A stretch of 64,000 nt of DNA, from NCBI GenBank assembly GCA_902794095.1, contig CADBFZ010000004.1, positions 1 through 64,000 on the forward strand. The letters are read 5' to 3'. Of the stretch, positions 1 through 64,000 are shown piece after piece. The position numbers were made by a program, and so were the translations under genes. The number at the start of each line of letters is the position of its first letter. Position 1 is the stretch's first letter. Under the pieces are notes generated by a model. That model was not told the origin of the DNA. It searched no databases and saw only the letters and a list, made by a program, of their open reading frames with translations. The DNA comes from an uncultured Lachnospiraceae bacterium (GTDB taxonomy: Bacteria > Bacillota > Clostridia > Lachnospirales > Lachnospiraceae).

Positions 1-48
1 CATTGACTATCTTGAGTTTGAAATTAAAAGAATATTTTGCCATAACAA

Positions 49-97
49 AACTGACCCCCAAAAGTTAGATTTTTGGTCTAACTTTTGGGGGTCAGTT
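49..97 (-). terminator. Intrinsic terminator of the FliD-like gene
   Basis: The sequence shows a perfect 21-bp inverted repeat (arms 49-69 and 77-97) around a 7-nt loop. On the minus strand the stem ends in GTCAGTTTTG, giving a short T tract, so it fits termination of the minus-strand gene that stops at 130. Confidence 0.8.
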
Positions 98-129
98 CAT
101 TACTCTGCAGGGTTTATTTATTATCAGGA

Positions 130-1422
130 TTAGCAGCTGTAGTTGAACATCATGCCACTGTAGATACTTGAGGTATAAGGTGATGAGAGATTGTGTCCGG
201 GATTCTTATATGCGACCACCTTGCGGTTTACGTACTGCATGGGGTCGAGTGAAACCTGCGCACTCTTTTTCATCATTGAGTTGGAGAAGTCTTTGAGCGT
301 GCTGAAAGTCTTGGCAATGTCTTCACTTTCGGAGGCAACGTCGCGGAGCTTATCCTGATCGATGGTAAGAGATCCGTTACTCTCTACATTTATACCCAGC
401 GAACCTAAAGCATCTTTGTATGCTCCGGTTATGCCGCTTAATTCGTTATCAAGGAGCCTTGTCTTAATTCCCTGTCCGGTGTAAGAATTAACCGCTTTGA
501 GGAATTCGTTGAAGCTTCCGATTACCTGGCTTACGTTTTCCTCAACCGATTCGATATCAGCCTTGATGCTGATGGTAGTCGGCTTTCCTTCGGGGCTGAG
601 CTCGTTAAGGGTTACCTCATACATTTTGCCGATGGTGAAGTGGTTGGAAGATGCATTTCTTTCTTCTCCGTTTAAAGAGAAGATGGCGTTTGTAGGATAA
701 CTGTTTACCTTATCGAGTCCGAAGTATGCGACGGAACCGGATGCTTTGGAAGTGCGATCGTCACTGATGGTGAAGATCTCTTCTTTGCCGGGACTTACGC
801 CGCTTGAATCGGATGAGATTCTGATAGCCGATCTGTTACCGTCGGTTTCAAGAGTTGCATTTAATCCGATGCCCGCATTGTTAACGAGTCTTACAAGTCT
901 TTCCTGGATGCTTCTGTTGGTCTCGTCTTCGGAGATGTGGAACTGGAACTCGTAGTTCATCTCGCCGATGCCGACATCGAATGAATAATTATCCTCGGGA
1001 AGCGATACGGGGTCGTCGGAGAGGTAATTACCGATATTCTCCTGAGGAGAAGCGAGCTGCTTAACCTCTATTTCGAATGAAGGAATGGATTCGGTGTTGT
1101 CGTCACCTATGAAGTCTACCGAAACGGTATCGGGGTTTGTGGATGATGCATGCTTTTTGTTAAATGCACCGTTCTCATCAAGGCCACCGACTTCCGCAAG
1201 AGACGTACGAAGAGTACGAGCGGATTCTTTTAACCCGATCGCACCTATTTTAGACTCCTGATCCTTAACGGGAAGATACCAGGGTGCATCTTTATTTGCT
1301 TTGACGATGGAATTGTAAGTACTGCGAAGCTCACTCTTCTTGTGAGTGTCGTACTTGGATATCTTCGGGGCGCCGAACGCCGTCAGATAGTTGTTGAATA
1401 TAGTGTTACTAACAGCACTCAT
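130..1422 (-). CDS. FliD-like flagellar cap-related protein
   Basis: This 430-aa soluble protein resembles flagellar capping/hook-associated protein 2. The middle carries a FliD-like pattern (IEVKQLAS near residue 120, VNNAGIGLNATLETDG further on). The C-terminal third has GIKTRLLDNELSGITGAY, then LGSLGINVESNGSLTID, the usual signature of the FliD C-terminal domain. The last residues (SSIYSGMMFNYSC) are aromatic and hydrophobic. The ATG at 1422 was chosen over a GTG at 1428 because the AAGGGGG ribosome site sits 7 nt from the ATG but only about 1 nt from the GTG. It stands alone with its own terminator, outside any flagellar operon visible here. FliD proteins act at the filament tip. Whether this one caps filaments or is a cytoplasmic or adhesive relative cannot be told from sequence alone. 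Confidence 0.6.
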   Translation of the reverse strand: MSAVSNTIFNNYLTAFGAPKISKYDTHKKSELRSTYNSIVKANKDAPWYLPVKDQESKIGAIGLKESARTLRTSLAEVGGLDENGAFNKKHASSTNPDTVSVDFIGDDNTESIPSFEIEVKQLASPQENIGNYLSDDPVSLPEDNYSFDVGIGEMNYEFQFHISEDETNRSIQERLVRLVNNAGIGLNATLETDGNRSAIRISSDSSGVSPGKEEIFTISDDRTSKASGSVAYFGLDKVNSYPTNAIFSLNGEERNASSNHFTIGKMYEVTLNELSPEGKPTTISIKADIESVEENVSQVIGSFNEFLKAVNSYTGQGIKTRLLDNELSGITGAYKDALGSLGINVESNGSLTIDQDKLRDVASESEDIAKTFSTLKDFSNSMMKKSAQVSLDPMQYVNRKVVAYKNPGHNLSSPYTSSIYSGMMFNYSC

Positions 1423-1812
1423 CGCCACGCCCCCTTTCTTCCTTGAAATGTGTGACAGCCGGTGCAGGCTTTTACCTGACTAAAGGATCCATCCTTTTTA
1501 TATATAGTGGTATATAAATAGACCTAATACGCCACCATCAGACTATTAGTTAAGATTAAAGTATCATCCAAAAGTCAAATTTGCAAGAGGTTTTTTCCAG
1601 TAAAATAAAGGTTTTTCGGGCTTTGTTGTCAAAATTCTTTCATTTACCGCAGGGCTCGATTGCAATATTCTGACTATTTACTATTTATATCGGAATATTC
1701 TGATAAATAAATTAGCTTATATTAAAGAAATAAGTCCTTCGGAAGAGGCGCATAAGTCTATGCAATAAACCTGTTTTAATATATAATTTAGTGCATTGAA
1801 AGGAATGGAAAA
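1423..1812. other. 390-bp divergent intergenic region
   Basis: AT-rich spacer between the FliD-like gene (minus) and guaA (plus). I see no convincing sigma-A or sigma-D promoter for the minus gene and no purine riboswitch or T-box before guaA. A small hairpin (GCATA/TATGC, 1750-1763) and a pair of 10-bp direct repeats (see next entry) are the only clear structures. Confidence 0.5.
1664..1703. repeat. Direct repeat AATATTCTGA x2 upstream of guaA
   Basis: The 10-mer AATATTCTGA occurs at 1664-1673 and 1694-1703. The copies start 30 bp apart, about three helical turns, and the second copy is preceded by G, creating GAATATTC. This could be a regulator-binding pair for guaA, but no partner is known and chance in AT-rich DNA is possible. 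Confidence 0.35.
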
Positions 1813-3444
1813 ATGGATAAAGAACTGGTATTGGTAATAGATTTTGGCGGTCAGTACAATCAGCTGGTCGCAAGAAGAGTAAGAGAAAACAATGTATATT
1901 GCGAAATTTACTCTTATAAAACTCCTTTGGATCAGATCAAAGCGATGAATCCCAAAGGAATTATTCTTACCGGCGGACCCAACAGTGTCTACGAAGAGGG
2001 TGCCGCAGCCTGTGACAAAGAACTCTTTAAAATGGGTGTTCCCGTTCTCGGACTTTGCTACGGTGCTCAGCTCATGAGCTTTCTTCTCGGAGGTAATGTC
2101 GAAAAGGCTCCCGTAAGGGAATACGGACATACTCCTCTTAAGGTTGATACCTCATCTCCCGTTTTCGAAGGTGTAACGGAAAATACAACATGCTGGATGA
2201 GCCATAATGATTACATATCAAAGATCGCTCCCGGCTTCAAATCTATTGCAACAACCGATAATTGCCCTTATGCAGCGATTGCCAATGATGCGGAGAATCT
2301 ATACGGATTCCAGTATCATCCCGAAGTTCTTCATACTCCCGAAGGAACGAAGATGCTCGGAAACTTCCTCTACAATGTTTGCCATTGTAAGGGTGACTGG
2401 AAAATGAGTTCTTTTGCGGAAGAGCAGATAAAGCTTATCAGGGAAAAAGTAGGAGACGGCAAAGTTCTCTGTGCTCTTTCCGGCGGAGTAGATTCTTCCG
2501 TTGCAGCGGTTCTTTTATCTAAGGCAGTAGGAAAGCAGCTTACATGTGTATTCGTAGATCACGGTCTTCTCAGAAAAGATGAAGGCGACCAGGTTGAAGC
2601 AATCTTCGGACCTGAGGGACATTATGATCTTAACTTCATAAGAGTAAATGCCAAAGACAGATTTTACGGAAAGCTTGCAGGCGTTACAGAGCCCGAGCGT
2701 AAGCGTAAGATCATCGGCGAAGAGTTTATCAGAGTATTCGAAGAGGAAGCTAAGAAGATCGGAACCGTAGATTTCCTCGTTCAGGGAACCATTTATCCCG
2801 ATGTTGTAGAATCCGGACTCGGCGGAGAATCCGCTGTGATCAAGTCCCACCACAATGTCGGAGGCCTTCCCGACTATGTTGATTTCAAAGAGATCATTGA
2901 GCCTCTCAGAAATCTCTTCAAAGACGAAGTAAGAAAGGTCGGACTTGAACTCGGTATTCCCGATCATCTTGTATTCAGACAGCCTTTCCCGGGACCCGGA
3001 CTTGGCATACGTATCATCGGTGATATCACCGCGGAAAAAGTTGCCATCGTTCAGGATGCGGACTTTATCTACAGAGAAGAGGTTGAAAAGGCTGCCAATG
3101 AGTATGCGTTTGAAGCTGCAAAGGCAGCAGGCGTTGATATAGACAGAGCTCATCCCGACCATGCACTTCTCAGAAGTTATTGGCCCGAGTGGATGCCCAA
3201 TCAGTATTTTGCGGCTCTTACCAATATGAGATCCGTAGGTGTAATGGGTGATGAGAGAACTTATGATCATGCGGTCGCACTTCGCGCAGTTAAGACCATT
3301 GACTTCATGACTGCAGAATCCGCACAGATTCCTTATGAGATTCTTATGCAGGTTATGAACCGCATTATCAACGAGGTAAAGGGAGTAAACAGAGTACTCT
3401 ACGATCTTACTTCGAAGCCTCCCGGGACCGTGGAATTGGAATAA
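1813..3444 (+). CDS. guaA: GMP synthase (glutamine-hydrolysing)
   Basis: Converts XMP to GMP with ATP and glutamine, the last step of guanine nucleotide synthesis. The N-terminal class I glutamine amidotransferase domain (about 1-190) shows GGPNSVYEE, the nucleophile Cys82 in GLCYGAQ, and His169 with Glu171 in FQYHPEV. The ATP-pyrophosphatase domain begins at about 205 with the PP-loop LSGGVDSS (222-229). The C-terminal dimerisation part ends with KPPGTVELE, typical of GuaA. At 543 aa it is about 30 residues longer than the common 510-525. The extra stretch lies between [12 protein letters not shown] and the conserved [15 protein letters not shown]. The start ATG has an AAAGGA ribosome site, and the gene is monocistronic with its own terminator. 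Identification is secure. Confidence 0.97.
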
Positions 3445-3451
3445 TAAACTT

Positions 3452-3484
3452 CGGGAGTTCGCAATAGTGCGGGCTCCCGTTTTT
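3452..3484 (+). terminator. Terminator after guaA
   Basis: A stem of CGGGAG (3452-3457) with CTCCCG (3474-3479), plus an inner CGCA/TGCG stem, is followed by TTTTT. Confidence 0.85.
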
Positions 3485-3501
3485 GATACAAAGGATTGTT
3501 T

Positions 3502-5421
3502 ATGAAGATTGATAACATCAGAAAATATGAGTTTGGAACACCTTATGAAACAGGTGCTGTTGTATGTGATATCCCTAAGATGGTGGGTATACCTGAAAGA
3601 TTTAAGTATGATATGGATTCTCAGACTTTTATATATGATCTTCATGAGAAGGATATGGTTTTCGGACTCGGCGAAACCCTGCGCGGAATCAATAAAAGAG
3701 GCTGGATATATGTGAGCAACAATGCGGATGATCCTTCCCATGATGAAAATAAAACTTCACTGTATGCTTCACAAAACTTCCTGATCGTTGATGATGGTTC
3801 GGATTGTTTTGGTATCTTTATAGATAATCCCGGAAGTGTGACTTTTGATATCGGATATACTGACATGAATGTCATGACTATTCATCCCGAGTATAATGAC
3901 ACGACATTTTATCTTATAAACGGAAACACCCCTGCAGAGATTGTTAAGTCTTTTAGGGAACTGATTGGCAAAAGCTATGTTCCTCCCGTGTGGGCTTTCG
4001 GCTACGGTCAGAGCAGGTGGGGATATAAGACTGCGGATGACATCAGAGAAGTTGCAGCGCGTTACAAAGAACTTGGAATTCCTCTTGATATGATCTACAT
4101 GGATATAGATTACATGCAGGATTTCAAGGTCTTTACCATTAACCCTGAAAGATTCCCCAATTTCCCTGATTTCGTCAAGGAGATGAAGGCGGAGGGGATA
4201 CGGCTTGTTCCCAATGTGGACCCCGGTGTAAAGATCGAAGACGGTTACGATATATATGAAGAGGGCAAGGAAAAGGGATACTATTGTAAAAAAGAAGACG
4301 GGCAGGATCTTGTGGCAGCCGTATGGCCCGGCAAGGTTCATTTCCCTGATTTCCTGAATTCCGATGTCAGAAAATGGTTTGGTGATAATTACAAAGTGTT
4401 CCTCGATGCGGGCCTTGAAGGCTTTTGGAATGACATGAATGAGCCTGCCATATTCTATTCCGAAGATCATCTTGCCGAAGTGTTCGAACACGTTAAGGAA
4501 CTTGAGAAGAAGGAACTTGATATATGGGGATTCTTCGAATTCAAAGACGTATTAGGATCGATAGACAATAATCCCGAAGATTACAGAAGATTCTATCATG
4601 ATCTGGATGGCCGGAAAGTCAGACATGATAAAGTTCATAATCTTTACAGTGTTAATATGACCAGATCTGCATCGGAGGCTTTTAAGAGACTGGCTCCCGA
4701 TAAGAAGATACTTCTGTTCTCCAGAGCTTCATATACCGGAATGCACAGATACGGCGGAGTATGGACCGGAGATAATATGGCGAGGTGGAGTCACCTTCTC
4801 TTAAATATTCAGATGATGCCCGCACTCAGCATGAACGGATTTTTGTTTGCAGGTGCCGATATAGGCGGATTCGGCGGAAATACCACTGAGGATCTGATGA
4901 TGAGATGGGTGGAGTTTGGAATCTTTACCCCGCTTTTCAGAAATCATTCCGCAATAGGAACCAGAGACCAGGAGTTATACCGCTTTAACAGGAAGAGTGA
5001 TTTTAAGAATCTGGTTGAACTCAGATATGCTCTTATCCCTTACATAACCTCGGTATTTATGAATGCAGCCGAGAAAAACGACATGTACATGAAACCTCTG
5101 TGGTTTGATTACAGAGGAGACGACAGGTGCAGGGAGGTTGAGGATCAGCTTCTTGTGGGCGACAGCATCATGATCGCACCGGTACATGAGCAGAACGCTA
5201 CAGGAAGATATGTATATCTCCCCGAAGAGATGAAACTTGTAAGATTCAGAAGCTATGATGATTACGACACCGAGGTTCTTCCAAAGGGCGATCATTACAT
5301 TAAAGCAGAGCTTAACGAAGTTCTTGTCTTTATCAGACCCGGCAGGGAACTTCCTCTTGCAACGCCGGCAAGACATGTTGAAGACCTTGATATGAATAAC
5401 TTAAAGGTAATTAAATTCTGA
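3502..5421 (+). CDS. GH31 family alpha-glucosidase
   Basis: A 639-aa cytoplasmic glycoside hydrolase (no signal peptide) that should release glucose from the non-reducing end of alpha-glucosides. It shows the GH31 order: an N-terminal beta-sandwich with DMVFGLGE, then the (beta/alpha)8 barrel starting at VPPVWAFGYGQSRWGY. The region YMDIDYM follows, then the nucleophile Asp at about 311 in WNDMNEP and the acid/base Asp in GGVWTGDN, then FAGADIGGFGG and LFRNHS. ATG 3502 is preferred over a TTG at 3496 because the AAAGGA site abuts the TTG but is 6 nt from the ATG. It lies 57 nt after guaA, past a terminator, and 1 nt before the response regulator gene, so it may share a transcript with the two-component genes. 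Exact substrate (maltose, isomaltose, xyloside) cannot be read from sequence. Confidence 0.93.
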   Translation: MKIDNIRKYEFGTPYETGAVVCDIPKMVGIPERFKYDMDSQTFIYDLHEKDMVFGLGETLRGINKRGWIYVSNNADDPSHDENKTSLYASQNFLIVDDGSDCFGIFIDNPGSVTFDIGYTDMNVMTIHPEYNDTTFYLINGNTPAEIVKSFRELIGKSYVPPVWAFGYGQSRWGYKTADDIREVAARYKELGIPLDMIYMDIDYMQDFKVFTINPERFPNFPDFVKEMKAEGIRLVPNVDPGVKIEDGYDIYEEGKEKGYYCKKEDGQDLVAAVWPGKVHFPDFLNSDVRKWFGDNYKVFLDAGLEGFWNDMNEPAIFYSEDHLAEVFEHVKELEKKELDIWGFFEFKDVLGSIDNNPEDYRRFYHDLDGRKVRHDKVHNLYSVNMTRSASEAFKRLAPDKKILLFSRASYTGMHRYGGVWTGDNMARWSHLLLNIQMMPALSMNGFLFAGADIGGFGGNTTEDLMMRWVEFGIFTPLFRNHSAIGTRDQELYRFNRKSDFKNLVELRYALIPYITSVFMNAAEKNDMYMKPLWFDYRGDDRCREVEDQLLVGDSIMIAPVHEQNATGRYVYLPEEMKLVRFRSYDDYDTEVLPKGDHYIKAELNEVLVFIRPGRELPLATPARHVEDLDMNNLKVIKF

Positions 5422-5422
5422 G

Positions 5423-6130
5423 ATGAAAGTTTTTTTACTTGAAGATGATGATGCAATTGGAATGGGGCTTAAGTATTCCCTTGAAAAAGAGGGATACGAA
5501 GCGGAGCATTTCAAATCAAAGGCAGAGGCACTGAATTCGTGGAAGAGCGGAGAGTACGATCTGTGTATTCTTGATATTAATCTTCCCGACGGCAACGGTT
5601 ATGATGTCTGCAAATTCATCAAGGAAAAAGAAGATGTTCCCGTAATATTCCTCACCGCAAGTGATGCGGAGGTTAATGTTGTTATGGGACTTGAAATGGG
5701 TGCGGATGATTATATCTGCAAACCTTTCAGAGTTGGGGAGCTTATCGCAAGGATCAAAACCGTTCTCAGAAGATCCGGAAAGTTCAAGGATTCATCCGCA
5801 TCATCTGATAACATTATCCGTATTGAAAACATGACGATCAACACCGCGGAAGCCAAGGTGTATATATCCGATAAGGCAAGCGGTAAAGAGAAAAACGTAG
5901 AACTTACTGCACTGGAGTACAGACTTCTTCTGGATTTTGTAAATAACAGAGGAATCGTAATGTCCAGAAATAAACTTCTCGAAGATATGTGGGATGTAAG
6001 CGGAGAGTTTGTTAATGACAATACTCTTACCGTTTATATCAAAAGACTCAGAGACAAGATAGAAAAAGATCCCGCGGATCCCATGATCATAAAGACTGTC
6101 CGCGGAATGGGGTATATGATTGAAAAATAA
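5423..6130 (+). CDS. OmpR/PhoB-family response regulator
   Basis: A 235-aa transcription regulator. The receiver domain (1-115) has the acidic pocket EDDD at 7-10, the phosphoacceptor Asp51 in LDINLPDG, the conserved Thr in FLTAS and Lys in CKPF. The C-terminal winged helix (about 130-235) has the family pattern LTALEYRLLLDFVNNRG and TVYIKRLRDKIE...VRGMGYMIE. It overlaps the kinase gene by 11 nt, so the pair is translationally coupled. The next genes encode an ABC transporter, and such RR-HK-ABC sets in Firmicutes usually respond to cell-envelope stress or peptide antibiotics. The likely target is the ABC promoter region, which carries direct repeats. The inducer is unknown. Confidence 0.93.
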   Translation: MKVFLLEDDDAIGMGLKYSLEKEGYEAEHFKSKAEALNSWKSGEYDLCILDINLPDGNGYDVCKFIKEKEDVPVIFLTASDAEVNVVMGLEMGADDYICKPFRVGELIARIKTVLRRSGKFKDSSASSDNIIRIENMTINTAEAKVYISDKASGKEKNVELTALEYRLLLDFVNNRGIVMSRNKLLEDMWDVSGEFVNDNTLTVYIKRLRDKIEKDPADPMIIKTVRGMGYMIEK

Positions 6131-7115
6131 AGAATTCGTCAAGTTGATATCAATATCCTGCGGGGTTACTTTGATCTGCGCCATAGCCGGTTTTATTGCA
6201 GGCGGAGCTTTAGCGGGAGTTTTGATCCTTGTTCTGGGAATTGCATTAAGCATCATCTATACCGTTATCACCTACAGGAGATATAAGGACATAGATGACT
6301 TAAATACTTATCTGTCGAAGGTTCTTTCCGGTAATGATGTTCCTGATATTACGGATCAGGAAGAGGGAGAACTTTCCATCTTAAAGACCAATATCTATAA
6401 GGCAACCACCACACTTAAATTCCAGAAGGAACTTCTTGCAAATGACAAGAAGATGCTTGCCGATGCGATTGCGGATATTTCCCATCAGCTGAAGACTCCT
6501 CTTACATCCATGATGGTGATGAACGACCTTCTGCTGGGAGAAGAGGATGCGGATAAGCGTGAAGAATTCTTAAAGACACAGTCAGCTCAGCTCGACAGAA
6601 TGAACTGGCTTATTCAGACACTTCTTAAACTGTCCAAGCTTGATGCGGGTACAGCCCTTCTTAAGTCTGAGGAGATTCTCGGGTCAATCCTAATTTCGGA
6701 TGCACTGAAAGCATTTGAGATACAGATGGAACTTAAAGATATCGCTAAAGAAGTTACGGGTCCCGAGATAGATATAGTATGCGACAGAAACTGGACACTT
6801 GAAGCTGTTCAGAATATCATTAAAAACTGTATCGAGCATATGGATGAGGGCGGTAAGTTATCCATAGAAACATCCGAGACCAATCTTTATACAGAGATCA
6901 AAATATCGGATACCGGTTGCGGAATAGACGAAGCCGACATGCCGCATATATTTGAAAGATTCTACAAAGGCAAGAATGCGTCCAAGGACAGCGTAGGCAT
7001 CGGACTTGCACTTGCCAAGACCATCATGACTTCCCAACACGGAGATATTCTCGTTGAGAGTACCAAGGATGTGGGAAGTACCTTCTTTATCAGATTCTAT
7101 AAGACCATAATCTGA
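6120..7115 (+). CDS. Sensor histidine kinase, short two-TM type
   Basis: A 331-aa membrane kinase and cognate partner of the preceding regulator. Residues 8-50 are almost continuously hydrophobic and best read as two membrane helices joined by a tight Gly-rich turn near residue 28, with almost no external domain. This is the layout of intramembrane-sensing kinases. The phosphoacceptor His122 lies in ISHQLKTPLTSM. The ATPase part shows the N box (NIIKNCIEH), G1 (SDTGCGIDEADM), F box (IFERFYKG) and G2 (VGIGLALAKTI). The start is a TTG overlapping the end of the regulator gene; no ATG precedes the first helix in this frame. In Bce-like systems such kinases sense through the ABC permease encoded next door. 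That role is inferred here. Confidence 0.9.
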   Translation: MKNKEFVKLISISCGVTLICAIAGFIAGGALAGVLILVLGIALSIIYTVITYRRYKDIDDLNTYLSKVLSGNDVPDITDQEEGELSILKTNIYKATTTLKFQKELLANDKKMLADAIADISHQLKTPLTSMMVMNDLLLGEEDADKREEFLKTQSAQLDRMNWLIQTLLKLSKLDAGTALLKSEEILGSILISDALKAFEIQMELKDIAKEVTGPEIDIVCDRNWTLEAVQNIIKNCIEHMDEGGKLSIETSETNLYTEIKISDTGCGIDEADMPHIFERFYKGKNASKDSVGIGLALAKTIMTSQHGDILVESTKDVGSTFFIRFYKTII

Positions 7116-7136
7116 TTTTTCCGCGTGTTCCGTAAT

Positions 7137-7175
7137 ATTACAAAATTGTAATAATAAATGTCACCTGATTGTAAT
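7137..7175 (+). promoter_or_regulatory. Candidate response-regulator operator before the ABC genes
   Basis: A perfect 16-bp palindrome ATTACAAAATTGTAAT (7137-7152) is followed by a second ATTGTAAT (7168-7175). The direct copies start at 7145 and 7168, 23 bp apart, about two helical turns, as is common for OmpR-family sites. It lies 63-100 bp before the ABC ATPase start, placing the repeats in the core promoter zone. Confidence 0.5.
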
Positions 7176-7237
7176 GTGATATTGTTAACCTGTTCTCAAG
7201 CAAGAAAGATTTGCGTTTTGAGAAAGGAGTATTTTTG

Positions 7238-7933
7238 ATGAATATACTTGAGATTAAAAACCTTAGTAAGGTCTATGGAAAGGGTGAGACCGAAGTTAAG
7301 GCTCTTGATAATGTTTCTTTTGATGTGGAACAGGGAGAGTTTGTGGCAATCGTCGGCCCTTCGGGATCCGGAAAATCAACCCTTCTTCATATCCTGGGAG
7401 GAGTGGATTCACCAACATCCGGAACCGTGAATATCGCAGGAACCGATATCAGTAAATTAAACGAGACCAAGCTTGCAATCTTCCGCAGAAGACAGATCGG
7501 TCTTATCTATCAGTTCTATAATCTGATCCCAATCCTTAATGTCGAAGAGAATATGACACTTCCTCTTCTGTTGGACGGAAAAAAGCCTGATAAGAAACTT
7601 TTAAAAGATCTTCTTGAAAAACTCGGACTTACGGAGAGATTAAAGCATCTTCCCAACCAGCTCTCAGGTGGTCAGCAGCAGAGAGTTTCAATCGGAAGAG
7701 CACTTATGAATAATCCCGCGCTTCTACTTGCGGATGAGCCCACCGGTAATCTCGATAGTGAAAACAGTAAGGAGATTGTTTCACTTCTTAGAAAATTCAA
7801 CAAAGAAAATAATCAGACCGTCATTATCATAACCCATGACGAGAGAATCGCTCTTTCCGCAGACCGGGTCATCACAATTGAAGACGGTCATATCACCAAG
7901 GATTCCGGAAGAGTGGAGGTGAGTGCGGTATGA
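7238..7933 (+). CDS. ABC transporter ATP-binding protein (FtsX-permease partner)
   Basis: A 231-aa ATPase of the LolD/MacB/BceA type, powering the permease encoded next. Visible motifs are Walker A GPSGSGKST (from about 40), the Q loop in IYQFYNLIP, the signature LSGGQQQR (about 142), Walker B LLADEPTGNLD and the switch His in IITHDE. The ATG at 7238 was chosen for its AAAGGAG site 8 nt upstream; an in-frame ATG at 7211 lacks one. Its stop overlaps the permease start as ATGA, so the two are coupled. Probable role: envelope-stress or antimicrobial-peptide response, inferred from the adjacent two-component pair. Confidence 0.95.
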   Translation: MNILEIKNLSKVYGKGETEVKALDNVSFDVEQGEFVAIVGPSGSGKSTLLHILGGVDSPTSGTVNIAGTDISKLNETKLAIFRRRQIGLIYQFYNLIPILNVEENMTLPLLLDGKKPDKKLLKDLLEKLGLTERLKHLPNQLSGGQQQRVSIGRALMNNPALLLADEPTGNLDSENSKEIVSLLRKFNKENNQTVIIITHDERIALSADRVITIEDGHITKDSGRVEVSAV

Positions 7934-10521
7934 ACATAATGGCCAGACTCACTCTCAGGCATCTGAGGGAAAATATGAAACGTACCGTGGTCACGATTTT
8001 GGGCATAGTCATGGCAACATCTCTGATAACCGCCATGCTTCTGGGAGCGTTTTCTGCGATTGATTTTTTCGGAGAAGTAGAAATTCACATGAATGGTAAT
8101 GTTCATGCGGCATGCTACAAAGTGACCGAAGAGCAGTTTAAAGCATTAAAAGAAGATCCCCGCATTGAGTCGGTGGGACTTATGGACACTGATTCTGTTA
8201 TAAGTGCCGTCAGGCTAAGCTGTGAAGGAGAGGACAGATTCAGAATAGGAAATATTGTACATGGTGATACCTCTTTTTTAACCGCTAAAGTCACGGATGA
8301 ATATGAAGGTACACTTCCTACATCATCATCTGAAGTTGCAGTGGAACGGAAATTTCTGGATGACAACGGACTTAATCTGTCAATCGGCGATACCATTACC
8401 TTTGAAGAGGGAAACAGATACTCTATAGACGCGGACGGCAATGTTACTTACTGGGCCGGAAATTACCGTTCCGAAGAGTCATTTGAAACGATTGATACCG
8501 TAACCTGCACCATTACCGCTGTTTTGAACGGAAATACCCCTACCAGAGGAAATGATATTTTACGAGGCCTTGATGAAGGCTATTTCCCCGAACAGGATAA
8601 TACAATGATCACGTTTACTCTTAAAAAATGTGATCATACTGCGAACAGTCAGATCAATGACATAGTAAGTTTATACGGCATCGAACATATCAGTAAGAAT
8701 AGTGAATTGTTAGTAACACGTTTTTCTTTTGAAAAAGGAATGGGCGGATTCGCTTCTTTCTTTTCAATGATGCTGGTAGGACTGACCATAGTGGTTGCCA
8801 CATCGGTTATCCTGATAGTTAATTCATTCGGAATGTCACTGGCCGAGAGAATGAGATATCTGGGAATGCTTGCAAGCGTCGGTGCAACGGGAAAGCAGAA
8901 GAGGTTTTCGGTCTATTTTGAAGGACTTGTGCTCGGAGTTATCGGAATTCCCCTGGGAATACTTGCAGGTATTTTAGGAACCAAGATCACGCTCCTTGTG
9001 CTGGGATCCAAAATGCTTGAATCCGGAATGGTAAACGGCGGGGATAAAATGACCGGGGGAATCCCTGTGGCCTATTCTCCCGCAGTATTTCTGGCAGTGG
9101 TCGTTATTTCGGGACTTACCATTCTGATCTCGCTCCTTGCTCCTTCCGTAAAGGCTTCAAAGGTAATGCCGATAGATGCATTGAGAGAGACTAATACCGT
9201 GAAACTTAAAGCCAGAAGTCTCAGAACAAATCCTATTGTTCGTAAGATTCTCGGATATGAAGGAGAACTTGCTCTCAAGAATATCAAAAGAAACGGATTT
9301 AAATCCAAGGTTATTTCTTTTTCCATAACCGTATCGGTCATACTGTTTCTTACCATAGATTATTTCTGCGAAAGCGTGGATAAGGTGAATAAATATGATT
9401 ACAATGCACCTTATCAGGTGAGTGCTTCCTGCTATTATGATCAAAAGGATATGCTGAAAGAAGACCTTGCGGGGATTGACGGAATTAAAGATATGTATAT
9501 CTGTGATTTCGTAGCTTACAAATTTAAACCCGGGGTCAGAGCTGACGGAGAAGTCGAAGAGGTCGTACTTGCCAATGCGTCCATAACGAATCCTTCTTTC
9601 AGAACGGATGATTACAAAGGGCTTGACATAAATGCCATGGCAGCTTTGGCAATCGAAGACGATGATTTCAGAGAGATCCTTTCACGAAACGGATTGCCGG
9701 AAGACAAGTATTTCGGTGATGTCTTAAGAGGACTTATGATCAATTCGTATTTCCATAAATCCTCTGACAAACCTGTCTTTAATGAGAGTATCATCGGACA
9801 GTCCCTTTACTACGATGAGGCTATGGGAAATCCTCCCGCAGTGGAAGTCGGTGATCTTATCCCCTATGAGGGCGGAAGCTATGCTTACGAGATTTTACCC
9901 AAAGAGAGTATTGTGCTTATCGTACCGGAATCAATGTATTATAAGAGTGCTGTAAAGGTGCTTCCGGAGGAGAGACTTGTTGCGTCATTAGGCATAGAAA
10001 CGGATAATGCGGAAGAAGTTGAACAGGCTATAGAGGATCTGTTTGCAGAAGGTAAGTATGAGTACTATTACAGCGCAGATCTTACCCAGATTCTTGTTAT
10101 CATGAATACGGTCACTTTGATACTCAAGGTCAGTATGTACGGATTTACCACTCTTCTGACACTGGTTGCCATAGCCAATATCATCAACACGATCTCAACC
10201 GGAATACTCCTTCGGAGAAAAGAATTCGCAATGTACAGATCCGTCGGAATGGATGCGCACGGTTTTAAGAAGATGATCAGACTGGAGACATTTTTGTACG
10301 GTATTAAGGCAGTTCTTTTCGGAATTCCGATATCGATACTCCTGAGCTATCTTATGTACAGCAGAATGAGGGGCAATCTGTTCGCATTCGTCCCCAATTA
10401 CAGGATGTATCCGGTCGTGATAGCCGCAGTCTTCGGAGTCATCGGCTTAAGCATGCTGATGAGCATGAATAAGATCAAAAACGACGAGATAATAGATGTA
10501 TTAAAAGAGGATATCTGCTGA
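7930..10521 (+). CDS. FtsX-like ABC permease, two large external domains
   Basis: An 863-aa membrane protein built as two FtsX-type halves. Helix 1 (about 18-42) is followed by a roughly 220-aa external domain and then three helices (about 270-405). The second half has one helix (about 460-480), a further external domain of about 220 aa, and three helices near the C terminus (about 710-850). The cytoplasmic SLAERMRYLGMLASVGATGKQ segment after the first-half helix and LRRKEFAMYRSVGMDAHGFKK in the second half are the usual FtsX coupling loops. Bce permeases instead have ten helices and one large loop, so this is closer to the eight-helix double-FtsX class. The substrate is unknown. GGAGG lies 10 nt before the ATG. 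Confidence 0.9.
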   Translation: MNIMARLTLRHLRENMKRTVVTILGIVMATSLITAMLLGAFSAIDFFGEVEIHMNGNVHAACYKVTEEQFKALKEDPRIESVGLMDTDSVISAVRLSCEGEDRFRIGNIVHGDTSFLTAKVTDEYEGTLPTSSSEVAVERKFLDDNGLNLSIGDTITFEEGNRYSIDADGNVTYWAGNYRSEESFETIDTVTCTITAVLNGNTPTRGNDILRGLDEGYFPEQDNTMITFTLKKCDHTANSQINDIVSLYGIEHISKNSELLVTRFSFEKGMGGFASFFSMMLVGLTIVVATSVILIVNSFGMSLAERMRYLGMLASVGATGKQKRFSVYFEGLVLGVIGIPLGILAGILGTKITLLVLGSKMLESGMVNGGDKMTGGIPVAYSPAVFLAVVVISGLTILISLLAPSVKASKVMPIDALRETNTVKLKARSLRTNPIVRKILGYEGELALKNIKRNGFKSKVISFSITVSVILFLTIDYFCESVDKVNKYDYNAPYQVSASCYYDQKDMLKEDLAGIDGIKDMYICDFVAYKFKPGVRADGEVEEVVLANASITNPSFRTDDYKGLDINAMAALAIEDDDFREILSRNGLPEDKYFGDVLRGLMINSYFHKSSDKPVFNESIIGQSLYYDEAMGNPPAVEVGDLIPYEGGSYAYEILPKESIVLIVPESMYYKSAVKVLPEERLVASLGIETDNAEEVEQAIEDLFAEGKYEYYYSADLTQILVIMNTVTLILKVSMYGFTTLLTLVAIANIINTISTGILLRRKEFAMYRSVGMDAHGFKKMIRLETFLYGIKAVLFGIPISILLSYLMYSRMRGNLFAFVPNYRMYPVVIAAVFGVIGLSMLMSMNKIKNDEIIDVLKEDIC

Positions 10522-10527
10522 TTTCAG

Positions 10528-10555
10528 GTCCCGGACCCAAAGTCCGGGACTTTTT
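10528..10555 (+). terminator. Terminator after the ABC permease
   Basis: A perfect 9-bp stem GTCCCGGAC/GTCCGGGAC (10528-10536, 10542-10550) with a 5-nt loop is followed by TTTTT. Confidence 0.95.
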
Positions 10556-10602
10556 AGGCTAAAAAACCCCTAAAACCGCCAAAATACACCGTTTTGTCAC
10601 AA

Positions 10603-10630
10603 TTGTCTGTTGTATAGAATGTGTTATAAT
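10603..10630 (+). promoter_or_regulatory. Sigma-A promoter of the HD-GYP/hybrid kinase operon
   Basis: The -35 TTGTCT (10603-10608), a 16-bp spacer and a perfect -10 TATAAT (10625-10630) predict a start near 10637, leaving a leader of about 180 nt. Confidence 0.75.
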
Positions 10631-10636
10631 TAAATG

Positions 10637-10816
10637 TAGTATGCACTGTACGGTTTTTTGAGGCGGGAAGCTGGGAATGTGTACCATAGTAATGAAACTT
10701 AATACGTTTTCTTGTGTTATGCCGAATAGACAGGTATCAAAGTATGTCCGGGGCGGATTTTTGCTGTTTCAGTGAAGATCCCTGCCGGGCATTTTTTATA
10801 TATGTACGGAGGAACG
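10637..10816 (+). promoter_or_regulatory. Structured leader with intrinsic terminator; possible riboswitch
   Basis: The leader ends in a long hairpin (10746-10790). The outer stem GTCCGG/CCGGGC is followed by a 3x3 internal loop, then a 12-bp stem GGATTTTTGCTG/CAGTGAAGATCC with G-U pairs and a TTT loop, then a T6 tract (10792-10797). It lies just before the GGAGGA site at 10808. Upstream, a 7-bp stem forms around TAATACG...TGTGTTA (about 10700-10721). A terminator between promoter and first gene implies conditional readthrough. I find no GEMM c-di-GMP aptamer, T-box or other class I can name. The ligand is unknown. Confidence 0.5.
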
Positions 10817-12949
10817 ATGAAATTAACTAAGCTGAGGATTAACAAAAACAGCATATACAGGATTGCATCGGTTGTCGGAGGCGTCGCGGTCAACGTACTG
10901 CTTGCATATCTGATAAATATGTCCGGAGTACCCATGTATCTGGACTGTGTAGGAACTCTGTTTGTGGCAGCACTCTCGGGAATGCTGCCCGGCCTTGTCA
11001 CGGCTGTCGCAACCAATATCCTGTGCTCGTTCTTTAACACGTTTTCTGTTTATTACACCGTTATCGGAGTACTCATTGCAATCGGAACATCACATTTCAT
11101 AAAACATGAGTACAACAAAAATAAGATAAACTTCGCATGGTTTTTGCTTACCATCTCCTTATGCGCAGGCTTTCTCGGTACTATTTTCCAGTGGCTGCTT
11201 ATGGGCAAGCCCCAGTTCGAGGATGTTGCCAGGGCATCTCTTACACTTGCAGGCGATAACAAAGTTGCATACTTCCTGTTCTCCATGCTTCTTAATATCG
11301 GACTCAATCTTGTAGATAAGGGAATTTCACTTGCCCTTGCTCTTTTCGGATTATGGTTTGTTCCTGCAGATAAAAAGACTGAGATAAGAAACAGCAAATG
11401 GAGACAGAAGCCCCTTTCCAAGGAAGAGGCAAAAGCCATTAAGAGAGAGCATGTAAAAGGTGAATCATCTCTAAGGGCCAGACTTACATATATGCTTATT
11501 CTCACCGCACTGTCCCTTACCATCGGACTAAGTGTGATCAATATTACCCAGTATTTTAATGACAAGAAAGATGAATACAAAGAAAACGCGATCAATGCCG
11601 CAAGATTCGCTGCATCGATCATTGATGCCAATAAGGTTGATACATTTTTGACAACCGGAGAAAATGCGCCGGGATATGCGGAGGCTGTTGAGGAATTTAG
11701 AAGAATAAGAGATTCCATTCCCGGTGTTAAGTATCTGTATCTTATCAAAGTAAGGCAGGAAGGATGCGTATTTATCATCGATCTGGATGCCGATGATGAG
11801 CCCGGATACGAAAACGGAGAGCTTGTTGAATTTGAGGAAGCTTTTATCCCCTATCTGCCCAGTCTTTTTGCGGGAGAGGAAATTGAACCGATCGAATCCA
11901 ATGACACATTCGGATGGGTTATCTCGTCATATTATCCCGTCAGAAATTCCGACGGCATCACTGTAGGATATGTCGGTGCCGATGCATCGCTTTCATATGC
12001 GTCTGAGTATGTCGGAAAGTATGCGCTTAAAACCATTCTTGTTTTTTCGGGATTCTTCTCACTTATCCTTGCTTATGGCCTCTGGGTTTCCGAATATCAC
12101 ATGATCTACCCTATCGGAAGTATGGCAAAAGCAATCAGCGACTTTACTCTCGGTGAGAACGATCAGGCAACGCTCGACAGTAAAGTCCGTAAGCTCAGAG
12201 CACTGGATATTCATACGAACAATGAAATCGAAAAACTATATACGTCGCTGTGTAAGATGGCATCCGAGACAACGGAGCAGATGCGAAGCGTAAGATATCT
12301 GGCTGAGAGTTCGGACAAGATGCAGAACGGACTGATCATCACGATGGCGGACCTCGTGGAAAACAGAGACTCCGATACAGGTGCACATATCGCTAAGACA
12401 GCGGAATACGTCAAGATAATATCCGAGTCACTTAAGAAGAAAGGATACTATTCCGAGAAACTTACGCCCAAGTTTATGTCGGATATAGTCAAGTCGGCGC
12501 CCTTGCATGACGTCGGTAAGATCAGTATTCCGGATAATGTCCTGAATAAGCCGGGCAAGCTCGATGATGGTGAGTATGAGATCATGAAGTCTCATACCAT
12601 ATACGGCAGAGAGATAATTGAAAAAGTTATCAATACCGTTAACGGTGAAAACTATCTCAAGGAAGCCAGAAACATGGCGGCATATCACCATGAAAGATGG
12701 GACGGCAAGGGATATCCCGAGAAACTTCACGGGCAGGTCATTCCTCTTGCAGCCCGTATAATGGCGGTTGCGGATGTATTCGATGCACTTACGTCTCCCA
12801 GAGTATATAAGCCTGCATTCTCTATTGAGAAAGCACTCGAGATAATAAACGACGGATCCGGTAAAATGTTCGACCCCAAGGTCGTAGAAGCGTTTATGGA
12901 TGCGATGCCCGAGATCAAAGTTGTTCTTAAGAAGTATCAGGAAAGTTAA
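10817..12949 (+). CDS. Membrane HD-GYP phosphodiesterase with ECF-S-like sensor
   Basis: A 710-aa protein predicted to hydrolyse cyclic di-GMP. The first 185 residues contain five to six membrane helices with the pattern MYLDCVGTLFVAALSGMLPG, which resembles the substrate-binding S components of ECF vitamin transporters. A helix near 225 is followed by an external Cache-like sensor (about 250-400: IPGVKYLYLIK, WVISSYYPVRNSDG) and another helix near 415. The C-terminal HD-GYP domain (about 500-690) is complete: LHDVGK with His and Asp at about 564-565, then YHHERWDGKGYPE near 623, and ADVFDALTS. ATG 10817 follows GGAGGA; an upstream in-frame GTG at 10772 sits inside the terminator hairpin and is rejected. 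It heads a four-gene operon. Ligand sensing by the S-like part is inferred. Confidence 0.88.
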   Translation: MKLTKLRINKNSIYRIASVVGGVAVNVLLAYLINMSGVPMYLDCVGTLFVAALSGMLPGLVTAVATNILCSFFNTFSVYYTVIGVLIAIGTSHFIKHEYNKNKINFAWFLLTISLCAGFLGTIFQWLLMGKPQFEDVARASLTLAGDNKVAYFLFSMLLNIGLNLVDKGISLALALFGLWFVPADKKTEIRNSKWRQKPLSKEEAKAIKREHVKGESSLRARLTYMLILTALSLTIGLSVINITQYFNDKKDEYKENAINAARFAASIIDANKVDTFLTTGENAPGYAEAVEEFRRIRDSIPGVKYLYLIKVRQEGCVFIIDLDADDEPGYENGELVEFEEAFIPYLPSLFAGEEIEPIESNDTFGWVISSYYPVRNSDGITVGYVGADASLSYASEYVGKYALKTILVFSGFFSLILAYGLWVSEYHMIYPIGSMAKAISDFTLGENDQATLDSKVRKLRALDIHTNNEIEKLYTSLCKMASETTEQMRSVRYLAESSDKMQNGLIITMADLVENRDSDTGAHIAKTAEYVKIISESLKKKGYYSEKLTPKFMSDIVKSAPLHDVGKISIPDNVLNKPGKLDDGEYEIMKSHTIYGREIIEKVINTVNGENYLKEARNMAAYHHERWDGKGYPEKLHGQVIPLAARIMAVADVFDALTSPRVYKPAFSIEKALEIINDGSGKMFDPKVVEAFMDAMPEIKVVLKKYQES

Positions 12950-12964
12950 CGGAGGAAATCGTTA

Positions 12965-15900
12965 ATGATCGGATTGAAAAATAAAACCGGAAGACGTACG
13001 GCATCGGTGATAGCAGGTGCGTTCCTTTCGGCAGTGATCATAAGTATTCCTGTATCTGCAGGCGGAAATATTCATGCTCCGGAAACAATATCCGAGGAAA
13101 TGACAGAAAACAGGATTGGAGGAGGCTACTCTGCATCGGGACAGCTGGATGGTGCGGGATATACCGCTAAGCTTTATGATGCGACGAACGGCCTTCCTAC
13201 ATCAGATGCAAACTGCATTCTCGGGACAAGTGACGGATATGTATGGATCGGCGGATACAGCGGAATCATAAGATATGATGGTCTTAATTTCGAAAGACTG
13301 GATTCCTCCGAAGGACTTACAAGCGGAAGATTCATATTCGAAGATTCAAAGGGAAGAGTATGGGTTGGAACTAATGACAATGGTGTCGTTTTAATCGAGA
13401 AGAACATTCGTGTTCATTACACTTATAAGGATGGTCTTCCTTCTTCGTCCATAAGATGCTTTGCGGAGGATACCGCGGGTAATATCTTTATCGGAACAAC
13501 AGCCGGATTATCATATGTTGATAAGAACGGTATGCTCAGATCCATTGATGATGAAAGAATCAACAATGAGATTATCTCTACGCTTTCATCAACTCCTGCC
13601 GGATATATATATGGTACGACGAAAAACGGACATGTATTTATGATTGAATCCGAGCATGTAGAGCATTTCTATGAAAACGGATACCTTGGTCCTGAAATGA
13701 TCACTACGCTTTACGCAGATCCCGAGAAAGAGGGGTATCTGTATTTCGGTACCGAAGCAGGAACAATCTATTACGGCCTTTTCGGAGATCTGACCGACCG
13801 AATGAAGAAAACAAATGTATCTTTTGATAAAGGTATCGTCAGCATCACTTACGCGTGTGGACGCATATGGGTTGCAACCAACTCTGCTGCCGGATATCTC
13901 GATATTGAACGGAGATTCCATGAGCTCCGAAATATTCCCATGCATAATGCAATCGAAATGATCACTGCGGATTATCAGGGTAATCTTTGGCTTGCATCGT
14001 CCAGACAGGGAGTAATGAAAGTTGTCACCAACAACTTCATTGATGTTTATGAACTGACAGGTCTTGATGAAGAGGTAGTAAACACAACCTGCTACTACAA
14101 GAACAATCTCTTCGTCGGAACTGATTCGGGACTTCACGTTATCAATGCATATAACCAGATAGTAAGAAGTGACCTGTCTGATTATTTCGGAACTGCAAGA
14201 ATCAGGTGCATTATCGAAGGAACAGAGGAGGATCTGTGGATATGTACATATTCTGCCGAAATGGGAATTGTACATCTGGATTCTTCGGGAAAATTTACAA
14301 ATATCACCGAGGAAGACGGACTTCCTGATAACTCCGTCAGATGTGCGGTGCTTGCGGATGACGGTTCACTTCTTGCAGGTACAAACGGCGGACTTGCGAT
14401 CATCAAAAACGGAAAAGTTGTAAGAACCGTAACTTCAGAGGATGGAATCGAAAACACGATCTTCCTGACTGTTGAGTCTGATTCGGAAGGTAATATCTAT
14501 GCCGGAACAGACGGTGACGGAATATACGTGATCAGCGGAAATGATATCAAACACATCGGAAGAGATGAAGGTCTCTCCAGCGATGTTGTGTTAAGAATCA
14601 AAAGGGATGATGCGAGAAAAGTAATCTGGTTTGTAACTTCGAACTCGATACAGTTCTACTGGAATGATGGAGTTCATACCGTAACCTCATTCCCTTACAA
14701 TAACAACTTCGACATTTTCTACGATAAGCTCGGTGATATCTGGGTTCTGTCATCCTACGGAATCTTCTCGGTTAAAGCAACCGATATGATCAATGACAGT
14801 ATTACCGATTACAGACTTTATACTACGGCAAACGGTCTTACCAGTGTTCCCACCAGTAATTCCTTCAGCTGCCTGGACGAATTCGGTAATCTCTACATTT
14901 CCGGAAGAACGGGAGTCAACAGAGTAAATATCAATCACTTCTTTGAATCGGTTTCTTATCTTAGAATGGGAGTCCGTTCTATTTTCGTCGGAGACGAGGA
15001 ACTGCTTCCGGATGCGGACGGAGTATATACGATTCCTTCAACCAATGCTCGTATTACCATCGTACCTGCGGTTCTTGATTACACCATGACCAATCCCATG
15101 ATCAAGGTATATCTGGAGGGCGCGAATGATAACGGAATAACCGTTGAAAGAAGTAACCTTACATCACTGGAATATACCGGACTTAAATACGGCAACTATA
15201 TTCTTCACATTCAAATCCTGGACGGTGTAACGGGTAATGCAATCGAAGAAGCAACCTACACCATAGTAAAGCAGCCCAGACTCTCCGAACTTCTCGGAAT
15301 GAGGATACTGCTTATTGCGATTGTCGGTCTTATCTGCGGACTCATCGTTTGGAGAATAATGTCCGGTACGATCATCAGAAGACAGTATAAGGAAATCCAG
15401 ATTGCAAGGGATGAAGCAGAGAGAGCAAACTCCGCTAAGTCCAGATTCCTTGCAAATATGTCACATGAGATCAGAACGCCCATCAATACGATCATGGGAA
15501 TGGATGAGATGATCCTGCGTGAAGACCCGGCGGATGTTCCCAAGCCGTATTTCATGTCGGTCATCAACTACGCACTTGATATAAGGGATGCATCGGAATC
15601 GCTGCTCGGCTTGGTTAACGACCTTCTCGATATTTCCAAGATCGAGTCCGGCAAGATGAATCTTATCGAAAAAGAATACGATTCCGCCGAGATGCTCAGA
15701 TCTCTTGTTAAGATGACAAGAATAAGAAGTAATCAAAAGGACCTCACATTTGATTACGATATCGATGAAGATCTTCCCAAGCACATGTACGGTGATGAAC
15801 CCAAGGTTAAGCAGATACTTATGAACCTGCTTACCAATGCGGTTAAGTACACCGACATCGGTGGTCTTACACTCAGCGTAAATGTGCAGACCAAAACCGA

Positions 15901-17221
15901 TAAGGAAGTAAATCTTGTATTTACCGTTAAGGATACGGGAATCGGAATTAAACCCGAAGATATGGATAAGCTCTTCAACGCATACGAGAGATTCGATGAA
16001 GAGAAGAACAGCGGAATTCAGGGAACGGGTCTCGGACTTGATATATCCAAGAGATTTGCCGAGCTTATGAACGGAACTCTGGAGTGCAAGAGTGTCTACG
16101 GTGAAGGCTCCGAATTCATCCTTACATGTACTCAGAGATATGAAGAGGCAGAGGTTATCGGAACATTTGATGAACATGCGGGAGACGAAGCGGGCAAGCC
16201 TTATGTTCCTCAGTTTATCGCACCCGATGCGGATATCCTGGTAGTAGATGATAATCCCATGAACCTTACCGTAATCAAGGGACTTCTTAAGGCAACCAAG
16301 GTATTTGTTACCACCGCAACAAGCGGGGAAGAGGGACTTGAGAAAGTCAGAGTCGAGAACTTTAACGTAGTTCTCCTGGATCACATGATGCCCGGAATGG
16401 ACGGCATAGAAACCCTTGAAAAGATTCGTGAGATCAAGCCCAATCTTCCCGTTTATGCACTTACAGCAAATGCAATGGCGGGCGGTGCAGAGTTTTATAT
16501 GTCCAAGGGCTTTAACGGATATCTTGCCAAGCCCATAGACAGCCGCGAACTTGAGAAGGCAATCATGAAGCATCTTCCCGATGAGATCATGATGAAGCCC
16601 GGAAATGATGATGCGGTTACGGACCTTAAAGAACTTCCCGATGAACTTAAGTGGATCAAAGACGTTCAGGGAATCAATCTCGATGAAGGCATTAAAGCAG
16701 CAGGCGGAGTTACATCCTACATTACCGCCATCAATATGTTCCATGAAACAATTGAGTCCAATGCCAAGGTTATCGAAGATGCACTTGCGGATAATGACAT
16801 AAAGCTGTTTACAGTCAAGGTACATGCGCTTAAGACATCCGCAAGGATCGTAGGAGCAACGGAGTTGTCAGTGCTTTGCGAGAAGCTTGAAGAAGCCGGC
16901 AATAAATCAGATACGGAATTTATTGCGGAAAACGGAGACAAACTTCTTGAGATGCACAGAGCATTTAAGGATAAACTTTCCAAACTTACCGAAGGAAAAG
17001 AAGACGATAAGAAGCCTGTTCCCGAGGATGAACTGAAGGATGCATACAAAGCACTTAAGGAAGTTATCCCGGAGATGGATTATGACTCTGTAGAGATGAT
17101 CGTAGACCAGATTCTTTCATATAAGCTTCCCGATGCCGATGCTGTATTCTTCGGAAAGCTTAAGACCAATCTCAAGGCAGTCAATTGGGAAGAACTTGAA
17201 AAAATGATTCAGGAGAAATAG
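12965..17221 (+). CDS. Hybrid sensor kinase with two-component propeller repeats
   Basis: A 1418-aa one-protein phosphorelay. A signal peptide (about 1-32, ending in SIPVSAGG) leads to some fourteen propeller repeats (about 55-690) of the GLP...SNG.LWIGT type (DGYVWIGGYSGIIRYDG). A Y_Y_Y-like beta domain (about 690-765) precedes a single helix at about 775-800. Inside the cell are HisKA with His834 in MSHEIRTP, an ATPase domain (NLLTNAVKYT, DTGIGIKPEDM, GTGLGLDISK), a receiver with phosphoacceptor Asp at about 1139 in LLDHMMPGMDG, and an HPt domain with His at about 1287 in KVHALKTSAR. It resembles Bacteroides HTCS sensors but ends in HPt rather than an AraC domain, so it needs a separate output. 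The receiver protein encoded 8 nt downstream is the obvious candidate. Confidence 0.92.
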   Translation: MIGLKNKTGRRTASVIAGAFLSAVIISIPVSAGGNIHAPETISEEMTENRIGGGYSASGQLDGAGYTAKLYDATNGLPTSDANCILGTSDGYVWIGGYSGIIRYDGLNFERLDSSEGLTSGRFIFEDSKGRVWVGTNDNGVVLIEKNIRVHYTYKDGLPSSSIRCFAEDTAGNIFIGTTAGLSYVDKNGMLRSIDDERINNEIISTLSSTPAGYIYGTTKNGHVFMIESEHVEHFYENGYLGPEMITTLYADPEKEGYLYFGTEAGTIYYGLFGDLTDRMKKTNVSFDKGIVSITYACGRIWVATNSAAGYLDIERRFHELRNIPMHNAIEMITADYQGNLWLASSRQGVMKVVTNNFIDVYELTGLDEEVVNTTCYYKNNLFVGTDSGLHVINAYNQIVRSDLSDYFGTARIRCIIEGTEEDLWICTYSAEMGIVHLDSSGKFTNITEEDGLPDNSVRCAVLADDGSLLAGTNGGLAIIKNGKVVRTVTSEDGIENTIFLTVESDSEGNIYAGTDGDGIYVISGNDIKHIGRDEGLSSDVVLRIKRDDARKVIWFVTSNSIQFYWNDGVHTVTSFPYNNNFDIFYDKLGDIWVLSSYGIFSVKATDMINDSITDYRLYTTANGLTSVPTSNSFSCLDEFGNLYISGRTGVNRVNINHFFESVSYLRMGVRSIFVGDEELLPDADGVYTIPSTNARITIVPAVLDYTMTNPMIKVYLEGANDNGITVERSNLTSLEYTGLKYGNYILHIQILDGVTGNAIEEATYTIVKQPRLSELLGMRILLIAIVGLICGLIVWRIMSGTIIRRQYKEIQIARDEAERANSAKSRFLANMSHEIRTPINTIMGMDEMILREDPADVPKPYFMSVINYALDIRDASESLLGLVNDLLDISKIESGKMNLIEKEYDSAEMLRSLVKMTRIRSNQKDLTFDYDIDEDLPKHMYGDEPKVKQILMNLLTNAVKYTDIGGLTLSVNVQTKTDKEVNLVFTVKDTGIGIKPEDMDKLFNAYERFDEEKNSGIQGTGLGLDISKRFAELMNGTLECKSVYGEGSEFILTCTQRYEEAEVIGTFDEHAGDEAGKPYVPQFIAPDADILVVDDNPMNLTVIKGLLKATKVFVTTATSGEEGLEKVRVENFNVVLLDHMMPGMDGIETLEKIREIKPNLPVYALTANAMAGGAEFYMSKGFNGYLAKPIDSRELEKAIMKHLPDEIMMKPGNDDAVTDLKELPDELKWIKDVQGINLDEGIKAAGGVTSYITAINMFHETIESNAKVIEDALADNDIKLFTVKVHALKTSARIVGATELSVLCEKLEEAGNKSDTEFIAENGDKLLEMHRAFKDKLSKLTEGKEDDKKPVPEDELKDAYKALKEVIPEMDYDSVEMIVDQILSYKLPDADAVFFGKLKTNLKAVNWEELEKMIQEK

Positions 17222-17229
17222 GAGAGGAT

Positions 17230-17988
17230 ATGCCTAAGAATCGCATTATGGTAGCCGGTGAGAAGGAGTCCTTTCTCATAAGGGTACTGGTTAAAAAATT
17301 AAAAGACTCGGGATATGATGCCTATTTTGCAAACTGGACCGTTAATGATATTAACGCAGGCTGGGAAGATGCGGGACTTATTGCTCTTTACGCAGAAGAA
17401 AGAGAACATCCCGGTCATGACACTTTGGTCTTTCTTAAGGACAAGTTGAATGAAGATTCCAAGGTTGTTACCGTGATCGGTGAGAAGCAGGATATTAAAG
17501 TTATCACCGATGTGGTTCCTTCGGATCATATATACAAAGAGTATATAAGACCAATCGATGCATCGGCCTTTATCAAAGATGTGGAAGAAGTCATGGATAA
17601 GATGAATGCCGGTGAATTCAAGAAGAGCATTCTCATTGTTGATGACGATCCTAACTACATGGGAGTTGTAAGGGACTGGCTGAAAGGTACGTACAAAGTA
17701 TCCATGGCTAATTCCGGTCTTCAGGCAATCAAGTGGCTGGGTAAAAACAAAGCGGATCTCATACTTCTCGATCATGAGATGCCTATCACCAGCGGACCTC
17801 AGGTTCTGGAAATGCTCAGAGGCGATCTTGATACCGCATCCATCCCCGTAATGTTTCTTACCGGAAAGAGTGATAAAGAAAGTGTTATGGCCGTTTTGTC
17901 GTTAAGGCCCGAAGGATATTTCCTCAAGACCATTGAAAAAGAAGAACTCCTGCAGCAACTCAAGGAATTCTTCATTCGTCATAAATAA
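17230..17988 (+). CDS. Double-receiver protein (one degenerate, one intact)
   Basis: A 252-aa cytoplasmic protein with two receiver folds and no output domain. The N-terminal half (about 1-125) keeps receiver-like spacing but starts VAGEKES instead of an acidic pair and lacks a clear phosphoacceptor Asp, so it is a pseudo-receiver. The C-terminal half (about 133-252) is intact: LIVDDDP, Asp181 in LLDHEMP, FLTGKS and the Lys in YFLKT. It probably accepts phosphate from the HPt domain of the preceding hybrid kinase and passes the signal to the neighbouring HD-GYP proteins. That flow is inferred from gene order. A GGAGAGG site partly overlaps the upstream stop codon. Confidence 0.85.
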   Translation: MPKNRIMVAGEKESFLIRVLVKKLKDSGYDAYFANWTVNDINAGWEDAGLIALYAEEREHPGHDTLVFLKDKLNEDSKVVTVIGEKQDIKVITDVVPSDHIYKEYIRPIDASAFIKDVEEVMDKMNAGEFKKSILIVDDDPNYMGVVRDWLKGTYKVSMANSGLQAIKWLGKNKADLILLDHEMPITSGPQVLEMLRGDLDTASIPVMFLTGKSDKESVMAVLSLRPEGYFLKTIEKEELLQQLKEFFIRHK

Positions 17989-18009
17989 AACTGTAATAGG
18001 AAGTCGGAT

Positions 18010-20379
18010 ATGGCTGAGTTTTGGCTCTCGTTACAACTTGATATCATGCTTGCTCTGAGCGGTATATGCTGCGCAATGGTTTTCCTGCTGCTCATGACAA
18101 GGACACTTTCGCCAAAGAGAAAAGCCTTTTTGGTAGCACTTGAGCTGTCTACATTTTTCATCCTGATATTCGAGCATCAGGCTTATATGTATGAGGGTGA
18201 GACAGGCACGGTTGCTCATGCGATGGTTGTATTGGGTAACTTTGTCGTATACTTCCTGAACACCGTAATGAGTTTTGTTTTCAACATGTATGTTGGGACG
18301 GTGCTTGATGAAGATACGGGAGAAAACGCACCGAAGAGATTGAGAGCCGCTGGCATATGTGCATTCGTAAGTGCCGGACTTTTGATTATCAATCTTTTCA
18401 CCGGGTGTGTTTACACAATTGATGAAGCAAATGCATATCACAGAGGATGGTTTTTCATAGTAAATTACCTTCTTGTATTTGCGGGACCGTTGCTTGATCT
18501 TACCATCGTAATCCAGTACAGGAAGAAGATCAGTAAAAAGCTGGTTAAATCATTCCTGCTCTTTATTATCGTACCCATTGCGGCAGGTATCATACAGGCT
18601 GCTAAATACGGTGTATCACTTATCAATATGTCCCTTGCCGTTGTTTCCATATTCCTGTACACATTTGCGTACGAGGATATCAACGACAAGATTTCCGATG
18701 AGAAGGAATCCGAAGTCGAACATCTGAAGAGCGACCAGATGAAGATTCAGAATCTGTTCGAGCAGACCATCAAGGCATTTGTAAATGCAATCGATGCAAG
18801 AGTCGATTATGCGGAAGGCCATTCCGTAAGAGTTGCGGATTACTCCTACATGCTCGCTCAGATGAACGGAAAGACAGATGAAGAGTGTAAGGAGATTTAT
18901 CAGGCTGCGCTTTTGCACGATGTAGGTAAGATAGGAATCTCCGATGAGATCCTGAAAAAGGAAGGCAACCTTACCAAGGAAGAAATCGATGCAATGAGAC
19001 AGGAGCCAATGATAGGTGAAAGAATCCTGTCAGGCATTTCAGAGTATCCTTACCTGTCGCTGGGCGCAAAGTATCATATGGAAAAATATGACGGCAGCGG
19101 ATTTCCGAAGGGATTAAAGGGACTCGAAATTCCTGAAGCTGCAAGGATCATAGCAATTGCCGAAAGCTATGACTCCATGACAACGAGAAACAGTTACAGG
19201 GAGCCACTCCCTCAGTCGGTTGTAAGAGAAGAGTTCATCAAGGAATCGGGATTTAAATACGATCCTTTATATACGGGAATAATGCTTCAGCTGATAGATA
19301 GCGATGTTGATTATCAGATGAAGGAAGAGACGGAAAACGTTGATACGATCTTTAAGAATGAATTCTCGTGTGAAGAATACAGAAGCGCGATCTCGTACGG
19401 AATAAGGATCAGACGCGAGAAGAAGATCATCGCATTTTGCGGGACTCCCATTGATGAGGAGAAACCTTATTCATCACCTGCGATCATCATATTTGATTCG
19501 CTTGATGAAAGAGTGCACGACACCGAAAGAGCAATCAAGGATACCAGATATACAGAGTTTGGTGAGATATGGTTTGACGGACATTTCGTATGTTCCGAAG
19601 CAAGAAACATTAAGCTCATCTCTCTTGAACAGATAGAACAGGATGAGGATGAAACTTACTTTATTGAAATAGCAAGAAACAGAGATCATGTTCAATTAAA
19701 ACTTGAGGGCGGCGGATACAGAAGCGAAGTTGTTGTGGCGCTTCCGGATACATCCAAGTATGCCTACATAGGTCTTACCGGAGAAAATTGTCACATCTCT
19801 TCAATAGAAGTTGAGAAAACCGACAAGAGAGTTCCCGAGGAAGAAATACCGAGAATCGCAGAAGAGATAAACTATATCAACAGACTTGAAAGCGATATTC
19901 CCAATGTTCAGATAGACAGTAACAGAAGTGATTACTCGGAAGGAGTGAAGGTAAAAGACGGCATGAGTCTTATTTTCCATACCATGAGTCTTCCTTCCGC
20001 AAATCTTGTCTGGCATTGTCCTTTCCTGCTTCTCTACTCAGCAGATGACGGAAAGGTAATGGGAGCCGGGTATAAGGAACATGCCATGATCCGTCTGGAC
20101 GGTGAAGCACAGGGCGGCGGAAGCGATTCGGAAAATAAAACGGAAGCCGTAAAGGGTAAGGAATTTACCAACTGGGATGCTTGGAAGAAGCTGAACAGAA
20201 AAGGCTTTGAATGTACGGTAAGCTTTACGAGATTTAAAAATAAGCTCATCACCGAAACCGAAAACGGTGGAATATCCATCACAAATATCACTACTCTTAA
20301 TGATAAGAAAGCTGATGTTTATGTATCCATCACAGGTGATCAGGTAGCAATTACCGATATCAGAATTAAGAACAGATAA
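18010..20379 (+). CDS. 7TM HD-GYP protein with C-terminal beta-rich lectin-like region
   Basis: A 789-aa protein. Residues 10-235 contain about seven membrane helices, like a 7TM sensor. A linker helix leads to an HD-GYP domain (about 255-430) with LLHDVGK (His and Asp near 302-303) and a modified second motif, YHMEKYDGSGFPKG, where the usual HHE is HME. The last 340 residues match no domain I can name. They look beta-rich and twofold repeated: AYIGLTGENCHISSIEVEK near 585-605 and VYVSITGDQVAITDIRIKN at the very end align, and each is preceded by a variable block. This resembles tandem concanavalin-type sandwiches, but the topology puts them in the cytoplasm. Last gene of the operon. Activity toward c-di-GMP is likely but unproven because of the altered motif. 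Confidence 0.85.
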   Translation: MAEFWLSLQLDIMLALSGICCAMVFLLLMTRTLSPKRKAFLVALELSTFFILIFEHQAYMYEGETGTVAHAMVVLGNFVVYFLNTVMSFVFNMYVGTVLDEDTGENAPKRLRAAGICAFVSAGLLIINLFTGCVYTIDEANAYHRGWFFIVNYLLVFAGPLLDLTIVIQYRKKISKKLVKSFLLFIIVPIAAGIIQAAKYGVSLINMSLAVVSIFLYTFAYEDINDKISDEKESEVEHLKSDQMKIQNLFEQTIKAFVNAIDARVDYAEGHSVRVADYSYMLAQMNGKTDEECKEIYQAALLHDVGKIGISDEILKKEGNLTKEEIDAMRQEPMIGERILSGISEYPYLSLGAKYHMEKYDGSGFPKGLKGLEIPEAARIIAIAESYDSMTTRNSYREPLPQSVVREEFIKESGFKYDPLYTGIMLQLIDSDVDYQMKEETENVDTIFKNEFSCEEYRSAISYGIRIRREKKIIAFCGTPIDEEKPYSSPAIIIFDSLDERVHDTERAIKDTRYTEFGEIWFDGHFVCSEARNIKLISLEQIEQDEDETYFIEIARNRDHVQLKLEGGGYRSEVVVALPDTSKYAYIGLTGENCHISSIEVEKTDKRVPEEEIPRIAEEINYINRLESDIPNVQIDSNRSDYSEGVKVKDGMSLIFHTMSLPSANLVWHCPFLLLYSADDGKVMGAGYKEHAMIRLDGEAQGGGSDSENKTEAVKGKEFTNWDAWKKLNRKGFECTVSFTRFKNKLITETENGGISITNITTLNDKKADVYVSITGDQVAITDIRIKNR

Positions 20380-20384
20380 AAAAT

Positions 20385-20417
20385 AATGTGACACAGGGTC
20401 GGATCCTGTGTCACATT
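20385..20417. terminator. Bidirectional terminator between convergent genes
   Basis: A perfect 13-bp stem AATGTGACACAGG/CCTGTGTCACATT (20385-20397, 20405-20417) with a 7-nt loop has T-rich DNA on the plus side and an A run on the other. It serves both the HD-GYP operon and the minus-strand PadR cassette. Confidence 0.9.
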
Positions 20418-20428
20418 TATTATATATA

Positions 20429-21184
20429 TCAGTTATCGACGTTTACGATTCCTAGGGAAGTCTTGGTGGTTACATCTCCGATGTCTCCGCGAAGGTTGAT
20501 GTTTCCGAGATCTGTCTCAACGGATCCGCTGCTGATGGTGCAGTTGTGAGATTCAATGTTTCCTGCATCTGCATCGGCTTTAATGGTATCGATGGTTGAA
20601 TTGTGCATCTCGATATTGCCTGCATCCGCACTTACCATGAACTCGGTGATGGTGCAGTCTCTGATCTCAATGTTACCTGCATCAACCTCTAAATTCATTC
20701 TTGCACAATCGATTTTATCGACTTCGATATTTCCGGCATCGCAGTTAACCTTGAAGTTATCTACGGGAATGTCTGCAATCTCAATATTTCCTGCATTGAG
20801 TTTCACATCCAATTTATCCAACTCTGTGCCTTCAGGGATGACTATAACCATTGAAAAATCATTCCATCCGTGATTTCCGATAGTTAAAGTGTTTTTATTC
20901 TTGATGGAAAGGGTTCCGTTGTTTAACTCGATCTCAGGGATATAATCCTTAGGAAGATCATACTCAACATGAAGATCGTTGCCGTACTCGATGGTGATAC
21001 CTGCATAGCTCATGTTTACTTCGATGGTATCAAGATCTCCTGAAAGCTCGACCGTATCACTTACTGCTTCGAGGTTACGAGTATTCCATGAGAAGTTTCC
21101 TCTGCGGAATATATGGATGAAACATCCGAACATTATAGCCACAACTGTGACAATTGAAATTATTGTTATGTATAACTTAGTCAT
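20429..21184 (-). CDS. DUF4097-type membrane-anchored beta-repeat protein
   Basis: A 251-aa protein with one N-terminal helix (about 5-26) followed by a repeating beta-solenoid-like domain of the DUF4097 kind. The motif DAGNIE (or NAGNIE, DLGNIN) recurs about every 20 residues from 130 to 240, each followed by a short strand and a turn. The helix suggests anchoring with the repeats outside or at the membrane face. It is the third gene of a PadR / membrane protein / DUF4097 cassette, a common Firmicute arrangement thought to sense envelope state. The molecular function is not established. AGGAGG lies before the ATG, overlapping the upstream stop. Confidence 0.8.
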   Translation of the reverse strand: MTKLYITIISIVTVVAIMFGCFIHIFRRGNFSWNTRNLEAVSDTVELSGDLDTIEVNMSYAGITIEYGNDLHVEYDLPKDYIPEIELNNGTLSIKNKNTLTIGNHGWNDFSMVIVIPEGTELDKLDVKLNAGNIEIADIPVDNFKVNCDAGNIEVDKIDCARMNLEVDAGNIEIRDCTITEFMVSADAGNIEMHNSTIDTIKADADAGNIESHNCTISSGSVETDLGNINLRGDIGDVTTKTSLGIVNVDN

Positions 21185-21193
21185 GATTTCCTC

Positions 21194-22174
21194 CTAGTCT
21201 TCATCGTCAACACAATTGATCATTACCACTCTGTGGAATACTCCGGCTATAACCCAGATGATCCAGGTAAGATCCCATCTGAATGTCAGGAAGCTAAATA
21301 TCAGATAAAGACAGGTTACTGTGGGCCAGTATACTTCAACGACGGTCTGAGCGGTTTTGCTCTTATACTTAGTGGGCTTTACATATGCGCTACCGTTTGC
21401 ATACTGTCCGCTGATTGTTGTTGCTTCGTTTACATGAAGAATTCTTTCAAATCCCGATGCGATGGAATTGGGATAAACGATAAGGAATACACCGAATCCG
21501 ACAAGTATGAACATAAGTCCTGCGCCGAGGGGCTCATATCTGAAGGGGATCAGGATATTGGGAGTCCAGCAGATCACGCAGAGAACTACACCGATTGCCA
21601 CGCAGAATGCTCTGACGGGTTCGAATCCTCTCTGCTTATCCTTAACGTAAGCTGCAGTGTTCATATCTATGCTGCAGGATTCTCTCCTCATGAACTTCCA
21701 CTCATGATCGACGAAGCTGCTGTATACGAGGAATCCGATTCCAATCGCTATGCTGAACATCATCATTGCAACTCCGGTGAGAGCTGATGCTTTGCTTGTG
21801 GACATAAGTATTACAAAAGAAACCGAGATGATGAGGAGCAGGATTCCCAGTGCTCTGTAGAGCGCCTTCTTGTTTCTGTTAGAAAGATAAGTCTTAGCTT
21901 CATCCAGGCTGATGAATCTTCTGGGCATTTCGGCTTCCATACCTCTGGCAACTTCAACTTCCTTGGTGAGACCTAAGCTCTCTGCAAGTTCGTCGAGATT
22001 ACCGAATTCTGATATGACCGTGCCGACTGCAGCATTTTCGCTGGTTCCTTCGGAGATGAGTTCGTTGTATTTATCTTCCATCATCTGAAGGAGTTCAGCC
22101 TTTGCCTTGCGCACTTCGGGAGTGTTGGGCATGGACGCAAACATCGATTCCAGATAATTTTTTATTGTTTCCAT
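21194..22174 (-). CDS. DUF1700-like / permease-prefix membrane protein
   Basis: A 326-aa protein. The N-terminal 75 residues (YLESMFASMPNTPEVRKAK, then a helix around SEFGNLDELAESLGL) match the small helical prefix found in DUF1700 and PadR-linked membrane proteins. About five or six membrane helices follow (near 95-160 and 190-320). ATG 22174 was chosen because AAGGAG lies 6-7 nt before it and it follows the padR stop by 10 nt; the longer reading would run into padR. In related cassettes this protein is co-expressed with, and thought to control or be controlled by, the PadR regulator. No enzymatic motif is visible. Confidence 0.78.
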   Translation of the reverse strand: METIKNYLESMFASMPNTPEVRKAKAELLQMMEDKYNELISEGTSENAAVGTVISEFGNLDELAESLGLTKEVEVARGMEAEMPRRFISLDEAKTYLSNRNKKALYRALGILLLIISVSFVILMSTSKASALTGVAMMMFSIAIGIGFLVYSSFVDHEWKFMRRESCSIDMNTAAYVKDKQRGFEPVRAFCVAIGVVLCVICWTPNILIPFRYEPLGAGLMFILVGFGVFLIVYPNSIASGFERILHVNEATTISGQYANGSAYVKPTKYKSKTAQTVVEVYWPTVTCLYLIFSFLTFRWDLTWIIWVIAGVFHRVVMINCVDDED

Positions 22175-22184
22175 TTTTCTCTCC

Positions 22185-22523
22185 TTAATGTTCGATGAAC
22201 TTCTCGATAACATCTTTGGTCAGGGCCCATTCTTCACATTTTTCCCTGTAGTACTCCTTCCCCTTCTCGGTTATACGGTAATAAGTTCTCTTTTTACCGT
22301 TACCATCGGGACCGGGGTCTGCCACGAATGACTCGATGAATTCATTTTTTTCCATTCTCGTGAAGGCCGAGTAGAGGGTTGTTTCCTTGATGACGTATTT
22401 TTCTTCTGAGATCGTTTTGATCTGCTTGGAAATTTCGTAGCCGTAGGAAGGTCCCTTCATGAGAATGCAGAGAATCATTGTATCGTTGTAACCGCGGATC
22501 ACATCACTGCTGATCTCTACCAT
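22185..22523 (-). CDS. PadR-family transcriptional repressor
   Basis: A 112-aa regulator with the PadR winged helix: MILCILMKGPSYGYEISKQI, then TLYSAFTRMEKNEFIESF and the wing KKRTYYRITEKGKEYYREK. The C-terminal dimerisation helix is short, as in the small PadR subfamily. It starts the cassette, with an AGGAGG site 6 nt before the ATG. A strong promoter upstream is overlapped by a long dyad, consistent with autorepression. The inducer is unknown. Confidence 0.92.
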   Translation of the reverse strand: MVEISSDVIRGYNDTMILCILMKGPSYGYEISKQIKTISEEKYVIKETTLYSAFTRMEKNEFIESFVADPGPDGNGKKRTYYRITEKGKEYYREKCEEWALTKDVIEKFIEH

Positions 22524-22615
22524 TTTCTTCCTCCTGTTAATAGGTGATTGTTATACATGGTACTGCGGCCGGCCGGACCGCTCACTCACCTCGTCAGGTT
22601 TGTTTTAGTACCACG

Positions 22616-22684
22616 TCAGACGTACTACGACAGTCGTACTATGTCTGATGGGGTAAATATACTACGACAGATGAAGTATGTCAA
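22616..22684 (-). promoter_or_regulatory. padR promoter with 33-bp operator dyad
   Basis: On the minus strand TTGACA (22684-22679), a 17-bp spacer and TATATT (22661-22656) form a near-consensus promoter starting near 22649. A 33-bp dyad (arms 22616-22631 and 22633-22648, 14 of 16 positions paired, core TACGAC-A-GTCGTA) covers the start site. A further TACTACGACAG copy at 22660-22670 overlaps the -10. This is a textbook autorepressor layout. Confidence 0.8.
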
Positions 22685-22708
22685 CACACTTTTTTGTAAA
22701 ATTCGTTA

Positions 22709-22736
22709 TAAAGTTTCTCCGTGGGACTGCCGATAT
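22709..22736 (+). promoter_or_regulatory. Sigma-D (flagellar) promoter
   Basis: TAAAGTTT (22709-22716), 12 bp, then GCCGATAT (22729-22736). This matches the sigma-28/sigma-D consensus TAAA-N15/16-GCCGATAT almost exactly. It points at the gene starting at 22845, about 100 nt downstream, which has an AAGGAGG site. Confidence 0.82.
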
Positions 22737-22844
22737 ATAGTTTAGATAACTGAAAGTGCCCATATTATGCCTGTTTGAGGGCTGACGAAACGGATTTTTG
22801 TCACGGCACTTTAACCGTTTAATACTACAAGGAGGTAGAAGATT

Positions 22845-23771
22845 ATGGCGGGAATTCACGAAATCTCTGCATATCAGCAGACAGCCGAAGCGTGGAAAAC
22901 AGAACAAAAGCGCGTCGATTCGGCCAAAACCACCGAAAGTTCCAAAACTTCAAATGTCGCTAAGACCGGAGAGAAATCTTCCAAGGTCGAATTGAAAGCA
23001 TGGAATCCCATCAGCGAAACAAGCAGCCTTGTTCCCCGTAAGACCGATTATGGCTTTACCATCGGGGATGTTAAGCTGTCGGATACCGCTGCGGATTACT
23101 ATTCCAAGCTCAAGGCCAAGTTCGGCAATATGGAGTTTATTGTAGTAAGTAAGGATATGAAAGCGCAGGTTCAGGCAAATGCCGCTGCCTACGGAAATGC
23201 TAGAAAACAGGTAGTTCTTATCGACGAGGAAAAGCTTGAGAGAATGGCTACCGATGAGGATTACCGCAATAAATACGAAGGCATCATTGCCATGTCCCAG
23301 GCTAAGCTCTTAGAAGCGAAGAACTCCCTGACAAGCAGCGGAGCGGCTGTTAAGAACTTCGGCATGAGCGTTACTGCTGACGGAACCGAGAGCTTCTTTG
23401 CAACTGTTGAGAAGTCGGCAGATCTTCAGAAGGAGCGCATCGAAAAGAAGGCTGAGGAAAAGAGAGCACAGAAGAAAGCAGCGGAAAAGAAAGCGCACAA
23501 GCAGGAGCAGAAAGAGCGCATCGAGAAAAAGGCTGCAGAGAGAAAGGCTGAGAGAAAAGAAGCCGAAGAGCGTCTGAGAGAGGAAGCGGTTGAGAACGCA
23601 ACCTATGAAGCCGAAGAAACCATAGATGAAAAAGAGTATGTAACTATCGAGTCACATACTCTTCAGGATCTTATTCGTAATGTACAGACTTATTCCTACG
23701 ACAGTGCGGCAAGTCATGTAATGACCGACGCCGAGAAGATGGTAGGAGGTCACATCGATTTTAAGGGTTGA
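22845..23771 (+). CDS. Coiled-coil protein of unknown function (DUF6033-like), sigma-D regulon
   Basis: A 308-aa cytoplasmic protein. After a Ser/Thr/Lys-rich N terminus, residues 60-200 form a globular part (ISETSSLVPRKTDYGFTIGDVKLSD, FGNMEFIVVSKDMKAQVQAN) that I associate with the DUF6033 family of Lachnospiraceae. Residues about 205-255 are a highly charged Lys/Glu/Ala/Arg helix (KKAEEKRAQKKAAEKKAH), certainly coiled coil. A short conserved tail ends GGHIDFKG. A sigma-D promoter lies 110 bp upstream, so expression should track motility genes. No catalytic motif is visible. A structural or regulatory role connected to flagella is the best inference. Confidence 0.72.
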   Translation: MAGIHEISAYQQTAEAWKTEQKRVDSAKTTESSKTSNVAKTGEKSSKVELKAWNPISETSSLVPRKTDYGFTIGDVKLSDTAADYYSKLKAKFGNMEFIVVSKDMKAQVQANAAAYGNARKQVVLIDEEKLERMATDEDYRNKYEGIIAMSQAKLLEAKNSLTSSGAAVKNFGMSVTADGTESFFATVEKSADLQKERIEKKAEEKRAQKKAAEKKAHKQEQKERIEKKAAERKAERKEAEERLREEAVENATYEAEETIDEKEYVTIESHTLQDLIRNVQTYSYDSAASHVMTDAEKMVGGHIDFKG

Positions 23772-26249
23772 TCAACCAAACTTCTTGACCAGAGACATTT
23801 CCATAATCTTATCACAGAGGTCGCCGAAGCTTCTTCCGGCGGCCTTTGCCGATATTACGAGATGTGAATCGGGATAGAGCTGGGGAAGGGAGTCACACTC
23901 CAGACATACAAAGCTCTTCATATCCGATGCCACGATGAAATCCATCTTGGCATATGCATTTACACCCAGGGCAAAAGCAGCATCTTCTGCGGCTTTCTGA
24001 AGTGCCTTTGACAGACCCTCGGGAATCTCGGCGGGACATTTATTGGCGGTTTCACCACTCATGGTGAGGCCTTTTTCTTTGTCCTGAGTTTCGAGAGGGA
24101 GCTTTTCAAGTACGGGAAGAGCCTTGCCTTCTACGGTACATACCGCAAATTCCCTGCCGGTAATGTATTCCTCGATAAGGATCTCTGTATCCCATCTGAA
24201 TGCATTTCTTACTGCCTTTTCATAAGCGGTAATGTCACTTGCGATGGAGATTCCGACACCTATGCCGCCATTGTTGGGTTTTACGATAACGGGGAACTCA
24301 AGTCCGTGATCTTCGGGATTGGGAATCGCGTAACCTTTCTTAATGGTATATCCGTCTGGCACGGGAACTCCCATGGTGCGCATGAGCTGCTTAGCTGCAG
24401 CTTTATTGGATGAGATTGCTGATGAGAAATAATCGCATCCCGTGTAGTCCAGACCGAGAAGATCGAATGCTGCCTGAACCTTACCGTTTTCACCCTCTGC
24501 TCCGTGGAGTGCGATGAAGATAAGGTCTGACTGCCTACAGATCTGTAATACATTGGGTCCGAAGTATGCATCGGACTGATCTTTTCTGCGCTTTCTGGTT
24601 GCCCACAGATCGGGAATCTCGCCCGGGATATCTCCGGGATTAAGAGAGTACTTGGAGGGATTATCAAATACATTGCCTTCAAGAAGTTCTTCGCTTTCCG
24701 AATATCCCATAAAAGAATCCAAGAGGATTACATTGTTTCCACGGTTCTTCAAAATGTCCGCAACAGTGACGCCGGTCTTAAGCGAAAGGTTTCTTTCGTT
24801 GGAAAGTCCGCCCGCCAGGACTACGATATTGAGATTACCGGGAAGAACGAATTCTTTAAGTTCATCATCGGTGATGACGAAGTCTTCAACGGTGATATCC
24901 GATCCGTCCATGTTGAGCTCGAGATTTTTAAGCATCTGTCTGGTAAGAGTAGTGATCTGAAGAATGCTTCCTATCTGCTCGGGCTTTAAGTCCACATCGT
25001 ATTTTTTCTTAACGAAATTTCGAATGCTTTTGGTGATTGGTCTGTTTACATGGACAACAAGGAAGTCCGTAAGACCAAGGAGTGCGTTGAGCTTTCTTGA
25101 AGAGATAAGATCGTCAACCATGTCGATGACTTTCAGGATATCAAGTGCATTGAATGCAGTCATGATATTTCTGAATGATTCGAGAAGGTTTGGATTCTTG
25201 CGTGAGTAGAGTATGCAATATGCGAGAAGATAAGCGACGTTGTCTGAGTACTTGGGGTCGCCGATCATATCGCATAAGAATTCGATAAACTCTGAAAGAT
25301 TTCCACCGTTGGAAAGTGCAAAACCGTGCTCTACTATCATTCCCACAAGTCTGTTGGTCTCACCGCTTTCTTTTTCGCTGACGGCGGAACGGATCATGCT
25401 GTTGATAAACTGATCCACGATCTGCATCTCGGGACGCTGACCGTTAGGGTTAACACGGATGGTGTATTCTCCGTTTTCCGCAAAATCGAAGAATGTGTTG
25501 GGGGCGTGTGATTCGGAGAAACCGAACTTTCCGTAGTCGTAGCCGATGTAATAAGTTTTCTCGCCGATATCGTTCATGAGGATATTGACGTAGTCGTAAT
25601 CAATGTTGTGGTTGGAGATAAGTGACTGGCGTGCTACGATTCTCTTCTTGTAATGATCGATGAACTGATCTGAGAATCCCTGTCCGTCAAAAGAGACACA
25701 TCTGTCAGGAGTGTCATTTAAGATCGTGATGTATTTTGCCTTGTTTCCGCCTTTGGAGTGACCGATGACGGTTACAAAGTTTTTATCAAGATTGTTTTTT
25801 TCGTAAGCCTGTTTGTACCATTCAAGGGCGTTGATCTGCTGGAGCGAATCAATCTGTGCGGCGCCTTCAAAGTCATCGGTCCATTCACGGTCTGCGGTTC
25901 CTCTGAATGCAACAACAGCTTCGTGTTTACCGTCTTCCGTTTCTTCTTTTTCGTTAAGGACAACGATGGAGATTCCGCCGCCTGCACCGTATGCTGTATC
26001 GAGATGGGATTCGAGGATACGTGCCCCTGAAACAGATTTATTCTTAAGGATAGCCATGATGATGTTCTTGAAATCAAATCCGTTCATCTGGGTCGAATAA
26101 GTGAATTCTTCATCAATGGCATTTAAGTCAATCTTTCCGAGATATTCACCCACGGTCTGTCCTTCCGCATCCAGTATTGAGATGAGAGGAGCGGTGCCCG
26201 GCATATAGGTGAGAAGTTCGATCAAAAGAAGTTCATCAACTCTGTACAT
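23772..26249 (-). CDS. Lipase-like alpha/beta hydrolase fused to D-Ala-D-Ala-ligase-like ATP-grasp
   Basis: An 825-aa fusion. Residues 1-290 form a DUF2974/Mbeg1-like alpha/beta hydrolase: AFRGTADREWTDD at 114-126 (oxyanion region) and the nucleophile elbow VIGHSKGGNKA with Ser165. A helical linker (about 290-500) is unassigned. Residues 505-825 look like D-alanine-D-alanine ligase: LAGGLSNERNLSL, ALHGAEGENGKVQAAFDLLG, the ATP-grasp core FPVIVKPNNGGIGVGIS, IEEYITGREF and the metal-binding end FVCLECDSLPQLYPDS. In true Ddl the last motif is E.NT.PG; here it reads ECDSLPQ, so the metal and product site differ. The substrate may not be D-Ala. No signal peptide or membrane helix is seen. Third gene after the channel and cNMP-binding genes. 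The family pairing is unusual and its chemistry is unknown. Confidence 0.8.
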   Translation of the reverse strand: MYRVDELLLIELLTYMPGTAPLISILDAEGQTVGEYLGKIDLNAIDEEFTYSTQMNGFDFKNIIMAILKNKSVSGARILESHLDTAYGAGGGISIVVLNEKEETEDGKHEAVVAFRGTADREWTDDFEGAAQIDSLQQINALEWYKQAYEKNNLDKNFVTVIGHSKGGNKAKYITILNDTPDRCVSFDGQGFSDQFIDHYKKRIVARQSLISNHNIDYDYVNILMNDIGEKTYYIGYDYGKFGFSESHAPNTFFDFAENGEYTIRVNPNGQRPEMQIVDQFINSMIRSAVSEKESGETNRLVGMIVEHGFALSNGGNLSEFIEFLCDMIGDPKYSDNVAYLLAYCILYSRKNPNLLESFRNIMTAFNALDILKVIDMVDDLISSRKLNALLGLTDFLVVHVNRPITKSIRNFVKKKYDVDLKPEQIGSILQITTLTRQMLKNLELNMDGSDITVEDFVITDDELKEFVLPGNLNIVVLAGGLSNERNLSLKTGVTVADILKNRGNNVILLDSFMGYSESEELLEGNVFDNPSKYSLNPGDIPGEIPDLWATRKRRKDQSDAYFGPNVLQICRQSDLIFIALHGAEGENGKVQAAFDLLGLDYTGCDYFSSAISSNKAAAKQLMRTMGVPVPDGYTIKKGYAIPNPEDHGLEFPVIVKPNNGGIGVGISIASDITAYEKAVRNAFRWDTEILIEEYITGREFAVCTVEGKALPVLEKLPLETQDKEKGLTMSGETANKCPAEIPEGLSKALQKAAEDAAFALGVNAYAKMDFIVASDMKSFVCLECDSLPQLYPDSHLVISAKAAGRSFGDLCDKIMEMSLVKKFG

Positions 26250-26288
26250 TTAAACATACCCCCTGAATGTCTGATATGAAACAGTGCT

Positions 26289-26774
26289 TTAGTTTGATTC
26301 TATTTCTTCTATAAGAGCCTGATATACGAGGTTTAGATTCTCGTTTTCGCGTCTGATGTTTCGGACAAGATTTATTCCGATGAATTTGAGAAGTGATACG
26401 CCTGCGGAAGGATGGGACTCGGCGTATTTGTCGAAATCATTTCTTGATATCTTAAGAGTTACGCAATCCGTTTTAGCTTTAACGGATGCGGATCTTTCAT
26501 CGCTGTCTAAGAGTGCCATCTCACCGAATACGCATCCCATGTCGCTTCCGAGACTTGCACATACGAACTTATCTCCGAAGATGGTGGTCTTGATAATGTC
26601 GACTTCACCTTCCACAAGGAAATACATATCGGATCCTGTCTCGCCCTCGGTGATGATGTTGCATCCTGCGGGAGCTTTGACTTCTTCAAGAAGAGATGCG
26701 AAGTCATTAAGGTCAGCTTCACTTATGTTTCCGAACAAAGGAAAACTTTTTAATCTTTCGGTGTATTTACTCAT
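26289..26774 (-). CDS. Stand-alone cyclic-nucleotide-binding domain protein
   Basis: A 161-aa protein consisting of one cNMP-binding beta-roll (about 8-125) and a C-terminal helix, with no DNA-binding domain. It shows FPLFGNISEADLNDFASLL, the turn ITEGETGSDMYFLVEGEVDI and the phosphate-binding cassette FGEMALLDSDERSASV, which retains the key Glu and Arg, so ligand binding is plausible. Its ATG overlaps the channel stop (ATGA) and has a GGAGAGG site, showing tight coupling to the channel gene. It could act as a detachable sensor subunit for the channel or for the downstream fusion enzyme. Which nucleotide it binds is unknown. Confidence 0.9.
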   Translation of the reverse strand: MSKYTERLKSFPLFGNISEADLNDFASLLEEVKAPAGCNIITEGETGSDMYFLVEGEVDIIKTTIFGDKFVCASLGSDMGCVFGEMALLDSDERSASVKAKTDCVTLKISRNDFDKYAESHPSAGVSLLKFIGINLVRNIRRENENLNLVYQALIEEIESN

Positions 26775-27952
26775 GTTTCCTCTCCGAGTATGATGGCTCC
26801 CGAATTTGAAGGGATTATATAATCGTCTGCGGGATTGAGTCTGGGCTCATTGGTCTCCATGGATTTAACGTCTTTGAGCTTTTGAATGATCTCACCATAA
26901 TTGGTGGATTTCTGAGCTTCGGATAAGATGCTGTGCTTGATCTCTTTTTCGACGCCCATGTTCTCGAGGATTCCCAGAAGCAGGATGTGTTTTTCTTTCT
27001 TATAGTAATCGAAAAGCTCGCTGTACTTCATTCCGACTTTGGATTCGGGGATGGGATCTATCTGTACGGATGTGCCGTCGCCGTTATCCAGGAAGGAACT
27101 CATGACCTTGCTCATGCCGCTATAGTTGGTGGAAGTTGTTAGAATGTATCTTGTGTATTCTTCGGTGTAAATGATCTCAGCGATGTTCTGAGCGCTTAAG
27201 TAATTGCGGTATCTTTCGGTTCTGATCTGAGCACAGATATGGCACTTGGAATTGAGGTTTCTTGCAAGAATTGCGGTTACGAAAACTCTGGAGTCTATGA
27301 GCTCGTCGTCCAGGTTCTCACTGTTTTCACCTATGATAAGTACCTTGGACGCCGCTGTGATGTTGGCGTTTTTAAGGGTTTGCTCTTCCGTGAAATCACC
27401 TTTTAAGGTGTTCAGGCCTTTGAGGTCCGCATCGTCTTTGAGAGCCTGGATCTTAACATCATCCGCACCGGTTATAAGGATGATGTCCGATGCGCTTAGG
27501 TTTTTGTTTTTGCGAAGGATTCCGAGAATGAGGCTCTTAACGTCATTTTTCCATCCGCATATTATGATGTGATCTTTCATGTTCTGCATTTTCTTAAGAC
27601 CTCTTTGAGCACTCAGATTACGTGCAACTAGTGATGAGGAGATGAAACCGGTTATGGTAGAAAGGGCGAGAACTCCCAGTGAGAGGACTATCAGTCCGAG
27701 AAGTCTGCCGCCGGGGGTGTTTGTGAATTCATAGTCGTTACCGGCAAGGGCCAGCATATTATATATGAAGACATCCCAGAAGGTCAGGCCGTTTTCTCTT
27801 GCGTCCGAGAAAATATAACAGGCATAGCAGACGATCAAAACCAGCGTAAGGATCAAAAATGTAGTAAATAAGCGGGATTCCTTGAGCCGGTCAATGAAGC
27901 TTTTTCCTGTTTTACGGGGTATTTTGTTTTCTTTTTCCGAATTTTTACCCAT
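26771..27952 (-). CDS. CASTOR/POLLUX-like ion channel with RCK domain
   Basis: A 393-aa membrane protein with two helices (about 30-48 and 84-105) flanking a pore loop, then a Rossmann RCK/TrkA-N domain beginning HIIICGWKNDV at about 128 and a C-terminal RCK-C part. The pore filter reads ALAGNDYEF (68-76) instead of the K+ signature TVGYGD. The AGN core matches the A(D)AGN pattern of plant CASTOR/POLLUX and their bacterial relatives, so it may not be a simple K+ channel. First gene of a three-gene minus-strand unit. The ATG lacks a strong ribosome site. The filter assignment is by eye. Confidence 0.82.
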   Translation of the reverse strand: MGKNSEKENKIPRKTGKSFIDRLKESRLFTTFLILTLVLIVCYACYIFSDARENGLTFWDVFIYNMLALAGNDYEFTNTPGGRLLGLIVLSLGVLALSTITGFISSSLVARNLSAQRGLKKMQNMKDHIIICGWKNDVKSLILGILRKNKNLSASDIILITGADDVKIQALKDDADLKGLNTLKGDFTEEQTLKNANITAASKVLIIGENSENLDDELIDSRVFVTAILARNLNSKCHICAQIRTERYRNYLSAQNIAEIIYTEEYTRYILTTSTNYSGMSKVMSSFLDNGDGTSVQIDPIPESKVGMKYSELFDYYKKEKHILLLGILENMGVEKEIKHSILSEAQKSTNYGEIIQKLKDVKSMETNEPRLNPADDYIIPSNSGAIILGEET

Positions 27953-27992
27953 ACGCGTTTATTTTACTGTATAACGGGCGTTTTTTCCACAT

Positions 27993-28021
27993 TTTATGCG
28001 GTTTTTTGCCCTTTTTGGCAA
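27993..28021 (-). promoter_or_regulatory. Candidate promoter of the channel operon
   Basis: On the minus strand TTGCCA (28021-28016), 17 bp, CATAAA (27998-27993). The start would be near 27986, about 35 nt before the channel ATG. Confidence 0.45.
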
Positions 28022-28035
28022 ACAGGCCTTATATA

Positions 28036-28062
28036 GCCGAAAAGGCGAAAAAATGGTAAAAT
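28036..28062 (+). promoter_or_regulatory. Extended -10 promoter with GCCGAAAAGGCG element
   Basis: The hairpin-forming 12-mer GCCGAAAAGGCG (28036-28047) is followed after 9 nt by TGG-TAAAAT (extended -10, TAAAAT at 28057-28062). The same combination precedes the TIR gene at 56614-56639. It would drive the PAS-GGDEF gene from about 28069. Confidence 0.5.
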
Positions 28063-28151
28063 TATAAGGTATTTTTTATCATCCGCGAAGAAGTAAAACA
28101 CGGAGTTTTCGTAGTAATATCGGTTTGACATAAAGTGAGGCAGATAAAGAC

Positions 28152-29567
28152 ATGGAAATGACGGTTGAGCTTTTTGACAGTATTATCAACACCTCCCAGG
28201 ACTGTGTTTTCTGGAAGGATAAAGATAGACGTTTTATAGGAGTTAACCAGGCATTCCTGGATTTCTACGGATTTGAATCCGAGGACATTCTTCTCGGGAA
28301 GACCGATGAAGACATGGGATGGCATTCGGATCCCGAGCCCTACAAGCAGGACGAACTCAGAGTATTAAAGGGTGAAAGTACGTATAAGGTGCAGGGCAAA
28401 TGTTTTATCCGCGGGGAGGAAAGAGATATCATTGCATCCAAGCGCCCTTTGTATGAAAACGGTGAGATTATCGGTCTGGTAGGGAGCTTCGTGGACGTGA
28501 CAGATGTCATAAGACGTAATGAAGCTGCGGAAAACCTGCAGATTTATACCATAGAGAAGCTCCGTAAATTTAATTTCTTTGACAGGATAATCGATGAGAT
28601 CAGTCTGGATGAGATATTGGATCCGCTGACGGGTGTTCTTAACAGAGCTTATGCCATGAAGCTTGTTCACTGGCTTATTGCGGAAAACCAGCCATTTACT
28701 TTCACCATGGTTGATCTGGATAATTTCAAATCCATCAACGATACGTTCGGTCATTCTGCAGGCGATGAGGTTCTTGTTGAAGTGTCCAAAAACCTGGCAA
28801 AGTCCGTGGACGGCTTCGGAGCAGTTGGGCGTTTTGGCGGCGATGAGCTTTTGATAATAGACCTGAAAAATATTTCCAAGAAAGATAAGAGCAGATTTTT
28901 TGAAAAACTGTATTCAAAATCCGGAGCAATCAGAACAGAAATGACCTTCGGTGACAGTACGATTATGATCACCGCCACATCGGGTTGTGCATCATATCCC
29001 AAGGATGCTGATGAATATGACAAACTCTTTGAGTTGATAGATAAAACTCTTTATGTCGGAAAGAGTGAGGGACGAAACTGCTATACCATCTATGACAAAG
29101 GAGCACATGAAGTTCTCGAAGTGTCCGTTGTTACCAGAAGAGGTGTCTTCACGGATATGCAGGATCTGAGAAACGGCATGGATAAGGAAAGCACTCATGA
29201 AGGCAAGATCAAAGCGGCATTTCCTGTTCTGAAAGAGGTTCTTCAGATTAACGAATTGTATTACATTCGTCCCGGTTCCACGATGAGAGCCGTTAACGAT
29301 CCTGAATTCGAATGTGATGCTTCAGATATCGATCTGCTTATGACAGAAGATGTTGTTGCGGAAGGATCGGTAGAGAGTATTAAGAATATATCACCGGTAT
29401 TCGGCACTTCGTTAAAAGAAAACGGATTCGGTTCTGTTTTGATCGTACGTGTAAGAGATAAGGATGCTGTGAAAGGATATCTGATATGTGCGGTACAAAG
29501 GAGCCATAGAATCTGGCAGGAATACGAAAGTGCGATCCTGTACTATGTGGCAGGGCTCATGGTGTAA
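28152..29567 (+). CDS. PAS-GGDEF diguanylate cyclase with C-terminal GAF-like region
   Basis: A 471-aa soluble protein predicted to make cyclic di-GMP. The PAS domain (about 5-120) starts LFDSIINTSQDCVFWKDKD and ends GLVGSFVDVTDV. The GGDEF domain (about 155-315) has DPLTGVLNRAYA, MVDLDNFKSINDTFGHSAGD and, near 228, FGGDELLII. The signature is GGDEL rather than GG(D/E)EF; the catalytic acids are kept, so activity is likely. Residues about 325-471 look like a GAF-type domain (ELYYIRPGS, GFGSVLIVRVRDKDAVKGYLICA). Together with two HD-GYP proteins elsewhere in the window it points to active c-di-GMP signalling. The ribosome site is weak. Confidence 0.9.
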   Translation: MEMTVELFDSIINTSQDCVFWKDKDRRFIGVNQAFLDFYGFESEDILLGKTDEDMGWHSDPEPYKQDELRVLKGESTYKVQGKCFIRGEERDIIASKRPLYENGEIIGLVGSFVDVTDVIRRNEAAENLQIYTIEKLRKFNFFDRIIDEISLDEILDPLTGVLNRAYAMKLVHWLIAENQPFTFTMVDLDNFKSINDTFGHSAGDEVLVEVSKNLAKSVDGFGAVGRFGGDELLIIDLKNISKKDKSRFFEKLYSKSGAIRTEMTFGDSTIMITATSGCASYPKDADEYDKLFELIDKTLYVGKSEGRNCYTIYDKGAHEVLEVSVVTRRGVFTDMQDLRNGMDKESTHEGKIKAAFPVLKEVLQINELYYIRPGSTMRAVNDPEFECDASDIDLLMTEDVVAEGSVESIKNISPVFGTSLKENGFGSVLIVRVRDKDAVKGYLICAVQRSHRIWQEYESAILYYVAGLMV

Positions 29568-29594
29568 AATTATTTTTCCAGAGGATAGCTAGTT

Positions 29595-30791
29595 ATGTAT
29601 CGTATTTTGAGTGAAACGGAAGAGAATACAATTCTTATTCCTGCAACACTTGATAATCATTTTCCCCTTCTTAAATACATGTTTTGGAGCAAGGGTTATG
29701 CAGTCATTCCTCTGGATGAAAGTGATGAGTTCGAAGTAAGACAGGAAGGCCTTAAATATTCCAATCATGATATTTGTTACCCGTTTGTTCTCATGGCGGG
29801 TCAGGTTGTCAGGGCACTCAGAAGCGGAAAGTATGATCCGAAGAAAACATTCATACTTATGCCCACAGCGGGAGATGCCTGCAGAGGAGCATGCTATCTG
29901 GGACTTATGAGAAGATCCCTTGATAAGTCCCACTTTGAAGATGTACGTGTCATGACCATTAATGTAAGACATGTACGCGATGACATTCAGCTTAAGATTA
30001 CTTTGGATACTGCAATCAGAGGTCTGTTCGGTCTCTTTTACGGGGACATACTGATGCTGCTTGCAAATCAGGTAAAACCTTACGAAGTAAACAAAGGCGA
30101 GACCGATGCTTTGTATAAGGAATGGATTGAAAAACTTTCCGAGGACTTAAGGCTCGGAAAGAATCTTACCCTCGGTAAGATGAAGAAGAATTTCCGCAAG
30201 ATAGCGGAGTCTTTTTCCAAGATTGAAAGAGACGGTAAAGAGCGCACGATCGTCGGCGTGGTTGCGGAATTCTATGTGAAGTATTGCGGACTGGGCAATT
30301 GGGATATTGTTAAGTATCTTGAAGAAAACGACGCGGAAGCACATGTAAACGGTGTGTCATGGTACATGCTTTATTACATCGATTCCCATAAGCCTGCAAA
30401 GCACAATCTTGAGAGACTGGGATTTGAAGTTGTTAAGAAACTGATGGCATCATGTCAGAATGATATGATCGATGTGCTTCACGAGTACGGCTTCCATTGT
30501 CTGAATAAATACGAAGACATGGCCAAGGGTTCGGAAGAATACGTATCCCACACTCTTACTATCGGCGACGGATGGCTTCTGGGTGCTGAGGTTTGCGATT
30601 ATGCACATCTCGGTTACAAAAAGGTTCTTTGCATAGCACCCTTCGGATGCATGGCGAATGTCTGCGCCGGAAGAGGATTGTATCCTCATCTTCAGAGGAA
30701 ATTTCCGAACACGAATATTGCGGTTGTTGAGACCGACTCAAGCAGTTCCAAATTAAACTACTACAACAGAGTACAGATGCTTATAAAGTAA
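29595..30791 (+). CDS. Acyl-CoA dehydratase activase-type protein (DUF2229-like), stand-alone
   Basis: A 398-aa cytoplasmic protein. It resembles the C-terminal half of the large proteins in which a BadF/HgdC-type ATPase is fused to a 2-hydroxyacyl-CoA-dehydratase-like module. Cysteine-containing motifs that could hold an iron-sulphur cluster are DICYPFVLMAGQ (about 54-65), AGDACRGACYLG (about 93-104) and CIAPFGCMANVCAGRG (about 345-360). The ATPase part is absent, and no dehydratase genes are adjacent, so the partner must be elsewhere. Proteins of this group are often annotated CoA-protein activase, but their substrate is not established. It follows the GGDEF gene by 27 nt. Confidence 0.72.
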   Translation: MYRILSETEENTILIPATLDNHFPLLKYMFWSKGYAVIPLDESDEFEVRQEGLKYSNHDICYPFVLMAGQVVRALRSGKYDPKKTFILMPTAGDACRGACYLGLMRRSLDKSHFEDVRVMTINVRHVRDDIQLKITLDTAIRGLFGLFYGDILMLLANQVKPYEVNKGETDALYKEWIEKLSEDLRLGKNLTLGKMKKNFRKIAESFSKIERDGKERTIVGVVAEFYVKYCGLGNWDIVKYLEENDAEAHVNGVSWYMLYYIDSHKPAKHNLERLGFEVVKKLMASCQNDMIDVLHEYGFHCLNKYEDMAKGSEEYVSHTLTIGDGWLLGAEVCDYAHLGYKKVLCIAPFGCMANVCAGRGLYPHLQRKFPNTNIAVVETDSSSSKLNYYNRVQMLIK

Positions 30792-30828
30792 TCATGCATC
30801 TTAAACGGAAGAGAGAGTCAAGCCGGTT

Positions 30829-32118
30829 ATGAGTGTATTATTTTTTCTGATTATAATTTTGATCTTCATAGTTCTTATCGGAATCATGAATGAGAAGTAT
30901 TTCCACATTCAGTCCGATATCGCGCTTATTCTTTTTTCATTCATCATCTCCATGGTGCTGCTCATAGTGAGTAAGCTTTTGCAGATTGAATCCGTTGATG
31001 AATTTGTATGCGGACTGGGAGACTTTGGATTCGAAGAATACCTGATGGATGGAGTTCTGTGCTTCATGCTTTTCTCCGGTGCAAGCAAGGTCAATATGAG
31101 AAAGTTCCGTGAAAATGTTCGCGCGATCAGCTTGCTTGCACTTCTTACCACAATGCTTTCGTCCGTTTTCTACGGAGTTTTGTTTTATCTGGTATCCATG
31201 TTGTTTCATTTCAATATGGATATTCTTACATGTATCCTTCTGGGATGCGTCGTATCACCTACAGACCCAATAGCTGCAACGGGAATTCTTAATAAGATCG
31301 GTCTTTCCAAAAATGTCTGCTCGGTTATCGAGAACGAATCACTGTTTAATGACGGTACCGGCGTAACTCTTTTCATATTTGTAAGAAGTCTTGTTGTTCA
31401 CAGCGGTGACAGTAATTTCGCAGTGCTTATGTTTAAAGAAATTGTCGGAGCCGTTGCCGTTGCTTTTATTGTTTCGTTCCTTCTTTTCAAATTGATGGAA
31501 GTAACAAGAGATCCCATCAAGTACATTCTGATTTCACTCCTTGATGTTTCACTCGTATATATCATCTGTGAGCATCTGGGATTTTCCGGAGTTATCGCAT
31601 CCGTTGTATGCGGAATGTATTTCTCCGCGGCATATTCCAAGATAGAGAGAAGAGCAAAAGTCATTGATACAAGAGATCTTTACAAGGATTTCTGGGATAT
31701 CATGGAGAGCCTTTTGAATTCAATCCTCTTTGTAATGATAGGACTTCTCGTATTAAATCTTGATGTCAGTAAATACATCTTCATCCTTGCTCCGGCTGCA
31801 ATAATCATAAATGTATGTGCCAGATCCTTTGGAGTATCGATAAGCAGTATCCTGACAGGTAAAAAGAATATCCCCGGAAATTACAATGTGTTCGAATACG
31901 TGACCCTTATGACATGGTCGGCTCTTAAAGGAGGATTGTCCCTGGCACTTGCCTTCGGAACCAAGGAATTCCTGCCGAAGGATATATACGATATCTTCAT
32001 CAATGTAACTTATGTAACAATCTTCTTTACCGTTCTTGTACAGGGACTAACGGTAAAGAATGTATATTTCGCACTTGAGAAACATAAGACAGCAAGAATG
32101 ATTAAAAACAGAAAGTAA
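30829..32118 (+). CDS. CPA1-family cation:proton antiporter
   Basis: A 429-aa integral membrane protein with about 12 helices. The CPA1 signatures are clear: CVVSPTDPIAATGIL in the discontinuous helix and ENESLFNDGTGVTLFIF in the ion-binding helix, whose Asn-Asp pair is the NhaP-type ND motif. It exchanges Na+ or K+ for H+. The tail is short and lacks its own RCK domain, but the gene 14 nt downstream encodes a two-module TrkA-type RCK protein, an arrangement suggesting a nucleotide-gated antiporter. No TrkH or KtrB channel is nearby. Direct interaction is inferred from adjacency. Confidence 0.9.
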   Translation: MSVLFFLIIILIFIVLIGIMNEKYFHIQSDIALILFSFIISMVLLIVSKLLQIESVDEFVCGLGDFGFEEYLMDGVLCFMLFSGASKVNMRKFRENVRAISLLALLTTMLSSVFYGVLFYLVSMLFHFNMDILTCILLGCVVSPTDPIAATGILNKIGLSKNVCSVIENESLFNDGTGVTLFIFVRSLVVHSGDSNFAVLMFKEIVGAVAVAFIVSFLLFKLMEVTRDPIKYILISLLDVSLVYIICEHLGFSGVIASVVCGMYFSAAYSKIERRAKVIDTRDLYKDFWDIMESLLNSILFVMIGLLVLNLDVSKYIFILAPAAIIINVCARSFGVSISSILTGKKNIPGNYNVFEYVTLMTWSALKGGLSLALAFGTKEFLPKDIYDIFINVTYVTIFFTVLVQGLTVKNVYFALEKHKTARMIKNRK

Positions 32119-32132
32119 GGGAAGGAAGCATT

Positions 32133-33500
32133 ATGAAAGTTATCATAGTCGGAGCAGGACGAACCGGAAGATCTCTTATCGAAGCTCTTGCCAAGAAAAG
32201 TTATGATATAACCATAATCGATAAACAAAAGAATCTTGTTGATGATATTACCGATAACTATAACGTAAGCGGAGTTGTCGGAAGCGGTGCATCCAAGGAA
32301 ACACTTATGAAAGCAGGTGCGGATACCGCAGATGTTCTTATTGCATTAACTCCCGTTGATGAGATCAATCTTTTGAGCTGCATGCAGGCCAAAGCCGTCG
32401 GCACTCTCAGAACTGTTGCCAGAGTATTCCAACGCGACTTTGCGGCTGAGAGAAAAACTCTTGAAAAAGAGCAGAATATCGATTACATCTTCAATCCCAA
32501 ATATGACATGGCGGAGGCTGCAGCACTCAGCATCGGACTTCCCGGAATAGTAAGACCCGAAGGCGTATTCGGAGATAACATGCAGATGATCACTGTTACC
32601 GTTATGCCCGGTTCGCCTCTTGCGGGTAAAACGCTGATCGATATACGCAAGGAACTTGATGCTGAGATTCTTGTAGGAACGGTTCTTCGTGAAGGCAAGC
32701 TCTATGTTCCCGACGGATATTTTCAGATAGAAGCCGGAGACAGTATGGGAATTGCGGCAGGGATTGATGATATCCAGAGGATTCTTAAGAAGATCGGAAT
32801 CATCAAACATTCGGCTAAGAATGTAATGATAGTGGGCGGCGGAACCACTGCAGAGTATCTTCTTAATATGCTCCTGGAGAAAAGAAAGAGTATTTCACTC
32901 CTTGAGTCCGATCTTGACAGATGCAGGGAACTTATGGAGAGATATCCTTCGGTACATGTCGCATATTCGGAGGGTGAACTTTCCGATGTTCTTGAGGATG
33001 AGAAAATCGGAGACTTTGATGCGGTGGTTTCGCTTACGGATAATGATGAGTCCAATCTTGTTACCAGTATGTATGCCTGGTCTAGGAATGTTCCTTCAAT
33101 CCTTACAAGAGTAGAACAGCCCGGACATCTGAAACTCCTTCACAGAGTTAACTTAGACATTACCCTTTCGCCTTCGGAAATATCAGTGGATAAACTTATC
33201 CGCTTCGTACATAATTGCGAAGCAGGCGATGCTCCCAATGAAATAGAGAAGTATTGTTCGGTTGCCGACAATAAGGCAGAGGTTCTTCAGTTCACCGCAG
33301 GCGATGATTTCTGCAAGACGGGACTGCTTTTTAAAGAAACTGAATTCAAACTCAGGAAGAATACATTGGTTGCTTCCATCATCAGAGACGGAGAACTTAT
33401 TATCCCCGGCGGTAATTCATGTATTCAGAAGGGCGATAAAGTTATCATCGTATCCGATAAGAAGAACCACATCGAGAACTTAAACGAGATTTTTGCATAA
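32133..33500 (+). CDS. trkA: TrkA-type RCK regulatory protein
   Basis: A 455-aa peripheral membrane regulator made of two tandem TrkA-N/TrkA-C modules. Module 1 begins KVIIVGAGRTGRSLIEAL (Gly-x-Gly-x-x-Gly for NAD) with the acidic residue at the end of the second strand in ITIIDKQ. Module 2 begins NVMIVGGGTTAEYLLNML near 230. Each is followed by a TrkA-C domain (MPGSPLAGKTLIDI near 160; the second near 390-455). Length equals that of classical TrkA. It binds nucleotides and gates K+ uptake in Trk systems. Here its neighbour is a CPA1 antiporter, so it may gate that instead. The symbol reflects family, not proven partner. Confidence 0.88.
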   Translation: MKVIIVGAGRTGRSLIEALAKKSYDITIIDKQKNLVDDITDNYNVSGVVGSGASKETLMKAGADTADVLIALTPVDEINLLSCMQAKAVGTLRTVARVFQRDFAAERKTLEKEQNIDYIFNPKYDMAEAAALSIGLPGIVRPEGVFGDNMQMITVTVMPGSPLAGKTLIDIRKELDAEILVGTVLREGKLYVPDGYFQIEAGDSMGIAAGIDDIQRILKKIGIIKHSAKNVMIVGGGTTAEYLLNMLLEKRKSISLLESDLDRCRELMERYPSVHVAYSEGELSDVLEDEKIGDFDAVVSLTDNDESNLVTSMYAWSRNVPSILTRVEQPGHLKLLHRVNLDITLSPSEISVDKLIRFVHNCEAGDAPNEIEKYCSVADNKAEVLQFTAGDDFCKTGLLFKETEFKLRKNTLVASIIRDGELIIPGGNSCIQKGDKVIIVSDKKNHIENLNEIFA

Positions 33501-33512
33501 GGTTATAACAAA

Positions 33513-34166
33513 ATGATTTTTAATTCTATCTGCGCAGCCATGAGAGAGGATGCTTTAAAGCTTCCTGCGGACAGGAACGTCAAAGTCTATATGAGACATT
33601 CCATAAGATTCGACAATCCCCCCGACGGAGATTATTCAAAGCTTCTTCTAACACCCGAGGGAATCGAGATTGCAAACAGAATCGGAAGAGATCTGGATTT
33701 TCCCGTAGGATATTTTTATTCGAGCCCTGTTGAAAGGTGTGTTCAGACTGCTACGGAGATTGCCAAGGGTACAGGTATAGAAAAACCTGTGATCGAAAAG
33801 GTAAGAGAGTTTGCTCATCTTGAGGGACTTGGCCATGCACAAAATGATCTGGGCATAGGATGGTATGAATTCTATTACGGACTTCAGAGAAATATTCCTG
33901 AACTTACCGGAGGAATAACTCTTAAGGAGGCCGCAACACCTATCATAGATAAAGTCTTTGAAGTTCCCGAGACGGACAAAGCGCTTGACGTTATATGTTC
34001 ACACGACAGCCATGTTGTAACACTTGCAAGTGCGCTGTTTGATTTTAAAACAGGAATCAACGGAGAAGGCTGGATAACATTTACGGAAGGAATGTTTATT
34101 TACGGAACCAGGGATGATTTCACAGCTCTTTGGAGAGGCGAAGAGAAGAGATTTGTAAATTGGTAA
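33513..34166 (+). CDS. Histidine phosphatase superfamily protein
   Basis: A 217-aa soluble enzyme. It shows the catalytic motif VYMRHSIR (RHS in place of RHG) near 26-33, the second Arg in YSSPVERCVQTA, an acidic residue region EKVREFAHLEGLG, and the late His in ICSHDSHV near 170. These are the four elements of the phosphoglycerate-mutase-like fold. The substrate could be a sugar phosphate or a phosphoprotein; sequence does not tell. Last gene before a strong terminator, 12 nt after trkA, so it is probably co-transcribed with the antiporter and trkA. Confidence 0.83.
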   Translation: MIFNSICAAMREDALKLPADRNVKVYMRHSIRFDNPPDGDYSKLLLTPEGIEIANRIGRDLDFPVGYFYSSPVERCVQTATEIAKGTGIEKPVIEKVREFAHLEGLGHAQNDLGIGWYEFYYGLQRNIPELTGGITLKEAATPIIDKVFEVPETDKALDVICSHDSHVVTLASALFDFKTGINGEGWITFTEGMFIYGTRDDFTALWRGEEKRFVNW

Positions 34167-34181
34167 ACGGATATAATAAAA

Positions 34182-34204
34182 GCAGGTAGCTTAACGCTAC
34201 CTGC
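34182..34204. terminator. Bidirectional terminator between convergent genes
   Basis: A perfect stem GCAGGTAGC/GCTACCTGC (34182-34190, 34196-34204) with loop TTAAC is followed by TCTTTTTATTTT. The upstream AATAAAA gives a T tract for the minus strand as well. Confidence 0.93.
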
Positions 34205-34209
34205 TCTTT

Positions 34210-36990
34210 TTATTTTGCTTTTAGCTTGTTTACCACAAGTTCATATGCATCGAGTAGTTCCAGGTGATGCTCTCTGATAAATGCTTCGTTTCCTTCGTTG
34301 GAGGCAAATTCCATACGCTTTGCAAGGTCCGAAAGATTGTCTGCTCCGATGTTTCTTGAATTCGATTTCAGTGCATGTACCAGTACACCGTATTCTTTCC
34401 AGTCACCTGCATCGAACTGCTCATTGATCTTTGCCAGGTTATCGGCATAATCTTCGACGTAGATTCCGCATATCATTTCGTAGAAACCTTCATCGTTGTT
34501 GCAATACTTCAATGCGGCCTTCTTATCGATAAAATCGATTGCAAGTACATCGGCTGCCTTGAGGTAGGTGGGCTCGGGAATTGCCTGCTTGGGTGCGGAC
34601 TTGGGAGTTTTGGTTATCATCTCTTCGGGGAGATATTGAAGGATCATGCCGAGAATTTCGTCTCTCTTAATAGGCTTACTGAGATAATCGGTGAAGCCTG
34701 CATCAAGGTATTCTTTCTTGGCTCCCTTGATTGCATTGGCGGTAAGAGCAATGATTGGCGTATCGCTGCACTTGTTAACGGGAAGAGTCTTACTCTTATC
34801 AAGTGTTTCGATACCGTCCATTTCCGGCATCATGTGATCGAGGAAAATGATGTCGTACTTATTGCGGGCAATCAGTTCAAGCATCTCACGACCGCTGAAT
34901 GCTTCTTTAATATGAATGAGCGTATCCTTGAGGAGTCCCTTAACAACTTCTATGTTCATCTTGTTGTCATCAACTACAAGGATGGAAGCAAGGGGAGCCA
35001 TGTAGGTGAAGTCATCATCTGCAAGAATGAGATTTTCTTTACTGTATTTCTCATTGATGTTTCCGACCGGCTCGGGATTTTTGATAAGCTGGTCTATTCT
35101 TACGGTAAAGACGGATCCCTTTCCATAGGTGGAATCAACGTCAATGCTTCCTCCCATGAACTTAACCATTCCCGCACAGATTGCAAGACCGAGTCCGGTT
35201 CCTTCGATGTCTTTATTTCTCTTCTCATCGATTCTGCTGAATTTCTCGAAGAGCTTATCAAGGTCATCTTCCCTGATTCCGATACCGGTATCGCTTACCT
35301 TGATCTCAAGAGTGACTTTGTCGTCGCTTGTGGTTCCTGTTATATCAAGGGACACGCTTCCCTGCTCAGTATACTTAACTGCGTTATTTAAGAGATTGAT
35401 CATAATCTGCCGGATCTTGTTCTCGTCGCCGTAAAGTCCGTCGGGAAGATCTTCTTTGACGCTCAGGTTCAGATTAAGCTTTTTCTGAGTCGCTTTTACT
35501 TCGATCATCTTAACAACTTCGATGGTAAGGGAGGAGAGCGAATAATCGTTGCTTATAAGTTCCATCCTACCCGCTTCGATCTTGGAGAAATCAAGGATGT
35601 CATTGATGAGACCAAGGAGTGCATCGCTGGCAGTCTTTATGTTGGAAGAACATTCCCTGACTTCTTTTGAAATATCTTCACGAAGAATTATTTCGTTCAT
35701 ACCCATGATGGCATTGATGGGGGTTCTGATCTCGTGACTCATGTTGGCCAGGAATTCTGATTTATATTTGTTTGCACGGATGGCTTCCAAAATCTGGTCC
35801 CTGCTCAGTCTCATCTGCCTTATGGTCTGGAAGAGCATCATAAGGATCATGAAGTAGAGACCAATCAGTATGTAAAGACCATCGATTCTGTCAGAAATTA
35901 GGATCATGATGACCGCCTCTACAAGGCTTCCTGCGGACAGTCCGATCATACCGATGAGAACGTAAAAGTATTCTTTGGCATATCCGTTAGCTATATCAAT
36001 ACCGATGGTTGTAAGCAGACATATTATCGCAACAGAGATGATGGTATTGATAATGACGGTTGAATATCTGAAGTCATAAATCTCTGTGGCGTGCAAAAAT
36101 GAAATAACCGTGAAAGTAAGAAACAGTGTGATGAGTATTCCGATAAATATTTTCTCGTATCTTCTGTTCTGGGTTTCGTTCATGAAATAAAGGAATGGTG
36201 CGATCATGACGGTAACAAGCATGTACCCCCATACACCGTCGATGTAATAAAGGCCGGTGATGTACTGAGGAATGATGTTGTCTACAAGGAGCCAGAATGT
36301 TACCAGTGCGAAACCGAATCCGATGGAAAGAAGCATTTTCCATTCGTCATATTTTCCGATAAGGAAAAGAGAGAATATGACAAGTGCGATGGAGAAGAAA
36401 AACAGCATGAATGAAAGTACGAACTGTATTCCTGCCATTTTCATGATCTGCATGAATACACCGAGGGAATCGCCGTAGAAGATCGTTGCGAATCCTTCCT
36501 GCATGTTGTCAATCATTATCTTCTCGACTCTGATGGTTTTGCCTGCATCAGTGGGATAGAGCTTAACCTGGAGAAAGACTGTCTTTTCATTCAGTCCGGG
36601 AAGGGGATTGTTGTCGTTGGTAAAACTGGATCTGAGCTGTCCGTCCACATAAATGTATGCATCATTATATGCGAAGATACAAAAGATGGTTCCTTCTTCA
36701 ATGTGAGCGGGAAGAGTTGACTCGACTGCGAATACGCCCAGCTCTCCGGGCTCTGCAAGAATGGGAAGCTCTTGGGCAACGCGGGTTCCGTCGGGATAAA
36801 CTCTTTCCCATGTTCCGGGGTACTTGCCGTTCCATCTTACGATAGTATCCACTTCATCAAATTGGGCCCATGATATCGCTATGAATGCGAAGATGATAAA
36901 CGTGATCGCACCGAAAACGGTGAGCATGAATCTGAATACTCTGTGGCTCGTGATATGTCTTTTGAAGTTCAAGAAGTTTTGTTCGGACAT
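34210..36990 (-). CDS. Hybrid sensor histidine kinase with 7TM input, receiver and HPt
   Basis: A 926-aa membrane phosphorelay protein. One helix (about 19-42) and an external domain of about 145 residues (VRWNGKYPGTWERVYPDG, YNDAYIYVDGQLRSSF) precede seven or so helices (about 190-400), a 7TMR-DISM-like plan. The kinase core has His at about 419 in NMSHEIRTPINAIMG, then LLNNAVKYTEQG, SDTGIGIREDDLDKLFEKF and GTGLGLAICAGM. The receiver has its Asp at about 717 in FLDHMMPEMDG. The HPt domain has His at about 871 in VHALKSNSRNIG. It closely parallels the hybrid kinase at 12965-17221 from HisKA onward. It lies 18 nt downstream of merR, so the two are probably one operon. Input and output are unknown. 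Confidence 0.92.
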   Translation of the reverse strand: MSEQNFLNFKRHITSHRVFRFMLTVFGAITFIIFAFIAISWAQFDEVDTIVRWNGKYPGTWERVYPDGTRVAQELPILAEPGELGVFAVESTLPAHIEEGTIFCIFAYNDAYIYVDGQLRSSFTNDNNPLPGLNEKTVFLQVKLYPTDAGKTIRVEKIMIDNMQEGFATIFYGDSLGVFMQIMKMAGIQFVLSFMLFFFSIALVIFSLFLIGKYDEWKMLLSIGFGFALVTFWLLVDNIIPQYITGLYYIDGVWGYMLVTVMIAPFLYFMNETQNRRYEKIFIGILITLFLTFTVISFLHATEIYDFRYSTVIINTIISVAIICLLTTIGIDIANGYAKEYFYVLIGMIGLSAGSLVEAVIMILISDRIDGLYILIGLYFMILMMLFQTIRQMRLSRDQILEAIRANKYKSEFLANMSHEIRTPINAIMGMNEIILREDISKEVRECSSNIKTASDALLGLINDILDFSKIEAGRMELISNDYSLSSLTIEVVKMIEVKATQKKLNLNLSVKEDLPDGLYGDENKIRQIMINLLNNAVKYTEQGSVSLDITGTTSDDKVTLEIKVSDTGIGIREDDLDKLFEKFSRIDEKRNKDIEGTGLGLAICAGMVKFMGGSIDVDSTYGKGSVFTVRIDQLIKNPEPVGNINEKYSKENLILADDDFTYMAPLASILVVDDNKMNIEVVKGLLKDTLIHIKEAFSGREMLELIARNKYDIIFLDHMMPEMDGIETLDKSKTLPVNKCSDTPIIALTANAIKGAKKEYLDAGFTDYLSKPIKRDEILGMILQYLPEEMITKTPKSAPKQAIPEPTYLKAADVLAIDFIDKKAALKYCNNDEGFYEMICGIYVEDYADNLAKINEQFDAGDWKEYGVLVHALKSNSRNIGADNLSDLAKRMEFASNEGNEAFIREHHLELLDAYELVVNKLKAK

Positions 36991-37008
36991 TGCTTATTAC
37001 CTGACTGA

Positions 37009-37851
37009 TTACTCAACACATATGAACAGATACTTAAAATACGTATGGTTTCTAGCGTCATCGTAGAGATTGATGAGGCTTATGGAATAAAGATCCGAAA
37101 GTGCTTTTAAATTATTCTTATTTATTAAGGAAAGCATTTTTCGATATGTCTTCTCGATATCCGGCGCGTTGTTGTCCTGATAGCACAGAACAGCTTTGCT
37201 TCCGGGGAGAGGAAATGTTCCTATATTATCAGCCGGAAGAAATGAAAGGCTGATGAGTTTGTTGTATACGTATTTGCCTTCCGTAAGATCGTTATAGTCG
37301 ATGGTAACTCCTGCAGGAAACATGGGGAGTGAATCGTCACGGGAGGTTTTGGTAATGTGCGCGGCTATATCCGCTGCAATGTCGCCTGCGTGGAATGAGG
37401 AATCCTTGTCACTGATCGGACTTGAGAAAACACTCATGGGAGGCATTACATCAATAAAGGGAACGCCGGGTTTATGTGAGTTGTATTTTCCGAGGATCCA
37501 CATGCCGAGCTGAAGCGCCGAGATCTTCTTGGTAATAAGAAATGCTTCATGCTGCATTTCCCTGATCTTGGTGTTGGCAAGTTCTTCGATTCCGTCTCTT
37601 GAAAGGTTGTGGATGATCTTACCGATCTCGGCTATGGAGCAGCCTGTCTGTCTGAGGGTCGTGATAAAAAAGAACGATCCGATCTGTGCAGATGAGTAAT
37701 AGTGATATCCGTTCTTGGGATTCGTCCATGGAACGAGGATATTTTGCTCGTAATAGTATCTGAGTGTATCTCTTGTTGTGTTACAAAGAGCTGCGAACTC
37801 GGAAACCTGGAGCGTATATTCACTGTTTTCGTTAGAAATAATCTGAGCCAT
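37009..37851 (-). CDS. MerR-family regulator with GyrI-like effector domain
   Basis: A 280-aa transcription factor. The N-terminal winged helix reads YTLQVSEFAALCNTTRDTLRYYYEQNIL, then NGYHYYSSAQIGSFFFITTLRQTGCSIAEIGKII, the MerR pattern. A dimer helix (about 85-125) leads to a C-terminal domain of about 150 residues resembling the GyrI-like small-molecule-binding fold of BmrR-type proteins. ATG 37851 was chosen because AAAAGG lies about 8 nt upstream; the longer reading to 37992 would translate through the merR promoter and a palindrome. It is divergent from the fatty-acid operon, whose promoter has the 19-bp spacer and internal dyad typical of MerR targets. Control of fatty-acid synthesis is therefore a strong inference. 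Confidence 0.87.
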   Translation of the reverse strand: MAQIISNENSEYTLQVSEFAALCNTTRDTLRYYYEQNILVPWTNPKNGYHYYSSAQIGSFFFITTLRQTGCSIAEIGKIIHNLSRDGIEELANTKIREMQHEAFLITKKISALQLGMWILGKYNSHKPGVPFIDVMPPMSVFSSPISDKDSSFHAGDIAADIAAHITKTSRDDSLPMFPAGVTIDYNDLTEGKYVYNKLISLSFLPADNIGTFPLPGSKAVLCYQDNNAPDIEKTYRKMLSLINKNNLKALSDLYSISLINLYDDARNHTYFKYLFICVE

Positions 37852-37897
37852 AAAGAAACCTTTTAGTACATGTGTAACATTCGTTACAACTATCGCT

Positions 37898-37955
37898 ATT
37901 GTAAATGATATCCGACTGAAAAGCAAAAGAAACCTTGGGGTTAACCCCAAGGTTT
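37898..37955 (-). promoter_or_regulatory. merR promoter with upstream 26-bp palindrome
   Basis: On the minus strand TTGCTT (37926-37921), 17 bp, TACAAT (37903-37898). Immediately upstream lies a perfect 26-bp palindrome (37930-37955), arms AAACCTTGGGG around TTAA. It shares the TTGGGG...CCCCA half-sites with the dyad in the fab promoter. The palindrome plus T5 could also act as a plus-strand terminator, though no gene reads into it. Confidence 0.65.
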
Positions 37956-38036
37956 TTGATACTATTGTCTTTCTTTTGCAGGGAAATGGCATTAAATCAG
38001 ATAAAAACCGTGAGAAAAAGGGAGATTTTTTGATTG

Positions 38037-38067
38037 TTGACTTGGGGCTAAGCCCCAGGCATATCCT
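38037..38067 (+). promoter_or_regulatory. Fatty-acid operon promoter with MerR-type 19-bp spacer
   Basis: The -35 TTGACT (38037-38042) and -10 TATCCT (38062-38067) are separated by 19 bp that contain the dyad TGGGGC-TAA-GCCCCA (38043-38057). Overlong spacers filled by a dyad are the hallmark of promoters activated by MerR proteins through DNA untwisting. A 17-bp reading with CATATC as -10 is possible but has a poorer hexamer. The start is expected near 38074. Confidence 0.7.
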
Positions 38068-38130
38068 CGAAGAGCTTAGGATGAATAATCCGGTTTAAAC
38101 AATTTTCACCGTGTAAAAGGAGAACAGAAA

Positions 38131-38352
38131 ATGAAAGACGTTACCGAAACAATTATCCGTGTGATTGCAGCATATCTTGACAAGGATGCTTCCGAGATCA
38201 AGGCAACAGATACCTTCGCTGAGATCGGACTTGATTCACTGGACATCATGGAGCTTGTAATGCAGCTTCAGGAAGAACTTGACTGCAAGATCGAGCTTTC
38301 CCAGGATATCACTTCCATTGAAAAGCTTGCAGAGTATATCAGCCAGCAGTGA
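38131..38352 (+). CDS. acpP: Acyl carrier protein
   Basis: A 73-aa acidic carrier of growing acyl chains. Ser36 in EIGLDSLDIMEL is the phosphopantetheine attachment site, and the four-helix ACP pattern is complete. It is the first gene of the fatty-acid operon, with an AAAGGAG site before the ATG, and the fabK ribosome site lies 6 nt after its stop. Position at the head of a fab operon supports a role in fatty-acid rather than polyketide synthesis. Confidence 0.96.
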   Translation: MKDVTETIIRVIAAYLDKDASEIKATDTFAEIGLDSLDIMELVMQLQEELDCKIELSQDITSIEKLAEYISQQ

Positions 38353-38369
38353 TGGCGAAAGGAGATCTC

Positions 38370-39299
38370 ATGGACAAGAATCCGATATGCGAAATGCTGG
38401 GTATCAAATATCCCGTAATTCAGGGAGGTATGGCCTGGATCGCGGATGCATATCTGGCTGCGGCTGTTTCGGAAGCCGGCGGACTCGGACTTATCGCGGC
38501 AATGAATTCAAACGGAGAGCAGCTTCGTGAGCAGATAGTTAAAGCCAAAGAACTTACGGACAAGGTGTTCGGAGTAAATCTGATGCTCATGAGTCCGTTC
38601 ATAGATGAAGCAGTTGATGTAGTCTGCAGTGAACATATCAAGGTTGTTACAACCGGAGCGGGCAATCCTGCCAAGTATATGGAGAAACTTAAAACTGCCG
38701 GCGTAACCCTAATCTGCGTTGTGGCAAGCGTTGCTCTGGCAAAGATGGTCGAGGACATGGGTGCAAGTGCGGTTATCGCAGAAGGATGTGAATCCGGCGG
38801 ACACGTAGGCGAGACAACAACCATGGCACTTGTTCCTCAGGTGGCAGATGCGGTTAATATCCCTGTTATTGCTGCGGGTGGTATTGCTGACGGAAGAGGA
38901 ATGGCTGCTGCATTTATGCTGGGAGCCTGCGCAGTTCAGATGGGAACAAGATTCCTTACCGCCAAAGAATGCAGAGTTCATGAGAACTATAAAGAGAAAG
39001 TTTTATCTGCCCGTGACCGTGACACTATCGTAACAGGTAAAACTCTGGGACATCCCGTTCGTGCTCTTAAGAACAGAATGACCAGAGAGTTTAATAAGAT
39101 GGAACAGGATCCTTCAACAAAGCCCGAAGATCTGGAAGCAATGGGAGCAGGCGCTCTCCGAAAAGCAGCGATTGATGGTGATGTCAAAAACGGATCCTGC
39201 ATGTGCGGACAGATAGCGGGCCTTGTTAACAGCGAAGGAACCTGCGAAGAAATAATAACCGGAATCTGCAGTGATGCTTTTTCACTGCTTGGGTATTGA
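38370..39299 (+). CDS. fabK: Enoyl-ACP reductase II (flavoprotein)
   Basis: A 309-aa FMN-dependent reductase that performs the last step of each elongation cycle in place of FabI. It shows YPVIQGGMAWIADAYLAAAVSEAGGLG at the N terminus, GCESGGHVGETTT near 140, and VIAAGGIADGRGMAAAFMLGACAVQMGTRFL, the nitronate monooxygenase/FabK fold with its phosphate-binding loop. ATG 38370 is chosen because AAAGGAG lies 7 nt upstream; earlier in-frame GTG and ATG codons overlap acpP and lack a site. FabK enzymes are generally insensitive to triclosan. Its stop overlaps the fabD start. Confidence 0.94.
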   Translation: MDKNPICEMLGIKYPVIQGGMAWIADAYLAAAVSEAGGLGLIAAMNSNGEQLREQIVKAKELTDKVFGVNLMLMSPFIDEAVDVVCSEHIKVVTTGAGNPAKYMEKLKTAGVTLICVVASVALAKMVEDMGASAVIAEGCESGGHVGETTTMALVPQVADAVNIPVIAAGGIADGRGMAAAFMLGACAVQMGTRFLTAKECRVHENYKEKVLSARDRDTIVTGKTLGHPVRALKNRMTREFNKMEQDPSTKPEDLEAMGAGALRKAAIDGDVKNGSCMCGQIAGLVNSEGTCEEIITGICSDAFSLLGY

Positions 39300-40225
39300 T
39301 GATGGGAAAGATAGCATTTTTGCTGGCAGGTCAGGGAAGCCAGTATCCCGGAATGGGAAAAGAATTATATGAGGATGTGGCCGAGGTCAAATCTTTTTTT
39401 GATGAAGCGGAAAAGAGCCGTCCCGGAACTCTTAAGCAGATGTTTGAGGGAAGCGAAGAGGAACTTAAGCAGACTATAAACACCCAGCCTTGCTTGTTCC
39501 TTACGGATATGGCTGCTGCCATTGCACTTGAAGCGAAAGGGATTCATCCCGATTTTGCGGCAGGCTTTTCGCTTGGAGAAATTGCAGGTCTTGCGGTAAG
39601 CGGAGTGCTTAATAAAGAAGATGCATTCAGACTTGTTACCGTAAGAGGAAAACTGATGCATGAAGCATCCGGCGTGGTAAAGGGCAAGATGGCTGCGGTT
39701 CTTCGTATGGATGCGGAGGAACTTAAAAAGCTTTCCGACGAATTCGGAGTATGCCCCGTTAATTACAATTGCCCCGGTCAGATCGTGGTATCCGGAAGTG
39801 AAGAGAAAATGGATTCCTTCTTATCGGAACTTGATACAAGGAAAGTGAGATACGTAAATCTCCCCGTAAGCGGCGCGTTCCATACCCCTTACATGGCATC
39901 TGCTTCTGAAGGTCTGAGAAGAGAACTGACAGAAGGCGGATATGAAATCAGTTCACCGAAAATTACTCTTTACTCCAATCTGAGTGCAAAGCCTTATCCT
40001 ATGGATTCGGAAGGCATCATAAGTGCAGTATCCGGTCAGGTATCGAGCAGTGTCAGATGGGAAGAGATAATTAAAAATATGGCGGAGAGCGGCGCAGATA
40101 CTTTTATTGAATGCGGTCCGGGAAATACTTTGTCGGGATTTGTTAAAAGAACGCTCAAGGATGTCAGAATCTTGAATGTAGCAGGCAGAGAGAGTTTAAA
40201 GCGTACCTTGGAGGAACTTAAATAA
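39299..40225 (+). CDS. fabD: Malonyl-CoA:ACP transacylase
   Basis: A 308-aa enzyme loading malonyl groups onto ACP. GQGSQYPGMG opens the protein. The nucleophile is Ser91 in GFSLGEIAGL (the usual GHSxGE with His replaced by Phe), and the catalytic His is in SGAFHTPYM near 198. Two ATGs (39299 and 39302) are possible; the first overlaps the fabK stop as TGATG, suggesting reinitiation, since no good ribosome site is visible. The stop overlaps the fabG start by one base. Confidence 0.95.
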   Translation: MMGKIAFLLAGQGSQYPGMGKELYEDVAEVKSFFDEAEKSRPGTLKQMFEGSEEELKQTINTQPCLFLTDMAAAIALEAKGIHPDFAAGFSLGEIAGLAVSGVLNKEDAFRLVTVRGKLMHEASGVVKGKMAAVLRMDAEELKKLSDEFGVCPVNYNCPGQIVVSGSEEKMDSFLSELDTRKVRYVNLPVSGAFHTPYMASASEGLRRELTEGGYEISSPKITLYSNLSAKPYPMDSEGIISAVSGQVSSSVRWEEIIKNMAESGADTFIECGPGNTLSGFVKRTLKDVRILNVAGRESLKRTLEELK

Positions 40226-40965
40226 TGCTATCCGATAAGATTGCGGTTATTACAGGCGGAACAAGAGGAATAGGCAAGGCTATTGCATTAAAGTTTGCAC
40301 AAAACGGTGCGGACGTTGCAATCATAGCAACTTCGGAATCCGATGCTGCGAGAAAAACTCTGGCTGAATTAAAAAGCCTGGGAAGTGATGCAAAGCTCTA
40401 TGTATGTAACGTCAGTAATTCCGAAGAAGTAGAAAGAATGTCCGAGATGATCATAGCAGATTACGGACAGATAGATATTCTTGTAAACAATGCGGGGATT
40501 ACAAGGGACAACATCCTTCCTGCTCTAAAAGATTCCGATATCGATGATGTAATAGATGTAAACCTTAAAGGATGCATGTATGTAACAAGAGCGTTTATCA
40601 AAAACTTCGTTAAACGCCGCAGCGGAAACATTATCAACATCAGTTCTGTTGTAGGACTTATGGGTAATAAAGGCCAGGCCAATTATGCTGCATCAAAAGC
40701 AGGCATCATAGGATTTACCAAAACCGTAGCAAGGGAATACGGAAAGAGAAACATAAGATGCAATGCAATAGCTCCGGGTTATATACAAACGGAGATGACA
40801 TCGGCACTTAATGAAGATATGACAAAAGCCATTGCAGAGTCCCTCCCTTTAGGAACTCTCGGCGAACCGGATGATGTTGCAAATCTCGCTCTTTTCCTTG
40901 CGGGATCTTCATCCAAGTACATAACCGGTGAGGTGATCAAAGTAGACGGAGGAATGTATGTGTAG
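40225..40965 (+). CDS. fabG: 3-oxoacyl-ACP reductase
   Basis: A 246-aa NADPH-dependent short-chain reductase. It has the cofactor loop TGGTRGIGKAIA, NNAGITRDN near 87, the catalytic Ser in INISSVVGLMGN, and Tyr and Lys in YAASKAG. The C terminus ITGEVIKVDGGMYV is typical of FabG. It overlaps its neighbours on both sides (TAATG upstream, 8 nt into fabF), confirming the polycistronic unit. Confidence 0.96.
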   Translation: MLSDKIAVITGGTRGIGKAIALKFAQNGADVAIIATSESDAARKTLAELKSLGSDAKLYVCNVSNSEEVERMSEMIIADYGQIDILVNNAGITRDNILPALKDSDIDDVIDVNLKGCMYVTRAFIKNFVKRRSGNIINISSVVGLMGNKGQANYAASKAGIIGFTKTVAREYGKRNIRCNAIAPGYIQTEMTSALNEDMTKAIAESLPLGTLGEPDDVANLALFLAGSSSKYITGEVIKVDGGMYV

Positions 40966-42190
40966 AGTTGTTGTAACCGGAATGGGAGTTATTACGCCTG
41001 TTGGAAATGATATTGATAATTTTTGGAATAATATTACAAAAGGTGTTCTCGGAATAGACCGTATAAAGAGGTTTGATGCATCGAATTTAAAAGTAAATCT
41101 TGATGCCGAGGTAAAAGATTTCGAACCGAAGGATTATTACGATACCGTTCAGGAGATAAGAAAATCTGATCTGTATATGCAGTACGCAATGGCTGCTGCA
41201 AAACAGGCGGTAGAAAGCAGCGGAATCCTTGACAGCGATCTTGATAAGGAACGCCTTGGCGTTTATATAGGATCCGGAATAGGTGGAATTAATTCTACGT
41301 TAAGAGAGACCAGAAAACTTGATGATAAAGGACCTGAGATGGTATCACCGTTCTTTGTTCCCATGATGATAAGCAACATGGCAACAGGTGCGGTATCAAT
41401 CAAATTCGGAGCAAAAGGTCCAAGCCTTCCAGTTGTAACCGCATGTGCTACATCAACTCATACCATAGGCGAAGCATACAGAAGTATCAAGCACGGATAT
41501 GCTGATGCAATCATTGCAGGCGGAAGTGAAGCTTCGATTAACGAACTTGCGATGGCAGGATTTATAAATTGTCAGGCACTTAACTTGTCCGATAATCCCG
41601 AAGAGGGAAGTCTTCCTTTCGATAAGAGAAGGGGCGGATTCGTAATGGGTGAGGGTGCAGGAATACTTTTGCTTGAAGAATATGAACACGCAGTTAAAAG
41701 GGGAGCGCCGATCTATGCCGAAGTGGTGGGATATGCCAACACCTCCGATGCGTATCACATCACCGCTCCCGATCCTGAAGGAGACGGTGCAGTAAGAGCG
41801 ATTAAATCAGTTGTGGCTGAAGCAGGAATATCAGCAGATGATGAGATCTATGTCAATGCACACGGAACAGGAACTCATCTTAACGATGCCATGGAGACCA
41901 AAGCTCTTAAGAAAGTTTTCGGTGAGAAAGCATACGACCTTCATGTAAGCTCCACAAAGTCCATGACGGGACACATGATGGGTGCAACCGGTGCGGTTGA
42001 AGCTGTGGCATCCGTTCTTGCTCTTAAGAACGGAATTATTCCTCCCACCATTAATTATAAAGAGAAGGATGAGGAATGTGATCTTGACTACACTCCGAAC
42101 AAAGCGGTTAAGGCTGACATTAAATATGCCATAAGCAATTCGCTTGGCTTTGGCGGACACAATGCGGTTGTGGCATTTAAGAGGATCTGA
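40958..42190 (+). CDS. fabF: 3-oxoacyl-ACP synthase II
   Basis: A 410-aa condensing enzyme. The catalytic triad is visible: Cys163 in VVTACATSTHTIG, His in NAHGTGTHLNDAMET near 303 and His in STKSMTGHMMGATGA near 338. The gatekeeper loop SNSLGFGGHNAVVAF closes the protein. Start ATG 40958 overlaps the fabG stop with GGAGGAATGT just before it. No fabH gene accompanies it here, so chain initiation must depend on a fabH located elsewhere or on another route. Confidence 0.96.
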   Translation: MCRVVVTGMGVITPVGNDIDNFWNNITKGVLGIDRIKRFDASNLKVNLDAEVKDFEPKDYYDTVQEIRKSDLYMQYAMAAAKQAVESSGILDSDLDKERLGVYIGSGIGGINSTLRETRKLDDKGPEMVSPFFVPMMISNMATGAVSIKFGAKGPSLPVVTACATSTHTIGEAYRSIKHGYADAIIAGGSEASINELAMAGFINCQALNLSDNPEEGSLPFDKRRGGFVMGEGAGILLLEEYEHAVKRGAPIYAEVVGYANTSDAYHITAPDPEGDGAVRAIKSVVAEAGISADDEIYVNAHGTGTHLNDAMETKALKKVFGEKAYDLHVSSTKSMTGHMMGATGAVEAVASVLALKNGIIPPTINYKEKDEECDLDYTPNKAVKADIKYAISNSLGFGGHNAVVAFKRI

Positions 42191-42191
42191 T

Positions 42192-42605
42192 ATGGGTTCA
42201 ATACAGGAATATGCAAATATATTTGAAAAACTTGATCTGTCAGAATTGAGTGTTGAAGAGGAAGGACTGAAGCTGACTCTCAAAAGGGAAAGACAGATTC
42301 AGGCGGGAAACACGCAGCCGGTTACATTTACCGGAAATGCTCAGCAGATAGTAACACAGAACTTCGAAGCTCCTGTGGAAGCAATCGGAACAGAGATCAA
42401 AGCTCCTCTTCTCGGAGTCTTCTATGCAAATGAAGTTCCGGTTAAAGAGGGCGATGAAGTTAAAAAGGGTGATGTCCTTTGCTCCATAGAAGCAATGAAA
42501 ATGATGAATGAAGTAAGGTCATCTGCAGACGGTAAGGTTCTTAAGATACTTGCGGAAAACGGTGCTCTTGTGGAATATCATCAGACACTTTTTGTTATCG
42601 GATAA
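42192..42605 (+). CDS. accB: Biotin carboxyl carrier protein of acetyl-CoA carboxylase
   Basis: A 137-aa carrier. An N-terminal helix region (GSIQEYANIFEKLDLSELSVE) and a linker precede the biotinyl domain (about 66-137) with the biotin Lys103 in SIEAMKMMNEV. The typical thumb segment (PLLGVFYA...VPVKEGDEVKKGD) is present. ATG 42192 follows AGAGGA and lies 1 nt after the fabF stop region; a longer reading would overlap fabF by 47 nt without a ribosome site. Confidence 0.94.
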   Translation: MGSIQEYANIFEKLDLSELSVEEEGLKLTLKRERQIQAGNTQPVTFTGNAQQIVTQNFEAPVEAIGTEIKAPLLGVFYANEVPVKEGDEVKKGDVLCSIEAMKMMNEVRSSADGKVLKILAENGALVEYHQTLFVIG

Positions 42606-42614
42606 GGTCGGGTT

Positions 42615-43049
42615 ATGAACAGAGAAGAGATCAAAGAGATACTTCCACACAGAGAGCCCATGCTTCTTGTGGATGAAGTCGAATTAAATGAAGACGGAAC
42701 GGCAACGGGATATTACAACGTTCGCGGGGATGAGTATTTTCTCCGGGGACATTTTCCCGGTAATCCCATCGTGCCCGGAGTTATCCAGTGCGAGATGATG
42801 GCGCAGTCTGCTTGTATTCTTTTTAAGGACAAAATGAATTCGGGAAATGCTCTTCCTGTTTACACGGGACTTGATAAGGTCAGGTTCAGAAAACAGATTG
42901 TTCCCGGTGACAGGATAAGGATAGATGTTAAGATCATCCGAGGATGTCATCCGTTGTATCAGCTTAGTGGTGAGGTGTCTGTCGACGGGAAGAAGTGCAT
43001 GAGCGGAGAGTTTTCTTTTGCAATAATAGATAAGAAGAAAGGAGAGTAG
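42615..43049 (+). CDS. fabZ: 3-hydroxyacyl-ACP dehydratase
   Basis: A 144-aa hot-dog-fold dehydratase. ILPHREPMLLVDEV opens the domain. Catalytic His46 lies in LRGHFPGNPIVPGV and Glu60 in QCEMMAQ. Length and motifs fit FabZ rather than FabA. The site before its ATG is weak (AAGGTCGGG), so coupling to accB translation is likely. Confidence 0.95.
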   Translation: MNREEIKEILPHREPMLLVDEVELNEDGTATGYYNVRGDEYFLRGHFPGNPIVPGVIQCEMMAQSACILFKDKMNSGNALPVYTGLDKVRFRKQIVPGDRIRIDVKIIRGCHPLYQLSGEVSVDGKKCMSGEFSFAIIDKKKGE

Positions 43050-43050
43050 C

Positions 43051-44379
43051 ATGTTTTCCAGAATTCTCATTGCCAACAGAGGCGAAGTTGCAGTCAGGGT
43101 TATCAGGGCTTGCAAGGAAATGGGAATAGAGACCGTTGCGGTTTATTCCGAGGCGGACAGGGATGCTCTTCATGAAGAAATGGCAGACATGTCATATTGC
43201 ATCGGAGGTCCCCTGGTTAAAGACAGCTATTTGAATATCGACGCTCTGATTACTGTTGCTAAAAGGACGGGTACCGAGGCGGTTCATCCGGGATACGGAA
43301 TGCTTTCGGAAAATCCTGAGTTTGCAAAAAGGTGCGAAGAAAACGGGATAGTATTTATCGGTCCGAGTTCAGGCGTTATGGAGAAGATGGGTCAGAAAGA
43401 GGTCGCAAGAAGCATCGCGGTTAAATGCGGCGTGCCCGTTGTTCCCGGAACCGAGATATTAAAAGATGCAAAGGAAGCTTCCGAGAAAGCCGAGGAGATC
43501 GGATATCCCGTAATACTCAAAGCAAGAGCGGGCGGAGGAGGTAAGGGTATCCGTGTTATAAGAAAGCCTGAGGATATCGCTGATGAGTTTTCACAGGTTG
43601 CAAAGGAAGCACTTAATTCATTCGGCGATGACGGCATATTCATGGAAAAGTTTCTCGAGCATGTTAAGCATGTGGAGGTTCAGATACTTGCGGACGCATC
43701 CGGAAATGTCCTGATACTCGGTGACAGGGATTGCAGCGTACAGAGAAGAAATCAGAAACTTATCGAGGAATGTCCCGCACCCGTATTAAACGAAAAGACC
43801 AGGGAGAAGATGTATGAAGCTGCTAAGAACCTTGCCTTAGAAGCCGGATACGTAACTGTCGGAACCGTGGAGTTTCTCGTAAAGGGTGATGAGTTTTATT
43901 TTATGGAAATGAATACGAGACTTCAGGTTGAGCATTCCGTAACCGAACCTGTTTGCGGAATCGATATCGTGGAGTGGCAGATAAGAACCGCTGCGGGAAT
44001 TACGATTCCATTTTCCCAGTCTGATATCGGAAGTAGCAGACATGCGATCGAGTGCAGAATATGTGCTGAGAATTCCAAGGACTTTACACCTGCTGTCGGT
44101 AAGGTTGAGATGCTTCACATTCCCGGCGGGATGGATGTCAGATTTGATTCTGCGCTTTATCAGAATTGTGAGATCACTCCCTTTTATGATTCCATGCTGG
44201 GAAAACTTATTGTATGCGCAGATACAAGGGACGGCGCAATTCGTAAGATGAAGAGTGCATTATCCGAGTTCGTGCTTGTGGGTGTTGATAATAACAGGGA
44301 AATACATATGAAGTTTCTGGAAGACGGAAAGTTCATCATCGGAAACTATGATGTGGATATATGTGAAAAGGTTCTGTGA
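43051..44379 (+). CDS. accC: Biotin carboxylase subunit of acetyl-CoA carboxylase
   Basis: A 442-aa ATP-grasp enzyme that carboxylates biotin on AccB. It opens ILIANRGEVAVRVIRACKEMGIETVAVYSEADRDALH. The ATP-binding Gly-rich loop is ILKARAGGGGKGIRVI. It also has VEVQILADASGNVLILGDRDCSVQRRNQK, then EMNTRLQVEHSVTE with the catalytic Glu and Arg. AAAGGAGAG precedes the ATG and overlaps the end of fabZ. Length is normal. Confidence 0.96.
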   Translation: MFSRILIANRGEVAVRVIRACKEMGIETVAVYSEADRDALHEEMADMSYCIGGPLVKDSYLNIDALITVAKRTGTEAVHPGYGMLSENPEFAKRCEENGIVFIGPSSGVMEKMGQKEVARSIAVKCGVPVVPGTEILKDAKEASEKAEEIGYPVILKARAGGGGKGIRVIRKPEDIADEFSQVAKEALNSFGDDGIFMEKFLEHVKHVEVQILADASGNVLILGDRDCSVQRRNQKLIEECPAPVLNEKTREKMYEAAKNLALEAGYVTVGTVEFLVKGDEFYFMEMNTRLQVEHSVTEPVCGIDIVEWQIRTAAGITIPFSQSDIGSSRHAIECRICAENSKDFTPAVGKVEMLHIPGGMDVRFDSALYQNCEITPFYDSMLGKLIVCADTRDGAIRKMKSALSEFVLVGVDNNREIHMKFLEDGKFIIGNYDVDICEKVL

Positions 44380-44381
44380 GA

Positions 44382-45215
44382 ATGGAATTAAAGAGACTAT
44401 TCCTAAAGGCTAACAATGAATTGGAAAATTCGGGGCAGGGCGGAAAGGACAGAAAAGTCACCTGCAGAAAATGCCAGAAGAAAAATACCGTTACAAAGAT
44501 CCGAAACAATAATTTCGTCTGTCCCGACTGCGGACATTATTTCCAAGTCAGGGCAAGACGCCGAATACTGATGCTGACTGACAGGCGAAGTTTCATCGAG
44601 ATGAACCGTGAGATGCAGTCGGTCAATGTACTGGGATTTCCGGAATATGATGACAAGCTTCGCGGTGCGATGGATAAGAGCAGGGAAAACGAAGCTGTCA
44701 TATGCGGTGAAGCAGAGATCGACGGCCATAAGATATGTATCTTTTCCATGGACTCAAACTTCATGATGGGATCCATGGGCGCAGTGGTCGGCGAGAAGAT
44801 CGCTTCTTTATTCGAATATGCAACTCTTCGTAATCTGCCCGTTCTGGGCATTACCGTGTCCGGAGGGGCGAGAATGCAGGAGGGAATGATATCCCTTATG
44901 CAGATGTCCAAGGTCTCCGCTGCGGTAAAGAGACATTCCAATTCAGGAAATCTTTATATCACGCTTCTTACAAATCCTACAACCGGAGGAGTGGATGCAA
45001 GCTTTGCCATGCTGGGTGACATTACCCTGGCAGAGCCCGGAGCAAGGATAGGATTTGCAGGGCCAAGAGTTATAGAAAAAAGTCTCAACAGATCTCTTCC
45101 CAAGGACTTCCAGAAAGCAGAGAGAGTTTTGGAATGCGGATTTATAGATGCGATAGTAACAAGAGCGGATCAGAAAAGTTATATAGCAAGGCTTCTTAAG
45201 ATACATGGAATGTAA
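44382..45215 (+). CDS. accD: Acetyl-CoA carboxylase carboxyltransferase beta subunit
   Basis: A 277-aa subunit. The N-terminal zinc finger is visible as CRKC and CPDC near 26-47 with normal spacing, followed by the crotonase-like core: SGGARMQEGMISLMQMSKVSAAV and TTGGVDASFAMLGDI. It acts with AccA to transfer carboxyl from biotin to acetyl-CoA. The ATG at 44382 was preferred to a GTG at 44376 that lies inside the accC end; spacing is tight and the call between them is not certain. Confidence 0.94.
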   Translation: MELKRLFLKANNELENSGQGGKDRKVTCRKCQKKNTVTKIRNNNFVCPDCGHYFQVRARRRILMLTDRRSFIEMNREMQSVNVLGFPEYDDKLRGAMDKSRENEAVICGEAEIDGHKICIFSMDSNFMMGSMGAVVGEKIASLFEYATLRNLPVLGITVSGGARMQEGMISLMQMSKVSAAVKRHSNSGNLYITLLTNPTTGGVDASFAMLGDITLAEPGARIGFAGPRVIEKSLNRSLPKDFQKAERVLECGFIDAIVTRADQKSYIARLLKIHGM

Positions 45216-45234
45216 ATGATTTTCGGAGGAGCAG

Positions 45235-46023
45235 GTGTTTAAGAATACAGTTAACGTTGGTGATGATTACGGAATCGTAATCGAAGCAAGGTCCGATAAG
45301 AGACTTACCGCTACGGATTATATTAATTCGCTTATAAATGATTTTACCGAGTTTCATGGCGACAGATTATTCGGTGACGATAAGGCTGTGGTGGCAGGCG
45401 TCGGATTCTTAGGGAAGATGCCGATAACGGTCATAGGCATTGAAAAAGGTAAGACCACGGAAAGCAGAATACTTCATAACTTCGGAAGCGCACATCCGGA
45501 AGGATACAGAAAGGCACTTCGCCTTATGAAACAGGCAGAGAAGTTTAAACGTCCCGTCCTGTGCCTTGTTGATACCGCAGGTGCCTTTTGCGGAATCGAC
45601 GCGGAAGAAAGAGGGCAGGGAAGAGCAATCGCAGAGAATCTGTTTGAAATGTCCGATCTTAAAACACCCATAATCTCGGTTGTGATAGGAGAAGGCGGAA
45701 GTGGCGGGGCGCTTGCACTTTGCCACTCGGACAGGATATGGATGCTTGAGGATGCGTATTTCAGCGTCGTCTCTCCCGAAAGCTGCGCCAATATATTATG
45801 GAAAGATCCCGGAAGAGCTGCTGAGGTTGCAGGGGCTCTTAACCTTACAGCGGATAAGCTGTATAAACTCGGGCTCATAGATAAGATCTGCAGGAAAAAC
45901 AAGATGAAGGAACTTGAGGATGATCTTAAGAAGGAATTTGAAATCCTGCGTGATGTGAGGACAGATGAACTGATAGAAGCAAGATATCAGAAATTCAGAA
46001 AGATGGGATACAGATCTTATTAA
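45235..46023 (+). CDS. accA: Acetyl-CoA carboxylase carboxyltransferase alpha subunit
   Basis: A 262-aa subunit, slightly short at the N terminus compared with enterobacterial AccA (about 319), as is usual in Clostridia. It shows ARSDKRLTATDYINSL, FTEFHGDRLFGDD, LVDTAGAFCGIDAEERGQGRAIAENL and VIGEGGSGGALAL with the CoA-binding glycines. The start is a GTG at 45235 preceded by GGAGGA with 4 nt spacing; no ATG fits. It forms the carboxyltransferase heterotetramer with AccD. Confidence 0.94.
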   Translation: MFKNTVNVGDDYGIVIEARSDKRLTATDYINSLINDFTEFHGDRLFGDDKAVVAGVGFLGKMPITVIGIEKGKTTESRILHNFGSAHPEGYRKALRLMKQAEKFKRPVLCLVDTAGAFCGIDAEERGQGRAIAENLFEMSDLKTPIISVVIGEGGSGGALALCHSDRIWMLEDAYFSVVSPESCANILWKDPGRAAEVAGALNLTADKLYKLGLIDKICRKNKMKELEDDLKKEFEILRDVRTDELIEARYQKFRKMGYRSY

Positions 46024-46032
46024 GGAAGATAT

Positions 46033-47697
46033 ATGTCATATATATATGAAAAATATTATAAGGAAGTAACAGATGCATCCGGGGAGATTGTATCGATTGA
46101 TACGTCCTATGGGAAAGATTTTAATTTCGCATATGATGTGGTTGATGCGATAGCTATGGAATCACCTGATAAAACAGCCCTGGTTCACAGAAGTACTTCA
46201 GGAGCAAGAACCGTTCTTACATTCGGTGATCTTAAAACAAAAAGTGATAAGGCTGCAAATGCACTGATGGGACTGGGACTCGGCAAGGGAGATCCGGTTA
46301 TGCTTCTATTAAAAAGAAGATATGAATATTGGATACTGATCCTTGCGCTTCATAAGATCGGAGCAGTTGCCATTCCCACATCTCACATGGTCTCTTCCGA
46401 AGATATCAGAGAACGTATCGAGGTATCGGGAGCAAAGGCGGTCATATGCGTTAACTCCGAAAGCATTTGTGACAAAGTAAAAGATGCTGTAGAGGGAAGC
46501 GATGTATATCAGCTTGTTGTGGGTGATAAATATCCGGGCGCAATAGACATAAATGAACTGACTGAGAAATCATCCGCTACCTTAAGCAGAATATCCACAT
46601 GTGTTACAGATGACATGCTGTACTATTTTACCTCAGGTACAAGCGGATCTCCCAAAGCGGTCATTCATGATTATTCGTATCCCATCGCGCATATCTATAC
46701 CGCCAAGAACTGGCATGGAATGAAGGATGGAGATCTTCATCTTACGGTTGCGGATTCCGGATGGGCTAAGTCCGCATGGGGTAAGCTCTACGGTCAGTGG
46801 TTTATGGGCGCGGCGATCATGGTTTATGATTACGATAATTTCTATGCAGCCGATATGTTAAAGCTTCTTGAGGAAGAGCATGTTAATACTTTCTGTGCTC
46901 CTCCTACCATATATAAGTACTTCCTGCTTGAAGACCTTAAGTCATATGATCTGAGTTCACTTAAATACGCATCAACTGCGGGCGAACCGATGCCCACGGA
47001 AGTCTCGAACAGATTTACAGAGATTACCGGAGTACCTATCAGGGAAGGTTTCGGACAAACAGAGACCGCACTTCAGATATGTACAACCGTCGGAAAATCT
47101 GCACCTGAAGGTTCAATTGGAAAAGCATCTCCTTTGTATCATATAGATCTGATAGATGAAGACGGAAAGAGCGTAGGATTCGGAGAAGAGGGTGAGATAG
47201 TTATTAAGCCCGGCAGCGGAAGCATTCCACTGGGAGTTTTTAAGGGATATTTGGGAAGTCCGGAGCTTTATAAGGATGTATGGGAAGGCGGAGTCTATCA
47301 CACTAAGGATAGAGCGGTTAAGGACAAGGACGGATATTTCTATTTCTTGGGAAGAAATGATGACGTTATCAAATCCAGCGGATATAGAATAGGACCCTCT
47401 GAAGTTGAAGATATTCTTATGATGCACGAAGCAGTATTTGAATGTGCGGTGACCGGGTATCCCTCGGGTAACAGAGGAGAGATAGTAAAGGCGAGCATTA
47501 TTCTTAAGGAAGGTTTTGAAGCGGATTCCAAACTTAAAACTCAGCTTCAGGATTTTGTTAAAGAAAGGGCTGCCATATATAAATATCCGAGAAGGATTGA
47601 GTTTGTAAAAGAACTTCCCAGAACAAATAACGGCAAGATATCAAGAGCCGCGATACGTAAGAAAGATTTTGAAAATTTAAAGACCCGACAGACTTGA
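46033..47697 (+). CDS. Acyl-CoA synthetase / AMP-dependent ligase (last fab-operon gene)
   Basis: A 554-aa adenylate-forming enzyme of the acetyl/medium-chain acyl-CoA synthetase type. It shows the phosphate loop YYFTSGTSGSPKAVIHDYS, the A4/A5 motif REGFGQTETALQIC, the A8 hinge SSGYRIGPSEVEDILM and the catalytic Lys in LPRTNNGKISRAAIRKKD. It activates a carboxylic acid with ATP and CoA. Closing an operon of de novo fatty-acid genes, it may salvage exogenous or membrane-derived fatty acids, or supply a branched or short-chain primer for synthesis. Chain length preference is not readable. It is 9 nt after accA and followed by a terminator. Confidence 0.9.
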   Translation: MSYIYEKYYKEVTDASGEIVSIDTSYGKDFNFAYDVVDAIAMESPDKTALVHRSTSGARTVLTFGDLKTKSDKAANALMGLGLGKGDPVMLLLKRRYEYWILILALHKIGAVAIPTSHMVSSEDIRERIEVSGAKAVICVNSESICDKVKDAVEGSDVYQLVVGDKYPGAIDINELTEKSSATLSRISTCVTDDMLYYFTSGTSGSPKAVIHDYSYPIAHIYTAKNWHGMKDGDLHLTVADSGWAKSAWGKLYGQWFMGAAIMVYDYDNFYAADMLKLLEEEHVNTFCAPPTIYKYFLLEDLKSYDLSSLKYASTAGEPMPTEVSNRFTEITGVPIREGFGQTETALQICTTVGKSAPEGSIGKASPLYHIDLIDEDGKSVGFGEEGEIVIKPGSGSIPLGVFKGYLGSPELYKDVWEGGVYHTKDRAVKDKDGYFYFLGRNDDVIKSSGYRIGPSEVEDILMMHEAVFECAVTGYPSGNRGEIVKASIILKEGFEADSKLKTQLQDFVKERAAIYKYPRRIEFVKELPRTNNGKISRAAIRKKDFENLKTRQT

Positions 47698-47711
47698 TTG
47701 TCTGCCGGGCC
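47682..47711 (+). terminator. Imperfect terminator of the fab operon
   Basis: A 12-bp stem (47682-47693 with 47700-47711, two mismatches) overlapping the last stop codon is followed by a short TTT. The weak T tract leaves some doubt. Confidence 0.6.
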
Positions 47712-47747
47712 TTTCGATGTAGGTAGGAAAGATCATCCTATAAGAAA

Positions 47748-49517
47748 TTACTCAACATCCTGTAATGCGTCGAAATCTTCTTCTCCTGTTCTGACCTTAA
47801 CAACCTTTTGTACGTTGTAAACGAAGATCTTACCGTCTCCGATATGACCGGTGTAGAGAGCCTTCTTGGCAGTCTCGATAACCTTGTCTACGGGAATAGC
47901 GCTTACAACAACTTCAAGCTTAACCTTGGGAAGGAGCGTAGCGTCGATCTCGACTCCACGATATCTCTCGCCTGCACCCTTCTGAATTCCACAACCCATT
48001 ACCTGGGTTACGGTCATACCGGTTACACCGAGCTTGTTCATAGCCTTGCGGAGTGTATCGTAGCGTGAAAGTTTTGCGATAATAACAACTTTGTGAATTC
48101 CGGTTTCCATTTCGGGGATAAGAGTATCGGGCTCTTTGATAACGGGAACCGCTGCGTTCTTTTTAGCTTCGGAAGCTTCTTCATAAGAATCGGATCCGAG
48201 GTTGGTGTTTTCGTTGACGTCCATGGTCATGCCGGTTGTATCCATGATGGAGAAGCCTGCATATGCTGAAGGAAGACCATGCTCCTTAACATCAAGACCC
48301 TGAATTTCTTCTTCTTCGCTAACACGAAGACCGATTGTCTTCTTAATAACAGTAAATGCGATAAGGATGGTTACTACAGTCCATGCTATGGTTACGAACA
48401 TACCGCCAAGCTGTTTTCCGAGCTGTGCGAATCCGCCGCCATAGAAGAGACCTTCGGTGATTTCTGCTCCGGCAAATCCGGGAGCGGTCTCGGTTGCGAA
48501 GAGACCTACCGCGATGGTACCCCAGATACCGTTGAGCATATGAACCGCAACAGCACCTACGGGATCATCTACATGAGTTACGTTATCGTTGAACCATACG
48601 CCGAATACTACGAGAAGTCCTGCAACAACACCGATGATAGCTGCGCCTGCGCAATCGGTTACGTCACAAGGAGCGGTGATTGCTACTAGACCTGCAAGTG
48701 AAGCGTTGAGACACATCGAGACATCGGGCTTACCGTACTTAACCCAAGTGAAAATCATACATACAACAGTTGCAACTGCGGGAGCTACAGTGGTGGTAAG
48801 GAAGATGGATCCGAGAGTGGGAAGATCGGTTGCTGCCGCACCGTTGAATCCGTACCAGCCGAGCCAAAGGATAAATACACCGAGGGCTGCGATTACAAGG
48901 TTATGTCCGGGGAATGCATTTACTTTGGTAACTTTACCGCTCTTATCTCTTTCGAACTTGCCGATTCTGGGCCCGAGCATCCATGCACCGATGAATGCGC
49001 AGATACCGCCGACCATGTGAATGCAGTTGGAACCTGCGTAATCGTGGAATCCCCACTGTGCGAGGAATCCGCCGCCCCATGTCCAATGAGCTTCGATGGG
49101 GTAGATGATCGCACTGATCACTGCGGAGTAGATACAATAGCTTGAGAACTTTGTTCTTTCTGCCATGGATCCTGAAACGATGGTTGCGGTTGTTGCACAG
49201 AATACAAGGTTGAATACGAATGCGGAATAATCAAAATTTCCGTAACTTGTGAATACGTCGAAGCTGAAGCCTCCTGCGAATCCGTTAAGGATGTTATCTC
49301 CGAGCATCAGTGATGCACCGCAGATGAACCACATTACGGTTCCTATACAGAAGTCCATCAGGTTCTTCATTATAATGTTGCCTGCGTTCTTGGCTCTTGT
49401 GAATCCGGCCTCACACATTGCAAATCCGGCCTGCATCCAGAAAACCAGTGCGGCGCCGATCAAAAACCATACGCCGTACACTTCGTCTGTGACGTAACTT
49501 ATTATTTCTTGTGCCAT
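47748..49517 (-). CDS. amt: Ammonium transporter fused to a PII domain
   Basis: A 589-aa membrane protein. Residues 1-400 form an 11-helix Amt channel with FWMQAGFAMCEAGFTRAKN, the WTWGGGFLAQWGFHDYAGSNCIHMVGG region and the pore His in VAVHMLNGIWG. A linker (about 405-475) joins a complete PII domain (HKVVIIAKLSRYDTLRKAMNKLG, YRGVEIDATLLPKVKLEVVV, HIGDGKIFVYNV). The T-loop keeps YRG, but the position of the uridylylated Tyr51 of E. coli GlnB is Ile, so control must be by ATP/ADP/2-oxoglutarate binding alone. ATG 49517 has an AGGAGG site 8 nt away; a longer reading starts without one. Built-in PII allows direct gating of the pore. Confidence 0.94.
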   Translation of the reverse strand: MAQEIISYVTDEVYGVWFLIGAALVFWMQAGFAMCEAGFTRAKNAGNIIMKNLMDFCIGTVMWFICGASLMLGDNILNGFAGGFSFDVFTSYGNFDYSAFVFNLVFCATTATIVSGSMAERTKFSSYCIYSAVISAIIYPIEAHWTWGGGFLAQWGFHDYAGSNCIHMVGGICAFIGAWMLGPRIGKFERDKSGKVTKVNAFPGHNLVIAALGVFILWLGWYGFNGAAATDLPTLGSIFLTTTVAPAVATVVCMIFTWVKYGKPDVSMCLNASLAGLVAITAPCDVTDCAGAAIIGVVAGLLVVFGVWFNDNVTHVDDPVGAVAVHMLNGIWGTIAVGLFATETAPGFAGAEITEGLFYGGGFAQLGKQLGGMFVTIAWTVVTILIAFTVIKKTIGLRVSEEEEIQGLDVKEHGLPSAYAGFSIMDTTGMTMDVNENTNLGSDSYEEASEAKKNAAVPVIKEPDTLIPEMETGIHKVVIIAKLSRYDTLRKAMNKLGVTGMTVTQVMGCGIQKGAGERYRGVEIDATLLPKVKLEVVVSAIPVDKVIETAKKALYTGHIGDGKIFVYNVQKVVKVRTGEEDFDALQDVE

Positions 49518-49523
49518 AATCTT

Positions 49524-49669
49524 TCCTCCTCTGATTACAAAGGGATGCATTCCGGCCGAAAATACGTACCTTTGTATGAACGATTTTTACCTACGGCATT
49601 TTTGAAAATAAAAAAGGCGTCACAGAAAGAAATCTGTGACGCCATTGCCATCAAATGTAAAAATCTTAT
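49524..49669 (-). promoter_or_regulatory. amt leader with early intrinsic terminator
   Basis: Starting about 26 nt after the predicted start site, a perfect 11-bp hairpin (GGCGTCACAGA/TCTGTGACGCC, 49616-49643) is followed on the minus strand by TTTTTTATTTT. A second stem TACAAAGG/CCTTTGTA (about 49536-49576) with an inner CCGG-rich loop lies just before the AGGAGG site. A terminator between promoter and gene implies attenuation. A nitrogen-responsive antiterminator (ANTAR type) is possible but its loop signature was not found. A 38-codon reading frame running through the hairpin exists without a ribosome site. Confidence 0.6.
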
Positions 49670-49675
49670 GTGCGT

Positions 49676-49704
49676 ATATTATGACAGTGTGATTTTTTTG
49701 TCAA
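49676..49704 (-). promoter_or_regulatory. amt promoter
   Basis: On the minus strand TTGACA (49704-49699), 17 bp, TAATAT (49681-49676): near consensus sigma-A. Confidence 0.88.
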
Positions 49705-49752
49705 GAAAATTTTAAAAATTTTTTTACCGAATTTTTACAACAGCCCTGAAAC

Positions 49753-49781
49753 TTGCTGTTTATGCGGATTCGCGGTATTAT
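49753..49781 (+). promoter_or_regulatory. metF promoter
   Basis: TTGCTG (49753-49758), 17 bp, TATTAT (49776-49781). The start is near 49788, giving a leader of about 40 nt, too short for an SAM or T-box element. Confidence 0.8.
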
Positions 49782-49828
49782 ATCAATTGTGAAATTTGAT
49801 TTTTAAAATACATTTTACGGAGAGCGAT

Positions 49829-50689
49829 ATGAAACTTACCGACATATATAAGAGTAAAGAACAGGTTGTCTCATTTGAGATTTTTCCTCCCAAAGCACAG
49901 GATGAACTTGATAATATAGATGAGACTCTGGGAATACTCTGCGATCTTAAGCCCGATTACATCAGCGTTACATTCGGTGCGGGCGGAAGCTCCAATAACA
50001 ATAAGACAATCGCAATCTGTAAGAAGATCCGCGAAGAGTATCATACGGAAGCTGTAGCACATCTTACAGGTCTTTGCTATGACAAAAAAGACATTGATGA
50101 ATTCTGCAAGCAGCTTGAGGATAACGGAATCGAAAACATTCTTGCATTAAGAGGAGATGTTAATCCCAATGCTCCTTCCAAAGGCGTATTTAATCACGCA
50201 TCGGATCTGATCACATATATCAAGCCTCACACAAACTTCTGCATTGCCGGTGCTTGTTATCCTGAAAATCATCCGGATTCAAAGAATCGTGTTGAAGAGA
50301 TGACAAATCTTCGTAAGAAGGTGGATGCGGGCGCCGAGGTGCTTTTGAGCCAGCTCTTTTTTGACAACAATGATTTCTACAACTTCGTGGAAGATGCAAG
50401 AATCGCCGGAATAGATGTCCCCATCACTCCCGGAATCATGCCTTGTTTATCCGCAAAGACCATTAAGAGAATGGTAACAACTTGCGGAGCAAAACTTCCC
50501 GAGAGATTTGCTAAGATCATCGACAGATATGAAGATAATAAAGCAGCACTCTTTGATGCGGGTCTTTATTATGCGGTAAGCCAGATAATCGATCTTCTTG
50601 CATCCGGATGCGACGGAGTTCATATTTACACCATGAATAATCCTGCAGCAGCCAAGAGAATCTGTGAAGGAATCAGAAACATAATCTAA
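49829..50689 (+). CDS. metF: Methylenetetrahydrofolate reductase
   Basis: A 286-aa FAD enzyme making 5-methyltetrahydrofolate for methionine synthesis or one-carbon metabolism. VVSFEIFPPKAQ carries the catalytic Glu. DYISVTFGAGGSSNNNKT and AVAHLTGLCYDK follow, then ILALRGDVNPN, CIAGACYPENHPDS with the folate-site pattern, and LLSQLFFDNNDFYNF. ATG 49829 has ACGGAGAG 4-5 nt upstream; a longer in-frame start at 49796 lies next to the promoter and is rejected. Monocistronic, between its own promoter and terminator. Confidence 0.95.
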   Translation: MKLTDIYKSKEQVVSFEIFPPKAQDELDNIDETLGILCDLKPDYISVTFGAGGSSNNNKTIAICKKIREEYHTEAVAHLTGLCYDKKDIDEFCKQLEDNGIENILALRGDVNPNAPSKGVFNHASDLITYIKPHTNFCIAGACYPENHPDSKNRVEEMTNLRKKVDAGAEVLLSQLFFDNNDFYNFVEDARIAGIDVPITPGIMPCLSAKTIKRMVTTCGAKLPERFAKIIDRYEDNKAALFDAGLYYAVSQIIDLLASGCDGVHIYTMNNPAAAKRICEGIRNII

Positions 50690-50704
50690 TATGACACAAA
50701 TGTC

Positions 50705-50737
50705 AAATCCCACGGCTTAACGGTCGTGGGATTTTTT
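50705..50737 (+). terminator. Terminator after metF
   Basis: AAATCCCACG (50705-50714) pairs with CGTGGGATTT (50725-50734), and the T run continues to 50737. The stop codon of the convergent AraC gene lies in the loop. Confidence 0.9.
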
Positions 50738-51544
50738 ATAGTCTCCGGGTGAACAACCCTTTATTTTCTTAAACTGTCTGTTGAAATGTTCGACGCTGTC
50801 ATATCCGCATATGGCTGCGGTCTCCGATATTCCCTCATTTTGATTGAGCAAGAGATACGATGCATATTCTATTCTGGATATGATGATGTCCTTGGTTACC
50901 GGAACTCCGTAGAGTGCTTTGTAGACATGTTGGAAATATGAAACGCTCATATTCATTTCATCAGCCAGCTCTGCAACTCCGCCTATTCTTGCGGCTTCAC
51001 CGCCCTGATATATTCTGTTTCTTAAAATGTTAAATCTTCTTCTGTAGCTTTCTATGGTGCCGGAGGTAAAGTCCATGCCGGCATCATCTCCCTTGCCGTG
51101 AAGATCACTTATTTTGTAGAGGAGAATTCTGAGAAGCGAATCCATGATCTTATCATGGTGCTCGGAAGACTTACGCGCCTCAGCTGCGATCATCTGCATG
51201 ATTGAGGAAGGCTCCGAACTGTCATATAAGGTCAGTGCTTTTGAAAAGGGAAGTCCCAGATCTTCAAAGAGCTTATCGATTTCTTTTTCATCTCCGATGA
51301 AATGTATCCAGTCATCGGTGTAGGGGGCGTTGCGAAGGTAGAAATGCTGGTAGTCGCTTGGCCTGTAAAAGAGAAAAGAGGGCCTTTCGACGTAAATAGT
51401 CTTCAGCTCATAGCCATCTTTTACAACGTAATAAAAGGGGTTACGGATGAAGACGATGGTGTAGTGCCTTATACCGTCGGGTCTTGTTATCTCCCAACCG
51501 TCCTGGTGGTAGTAATTGTATCCTGCATAGGGGACGTTTATCAT
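50717..51544 (-). CDS. AraC-family transcriptional regulator
   Basis: A 275-aa regulator. The N-terminal 150 residues form a cupin-like sensing part (YYHQDGWEITRPDGIRHY, FYVVKDGYELKTI). The C-terminal 100 residues hold two helix-turn-helix units: ELADEMNMSVSYFQHVYKALYG and ISETAAICGYDSVEHFNRQFKKIKGCSPGDYKK, the AraC signature. It is transcribed away from the ABC exporter pair, with its promoter overlapped by repeats, so it probably controls both. A GGAG site lies before the ATG. The ligand may be a carbohydrate, as for related proteins, but this is a guess. Confidence 0.92.
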   Translation of the reverse strand: MINVPYAGYNYYHQDGWEITRPDGIRHYTIVFIRNPFYYVVKDGYELKTIYVERPSFLFYRPSDYQHFYLRNAPYTDDWIHFIGDEKEIDKLFEDLGLPFSKALTLYDSSEPSSIMQMIAAEARKSSEHHDKIMDSLLRILLYKISDLHGKGDDAGMDFTSGTIESYRRRFNILRNRIYQGGEAARIGGVAELADEMNMSVSYFQHVYKALYGVPVTKDIIISRIEYASYLLLNQNEGISETAAICGYDSVEHFNRQFKKIKGCSPGDYKKSHDR

Positions 51545-51562
51545 GATTTACTCCGCATAAAA

Positions 51563-51663
51563 CAATATTTGAACCCTTTATAACAAATATTGGGTTCTAG
51601 AGCAGAAAAAGTCAAGTATACGGCAGAAAAAAACATTGAAAATACCGCAGATAGGCTTAATAT
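51563..51663. promoter_or_regulatory. Divergent araC / ABC exporter promoters with interleaved dyads
   Basis: Minus strand: TTGACT (51615-51610), 17 bp, CAATAT (51592-51587) for the AraC gene. Plus strand: TTGAAA (51636-51641), 16 bp, TAATAT (51658-51663) for the exporter. Around the AraC -10 two inverted repeats interleave: AATATTTG/CAAATATT and GAACCC/GGGTTC (51563-51598), a likely autoregulatory site. Confidence 0.65.
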
Positions 51664-51718
51664 CTGAAATATAGAAAAGCAAAAGGTAGTTTTTATAAAA
51701 CACAAAAGGTTTCTGATT

Positions 51719-53497
51719 ATGAGAAAGAGATTAAACGATCCCGAATGGAAAAGAGCACTCAGGTGGTTCTACCATTATCTTACCAAATATAAGTGGAAGC
51801 TTGGGGTAGGCCTTGTTCTGGTCACATTTACATCGCTTCTTACGATTGTAAATCCCAAAGTGGCCGGATATATAGTCGATAACATTATCGGGGATGGTAC
51901 GAACATCACCGAGAGAATGGATGCGCTTCCGATGGCGCTTCTTATGATGATAGCGGTAGCTCTCATGCGTGCCGTATTCAGGCTTTCCGCTCAGTGGTTC
52001 TTTGAGACCTGCTCCCAGGACATGCTCTACGACATGAGAGACGGAGTGTACAGGAGCCTGCTTCAGAAGGACTTTGCCTTCTATAACAGAAACAGAACGG
52101 GAGACCTCATGAGCCGTCAGACCGGTGACATGATGGCAATCAGGCACTTTGTAGCTTACGTAATCTATTCAATATATGAAAACGTACTTCTATTTGTCAT
52201 AGCTCTCGTAATGATCTTCTCCGTTGACTGGAGGATTGGACTTGCGATGATCGCGGTTCTTCCCATGAGTGCTTATGCGACATATCGTCAGTCCAAGATC
52301 ATCAAGCCCAGATTCATGAAGATAAGGGACAGATTTTCATCCCTCAATGCATTCGCTCAAGAAAACATCAGCGGAAACAGAGTTGTCAGAGCATTTGCCA
52401 AGGAAGATTACGAACTAGAAAAGTTCGATGTTGAAAATGAGGCATACAGGCAGGCTGAGCTTGATGCCGCTAAGGTCTGGACGAAATATGTTCCCATATT
52501 CGAAGTGTTGTCATCACTTCTTACCGTAATCCTCATGCTGGTAGGCGGAATCATGTGTATCAAGGGAGTTATGACTCTCGGAAACATGGTTATGATCAAC
52601 TCCTATCTGTGGATGCTCAACATGCCTCTGAGAATGTTCGGATGGCTGATCAACGATTATCAGAGATTTACCACATCGGTTGTTAAGATATATGCAACCG
52701 TTTCGGAAAAGCCCCAGATCACAACTCCTCTTAATCCCAGAAGTGAGAAGAAGATAAAGGGTGAGGTCGAGTTCAAAGATGTTTCCTACAATGTGGAAGG
52801 GGAGCCCATACTCGATCACGTATCCTTCAAAGTAAAACAGGGTGAGACCGTCGGAATACTCGGAGCAACCGGCTCCGGTAAGACCACCATCATGAACCTG
52901 ATCTGCAGATTCTATGACGTAACAGATGGGCAGGTTCTTGTGGACGGAATAGACGTAAGAGAAATGGAGCTTCATACTCTTCGCGATGGTATAGGCCTTG
53001 CGATGCAGGATGTATTCTTGTTCTCCGATACCATCGAAGGAAATATTGCTTACGGCGATCCTGACTGTACCCTCGAGCAGGTCAAGTGGGCTGCCAAGAT
53101 GGCGGATGCAGACGGATTTATTAATGAGATGACTGACGGATATGACACGGTTGTCGGTGAAAGGGGAATCGGTCTTTCCGGCGGACAAAAGCAGCGTATA
53201 GCACTGGCGAGAGCAATCCTTAAAAAGCCCGCGATAGTCATTCTCGATGACACAACATCTGCGGTTGATATGGAGACCGAAACGCAGATTCAGAAAGACC
53301 TTAAGCTTCTGGAAAATGAGACGGTGTTTATTATAGCACAGAGAATTTCTTCCCTTCGCGATGCGGACAAGATTCTCGTAGTCGAAAACGGAAGACTTAT
53401 ACAGGAAGGCACACATGAAGAGCTTGTTAAGCAGGACGGATATTACAAGACCGTCTATGATCACCAGCTCGGTGACCTTCGTTCAAGAACCGCATAA
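51719..53497 (+). CDS. ABC exporter half-transporter, degenerate ATPase site
   Basis: A 592-aa protein with six membrane helices (about 20-310) and a C-terminal ATPase. It has Walker A GATGSGKTT (near 382) and signature LSGGQKQR. Walker B reads VILDDTT, with Asp replacing the catalytic Glu, and the switch position reads IIAQRIS with Gln replacing His. This is the degenerate member of a heterodimeric exporter pair (like BmrC or TM287). The intact partner is encoded 18 nt downstream. Such pairs export drugs, lipids or peptides. The substrate is not predicted by the sequence. Confidence 0.94.
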   Translation: MRKRLNDPEWKRALRWFYHYLTKYKWKLGVGLVLVTFTSLLTIVNPKVAGYIVDNIIGDGTNITERMDALPMALLMMIAVALMRAVFRLSAQWFFETCSQDMLYDMRDGVYRSLLQKDFAFYNRNRTGDLMSRQTGDMMAIRHFVAYVIYSIYENVLLFVIALVMIFSVDWRIGLAMIAVLPMSAYATYRQSKIIKPRFMKIRDRFSSLNAFAQENISGNRVVRAFAKEDYELEKFDVENEAYRQAELDAAKVWTKYVPIFEVLSSLLTVILMLVGGIMCIKGVMTLGNMVMINSYLWMLNMPLRMFGWLINDYQRFTTSVVKIYATVSEKPQITTPLNPRSEKKIKGEVEFKDVSYNVEGEPILDHVSFKVKQGETVGILGATGSGKTTIMNLICRFYDVTDGQVLVDGIDVREMELHTLRDGIGLAMQDVFLFSDTIEGNIAYGDPDCTLEQVKWAAKMADADGFINEMTDGYDTVVGERGIGLSGGQKQRIALARAILKKPAIVILDDTTSAVDMETETQIQKDLKLLENETVFIIAQRISSLRDADKILVVENGRLIQEGTHEELVKQDGYYKTVYDHQLGDLRSRTA

Positions 53498-53515
53498 ACA
53501 ATAAGGAGTGATCCT

Positions 53516-55330
53516 ATGGCCAGAAATAAAATAAACCAGGATGAAGATCTCGAAGAGTCCTTTGACCTCGAACAGCTCAAAAGACTCGGATCTTATGTGG
53601 GCCCCTTCAGAAAGAAGCTCACAATAGCAGTTGTAATAATGATCATATCCAGCGGACTTTCGATGCTGATCCCTATATTTATGAAGAATGTAATGGATGT
53701 AATATCCAAAACACTCTTTGACGGTACAGTATCGTCCGATGAAGCAATCAGGAAGATAATCATGTATGCCGTGCTTACTTTCCTGATCTCCGTAGTATGC
53801 GCGATCATTACAAGGGAGAAGATCAAACTTACATCCCAGGTAGGACAGGGAGTTATCTACAATCTCAGAAGAGAGCTGTTCATACATCTGCAGGAACTTC
53901 CCTTTTCCTATTTTGATGATAAGCCCCACGGAAAGATTCAGGTCAGAGTCGTAAACTATGTAAACAACCTTTCAGATCTTCTGTCCAACGGTATTGTTAA
54001 TACGATCACGGATATCTTCTCCATGATATTCATCGTCGTATTCATGCTTTATCTGAATGTTAAGTTTACCCTTGTGGTATTATGCGGAATGCCGATCCTT
54101 GCATTTGTTATAGTCTTCATCAAGTCAAGACAGCACAAGGCATGGCAGGTTCAGTCAAACAAGCAGTCAAACCTTAATGCATATATTGCAGAGTCGGTTA
54201 ACGGAATAAGAGTTACCCAGTCATTTGTAAGAGAAGATTACAACACCGATTATTTCAATGTATTAAACGGTGAAGCTCGTAAATCGTGGCTGACTGCGGT
54301 TAAGTACAACTTCATCCTCTGGCCCATGATCAATAACATCAACGTGCTTTCAAACTGCGTAATATATATCCTTGGAATTGCGTGGTTATCAAGGGGAAAT
54401 GTTGAGATAACGGTAGGCCTTCTGGTTGCGTTTATCGGATATGCTTCGAGATTCTGGCAGCCCATAATGACACTTGCCAATTTCTATAATTCACTTCTGA
54501 CGGCTGTGTCATATCTTGAAAGAATATTTGAAACCATCGATGCACCGGTTCTTGTTAAGGATAAAGAGGGCGCAGGAATCATGCCTCCCATCACCGGAGA
54601 GGTTGAATATAAGGATGTAAGATTTGCTTACGAAGACGGAGTTGAGATACTTCACGGAGTATCCTTCAAAGTTAAGCCCGGTGAGAGCTACGCGATAGTA
54701 GGACCTACCGGTGCGGGCAAGACCACCATAGTCAACCTTATCAGCAGATTCTACAACGTAACTTCAGGAGAGATACTTATAGACGGTGTAAACATCGAAG
54801 ACGTTACCATAAAGTCTCTCAGAACCCAGATGGGTGTCATGATGCAGGATTCCTTTATTTTCTCGGGAACCATCAAGGACAATATCCGTTACGGCAATAA
54901 GGATGCAAGCGATGAAGATGTAATCAGAGCCGCAAAGACAGTATGCGCGCATGATTTCATCATGTCACTTGAAAAAGGATATGAAACGGAAGTTAATGAA
55001 AGAGGATCAAGGCTCTCCGCAGGACAGCGCCAGCTGATCTCTTTTGCCAGAGCCGTACTTGCAGATCCCAAGATCCTCATTCTCGATGAAGCTACCGCGG
55101 CAATCGATACCGAAACAGAGATCCTGCTTCAAAAAGGTCTTGCCGAGATGCTTAAAGGTCGTACGAGCTTTATCATTGCACACAGACTTTCCACGATCAG
55201 AAATGCCGATTGCATCATGTATGTAGATCACGGCATGATCGAGGAAAGAGGAACTCATGAAGAACTCATGAAAATTGAAAACGGTAATTACAGACGCCTT
55301 TGTGAATCGCAGATAAGCGCTTTTGAATAA
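53516..55330 (+). CDS. ABC exporter half-transporter, canonical ATPase site
   Basis: A 604-aa partner of the preceding protein. A charged N-terminal extension (about 1-30) precedes six helices. The ATPase has Walker A GPTGAGKTT (near 396), Walker B LILDEAT with catalytic Glu, and switch His in IIAHRLS. The signature reads RLSAGQRQ (LSAGQ instead of LSGGQ), which in the heterodimer faces the degenerate site of the partner. The two genes therefore complement each other into one good and one poor ATP site. GGAG precedes the ATG. Confidence 0.94.
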   Translation: MARNKINQDEDLEESFDLEQLKRLGSYVGPFRKKLTIAVVIMIISSGLSMLIPIFMKNVMDVISKTLFDGTVSSDEAIRKIIMYAVLTFLISVVCAIITREKIKLTSQVGQGVIYNLRRELFIHLQELPFSYFDDKPHGKIQVRVVNYVNNLSDLLSNGIVNTITDIFSMIFIVVFMLYLNVKFTLVVLCGMPILAFVIVFIKSRQHKAWQVQSNKQSNLNAYIAESVNGIRVTQSFVREDYNTDYFNVLNGEARKSWLTAVKYNFILWPMINNINVLSNCVIYILGIAWLSRGNVEITVGLLVAFIGYASRFWQPIMTLANFYNSLLTAVSYLERIFETIDAPVLVKDKEGAGIMPPITGEVEYKDVRFAYEDGVEILHGVSFKVKPGESYAIVGPTGAGKTTIVNLISRFYNVTSGEILIDGVNIEDVTIKSLRTQMGVMMQDSFIFSGTIKDNIRYGNKDASDEDVIRAAKTVCAHDFIMSLEKGYETEVNERGSRLSAGQRQLISFARAVLADPKILILDEATAAIDTETEILLQKGLAEMLKGRTSFIIAHRLSTIRNADCIMYVDHGMIEERGTHEELMKIENGNYRRLCESQISAFE

Positions 55331-55341
55331 TTAATCCTCCC

Positions 55342-56181
55342 TTAATGATTTTGACTGCGTTTCCACTCGATCATCTCACGTCTGTAGCTGACATCCCCCC
55401 AGGCACTGATTATGCTGCCTTGGGGGATGCTTGCGTCTTTGGCGGTGTTATACTTGATCTCCGCATCTTTTCCAAGTTCCAGAAATACATTGTTTTCTTT
55501 AATATATCTGTAAAGACACGGATCATATGAATTGTCCCCGATATACGCTCTGTACTTTTCTATGTAATTTCTTATTCTTCGTTTTCTTTTGCCGGAATCA
55601 AATACGAATACTTTGCCGGGCTCGCATAGAAGAACGGTAGGATTCTTCGAGAGCCTGCGTGCAAGTTCATACATTAATCCGGGATAGAAGATCACGGCAT
55701 CTCCTATGATCTTGTTACAGCTGATGATAAAACGAAGGCCCGTATCCTCACCGTCCTCGTAGAAATCGCTGTCTTCGGCGACAGCAGAACCGATCGTGCC
55801 TTCAAAGTCATAATCTGCATAGGACCTGAAGGGTATCTGTACATAGCTTTTCTTACGAAGATCGTAAACTGCGGGGGGATAGATGCGTCTCGTGTTATCA
55901 AGGGCATCACCGATGATTATTTTAACGGGGACATTCCAAGATATGGCTTCTTCCCTGCTTACCGGGACCGCAAGCTCCTCGCCCTCTTCACGTATCTTTC
56001 TGCAGAGGGTTACGGTTATACCGGATCTTTCCTCGGTTATACAGCCTCCGGACAAATGAACCGGGGGTTCCGTCTTTGATGCGGTGATCATAAGCGTTTT
56101 CTTTTCACGTAAGTAGCCGTTTTTGGCCCTGTTTATCCACAGAGCGGGATTGCTCTTTTCGTCTTTGTCGGGAATGATCAT
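55342..56181 (-). CDS. Protein of unknown function (possibly DUF5688-like)
   Basis: A 279-aa soluble protein that I do not recognise with confidence. The central part IIGDAVIFYPGLMYELARRLSKNPTVLLCEPGKVFVF resembles the DUF5688 pattern of Lachnospiraceae. No catalytic motif, helix of membrane type or signal peptide is visible. The N-terminal 100 residues are strand-rich and include an SREEA segment also seen in that group. It follows the XRE regulator gene by 24 nt on the minus strand, so the two probably form a unit. It is convergent with the ABC exporter genes. Confidence 0.6.
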   Translation of the reverse strand: MIIPDKDEKSNPALWINRAKNGYLREKKTLMITASKTEPPVHLSGGCITEERSGITVTLCRKIREEGEELAVPVSREEAISWNVPVKIIIGDALDNTRRIYPPAVYDLRKKSYVQIPFRSYADYDFEGTIGSAVAEDSDFYEDGEDTGLRFIISCNKIIGDAVIFYPGLMYELARRLSKNPTVLLCEPGKVFVFDSGKRKRRIRNYIEKYRAYIGDNSYDPCLYRYIKENNVFLELGKDAEIKYNTAKDASIPQGSIISAWGDVSYRREMIEWKRSQNH

Positions 56182-56205
56182 ATGCTTCCCTCCTGTTATT
56201 TATTT

Positions 56206-56493
56206 TTAAAAAATGCGATCCGGTGAATTGTTGTCGATCAGGTCATTAAGATCCAGTTTCGGATAGATGCGTTTGAGATTTGCAAGTTGGACGATATTGG
56301 TTATGCGCTGACCATGTTCGATGCGGGAGACCTCGGACTGAGAGATTTTCATGATATCGCCCATCCGGTCCTGCGTAAATCCGAGATCGGTAGTCCTGAA
56401 AACTTTGAATCTGTTTCCGAATCCTATCAGGTATTGCCAGGTGAGCATGTCATAATCGGGCGTTGAAACGTTGATCGGATATTCAATACTCAT
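56206..56493 (-). CDS. XRE-family helix-turn-helix regulator
   Basis: A 95-aa DNA-binding protein. The helix-turn-helix lies at about 38-68: GFTQDRMGDIMKISQSEVSRIEHGQR, the classic Cro/CI pattern with the SEVSRIE recognition helix. A roughly 30-residue N-terminal extension is unusual. No sensor domain. It precedes the unknown gene at 55342-56181 and is divergent from the TIR gene, which it may repress, as is common for regulators beside toxic or defence genes. This is inference from position only. Confidence 0.88.
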   Translation of the reverse strand: MSIEYPINVSTPDYDMLTWQYLIGFGNRFKVFRTTDLGFTQDRMGDIMKISQSEVSRIEHGQRITNIVQLANLKRIYPKLDLNDLIDNNSPDRIF

Positions 56494-56613
56494 ATTTCCA
56501 CCTCCGGTTAGCGTGCCGTTATCGGCGTTTTCGGTTACATATTTGATGATAAGGATGTTTTATAACGAACGCTATAAGCATGTGTCATATTTGATTAAGA
56601 TTTACTAAAATAT

Positions 56614-56639
56614 GCCGAAAAGGCGGATTATGGTATAAT
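56614..56639 (+). promoter_or_regulatory. Extended -10 promoter with GCCGAAAAGGCG element (TIR gene)
   Basis: GCCGAAAAGGCG (56614-56625), 8 nt, then TGG-TATAAT (TATAAT 56634-56639). It is nearly the same element as at 28036-28062 before the PAS-GGDEF gene. The start is near 56646, leaving about a 30-nt leader. Confidence 0.65.
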
Positions 56640-56675
56640 TTAATAACGAATGCGCTTTTTTAAAAGGAGCTGTAT

Positions 56676-59600
56676 ATGAACTTAAAATATAATGCTTTCA
56701 TTTCATACAGACATGCGGAGCAGGACAGCAAAATCGCTTCCGAAGTTCAGACACGCCTTGAGAGATTCAGGATCCCCAAGGAGATCGTTAAAAAGACGGG
56801 CGTAAAGAGGTTTGAGAGGATTTTCCGCGACAAGGAAGAACTTCCCATTACAAGCGACCTTAACGATGACATTGAAATGGCGCTTGCTAATTCCGATAAC
56901 CTGATAGTCATTTGTTCAACCAGGACATGTGAGTCTATTTGGGTTCGCAAAGAAATCGAAACTTTCCTTAAATATCATAGAAAAGAAAACATCTACACGG
57001 TTCTTGTCGACGGCGATGAGCCCACGGCGGTTATCCCCGATATTCTCCAGCACAATACCGTTACCGTAACTCTTCCCGACGGAAGGGTTGAAACAAGAGA
57101 AGAGTTCATTGAGCCCTTAAGCTGTGATTACCGTATTGGAATCAAGAAAGCCCGCAAGGTTGAGCTTCCCAGACTTGCAGCATCCATGCTGGGCGTTTCT
57201 TATGATGAGATCGTTCAGCGCAGAAAACAGTACATCAGACGCAGGAACTCAATTATCGGATCCTGCGCTGCGATAATGCTCGCTGCGATAATCGGATATC
57301 TTACCTGGAGCCTTCTTCAGATAAAGATGAATTACAACCTGGCTCAGGAAAATTATCTTCTTGCTCAGAATAACCTTGAACTTGCACAGGCTAACTACGA
57401 GCAGGCACAGGCCAATTATGAGGAAGCGCTTCGAAACCAGTCCGCATATCTGGCTTCCGAATCGGGAGAACTTCTGAATGAGGGTGACAGACTGGGCGCA
57501 GTTCAGCTCGCACTGGCTGCTCTTCCCACAGATGCTTTAGAGAGACCTGTAACCAGTGAAGCGGAGTATGCTCTTTCAAGTGCACTTGGTATGTACAGAA
57601 CTCCGGGATTATCCGATTCAGATCCTATCTGGAATTACGGTTCCGGTTTTCGTATCAATAAGTTCCGTGTTGATCATAAGAACCTTAGAGTTGCAGTTCT
57701 TGATGCACTCGGTAATTTGAATATATGGAGTCTTGAAGATCACACTCTTCTTAAGACCTTTGTTTCCGATACTTCAAGATTGTATAACTTTGTTATAGAT
57801 TCCGAAGGAAGAGTGGCCCTCGGTTATTATGACAAGATCATAATGATGGATAGTGATCTTGAAACCGTACTTTGGAGCAAAGAACTGGAAGGACTTTCCA
57901 TTGTATCAGCTGTTTATGATACATTCAGACTTTCACACGACGGTTCGGAAATTGCGTTTTTTTCACGTAATTTTGTTACTGTTTGCAATACTGTGACCGG
58001 GGATGTGATAGATCAATACGATCTTGAGAACTATGTAGAGATGGATGAAGATTCCTTTTTGGGGTTACGCGTATCCAAGCTTATTTATTCTCCCGATGAT
58101 TGCAAAATTGCGGTTGTCTATTCGCTTGATACTGATATTGATAATATTCTTGTATTAGACAGGGAAACACAGGAATGGACTGCAATCGGTGAAGACTACA
58201 GCTTCCTTCCCGACATTTCCTTCAGCCCCGATTCGACGAAACTTGTCTTTACTTACGAAGACAGCGTTTATGATAACAGTTTTTCCCTTAGCGGTATGCA
58301 GGTGCTTAGAGAAACAAATCGTTTGATCGACTGCTATGATGTTACAACGGGCAAACGGTTATGGAGTAATACTACCGCTCATACTCTGATAGGATATGAA
58401 TCGGGATTAATGTTCGTTAATTACGGATATGAAGGTGAGGCGGTGGAAGCTGTTGCATCATCTTTCTCCAACAGATGCGTGATCATTAATATGAATACCG
58501 GAGAAAAGCTTACTGAAAGAGAACTTGCTTCCGAGTATATAGATGCATACACCGATGACGCGGAAACAAGATTGTTCTTCGTTCTCAGAAACGGCCAACG
58601 TATGGCTCTGAGATTGGATGACCCGAGCAGCGCTATGAGCGGATACGAATATTTTGAGGGAGATGTTCTCGATTCAATAGCCTTCATCGGCTCGGATAAT
58701 TATAATCATTATCTGATTCAAAGTGACAGAAATAACTATCTGACCGAGTACAGTTCCGTTTTCTATGATACAAGTTATAATCCAATCACCGAAACGGGAA
58801 ACAACGGTATTTACCGCTCCACGGTATCGGGAAAGTATCTCCTTGCAGTGGATTCTGAGATGAATCTGTTCTGCGTGGATATGAACGTGGGAAAGGTTGC
58901 GTGGGATGTAAAGCTTGATGGTGATAACTACACAGGTATAACCTTTGTCGGAAACGATGAACTTGGAAATGTCTTCATGATCAATTCAAACAGAATTGGC
59001 GAAGAGTATGGAGATAAGCTTTACAAGATAAGTATCTCTGACGGCAAAATATCAAGAATAAACGATCTTCCCGAGACATACACCCTCAATACCAGCTATT
59101 CGGACGGCTGCATTTATATCAGTTACTCGGGAGGATATGGCGAAGCACCCTATATCTTAAAGTATAATCTTTCGGACGGAAGTTCCGAAAAAATAGAACT
59201 GGATACCCAAAGCGATGAGTACTTCCCCATATGTAAGATAAGTGTATCGGCGGATGGAAAGCATGCGATTTTGACTGATACAATGGATGCTAACGGTGTT
59301 ACTTATCTGGTGAATCTTGAGAATGGAACCATGATCACACTGGATATTACCGGAATCACATTTTCCGCATGGAGTCCCGATTCAAAATATGTTGCGATAT
59401 CAAATGGAACAATAGTAAATATCTACCAGGCGGAAGGCCCCAGAGATGCTGTGTTATCTGATTTTGAAACCAGTGTTGCCGATGTGTTCATAAGTGAACA
59501 GGGTCTTATAGTGCTTTTGAATAACGGCAGAGCCGGCCTTTACGATGACGAAGGAAATCTCGTACGAAGTCTGGATGCTTTCCATAATTATATAAGCTCA

Positions 59601-59909
59601 ACAATCTTGGACTATGATGATACAACTTTTACTATCGACGGAGATATTCTTACCATTAAGTTTGGAGAATATTCATCTTTAATCTACCTGGATGAATTTA
59701 AGGTCAAGGATATCATAGCAGGCCTCTTGGCATATGATCAGGATTCCCAAAAGTATTATGTCAGAATATACGGAAGCGTCGGAGGAGCCGGAGCTGTGGG
59801 ATACTTTAATGTCAGAAGTATAGAAGAGCTGATCGCCGAAGGCCTGAAATTTATCGGCAACGAGACTATGAGTGAGGAAATGAAAAAACGCTACGGTATA
59901 GAAAATTGA
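56676..59909 (+). CDS. TIR domain / transmembrane / beta-propeller protein
   Basis: A 1077-aa protein. The N terminus (about 1-150) is a TIR domain: YNAFISYRHAEQDSKIASEVQTRLERF, DLNDDIEMALANSDNLIVICS and SIWVRKEIETFL, where Glu93 occupies the catalytic position of NAD-cleaving TIRs. A helix (about 191-214) spans the membrane. It is followed by five heptads (219-253: NYNLAQE, NYLLAQN, NLELAQA, NYEQAQA, NYEEALR), a coiled coil. The remaining 800 residues form WD40/PQQ-like propeller repeats (SLEDHTLLKTF, FSPDSTKLVFTY, SVSADGKHAIL). With the TIR inside, the propeller lies outside. A membrane sensor with an intracellular TIR effector or scaffold is likely. AAGGAG precedes the ATG. Confidence 0.88.
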   Translation: MNLKYNAFISYRHAEQDSKIASEVQTRLERFRIPKEIVKKTGVKRFERIFRDKEELPITSDLNDDIEMALANSDNLIVICSTRTCESIWVRKEIETFLKYHRKENIYTVLVDGDEPTAVIPDILQHNTVTVTLPDGRVETREEFIEPLSCDYRIGIKKARKVELPRLAASMLGVSYDEIVQRRKQYIRRRNSIIGSCAAIMLAAIIGYLTWSLLQIKMNYNLAQENYLLAQNNLELAQANYEQAQANYEEALRNQSAYLASESGELLNEGDRLGAVQLALAALPTDALERPVTSEAEYALSSALGMYRTPGLSDSDPIWNYGSGFRINKFRVDHKNLRVAVLDALGNLNIWSLEDHTLLKTFVSDTSRLYNFVIDSEGRVALGYYDKIIMMDSDLETVLWSKELEGLSIVSAVYDTFRLSHDGSEIAFFSRNFVTVCNTVTGDVIDQYDLENYVEMDEDSFLGLRVSKLIYSPDDCKIAVVYSLDTDIDNILVLDRETQEWTAIGEDYSFLPDISFSPDSTKLVFTYEDSVYDNSFSLSGMQVLRETNRLIDCYDVTTGKRLWSNTTAHTLIGYESGLMFVNYGYEGEAVEAVASSFSNRCVIINMNTGEKLTERELASEYIDAYTDDAETRLFFVLRNGQRMALRLDDPSSAMSGYEYFEGDVLDSIAFIGSDNYNHYLIQSDRNNYLTEYSSVFYDTSYNPITETGNNGIYRSTVSGKYLLAVDSEMNLFCVDMNVGKVAWDVKLDGDNYTGITFVGNDELGNVFMINSNRIGEEYGDKLYKISISDGKISRINDLPETYTLNTSYSDGCIYISYSGGYGEAPYILKYNLSDGSSEKIELDTQSDEYFPICKISVSADGKHAILTDTMDANGVTYLVNLENGTMITLDITGITFSAWSPDSKYVAISNGTIVNIYQAEGPRDAVLSDFETSVADVFISEQGLIVLLNNGRAGLYDDEGNLVRSLDAFHNYISSTILDYDDTTFTIDGDILTIKFGEYSSLIYLDEFKVKDIIAGLLAYDQDSQKYYVRIYGSVGGAGAVGYFNVRSIEELIAEGLKFIGNETMSEEMKKRYGIEN

Positions 59910-59929
59910 GAATTACAGACGTGTAATTT

Positions 59930-59960
59930 AAAAGCCGGAAGGATTAACCTTCCGGCTTTT
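59930..59960. terminator. Bidirectional terminator between TIR and DHH genes
   Basis: A perfect 13-bp stem AAAAGCCGGAAGG/CCTTCCGGCTTTT (59930-59942, 59948-59960), loop ATTAA, has built-in A and T runs for both directions. Confidence 0.95.
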
Positions 59961-59964
59961 GTTA

Positions 59965-61494
59965 TTATTTTTTAACAAGTTCGTAGCTTTCTTTGAAAAG
60001 ATCTTTTCCGATGATGTAGACGTCATCCGGATCGGAAGCTTTCATTGCGATGTAGTCACCGACCTCACCGTTTAGGTAATCGTTCTTAAGCCACTTGGTA
60101 AATACCTTGGCTCTTCTCTTGAGCGGTTTGGCCAGAATGTGGTTTCCGCCGGTTGAGACGCAGAGATGAGCAACAGGGACAAGGTCTATGGTTTCTGTAG
60201 TGGATGTGATCTTGATTGTCGGACTGTATTCCAGAGCGAGATCATACTTGCCTTTTAATTTCTTGTAGTTCTTTTTAAATACTGTTTGTGTAGAAGGGTA
60301 AACTTCCCCTCTTATTCCGATCATGATCACGGTATCTTCCTGAACCGTCAGATACAGATCTCCTTCAAGAGTTCTTACCATTATCTTGGTTCCGATGGGA
60401 AGGAAATCCTTGGGGATGGCATAACCCTGCTTGATGGGCATCTTGACATATTCTTTCATTCCGCGGGTCGGAACCTTGGTCTTTCCTGCATAGATGACGT
60501 CGACACTTGTGAAATAATCGTGCATTCTTTGTCTCAGGATTGAAGTAATGACTGCGGTTTTTTCTTTCTCCGTGCACTCGGCATACTTTTTGTATTCCTG
60601 TGTAAGGAGTTCGTTTTGAATGAATCCGCCGGCCTTATTGATATGTCCTCCGCCGCTTCCGATGTGTTCGGATATATAAGCGGCCAGCTCGTCCGCACGT
60701 ACTTCGGCATAATCGCTTCTTACCGAATATTTAATACCGTAATCAAGCACCGAAAATACCAGGCATACATTTACGGAATCTACCGACAGGAAGAAGTCAC
60801 TTATGAGTCCCAGTATATTGGGATCGCAGGGCTGTGCTTCTAGAATCGCATAGTTATGATCCTGATGATATTCGACACCGAGGAGTGCGATACCCGCTAT
60901 TTTGGCCTCCTCGAGGGAGATATTCATTCCGTTGAGTCTGCGGAGCAGGGCCTGATCTACGTAGATCTCTTCCAGCATATCCTTATCCAGAGGATGGAAT
61001 AATTCCGAAAGGGAGTTGGTGTCGGTGAACAGACCGTAGTACATCGCAGATGATACTTCGGGGCCGGGCTGATATTTTTCTTTTCTCATCATGTCCCAGA
61101 TAACCGTACAGCAGCATCCGATACCGGATCTTATCTCACAGAGTTTGGGAAGCTTCTTGCCGGGTGCAACCTGATGGTGATCGATAATGGCAATGTTTTT
61201 GGCATCAAACATGGTTACATTGCTTTCACCGTACTGACAGTCGCAGGTAAGCAGAAGGTCGGGATTACCTATATTTGACGGCTCATATTCAATGGGAATC
61301 TTGAGCACTTCAATGAGAAATTCGAGATTGGATTTGGAGATGGTCTTTTTGCCCGAATAAATGAAACGGACTTTTTTTCCTTTTTCCGAAAAATAAGAAT
61401 AGAGAGCGAAACCCGAGCCGATAGCGTCAGCGTCGGGGTTGTCATGACACTGTATTACGATGCTGTCAAACTTGAGCAAATCCGACAGTTTCAT
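59965..61494 (-). CDS. DHH-family phosphoesterase (NrnA-like) with extra C-terminal domain
   Basis: A 509-aa soluble protein. The DHH domain (about 1-170) has CHDNPDADAIGSGFALY, LLTCDCQYGE and the signature IIDHHQ, and the DHHA1 domain ends IGSGGGHINKAGGFI near 280. These are the metal and substrate motifs of nanoRNase/pAp or c-di-AMP-linear-dinucleotide phosphodiesterases. Typical NrnA proteins are about 320 aa. The additional 200 residues (from about 305) include IYAGKTKVPTRGMKEYVKMP and a PII-unrelated strand-rich part I cannot assign. No membrane helix, so it is not GdpP. An AAAGGAG site lies before the ATG. Confidence 0.85.
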   Translation of the reverse strand: MKLSDLLKFDSIVIQCHDNPDADAIGSGFALYSYFSEKGKKVRFIYSGKKTISKSNLEFLIEVLKIPIEYEPSNIGNPDLLLTCDCQYGESNVTMFDAKNIAIIDHHQVAPGKKLPKLCEIRSGIGCCCTVIWDMMRKEKYQPGPEVSSAMYYGLFTDTNSLSELFHPLDKDMLEEIYVDQALLRRLNGMNISLEEAKIAGIALLGVEYHQDHNYAILEAQPCDPNILGLISDFFLSVDSVNVCLVFSVLDYGIKYSVRSDYAEVRADELAAYISEHIGSGGGHINKAGGFIQNELLTQEYKKYAECTEKEKTAVITSILRQRMHDYFTSVDVIYAGKTKVPTRGMKEYVKMPIKQGYAIPKDFLPIGTKIMVRTLEGDLYLTVQEDTVIMIGIRGEVYPSTQTVFKKNYKKLKGKYDLALEYSPTIKITSTTETIDLVPVAHLCVSTGGNHILAKPLKRRAKVFTKWLKNDYLNGEVGDYIAMKASDPDDVYIIGKDLFKESYELVKK

Positions 61495-61579
61495 TTTACG
61501 GTCTCCTTTTCATATGATAAAATGCAGTTACTTCTGTTATTATACAATACATGCGGATTATGAGAAAGCGGTGATTGTT

Positions 61580-62461
61580 ATGAATATCCTTGTTTTGGGC
61601 GGAAGTTATTTTCTCGGATACAAATTTGTAAACCTCGTCGTTTCGGCCGGCCATAAAGTCACGGTCTTTAATCGCGGGACAAGACCTATTAATATGGAAG
61701 GCGTCTCGGAGATAAGAGGCGACAGGGCGGTTTCTGAAGATCTTTCGAAGATCACGGACTCATTTGATGCGACGGTTGATTTCTGTGCTTACGAAAAGGG
61801 AGACATACGCCGCGTTAAGGAAGCCCTTGGAGACAGAACCGGCAGATATGTATTCATAAGCACCGTTGATGTATATGAGAGAGGTACCGGTAATACTCTT
61901 GATGAGAGTTCCTCGTTCGAGACCAGGGATTTCGGCGGAGAAGCCGGTGCATATATATTAGGAAAAGTATCCCTGGAAAAAGAAATCGAGCAGTACCCCG
62001 ACAGGTGCGTACTCAGACCTTCCATAATATATGGTCCGGGTAATTACGCGCCCAGGGAGAATATATATTTTAAATGGATAAGCGCCGCCGGTCAGATTCT
62101 TGAACCGAAGCCTTCGGACGGTTTCTTCCAGATGGTAAGTGTCTCGGATGTGGCGAAGGCTGCGCTGGAAGCATGCAGCTCCGATTCTTACGCCGGAAAA
62201 GCGTTTAACGTAACTTCTTCCAATATATATACATATGAAGATGTTACTCGGGTTCTTAAGAAAGCAACGGATAAAGATTTCGAAGTTATAGGAGTTACAC
62301 CCGAGGAAGCGTTCATGCAGCAGGTTCCCTTTCCTTATCCTATGGTGAAAGCGGAATCCGAGAGGTATGACGGAAGTGCCCTGGAAAAGACGGGTTTTAA
62401 ATATACTGATATTAATGAAGGCATGAAAGAAGCCTGGGAGAATTATGTACATAGCAAGTAA
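61580..62461 (+). CDS. NAD-dependent epimerase/dehydratase (SDR)
   Basis: A 293-aa extended short-chain reductase. The NAD loop is MNILVLGGSYFLGYKFV, with FNRGTRP after the second strand. The catalytic Tyr and Lys are in YILGKVSLEKEI, and YGPGNYAPRENIYF follows. The Gly pattern GGSYFLG places it among the atypical, CSP41-like SDRs rather than classical sugar epimerases. The start ATG 61580 is set by the canonical fold; the ribosome site is weak. It overlaps the methyltransferase gene by 17 nt. The substrate is unknown. Confidence 0.88.
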   Translation: MNILVLGGSYFLGYKFVNLVVSAGHKVTVFNRGTRPINMEGVSEIRGDRAVSEDLSKITDSFDATVDFCAYEKGDIRRVKEALGDRTGRYVFISTVDVYERGTGNTLDESSSFETRDFGGEAGAYILGKVSLEKEIEQYPDRCVLRPSIIYGPGNYAPRENIYFKWISAAGQILEPKPSDGFFQMVSVSDVAKAALEACSSDSYAGKAFNVTSSNIYTYEDVTRVLKKATDKDFEVIGVTPEEAFMQQVPFPYPMVKAESERYDGSALEKTGFKYTDINEGMKEAWENYVHSK

Positions 62462-63341
62462 TTGGAAAGATTATGAAGTTCTTGATACCGGAAACGGCGA
62501 GAAGCTGGAGAGATGGGGGGATTATATCCTTGTAAGACCCGATCCCCAGGTTATCTGGAAGTGCGACCATAAGCATTCCGGCTGGAAAAATAATGACGGC
62601 CACTACCATAGATCTTCCAAAGGCGGAGGCGAGTGGGAGTTTAAGGGACTTCCCAATGAGTGGAGTATTTCATACGACCTTAAGAGTATTGATGAGAAGC
62701 TTTCCTTTAATCTCAAGCCTTTTGCGTTCAAGCACACGGGAGTTTTCCCTGAGCAGGCGGCTAATTGGGAATGGACTTCTTCTATAATAAAGAAGGAAGC
62801 TGATAAGAGAAGTGAGGGAGATCCCGTTAAGGTACTCAATCTCTTTGCATATACCGGCGGAGCTACGATGGCAGCTCTGGCAGCAGGCGCAAGCGTGACC
62901 CATGTGGATGCTTCAAAGGGCATGGTTGGCTGGGCCAAAGAAAACGCGGTATCAAGCGGGCTTTCGGACAGACCCGTAAGATGGCTCGTGGATGATTGCG
63001 GTAAGTTCGTAGAGCGCGAGATAAGACGCGGCAATAAGTACGACGGAATAATCATGGATCCTCCTTCATACGGAAGAGGACCCAAGGGCGAGATATGGAA
63101 GATAGAAGAGAGCATATGGCCTTTTTTGGAAAACTGCGTACAGCTTCTGTCAGACAGACCGCTTTTCTTCTTAATTAATTCATACACCACCGGACTTCAG
63201 GCGGGAGTTCTCGATCATATGATGGGAAAACTTATTACACCTAAGTTCGGAGGAAAATGTGAGTCCGATGAAGTCGGACTTCCCGTGTCGGGAACGGACC
63301 TGGTTCTTCCCTGCGGCGCAAGCGGCAGATGGGAAGCTTAG
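62445..63341 (+). CDS. Class I SAM-dependent methyltransferase (RlmI/RlmK-like)
   Basis: A 298-aa enzyme probably methylating 23S rRNA. An N-terminal strand-rich part (about 1-100) precedes the Rossmann domain: SAM loop VLNLFAYTGGATMAALAAGA near 128, acidic residue in THVDASKGMVGWAKEN, and the catalytic-type motif IMDPPSYGRGPKGE near 205. The PUA domain of RlmI is not evident. It overlaps the SDR gene by 17 nt. The exact target base cannot be read. Ends 90 bp before the S10 promoter. Confidence 0.85.
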   Translation: MYIASNWKDYEVLDTGNGEKLERWGDYILVRPDPQVIWKCDHKHSGWKNNDGHYHRSSKGGGEWEFKGLPNEWSISYDLKSIDEKLSFNLKPFAFKHTGVFPEQAANWEWTSSIIKKEADKRSEGDPVKVLNLFAYTGGATMAALAAGASVTHVDASKGMVGWAKENAVSSGLSDRPVRWLVDDCGKFVEREIRRGNKYDGIIMDPPSYGRGPKGEIWKIEESIWPFLENCVQLLSDRPLFFLINSYTTGLQAGVLDHMMGKLITPKFGGKCESDEVGLPVSGTDLVLPCGASGRWEA

Positions 63342-63430
63342 GGAAGTTGTGGCAGCGGGCGTAAACCACCACTAGATATAGCATCTTTTTAGTGTGAAAA
63401 AAATTTACTGAAAAAATTTAAAAATTTTTG

Positions 63431-63459
63431 TTGCATTTATTATAAAAGGTGTGTATGAT
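63431..63459 (+). promoter_or_regulatory. S10 operon promoter
   Basis: TTGCAT (63431-63436), 17 bp, TATGAT (63454-63459), preceded by an A/T-rich upstream element. The start is near 63466. Confidence 0.82.
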
Positions 63460-63465
63460 ATCAAA

Positions 63466-63760
63466 TGCTGTGACGTGATAGCTGTGAAGCGTGAGGTTGC
63501 AGGTAAGGATTCATCCGAACCTGGTTTTTCCGCGGAGCGAATGTCAAGTTACAAAACTGACGACAAGTCACTGTACCATTACAGTCTGCCTAAGGCAGAA
63601 ACGACGTGTGGTCCTAAAGAGACCGGGGCCAAGGTTTCATCCGCGTAAGCGGGTAGGAAACACACGGGCAAGTGTACAGTCACCGCTTGTCGCAAGATTG
63701 CGGGATAACTTCTAATAAAAGGAGATCCTGCGAAATCGCGAAAAGGAGGCGACTTTTTTT
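63466..63760 (+). promoter_or_regulatory. Structured 5' leader of the S10 ribosomal operon
   Basis: About 295 nt with a chain of hairpins: CAGGT-AA-GGA/TCC-GA-ACCTG (63500-63523), ACTGTA/TACAGT (63580-63595), CTGCC/GGCAG, GGTC/GACC, CCGC-GTAA-GCGG (GNRA-type loop, about 63641-63652), CACAC/GTGT and CGCA/TGCG. The region before a ribosomal operon suggests autogenous control, classically by protein L4, but I cannot match it to a described Firmicute S10 leader by eye. Frames crossing it lack coding character. Confidence 0.6.
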
Positions 63761-64000
63761 ATGGCAAAATCAGTAATGAGAATTACACTTAAGGCTTATG
63801 AGCACGAGCTCGTTGATGCATCCGCAGCAAAGATCATCGAGACTGCTAAGAAGAACGGCTCTAAGGTTTCCGGACCTGTGCCCCTTCCTACTAAGAAAGA
63901 GGTAGTTACCATTCTTCGTGCAACTCATAAGTATAAGGATTCCAGAGAGCAGTTCGAGCAGAGAACCCACAAGAGACTTATCGACATTTCCGCTCCTACT
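63761..64000 (+). CDS. rpsJ: 30S ribosomal protein S10 (partial)
   Basis: The first 80 of about 103 residues are present; the gene runs off the window. [28 protein letters not shown] and [18 protein letters not shown], then [21 protein letters not shown], are diagnostic of S10/NusE, which sits in the 30S head and also takes part in transcription antitermination. An AAGGAGG site precedes the ATG by about 11 nt, a rather long spacing. It should be the first gene of the S10-spc ribosomal cluster. Confidence 0.97.

Follow-up and report, generated by a model that had tools for sequence, protein, structure and literature searches.

A fatty-acid synthesis operon with a probable MerR-type promoter, facing a divergent BmrR-like regulator in Lachnospiraceae

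MerR proteins are known mostly as sensors of stress, metals and drugs, and the mode in which they act through the promoter spacer is best known from resistance genes. BmrR, acting at the bmr promoter of Bacillus subtilis, has a drug pump as its target and contacts cationic drugs through an acidic residue, Glu253; EcmrR of E. coli is a multidrug-type regulator. The fatty-acid synthesis (fab) genes of Firmicutes are targets of FabT (MarR family) and of FapR, a repressor; these regulators share with the MerR protein described here the kind of genes controlled and likely the physiological question, but belong to other protein families and have palindromes of their own. RNA polymerase works badly on 19-bp spacers; MerR proteins attach to the spacer and, in their active form, kink it such that the -35 and -10 elements are aligned (extracts of PMC7722741 and PMC9909328); 28 proven MerR-family promoters surveyed in the former extract have spacers of only 19 or 20 bp. 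For another MerR protein, Rv1828 of Mycobacterium tuberculosis, a review table (extract of PMC9909328) gives fatty acids as the ligand and the target as unknown. Among the matches listed for the titles and abstract openings of the open-licence literature, none describes control of a fab operon by a MerR protein, a weak sign of novelty; in the extract of a FabK paper (PMC11091888) the sole MerR match is an author's name. The mode of control would be classical for MerR, and what is perhaps new is the fatty-acid operon as target.

The window (the whole stretch of DNA analyzed, 64,000 nucleotides from an uncultured Lachnospiraceae bacterium) holds a merR gene (37009..37851, minus strand) divergent from a plus-strand fab operon of the order acpP-fabK-fabD-fabG-fabF-accB-fabZ-accCDA. 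Its first gene, acpP (38131..38352; PP-binding, E 6.1e-14), is followed by fabK, of the enoyl-ACP reductase type (38370..39299; PF03060 (NMO), E 1.1e-73; the name also leans on the position after acpP), the malonyl transacylase gene fabD (39299..40225; PF00698, E 3.3e-42), fabG (40225..40965; PF13561, E 6.8e-67), fabF (40958..42190; PF00109, E 1.9e-55), the biotin carrier gene accB (42192..42605; PF00364, E 4.5e-21) and fabZ (42615..43049; PF07977, E 3e-23), with the start codons of fabK and accB placed by eye. The genes accC (43051-44379), accD (44376-45215) and accA (45235-46023), also on the plus strand, were named by eye from their ORF translations, and a Pfam match places an AMP-binding ligase at the operon's end.

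The encoded MerR/BmrR-type regulator (280 aa) is laid out as a winged helix–turn–helix (HTH; residues ~13–82), a coiled coil (85–125) and a GyrI-like domain (~127–280). The N-terminal winged HTH of the MerR family is recognized over the cut-off by PF13411 (E 1.9e-10), as it is in 22/22 aligned orthologues; the C-terminal GyrI-like (BmrR effector) domain is present too, although the Pfam search with the window's MerR itself did not reach it, and a full-length BmrR fold is predicted. EcmrR, solved in a promoter open complex (title of PDB entry 6xl5), is the best PDB sequence match (E 1.4e-16, N-terminal part), and its target differs from the fab operon. Identity with BmrR is ~15%, and the hallmarks of a BmrR-type multidrug sensor are missing: Glu253 aligns with Ser256, a position occupied by Ser or Ile throughout the 22 aligned orthologues, and the adjacent target is a biosynthetic operon in place of a drug efflux pump.

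Within the 279-bp merR–acpP intergenic region lie two related dyads, one of which is part of the fab promoter. The -35 (TTGACT, 38037..38042) and -10 (TATCCT, 38062..38067) elements on the plus strand flank a 19-bp spacer (38043-38061, read from the sequence) occupied by a putative MerR-type operator, the odd-type dyad TGGGGC-TAA-GCCCCA (38043..38057; TGGGGCT-A-AGCCCCA in full-arm form), so that the promoter reads TTGACT-TGGGGCTAAGCCCCAGGCA-TATCCT. The sequence-only reading had claimed this arrangement, and the coordinates confirm it. A standard promoter scan (16–18 bp spacers) found nothing here, as expected for a spacer of 19 bp. Taken alone, the dyad is within chance (odd dyads with arms of at least 7 arise in 170 of 5000 dinucleotide shuffles of the intergenic region), and its case is therefore one of conservation.

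We gathered MerR orthologues by protein from overlapping genome sets, giving 39 loci; since several genomes appear twice, we count 33 distinct upstream sequences. All 33 contain TTGAC-NN-GGG-N7-CCC-N5-TATNNT, that is, a dyad within a spacer that is always exactly 19 bp, in keeping with the MerR-family rule of an operator dyad in a 19–20 bp spacer. The dyad search across relatives that keep the MerR, which the sequence-only reading had called for, is thus positive throughout and supports its view of this promoter as a MerR target. A column count over 28 rows (26 distinct, five pattern-fetched rows included) shows TTGAC, GGG, CCC and TAT--T to be invariant and the spacer to be 19 bp in all 26 distinct rows, while the acpP start lies anywhere from 62 to 151 bp beyond the -35; most positions outside the motif drift, with an A-rich run favored ahead of the -35 and G favored 12 bp after the -10 start. 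MerR and site occur together in 39/39 loci, including those in which the acpP-facing MerR is just 33–49% identical, and sequence motifs identify acpP and fabK downstream in 38/39 (the exception being L007).

Distribution of the regulator follows that of the site. At E<1e-30 MerR is found in 6/150 family genomes, the window's included (G000, G116, G009, G068, G078 and G102, the sole matches at this threshold); the promoter pattern is present in all six and in 0 of the other 144. One orthologue, L037, is that of a cultured strain, Butyrivibrio hungatei DSM 14810. The protein also occurs on 13 named genome contigs (Butyrivibrio hungatei and others), in 11/31 genus genomes and, at E<1e-100, in 18/392 order genomes. 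Searching 397 family genomes with the 31-letter pattern gave 11 matches in 11 genomes (reversed control, 0), every one of which adjoins a MerR of this group. The protein search had already turned up six of them; since the first loci, from which we derived the pattern, include these six, their fit is in part built in. Four of the other five (L101, L103, L104 and L105) show the merR-acpP-fabK arrangement and the fifth (L107) an alcohol-dehydrogenase arrangement; being fetched by pattern, these five match by construction and were left out of the 39/33 count. In genus g103 (L007, L107; a single operator in each genome) the gene opposite a 30%-identical MerR is not acpP but an iron-containing alcohol dehydrogenase (the L007 neighbor identified through its near-identical counterpart in L107), such that the operator marks the regulator and not the fatty-acid pathway itself. 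Genus g207 is otherwise rich in the MerR, but its genome G580 (99% complete) yields none at E<=1e-22. There are also 15 distant MerR matches (E 1e-22 to 1e-28; 12 with loci, L141–L152); the two that we read, L141 and L148, both adjoin an ABC-exporter-like ORF, assigned by eye, L148 having TTGACTCTGTGCTTACCACATACTTTATTAT and L141 being without such a promoter. With up to 3 mismatches allowed, the full promoter pattern has one site in the window's own genome (80% complete); this search found no wider MerR regulon there, and the regulator looks dedicated to a single operon.

Relatives without the regulator are built differently. In G151, G167 and G168, of the same genus, FabK is 60% identical and no such MerR is present; all three promoters read TTGACA-17-TATAA, followed by two TTTGA-N-TCAAA dyads, which we take to resemble the FabT box, and have no 19-bp promoter. 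This FabT-like dyad occurs in 3/3 MerR-negative loci versus 1/33 distinct MerR-positive regions, as one dyad (scanned in 330-nt upstream stretches whose first bases are within merR and which in some loci end short of acpP); none lies before acpP in the window's region. Regulator and promoter type thus change together, in what would be a natural replacement of regulators within one genus. A further relative, G165 (83% complete), has no MerR match; its FabK, 86% identical to that of the window, is a fragment at a contig end and uninformative about the promoter. In 16/31 genus genomes there is no FabK match at E<=1e-60. A search for FapR as a possible co-regulator gave nothing over the cut-off in 11 genomes (7 MerR-positive, the window's own 80% complete) and sub-threshold matches in G150 and G151.

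We consider it very likely that the fab operon has a MerR-type promoter of which the divergent BmrR-like MerR is the dedicated regulator. A MerR dimer would occupy the spacer-filling GGGG/CCCC dyad; RNA polymerase would use the promoter poorly without ligand-bound MerR, the 19-bp spacer being 2 bp too long, and the unliganded protein would repress the operon. Ligand-bound MerR would kink and shorten the spacer DNA, licensing fab transcription, with the GyrI-like domain probably reading a fatty-acid demand or lipid-state signal rather than a cationic drug. The parts that such a distortion mechanism needs are present at this locus; that the fab operon is activated in this way is our inference.

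The second dyad of the intergenic region is a perfect 26-bp palindrome (AAACCTTGGGGTTAACCCCAAGGTTT, 37930..37955; no mismatch, core CCTTGGGG-TTAA-CCCCAAGG) beside a predicted minus-strand merR promoter (-10 TACAAT, 37898..37903; -35 TTGCTT, 37921..37926; 17 bp apart). By itself it is beyond chance, given that even palindromes of at least 26 bp arise in 0/5000 dinucleotide shuffles of the 279-bp region (longest 22). The sequence-only reading had taken it for a sister of the fab dyad: it is indeed perfect, ends 3 bp from the merR -35 (6 bp when measured from its CCTTGGGG core) and is 84% like the fab dyad over 19 nt, but the spacing classes differ (GGGG-N5-CCCC, odd, at fab; GGGG-N4-CCCC, even, on the merR side). 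Between the merR -10 and start codon there is also a small dyad, TGTAAC-ATTC-GTTACA (37873-37888).

From sequence, the palindrome is probably a second MerR operator that arose when the merR–fab region lengthened. The region from merR to the fab -35 is short in 23/39 loci, where one site can serve both genes and the single dyad near merR probably controls merR too; in the window's clade the palindrome by the merR promoter would have taken over autoregulation. It is found with at most one mismatch in 11/39 loci, and the remaining loci have none within four mismatches. Within the genus, CCTTGGGG-N4-CCCCAAGG occurs in 9/31 genomes, at one place per genome and always in this intergenic region, all nine being MerR-positive. 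Longer regions without the window-type palindrome are those of L006, L007, L044, L136 and L137 and the pattern-found L105 and L107; L137 has a weaker GGGG-N7-CCCC second dyad.

An intrinsic terminator or insulator hairpin, with no role as MerR operator, is the main rival explanation for the palindrome, as a plus-strand T-run follows it in 10/10 loci shown (a C interrupts that of L032); the hairpin is strong (-17.4 kcal/mol in the window) and scores as terminator-like on the minus strand. Yet the palindrome lies between divergent promoters, a place in which a terminator is of no use to either gene, and its stem is invariant in 10 loci bar one uncompensated L032 base while the loop varies. The even spacing unlike that of the fab dyad would fit a terminator, as set against a CTTGGGG/CCCCA core in common with the fab operator and a distribution that tracks the regulator (exact in 9/11 MerR-positive genus genomes, with one mismatch in the tenth, G163 = L032, and none in G170; 0/20 without MerR). 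No second dyad is found in the long intergenic regions of five loci (L006, L007, L044, L107 and L136), by which a second operator is dispensable; against this, L105, from another long-region lineage, has a different second dyad of the odd fab type, TTGGGGG-TGT-CCCCCAA, between merR and the fab promoter and near merR. In L003, L036, L050, L051 and L052 half of the palindrome doubles as the merR -35 (TTGGGG, 17 bp, read by eye), and the window and L032–L035 have the separate merR promoter TTGCTT-17-TAMAAT just past it. We judge the terminator reading unlikely.

The palindrome stands 103–104 bp from the fab -35 in the window and L032–L035 and 106–108 bp in L003, L036, L050, L051 and L052, a range held (window 37933-38037 and nine related loci, although of few independent lineages) despite diverged intervening sequence (38–63% ungapped identity in 6/7 equal-length pairs; L003/L050, 95%) and varying flanks (merR-HTH to palindrome, 95–186 bp; -35 to acpP, 62–94 bp, or 70–94 bp with the inner ATG of L033 as start codon). 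Phase-locked looping between the dyads is not supported by these unequal distances, the two classes being ~1/3 turn apart and the second dyad of L105 lying ~178 bp away. We also rejected the palindrome as a rightward MerR-type promoter, since the nearest -10-like hexamer is 17 bp from its center, compared with 11–12 bp at the fab promoter.

A different challenge concerns the direction of control: MerR might only repress fab, in a FabT-like logic released or weakened by ligand and involving no activation by distortion. FabT, a known Firmicute regulator of fab genes, is a repressor (extract of PMC9083066), and the near-consensus -35 (TTGACC/TTGACT) makes basal firing of the fab promoter possible; however, a pure repressor needs no exact 19-bp spacer, and this length is invariant in 33/33 distinct loci against 17 bp in the three MerR-less relatives, which leaves pure repression decidedly improbable.

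Near-identical sites elsewhere in the genus bear on which protein reads the dyad. Three genomes without this MerR (G154, G157 and G174) contain twelve TTGAC[CT]TGGGGGTWRCCCCC sites (L069, L070, L076, L079, L082, L083, L085, L086, L088, L089, L091 and L092). A hexamer resembling a -10 follows each at 19 bp (ten of TAT type, two TTTAAT), and at six of the twelve loci a c-di-GMP-I riboswitch lies downstream. The sole alignment-matching MerR per genome adjoins one site in G157 (33% identical over 72 residues) and G174 and in G154 is encoded on a different contig; probably a small regulon, riboswitch leaders included, is governed here by a second MerR whose operator is almost identical. The fab site might in principle be read by a different MerR too, but that another regulator reads it and the divergent MerR controls something else is highly improbable, given its presence beside the site at every locus, distant acpP-facing homologues included, and the single MerR in the window's genome that matches the alignment (E<=1e-4). 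Matches of the TTGACAGGGGGAC type in G160 and G169 were kept apart as another, repetitive element; in these genomes (L071, L074, L080, L081 and others) TTGACAGGGGGACWGTCCCC palindromes recur, in part as pairs facing each other, and are possibly a mobile or repeat element.

Returning to the divergent MerR as dedicated fab regulator, one MerR appears to have been recruited to a core, probably essential pathway in a bacterial group to which rumen Butyrivibrio belongs. We tentatively go further, at somewhat less than even confidence, and suggest that a BmrR-derived MerR, its drug-binding glutamate lost, responds to a metabolite of the lipid pathway and acts as obligatory activator of the FAS-II operon, with a second operator where the region lengthened. 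Fatty-acid synthesis in Butyrivibrio-type bacteria might then be switched on rather than simply de-repressed, the reverse of FapR/FabT logic, a proposal that we put forward with some doubt; similarly speculative is the element of this reading that sets a second operator beside merR at a near-constant 103–108 bp in the window's clade. Were MerR an obligatory activator, fab expression would depend on ligand, cells would require MerR to grow unless fatty acids were supplied, and the ligand could be found with purified protein and one 31-bp promoter. Elsewhere in the window (47748-49550), an ammonium transporter and a P-II domain are fused in one frame (PF00909, PF00543).
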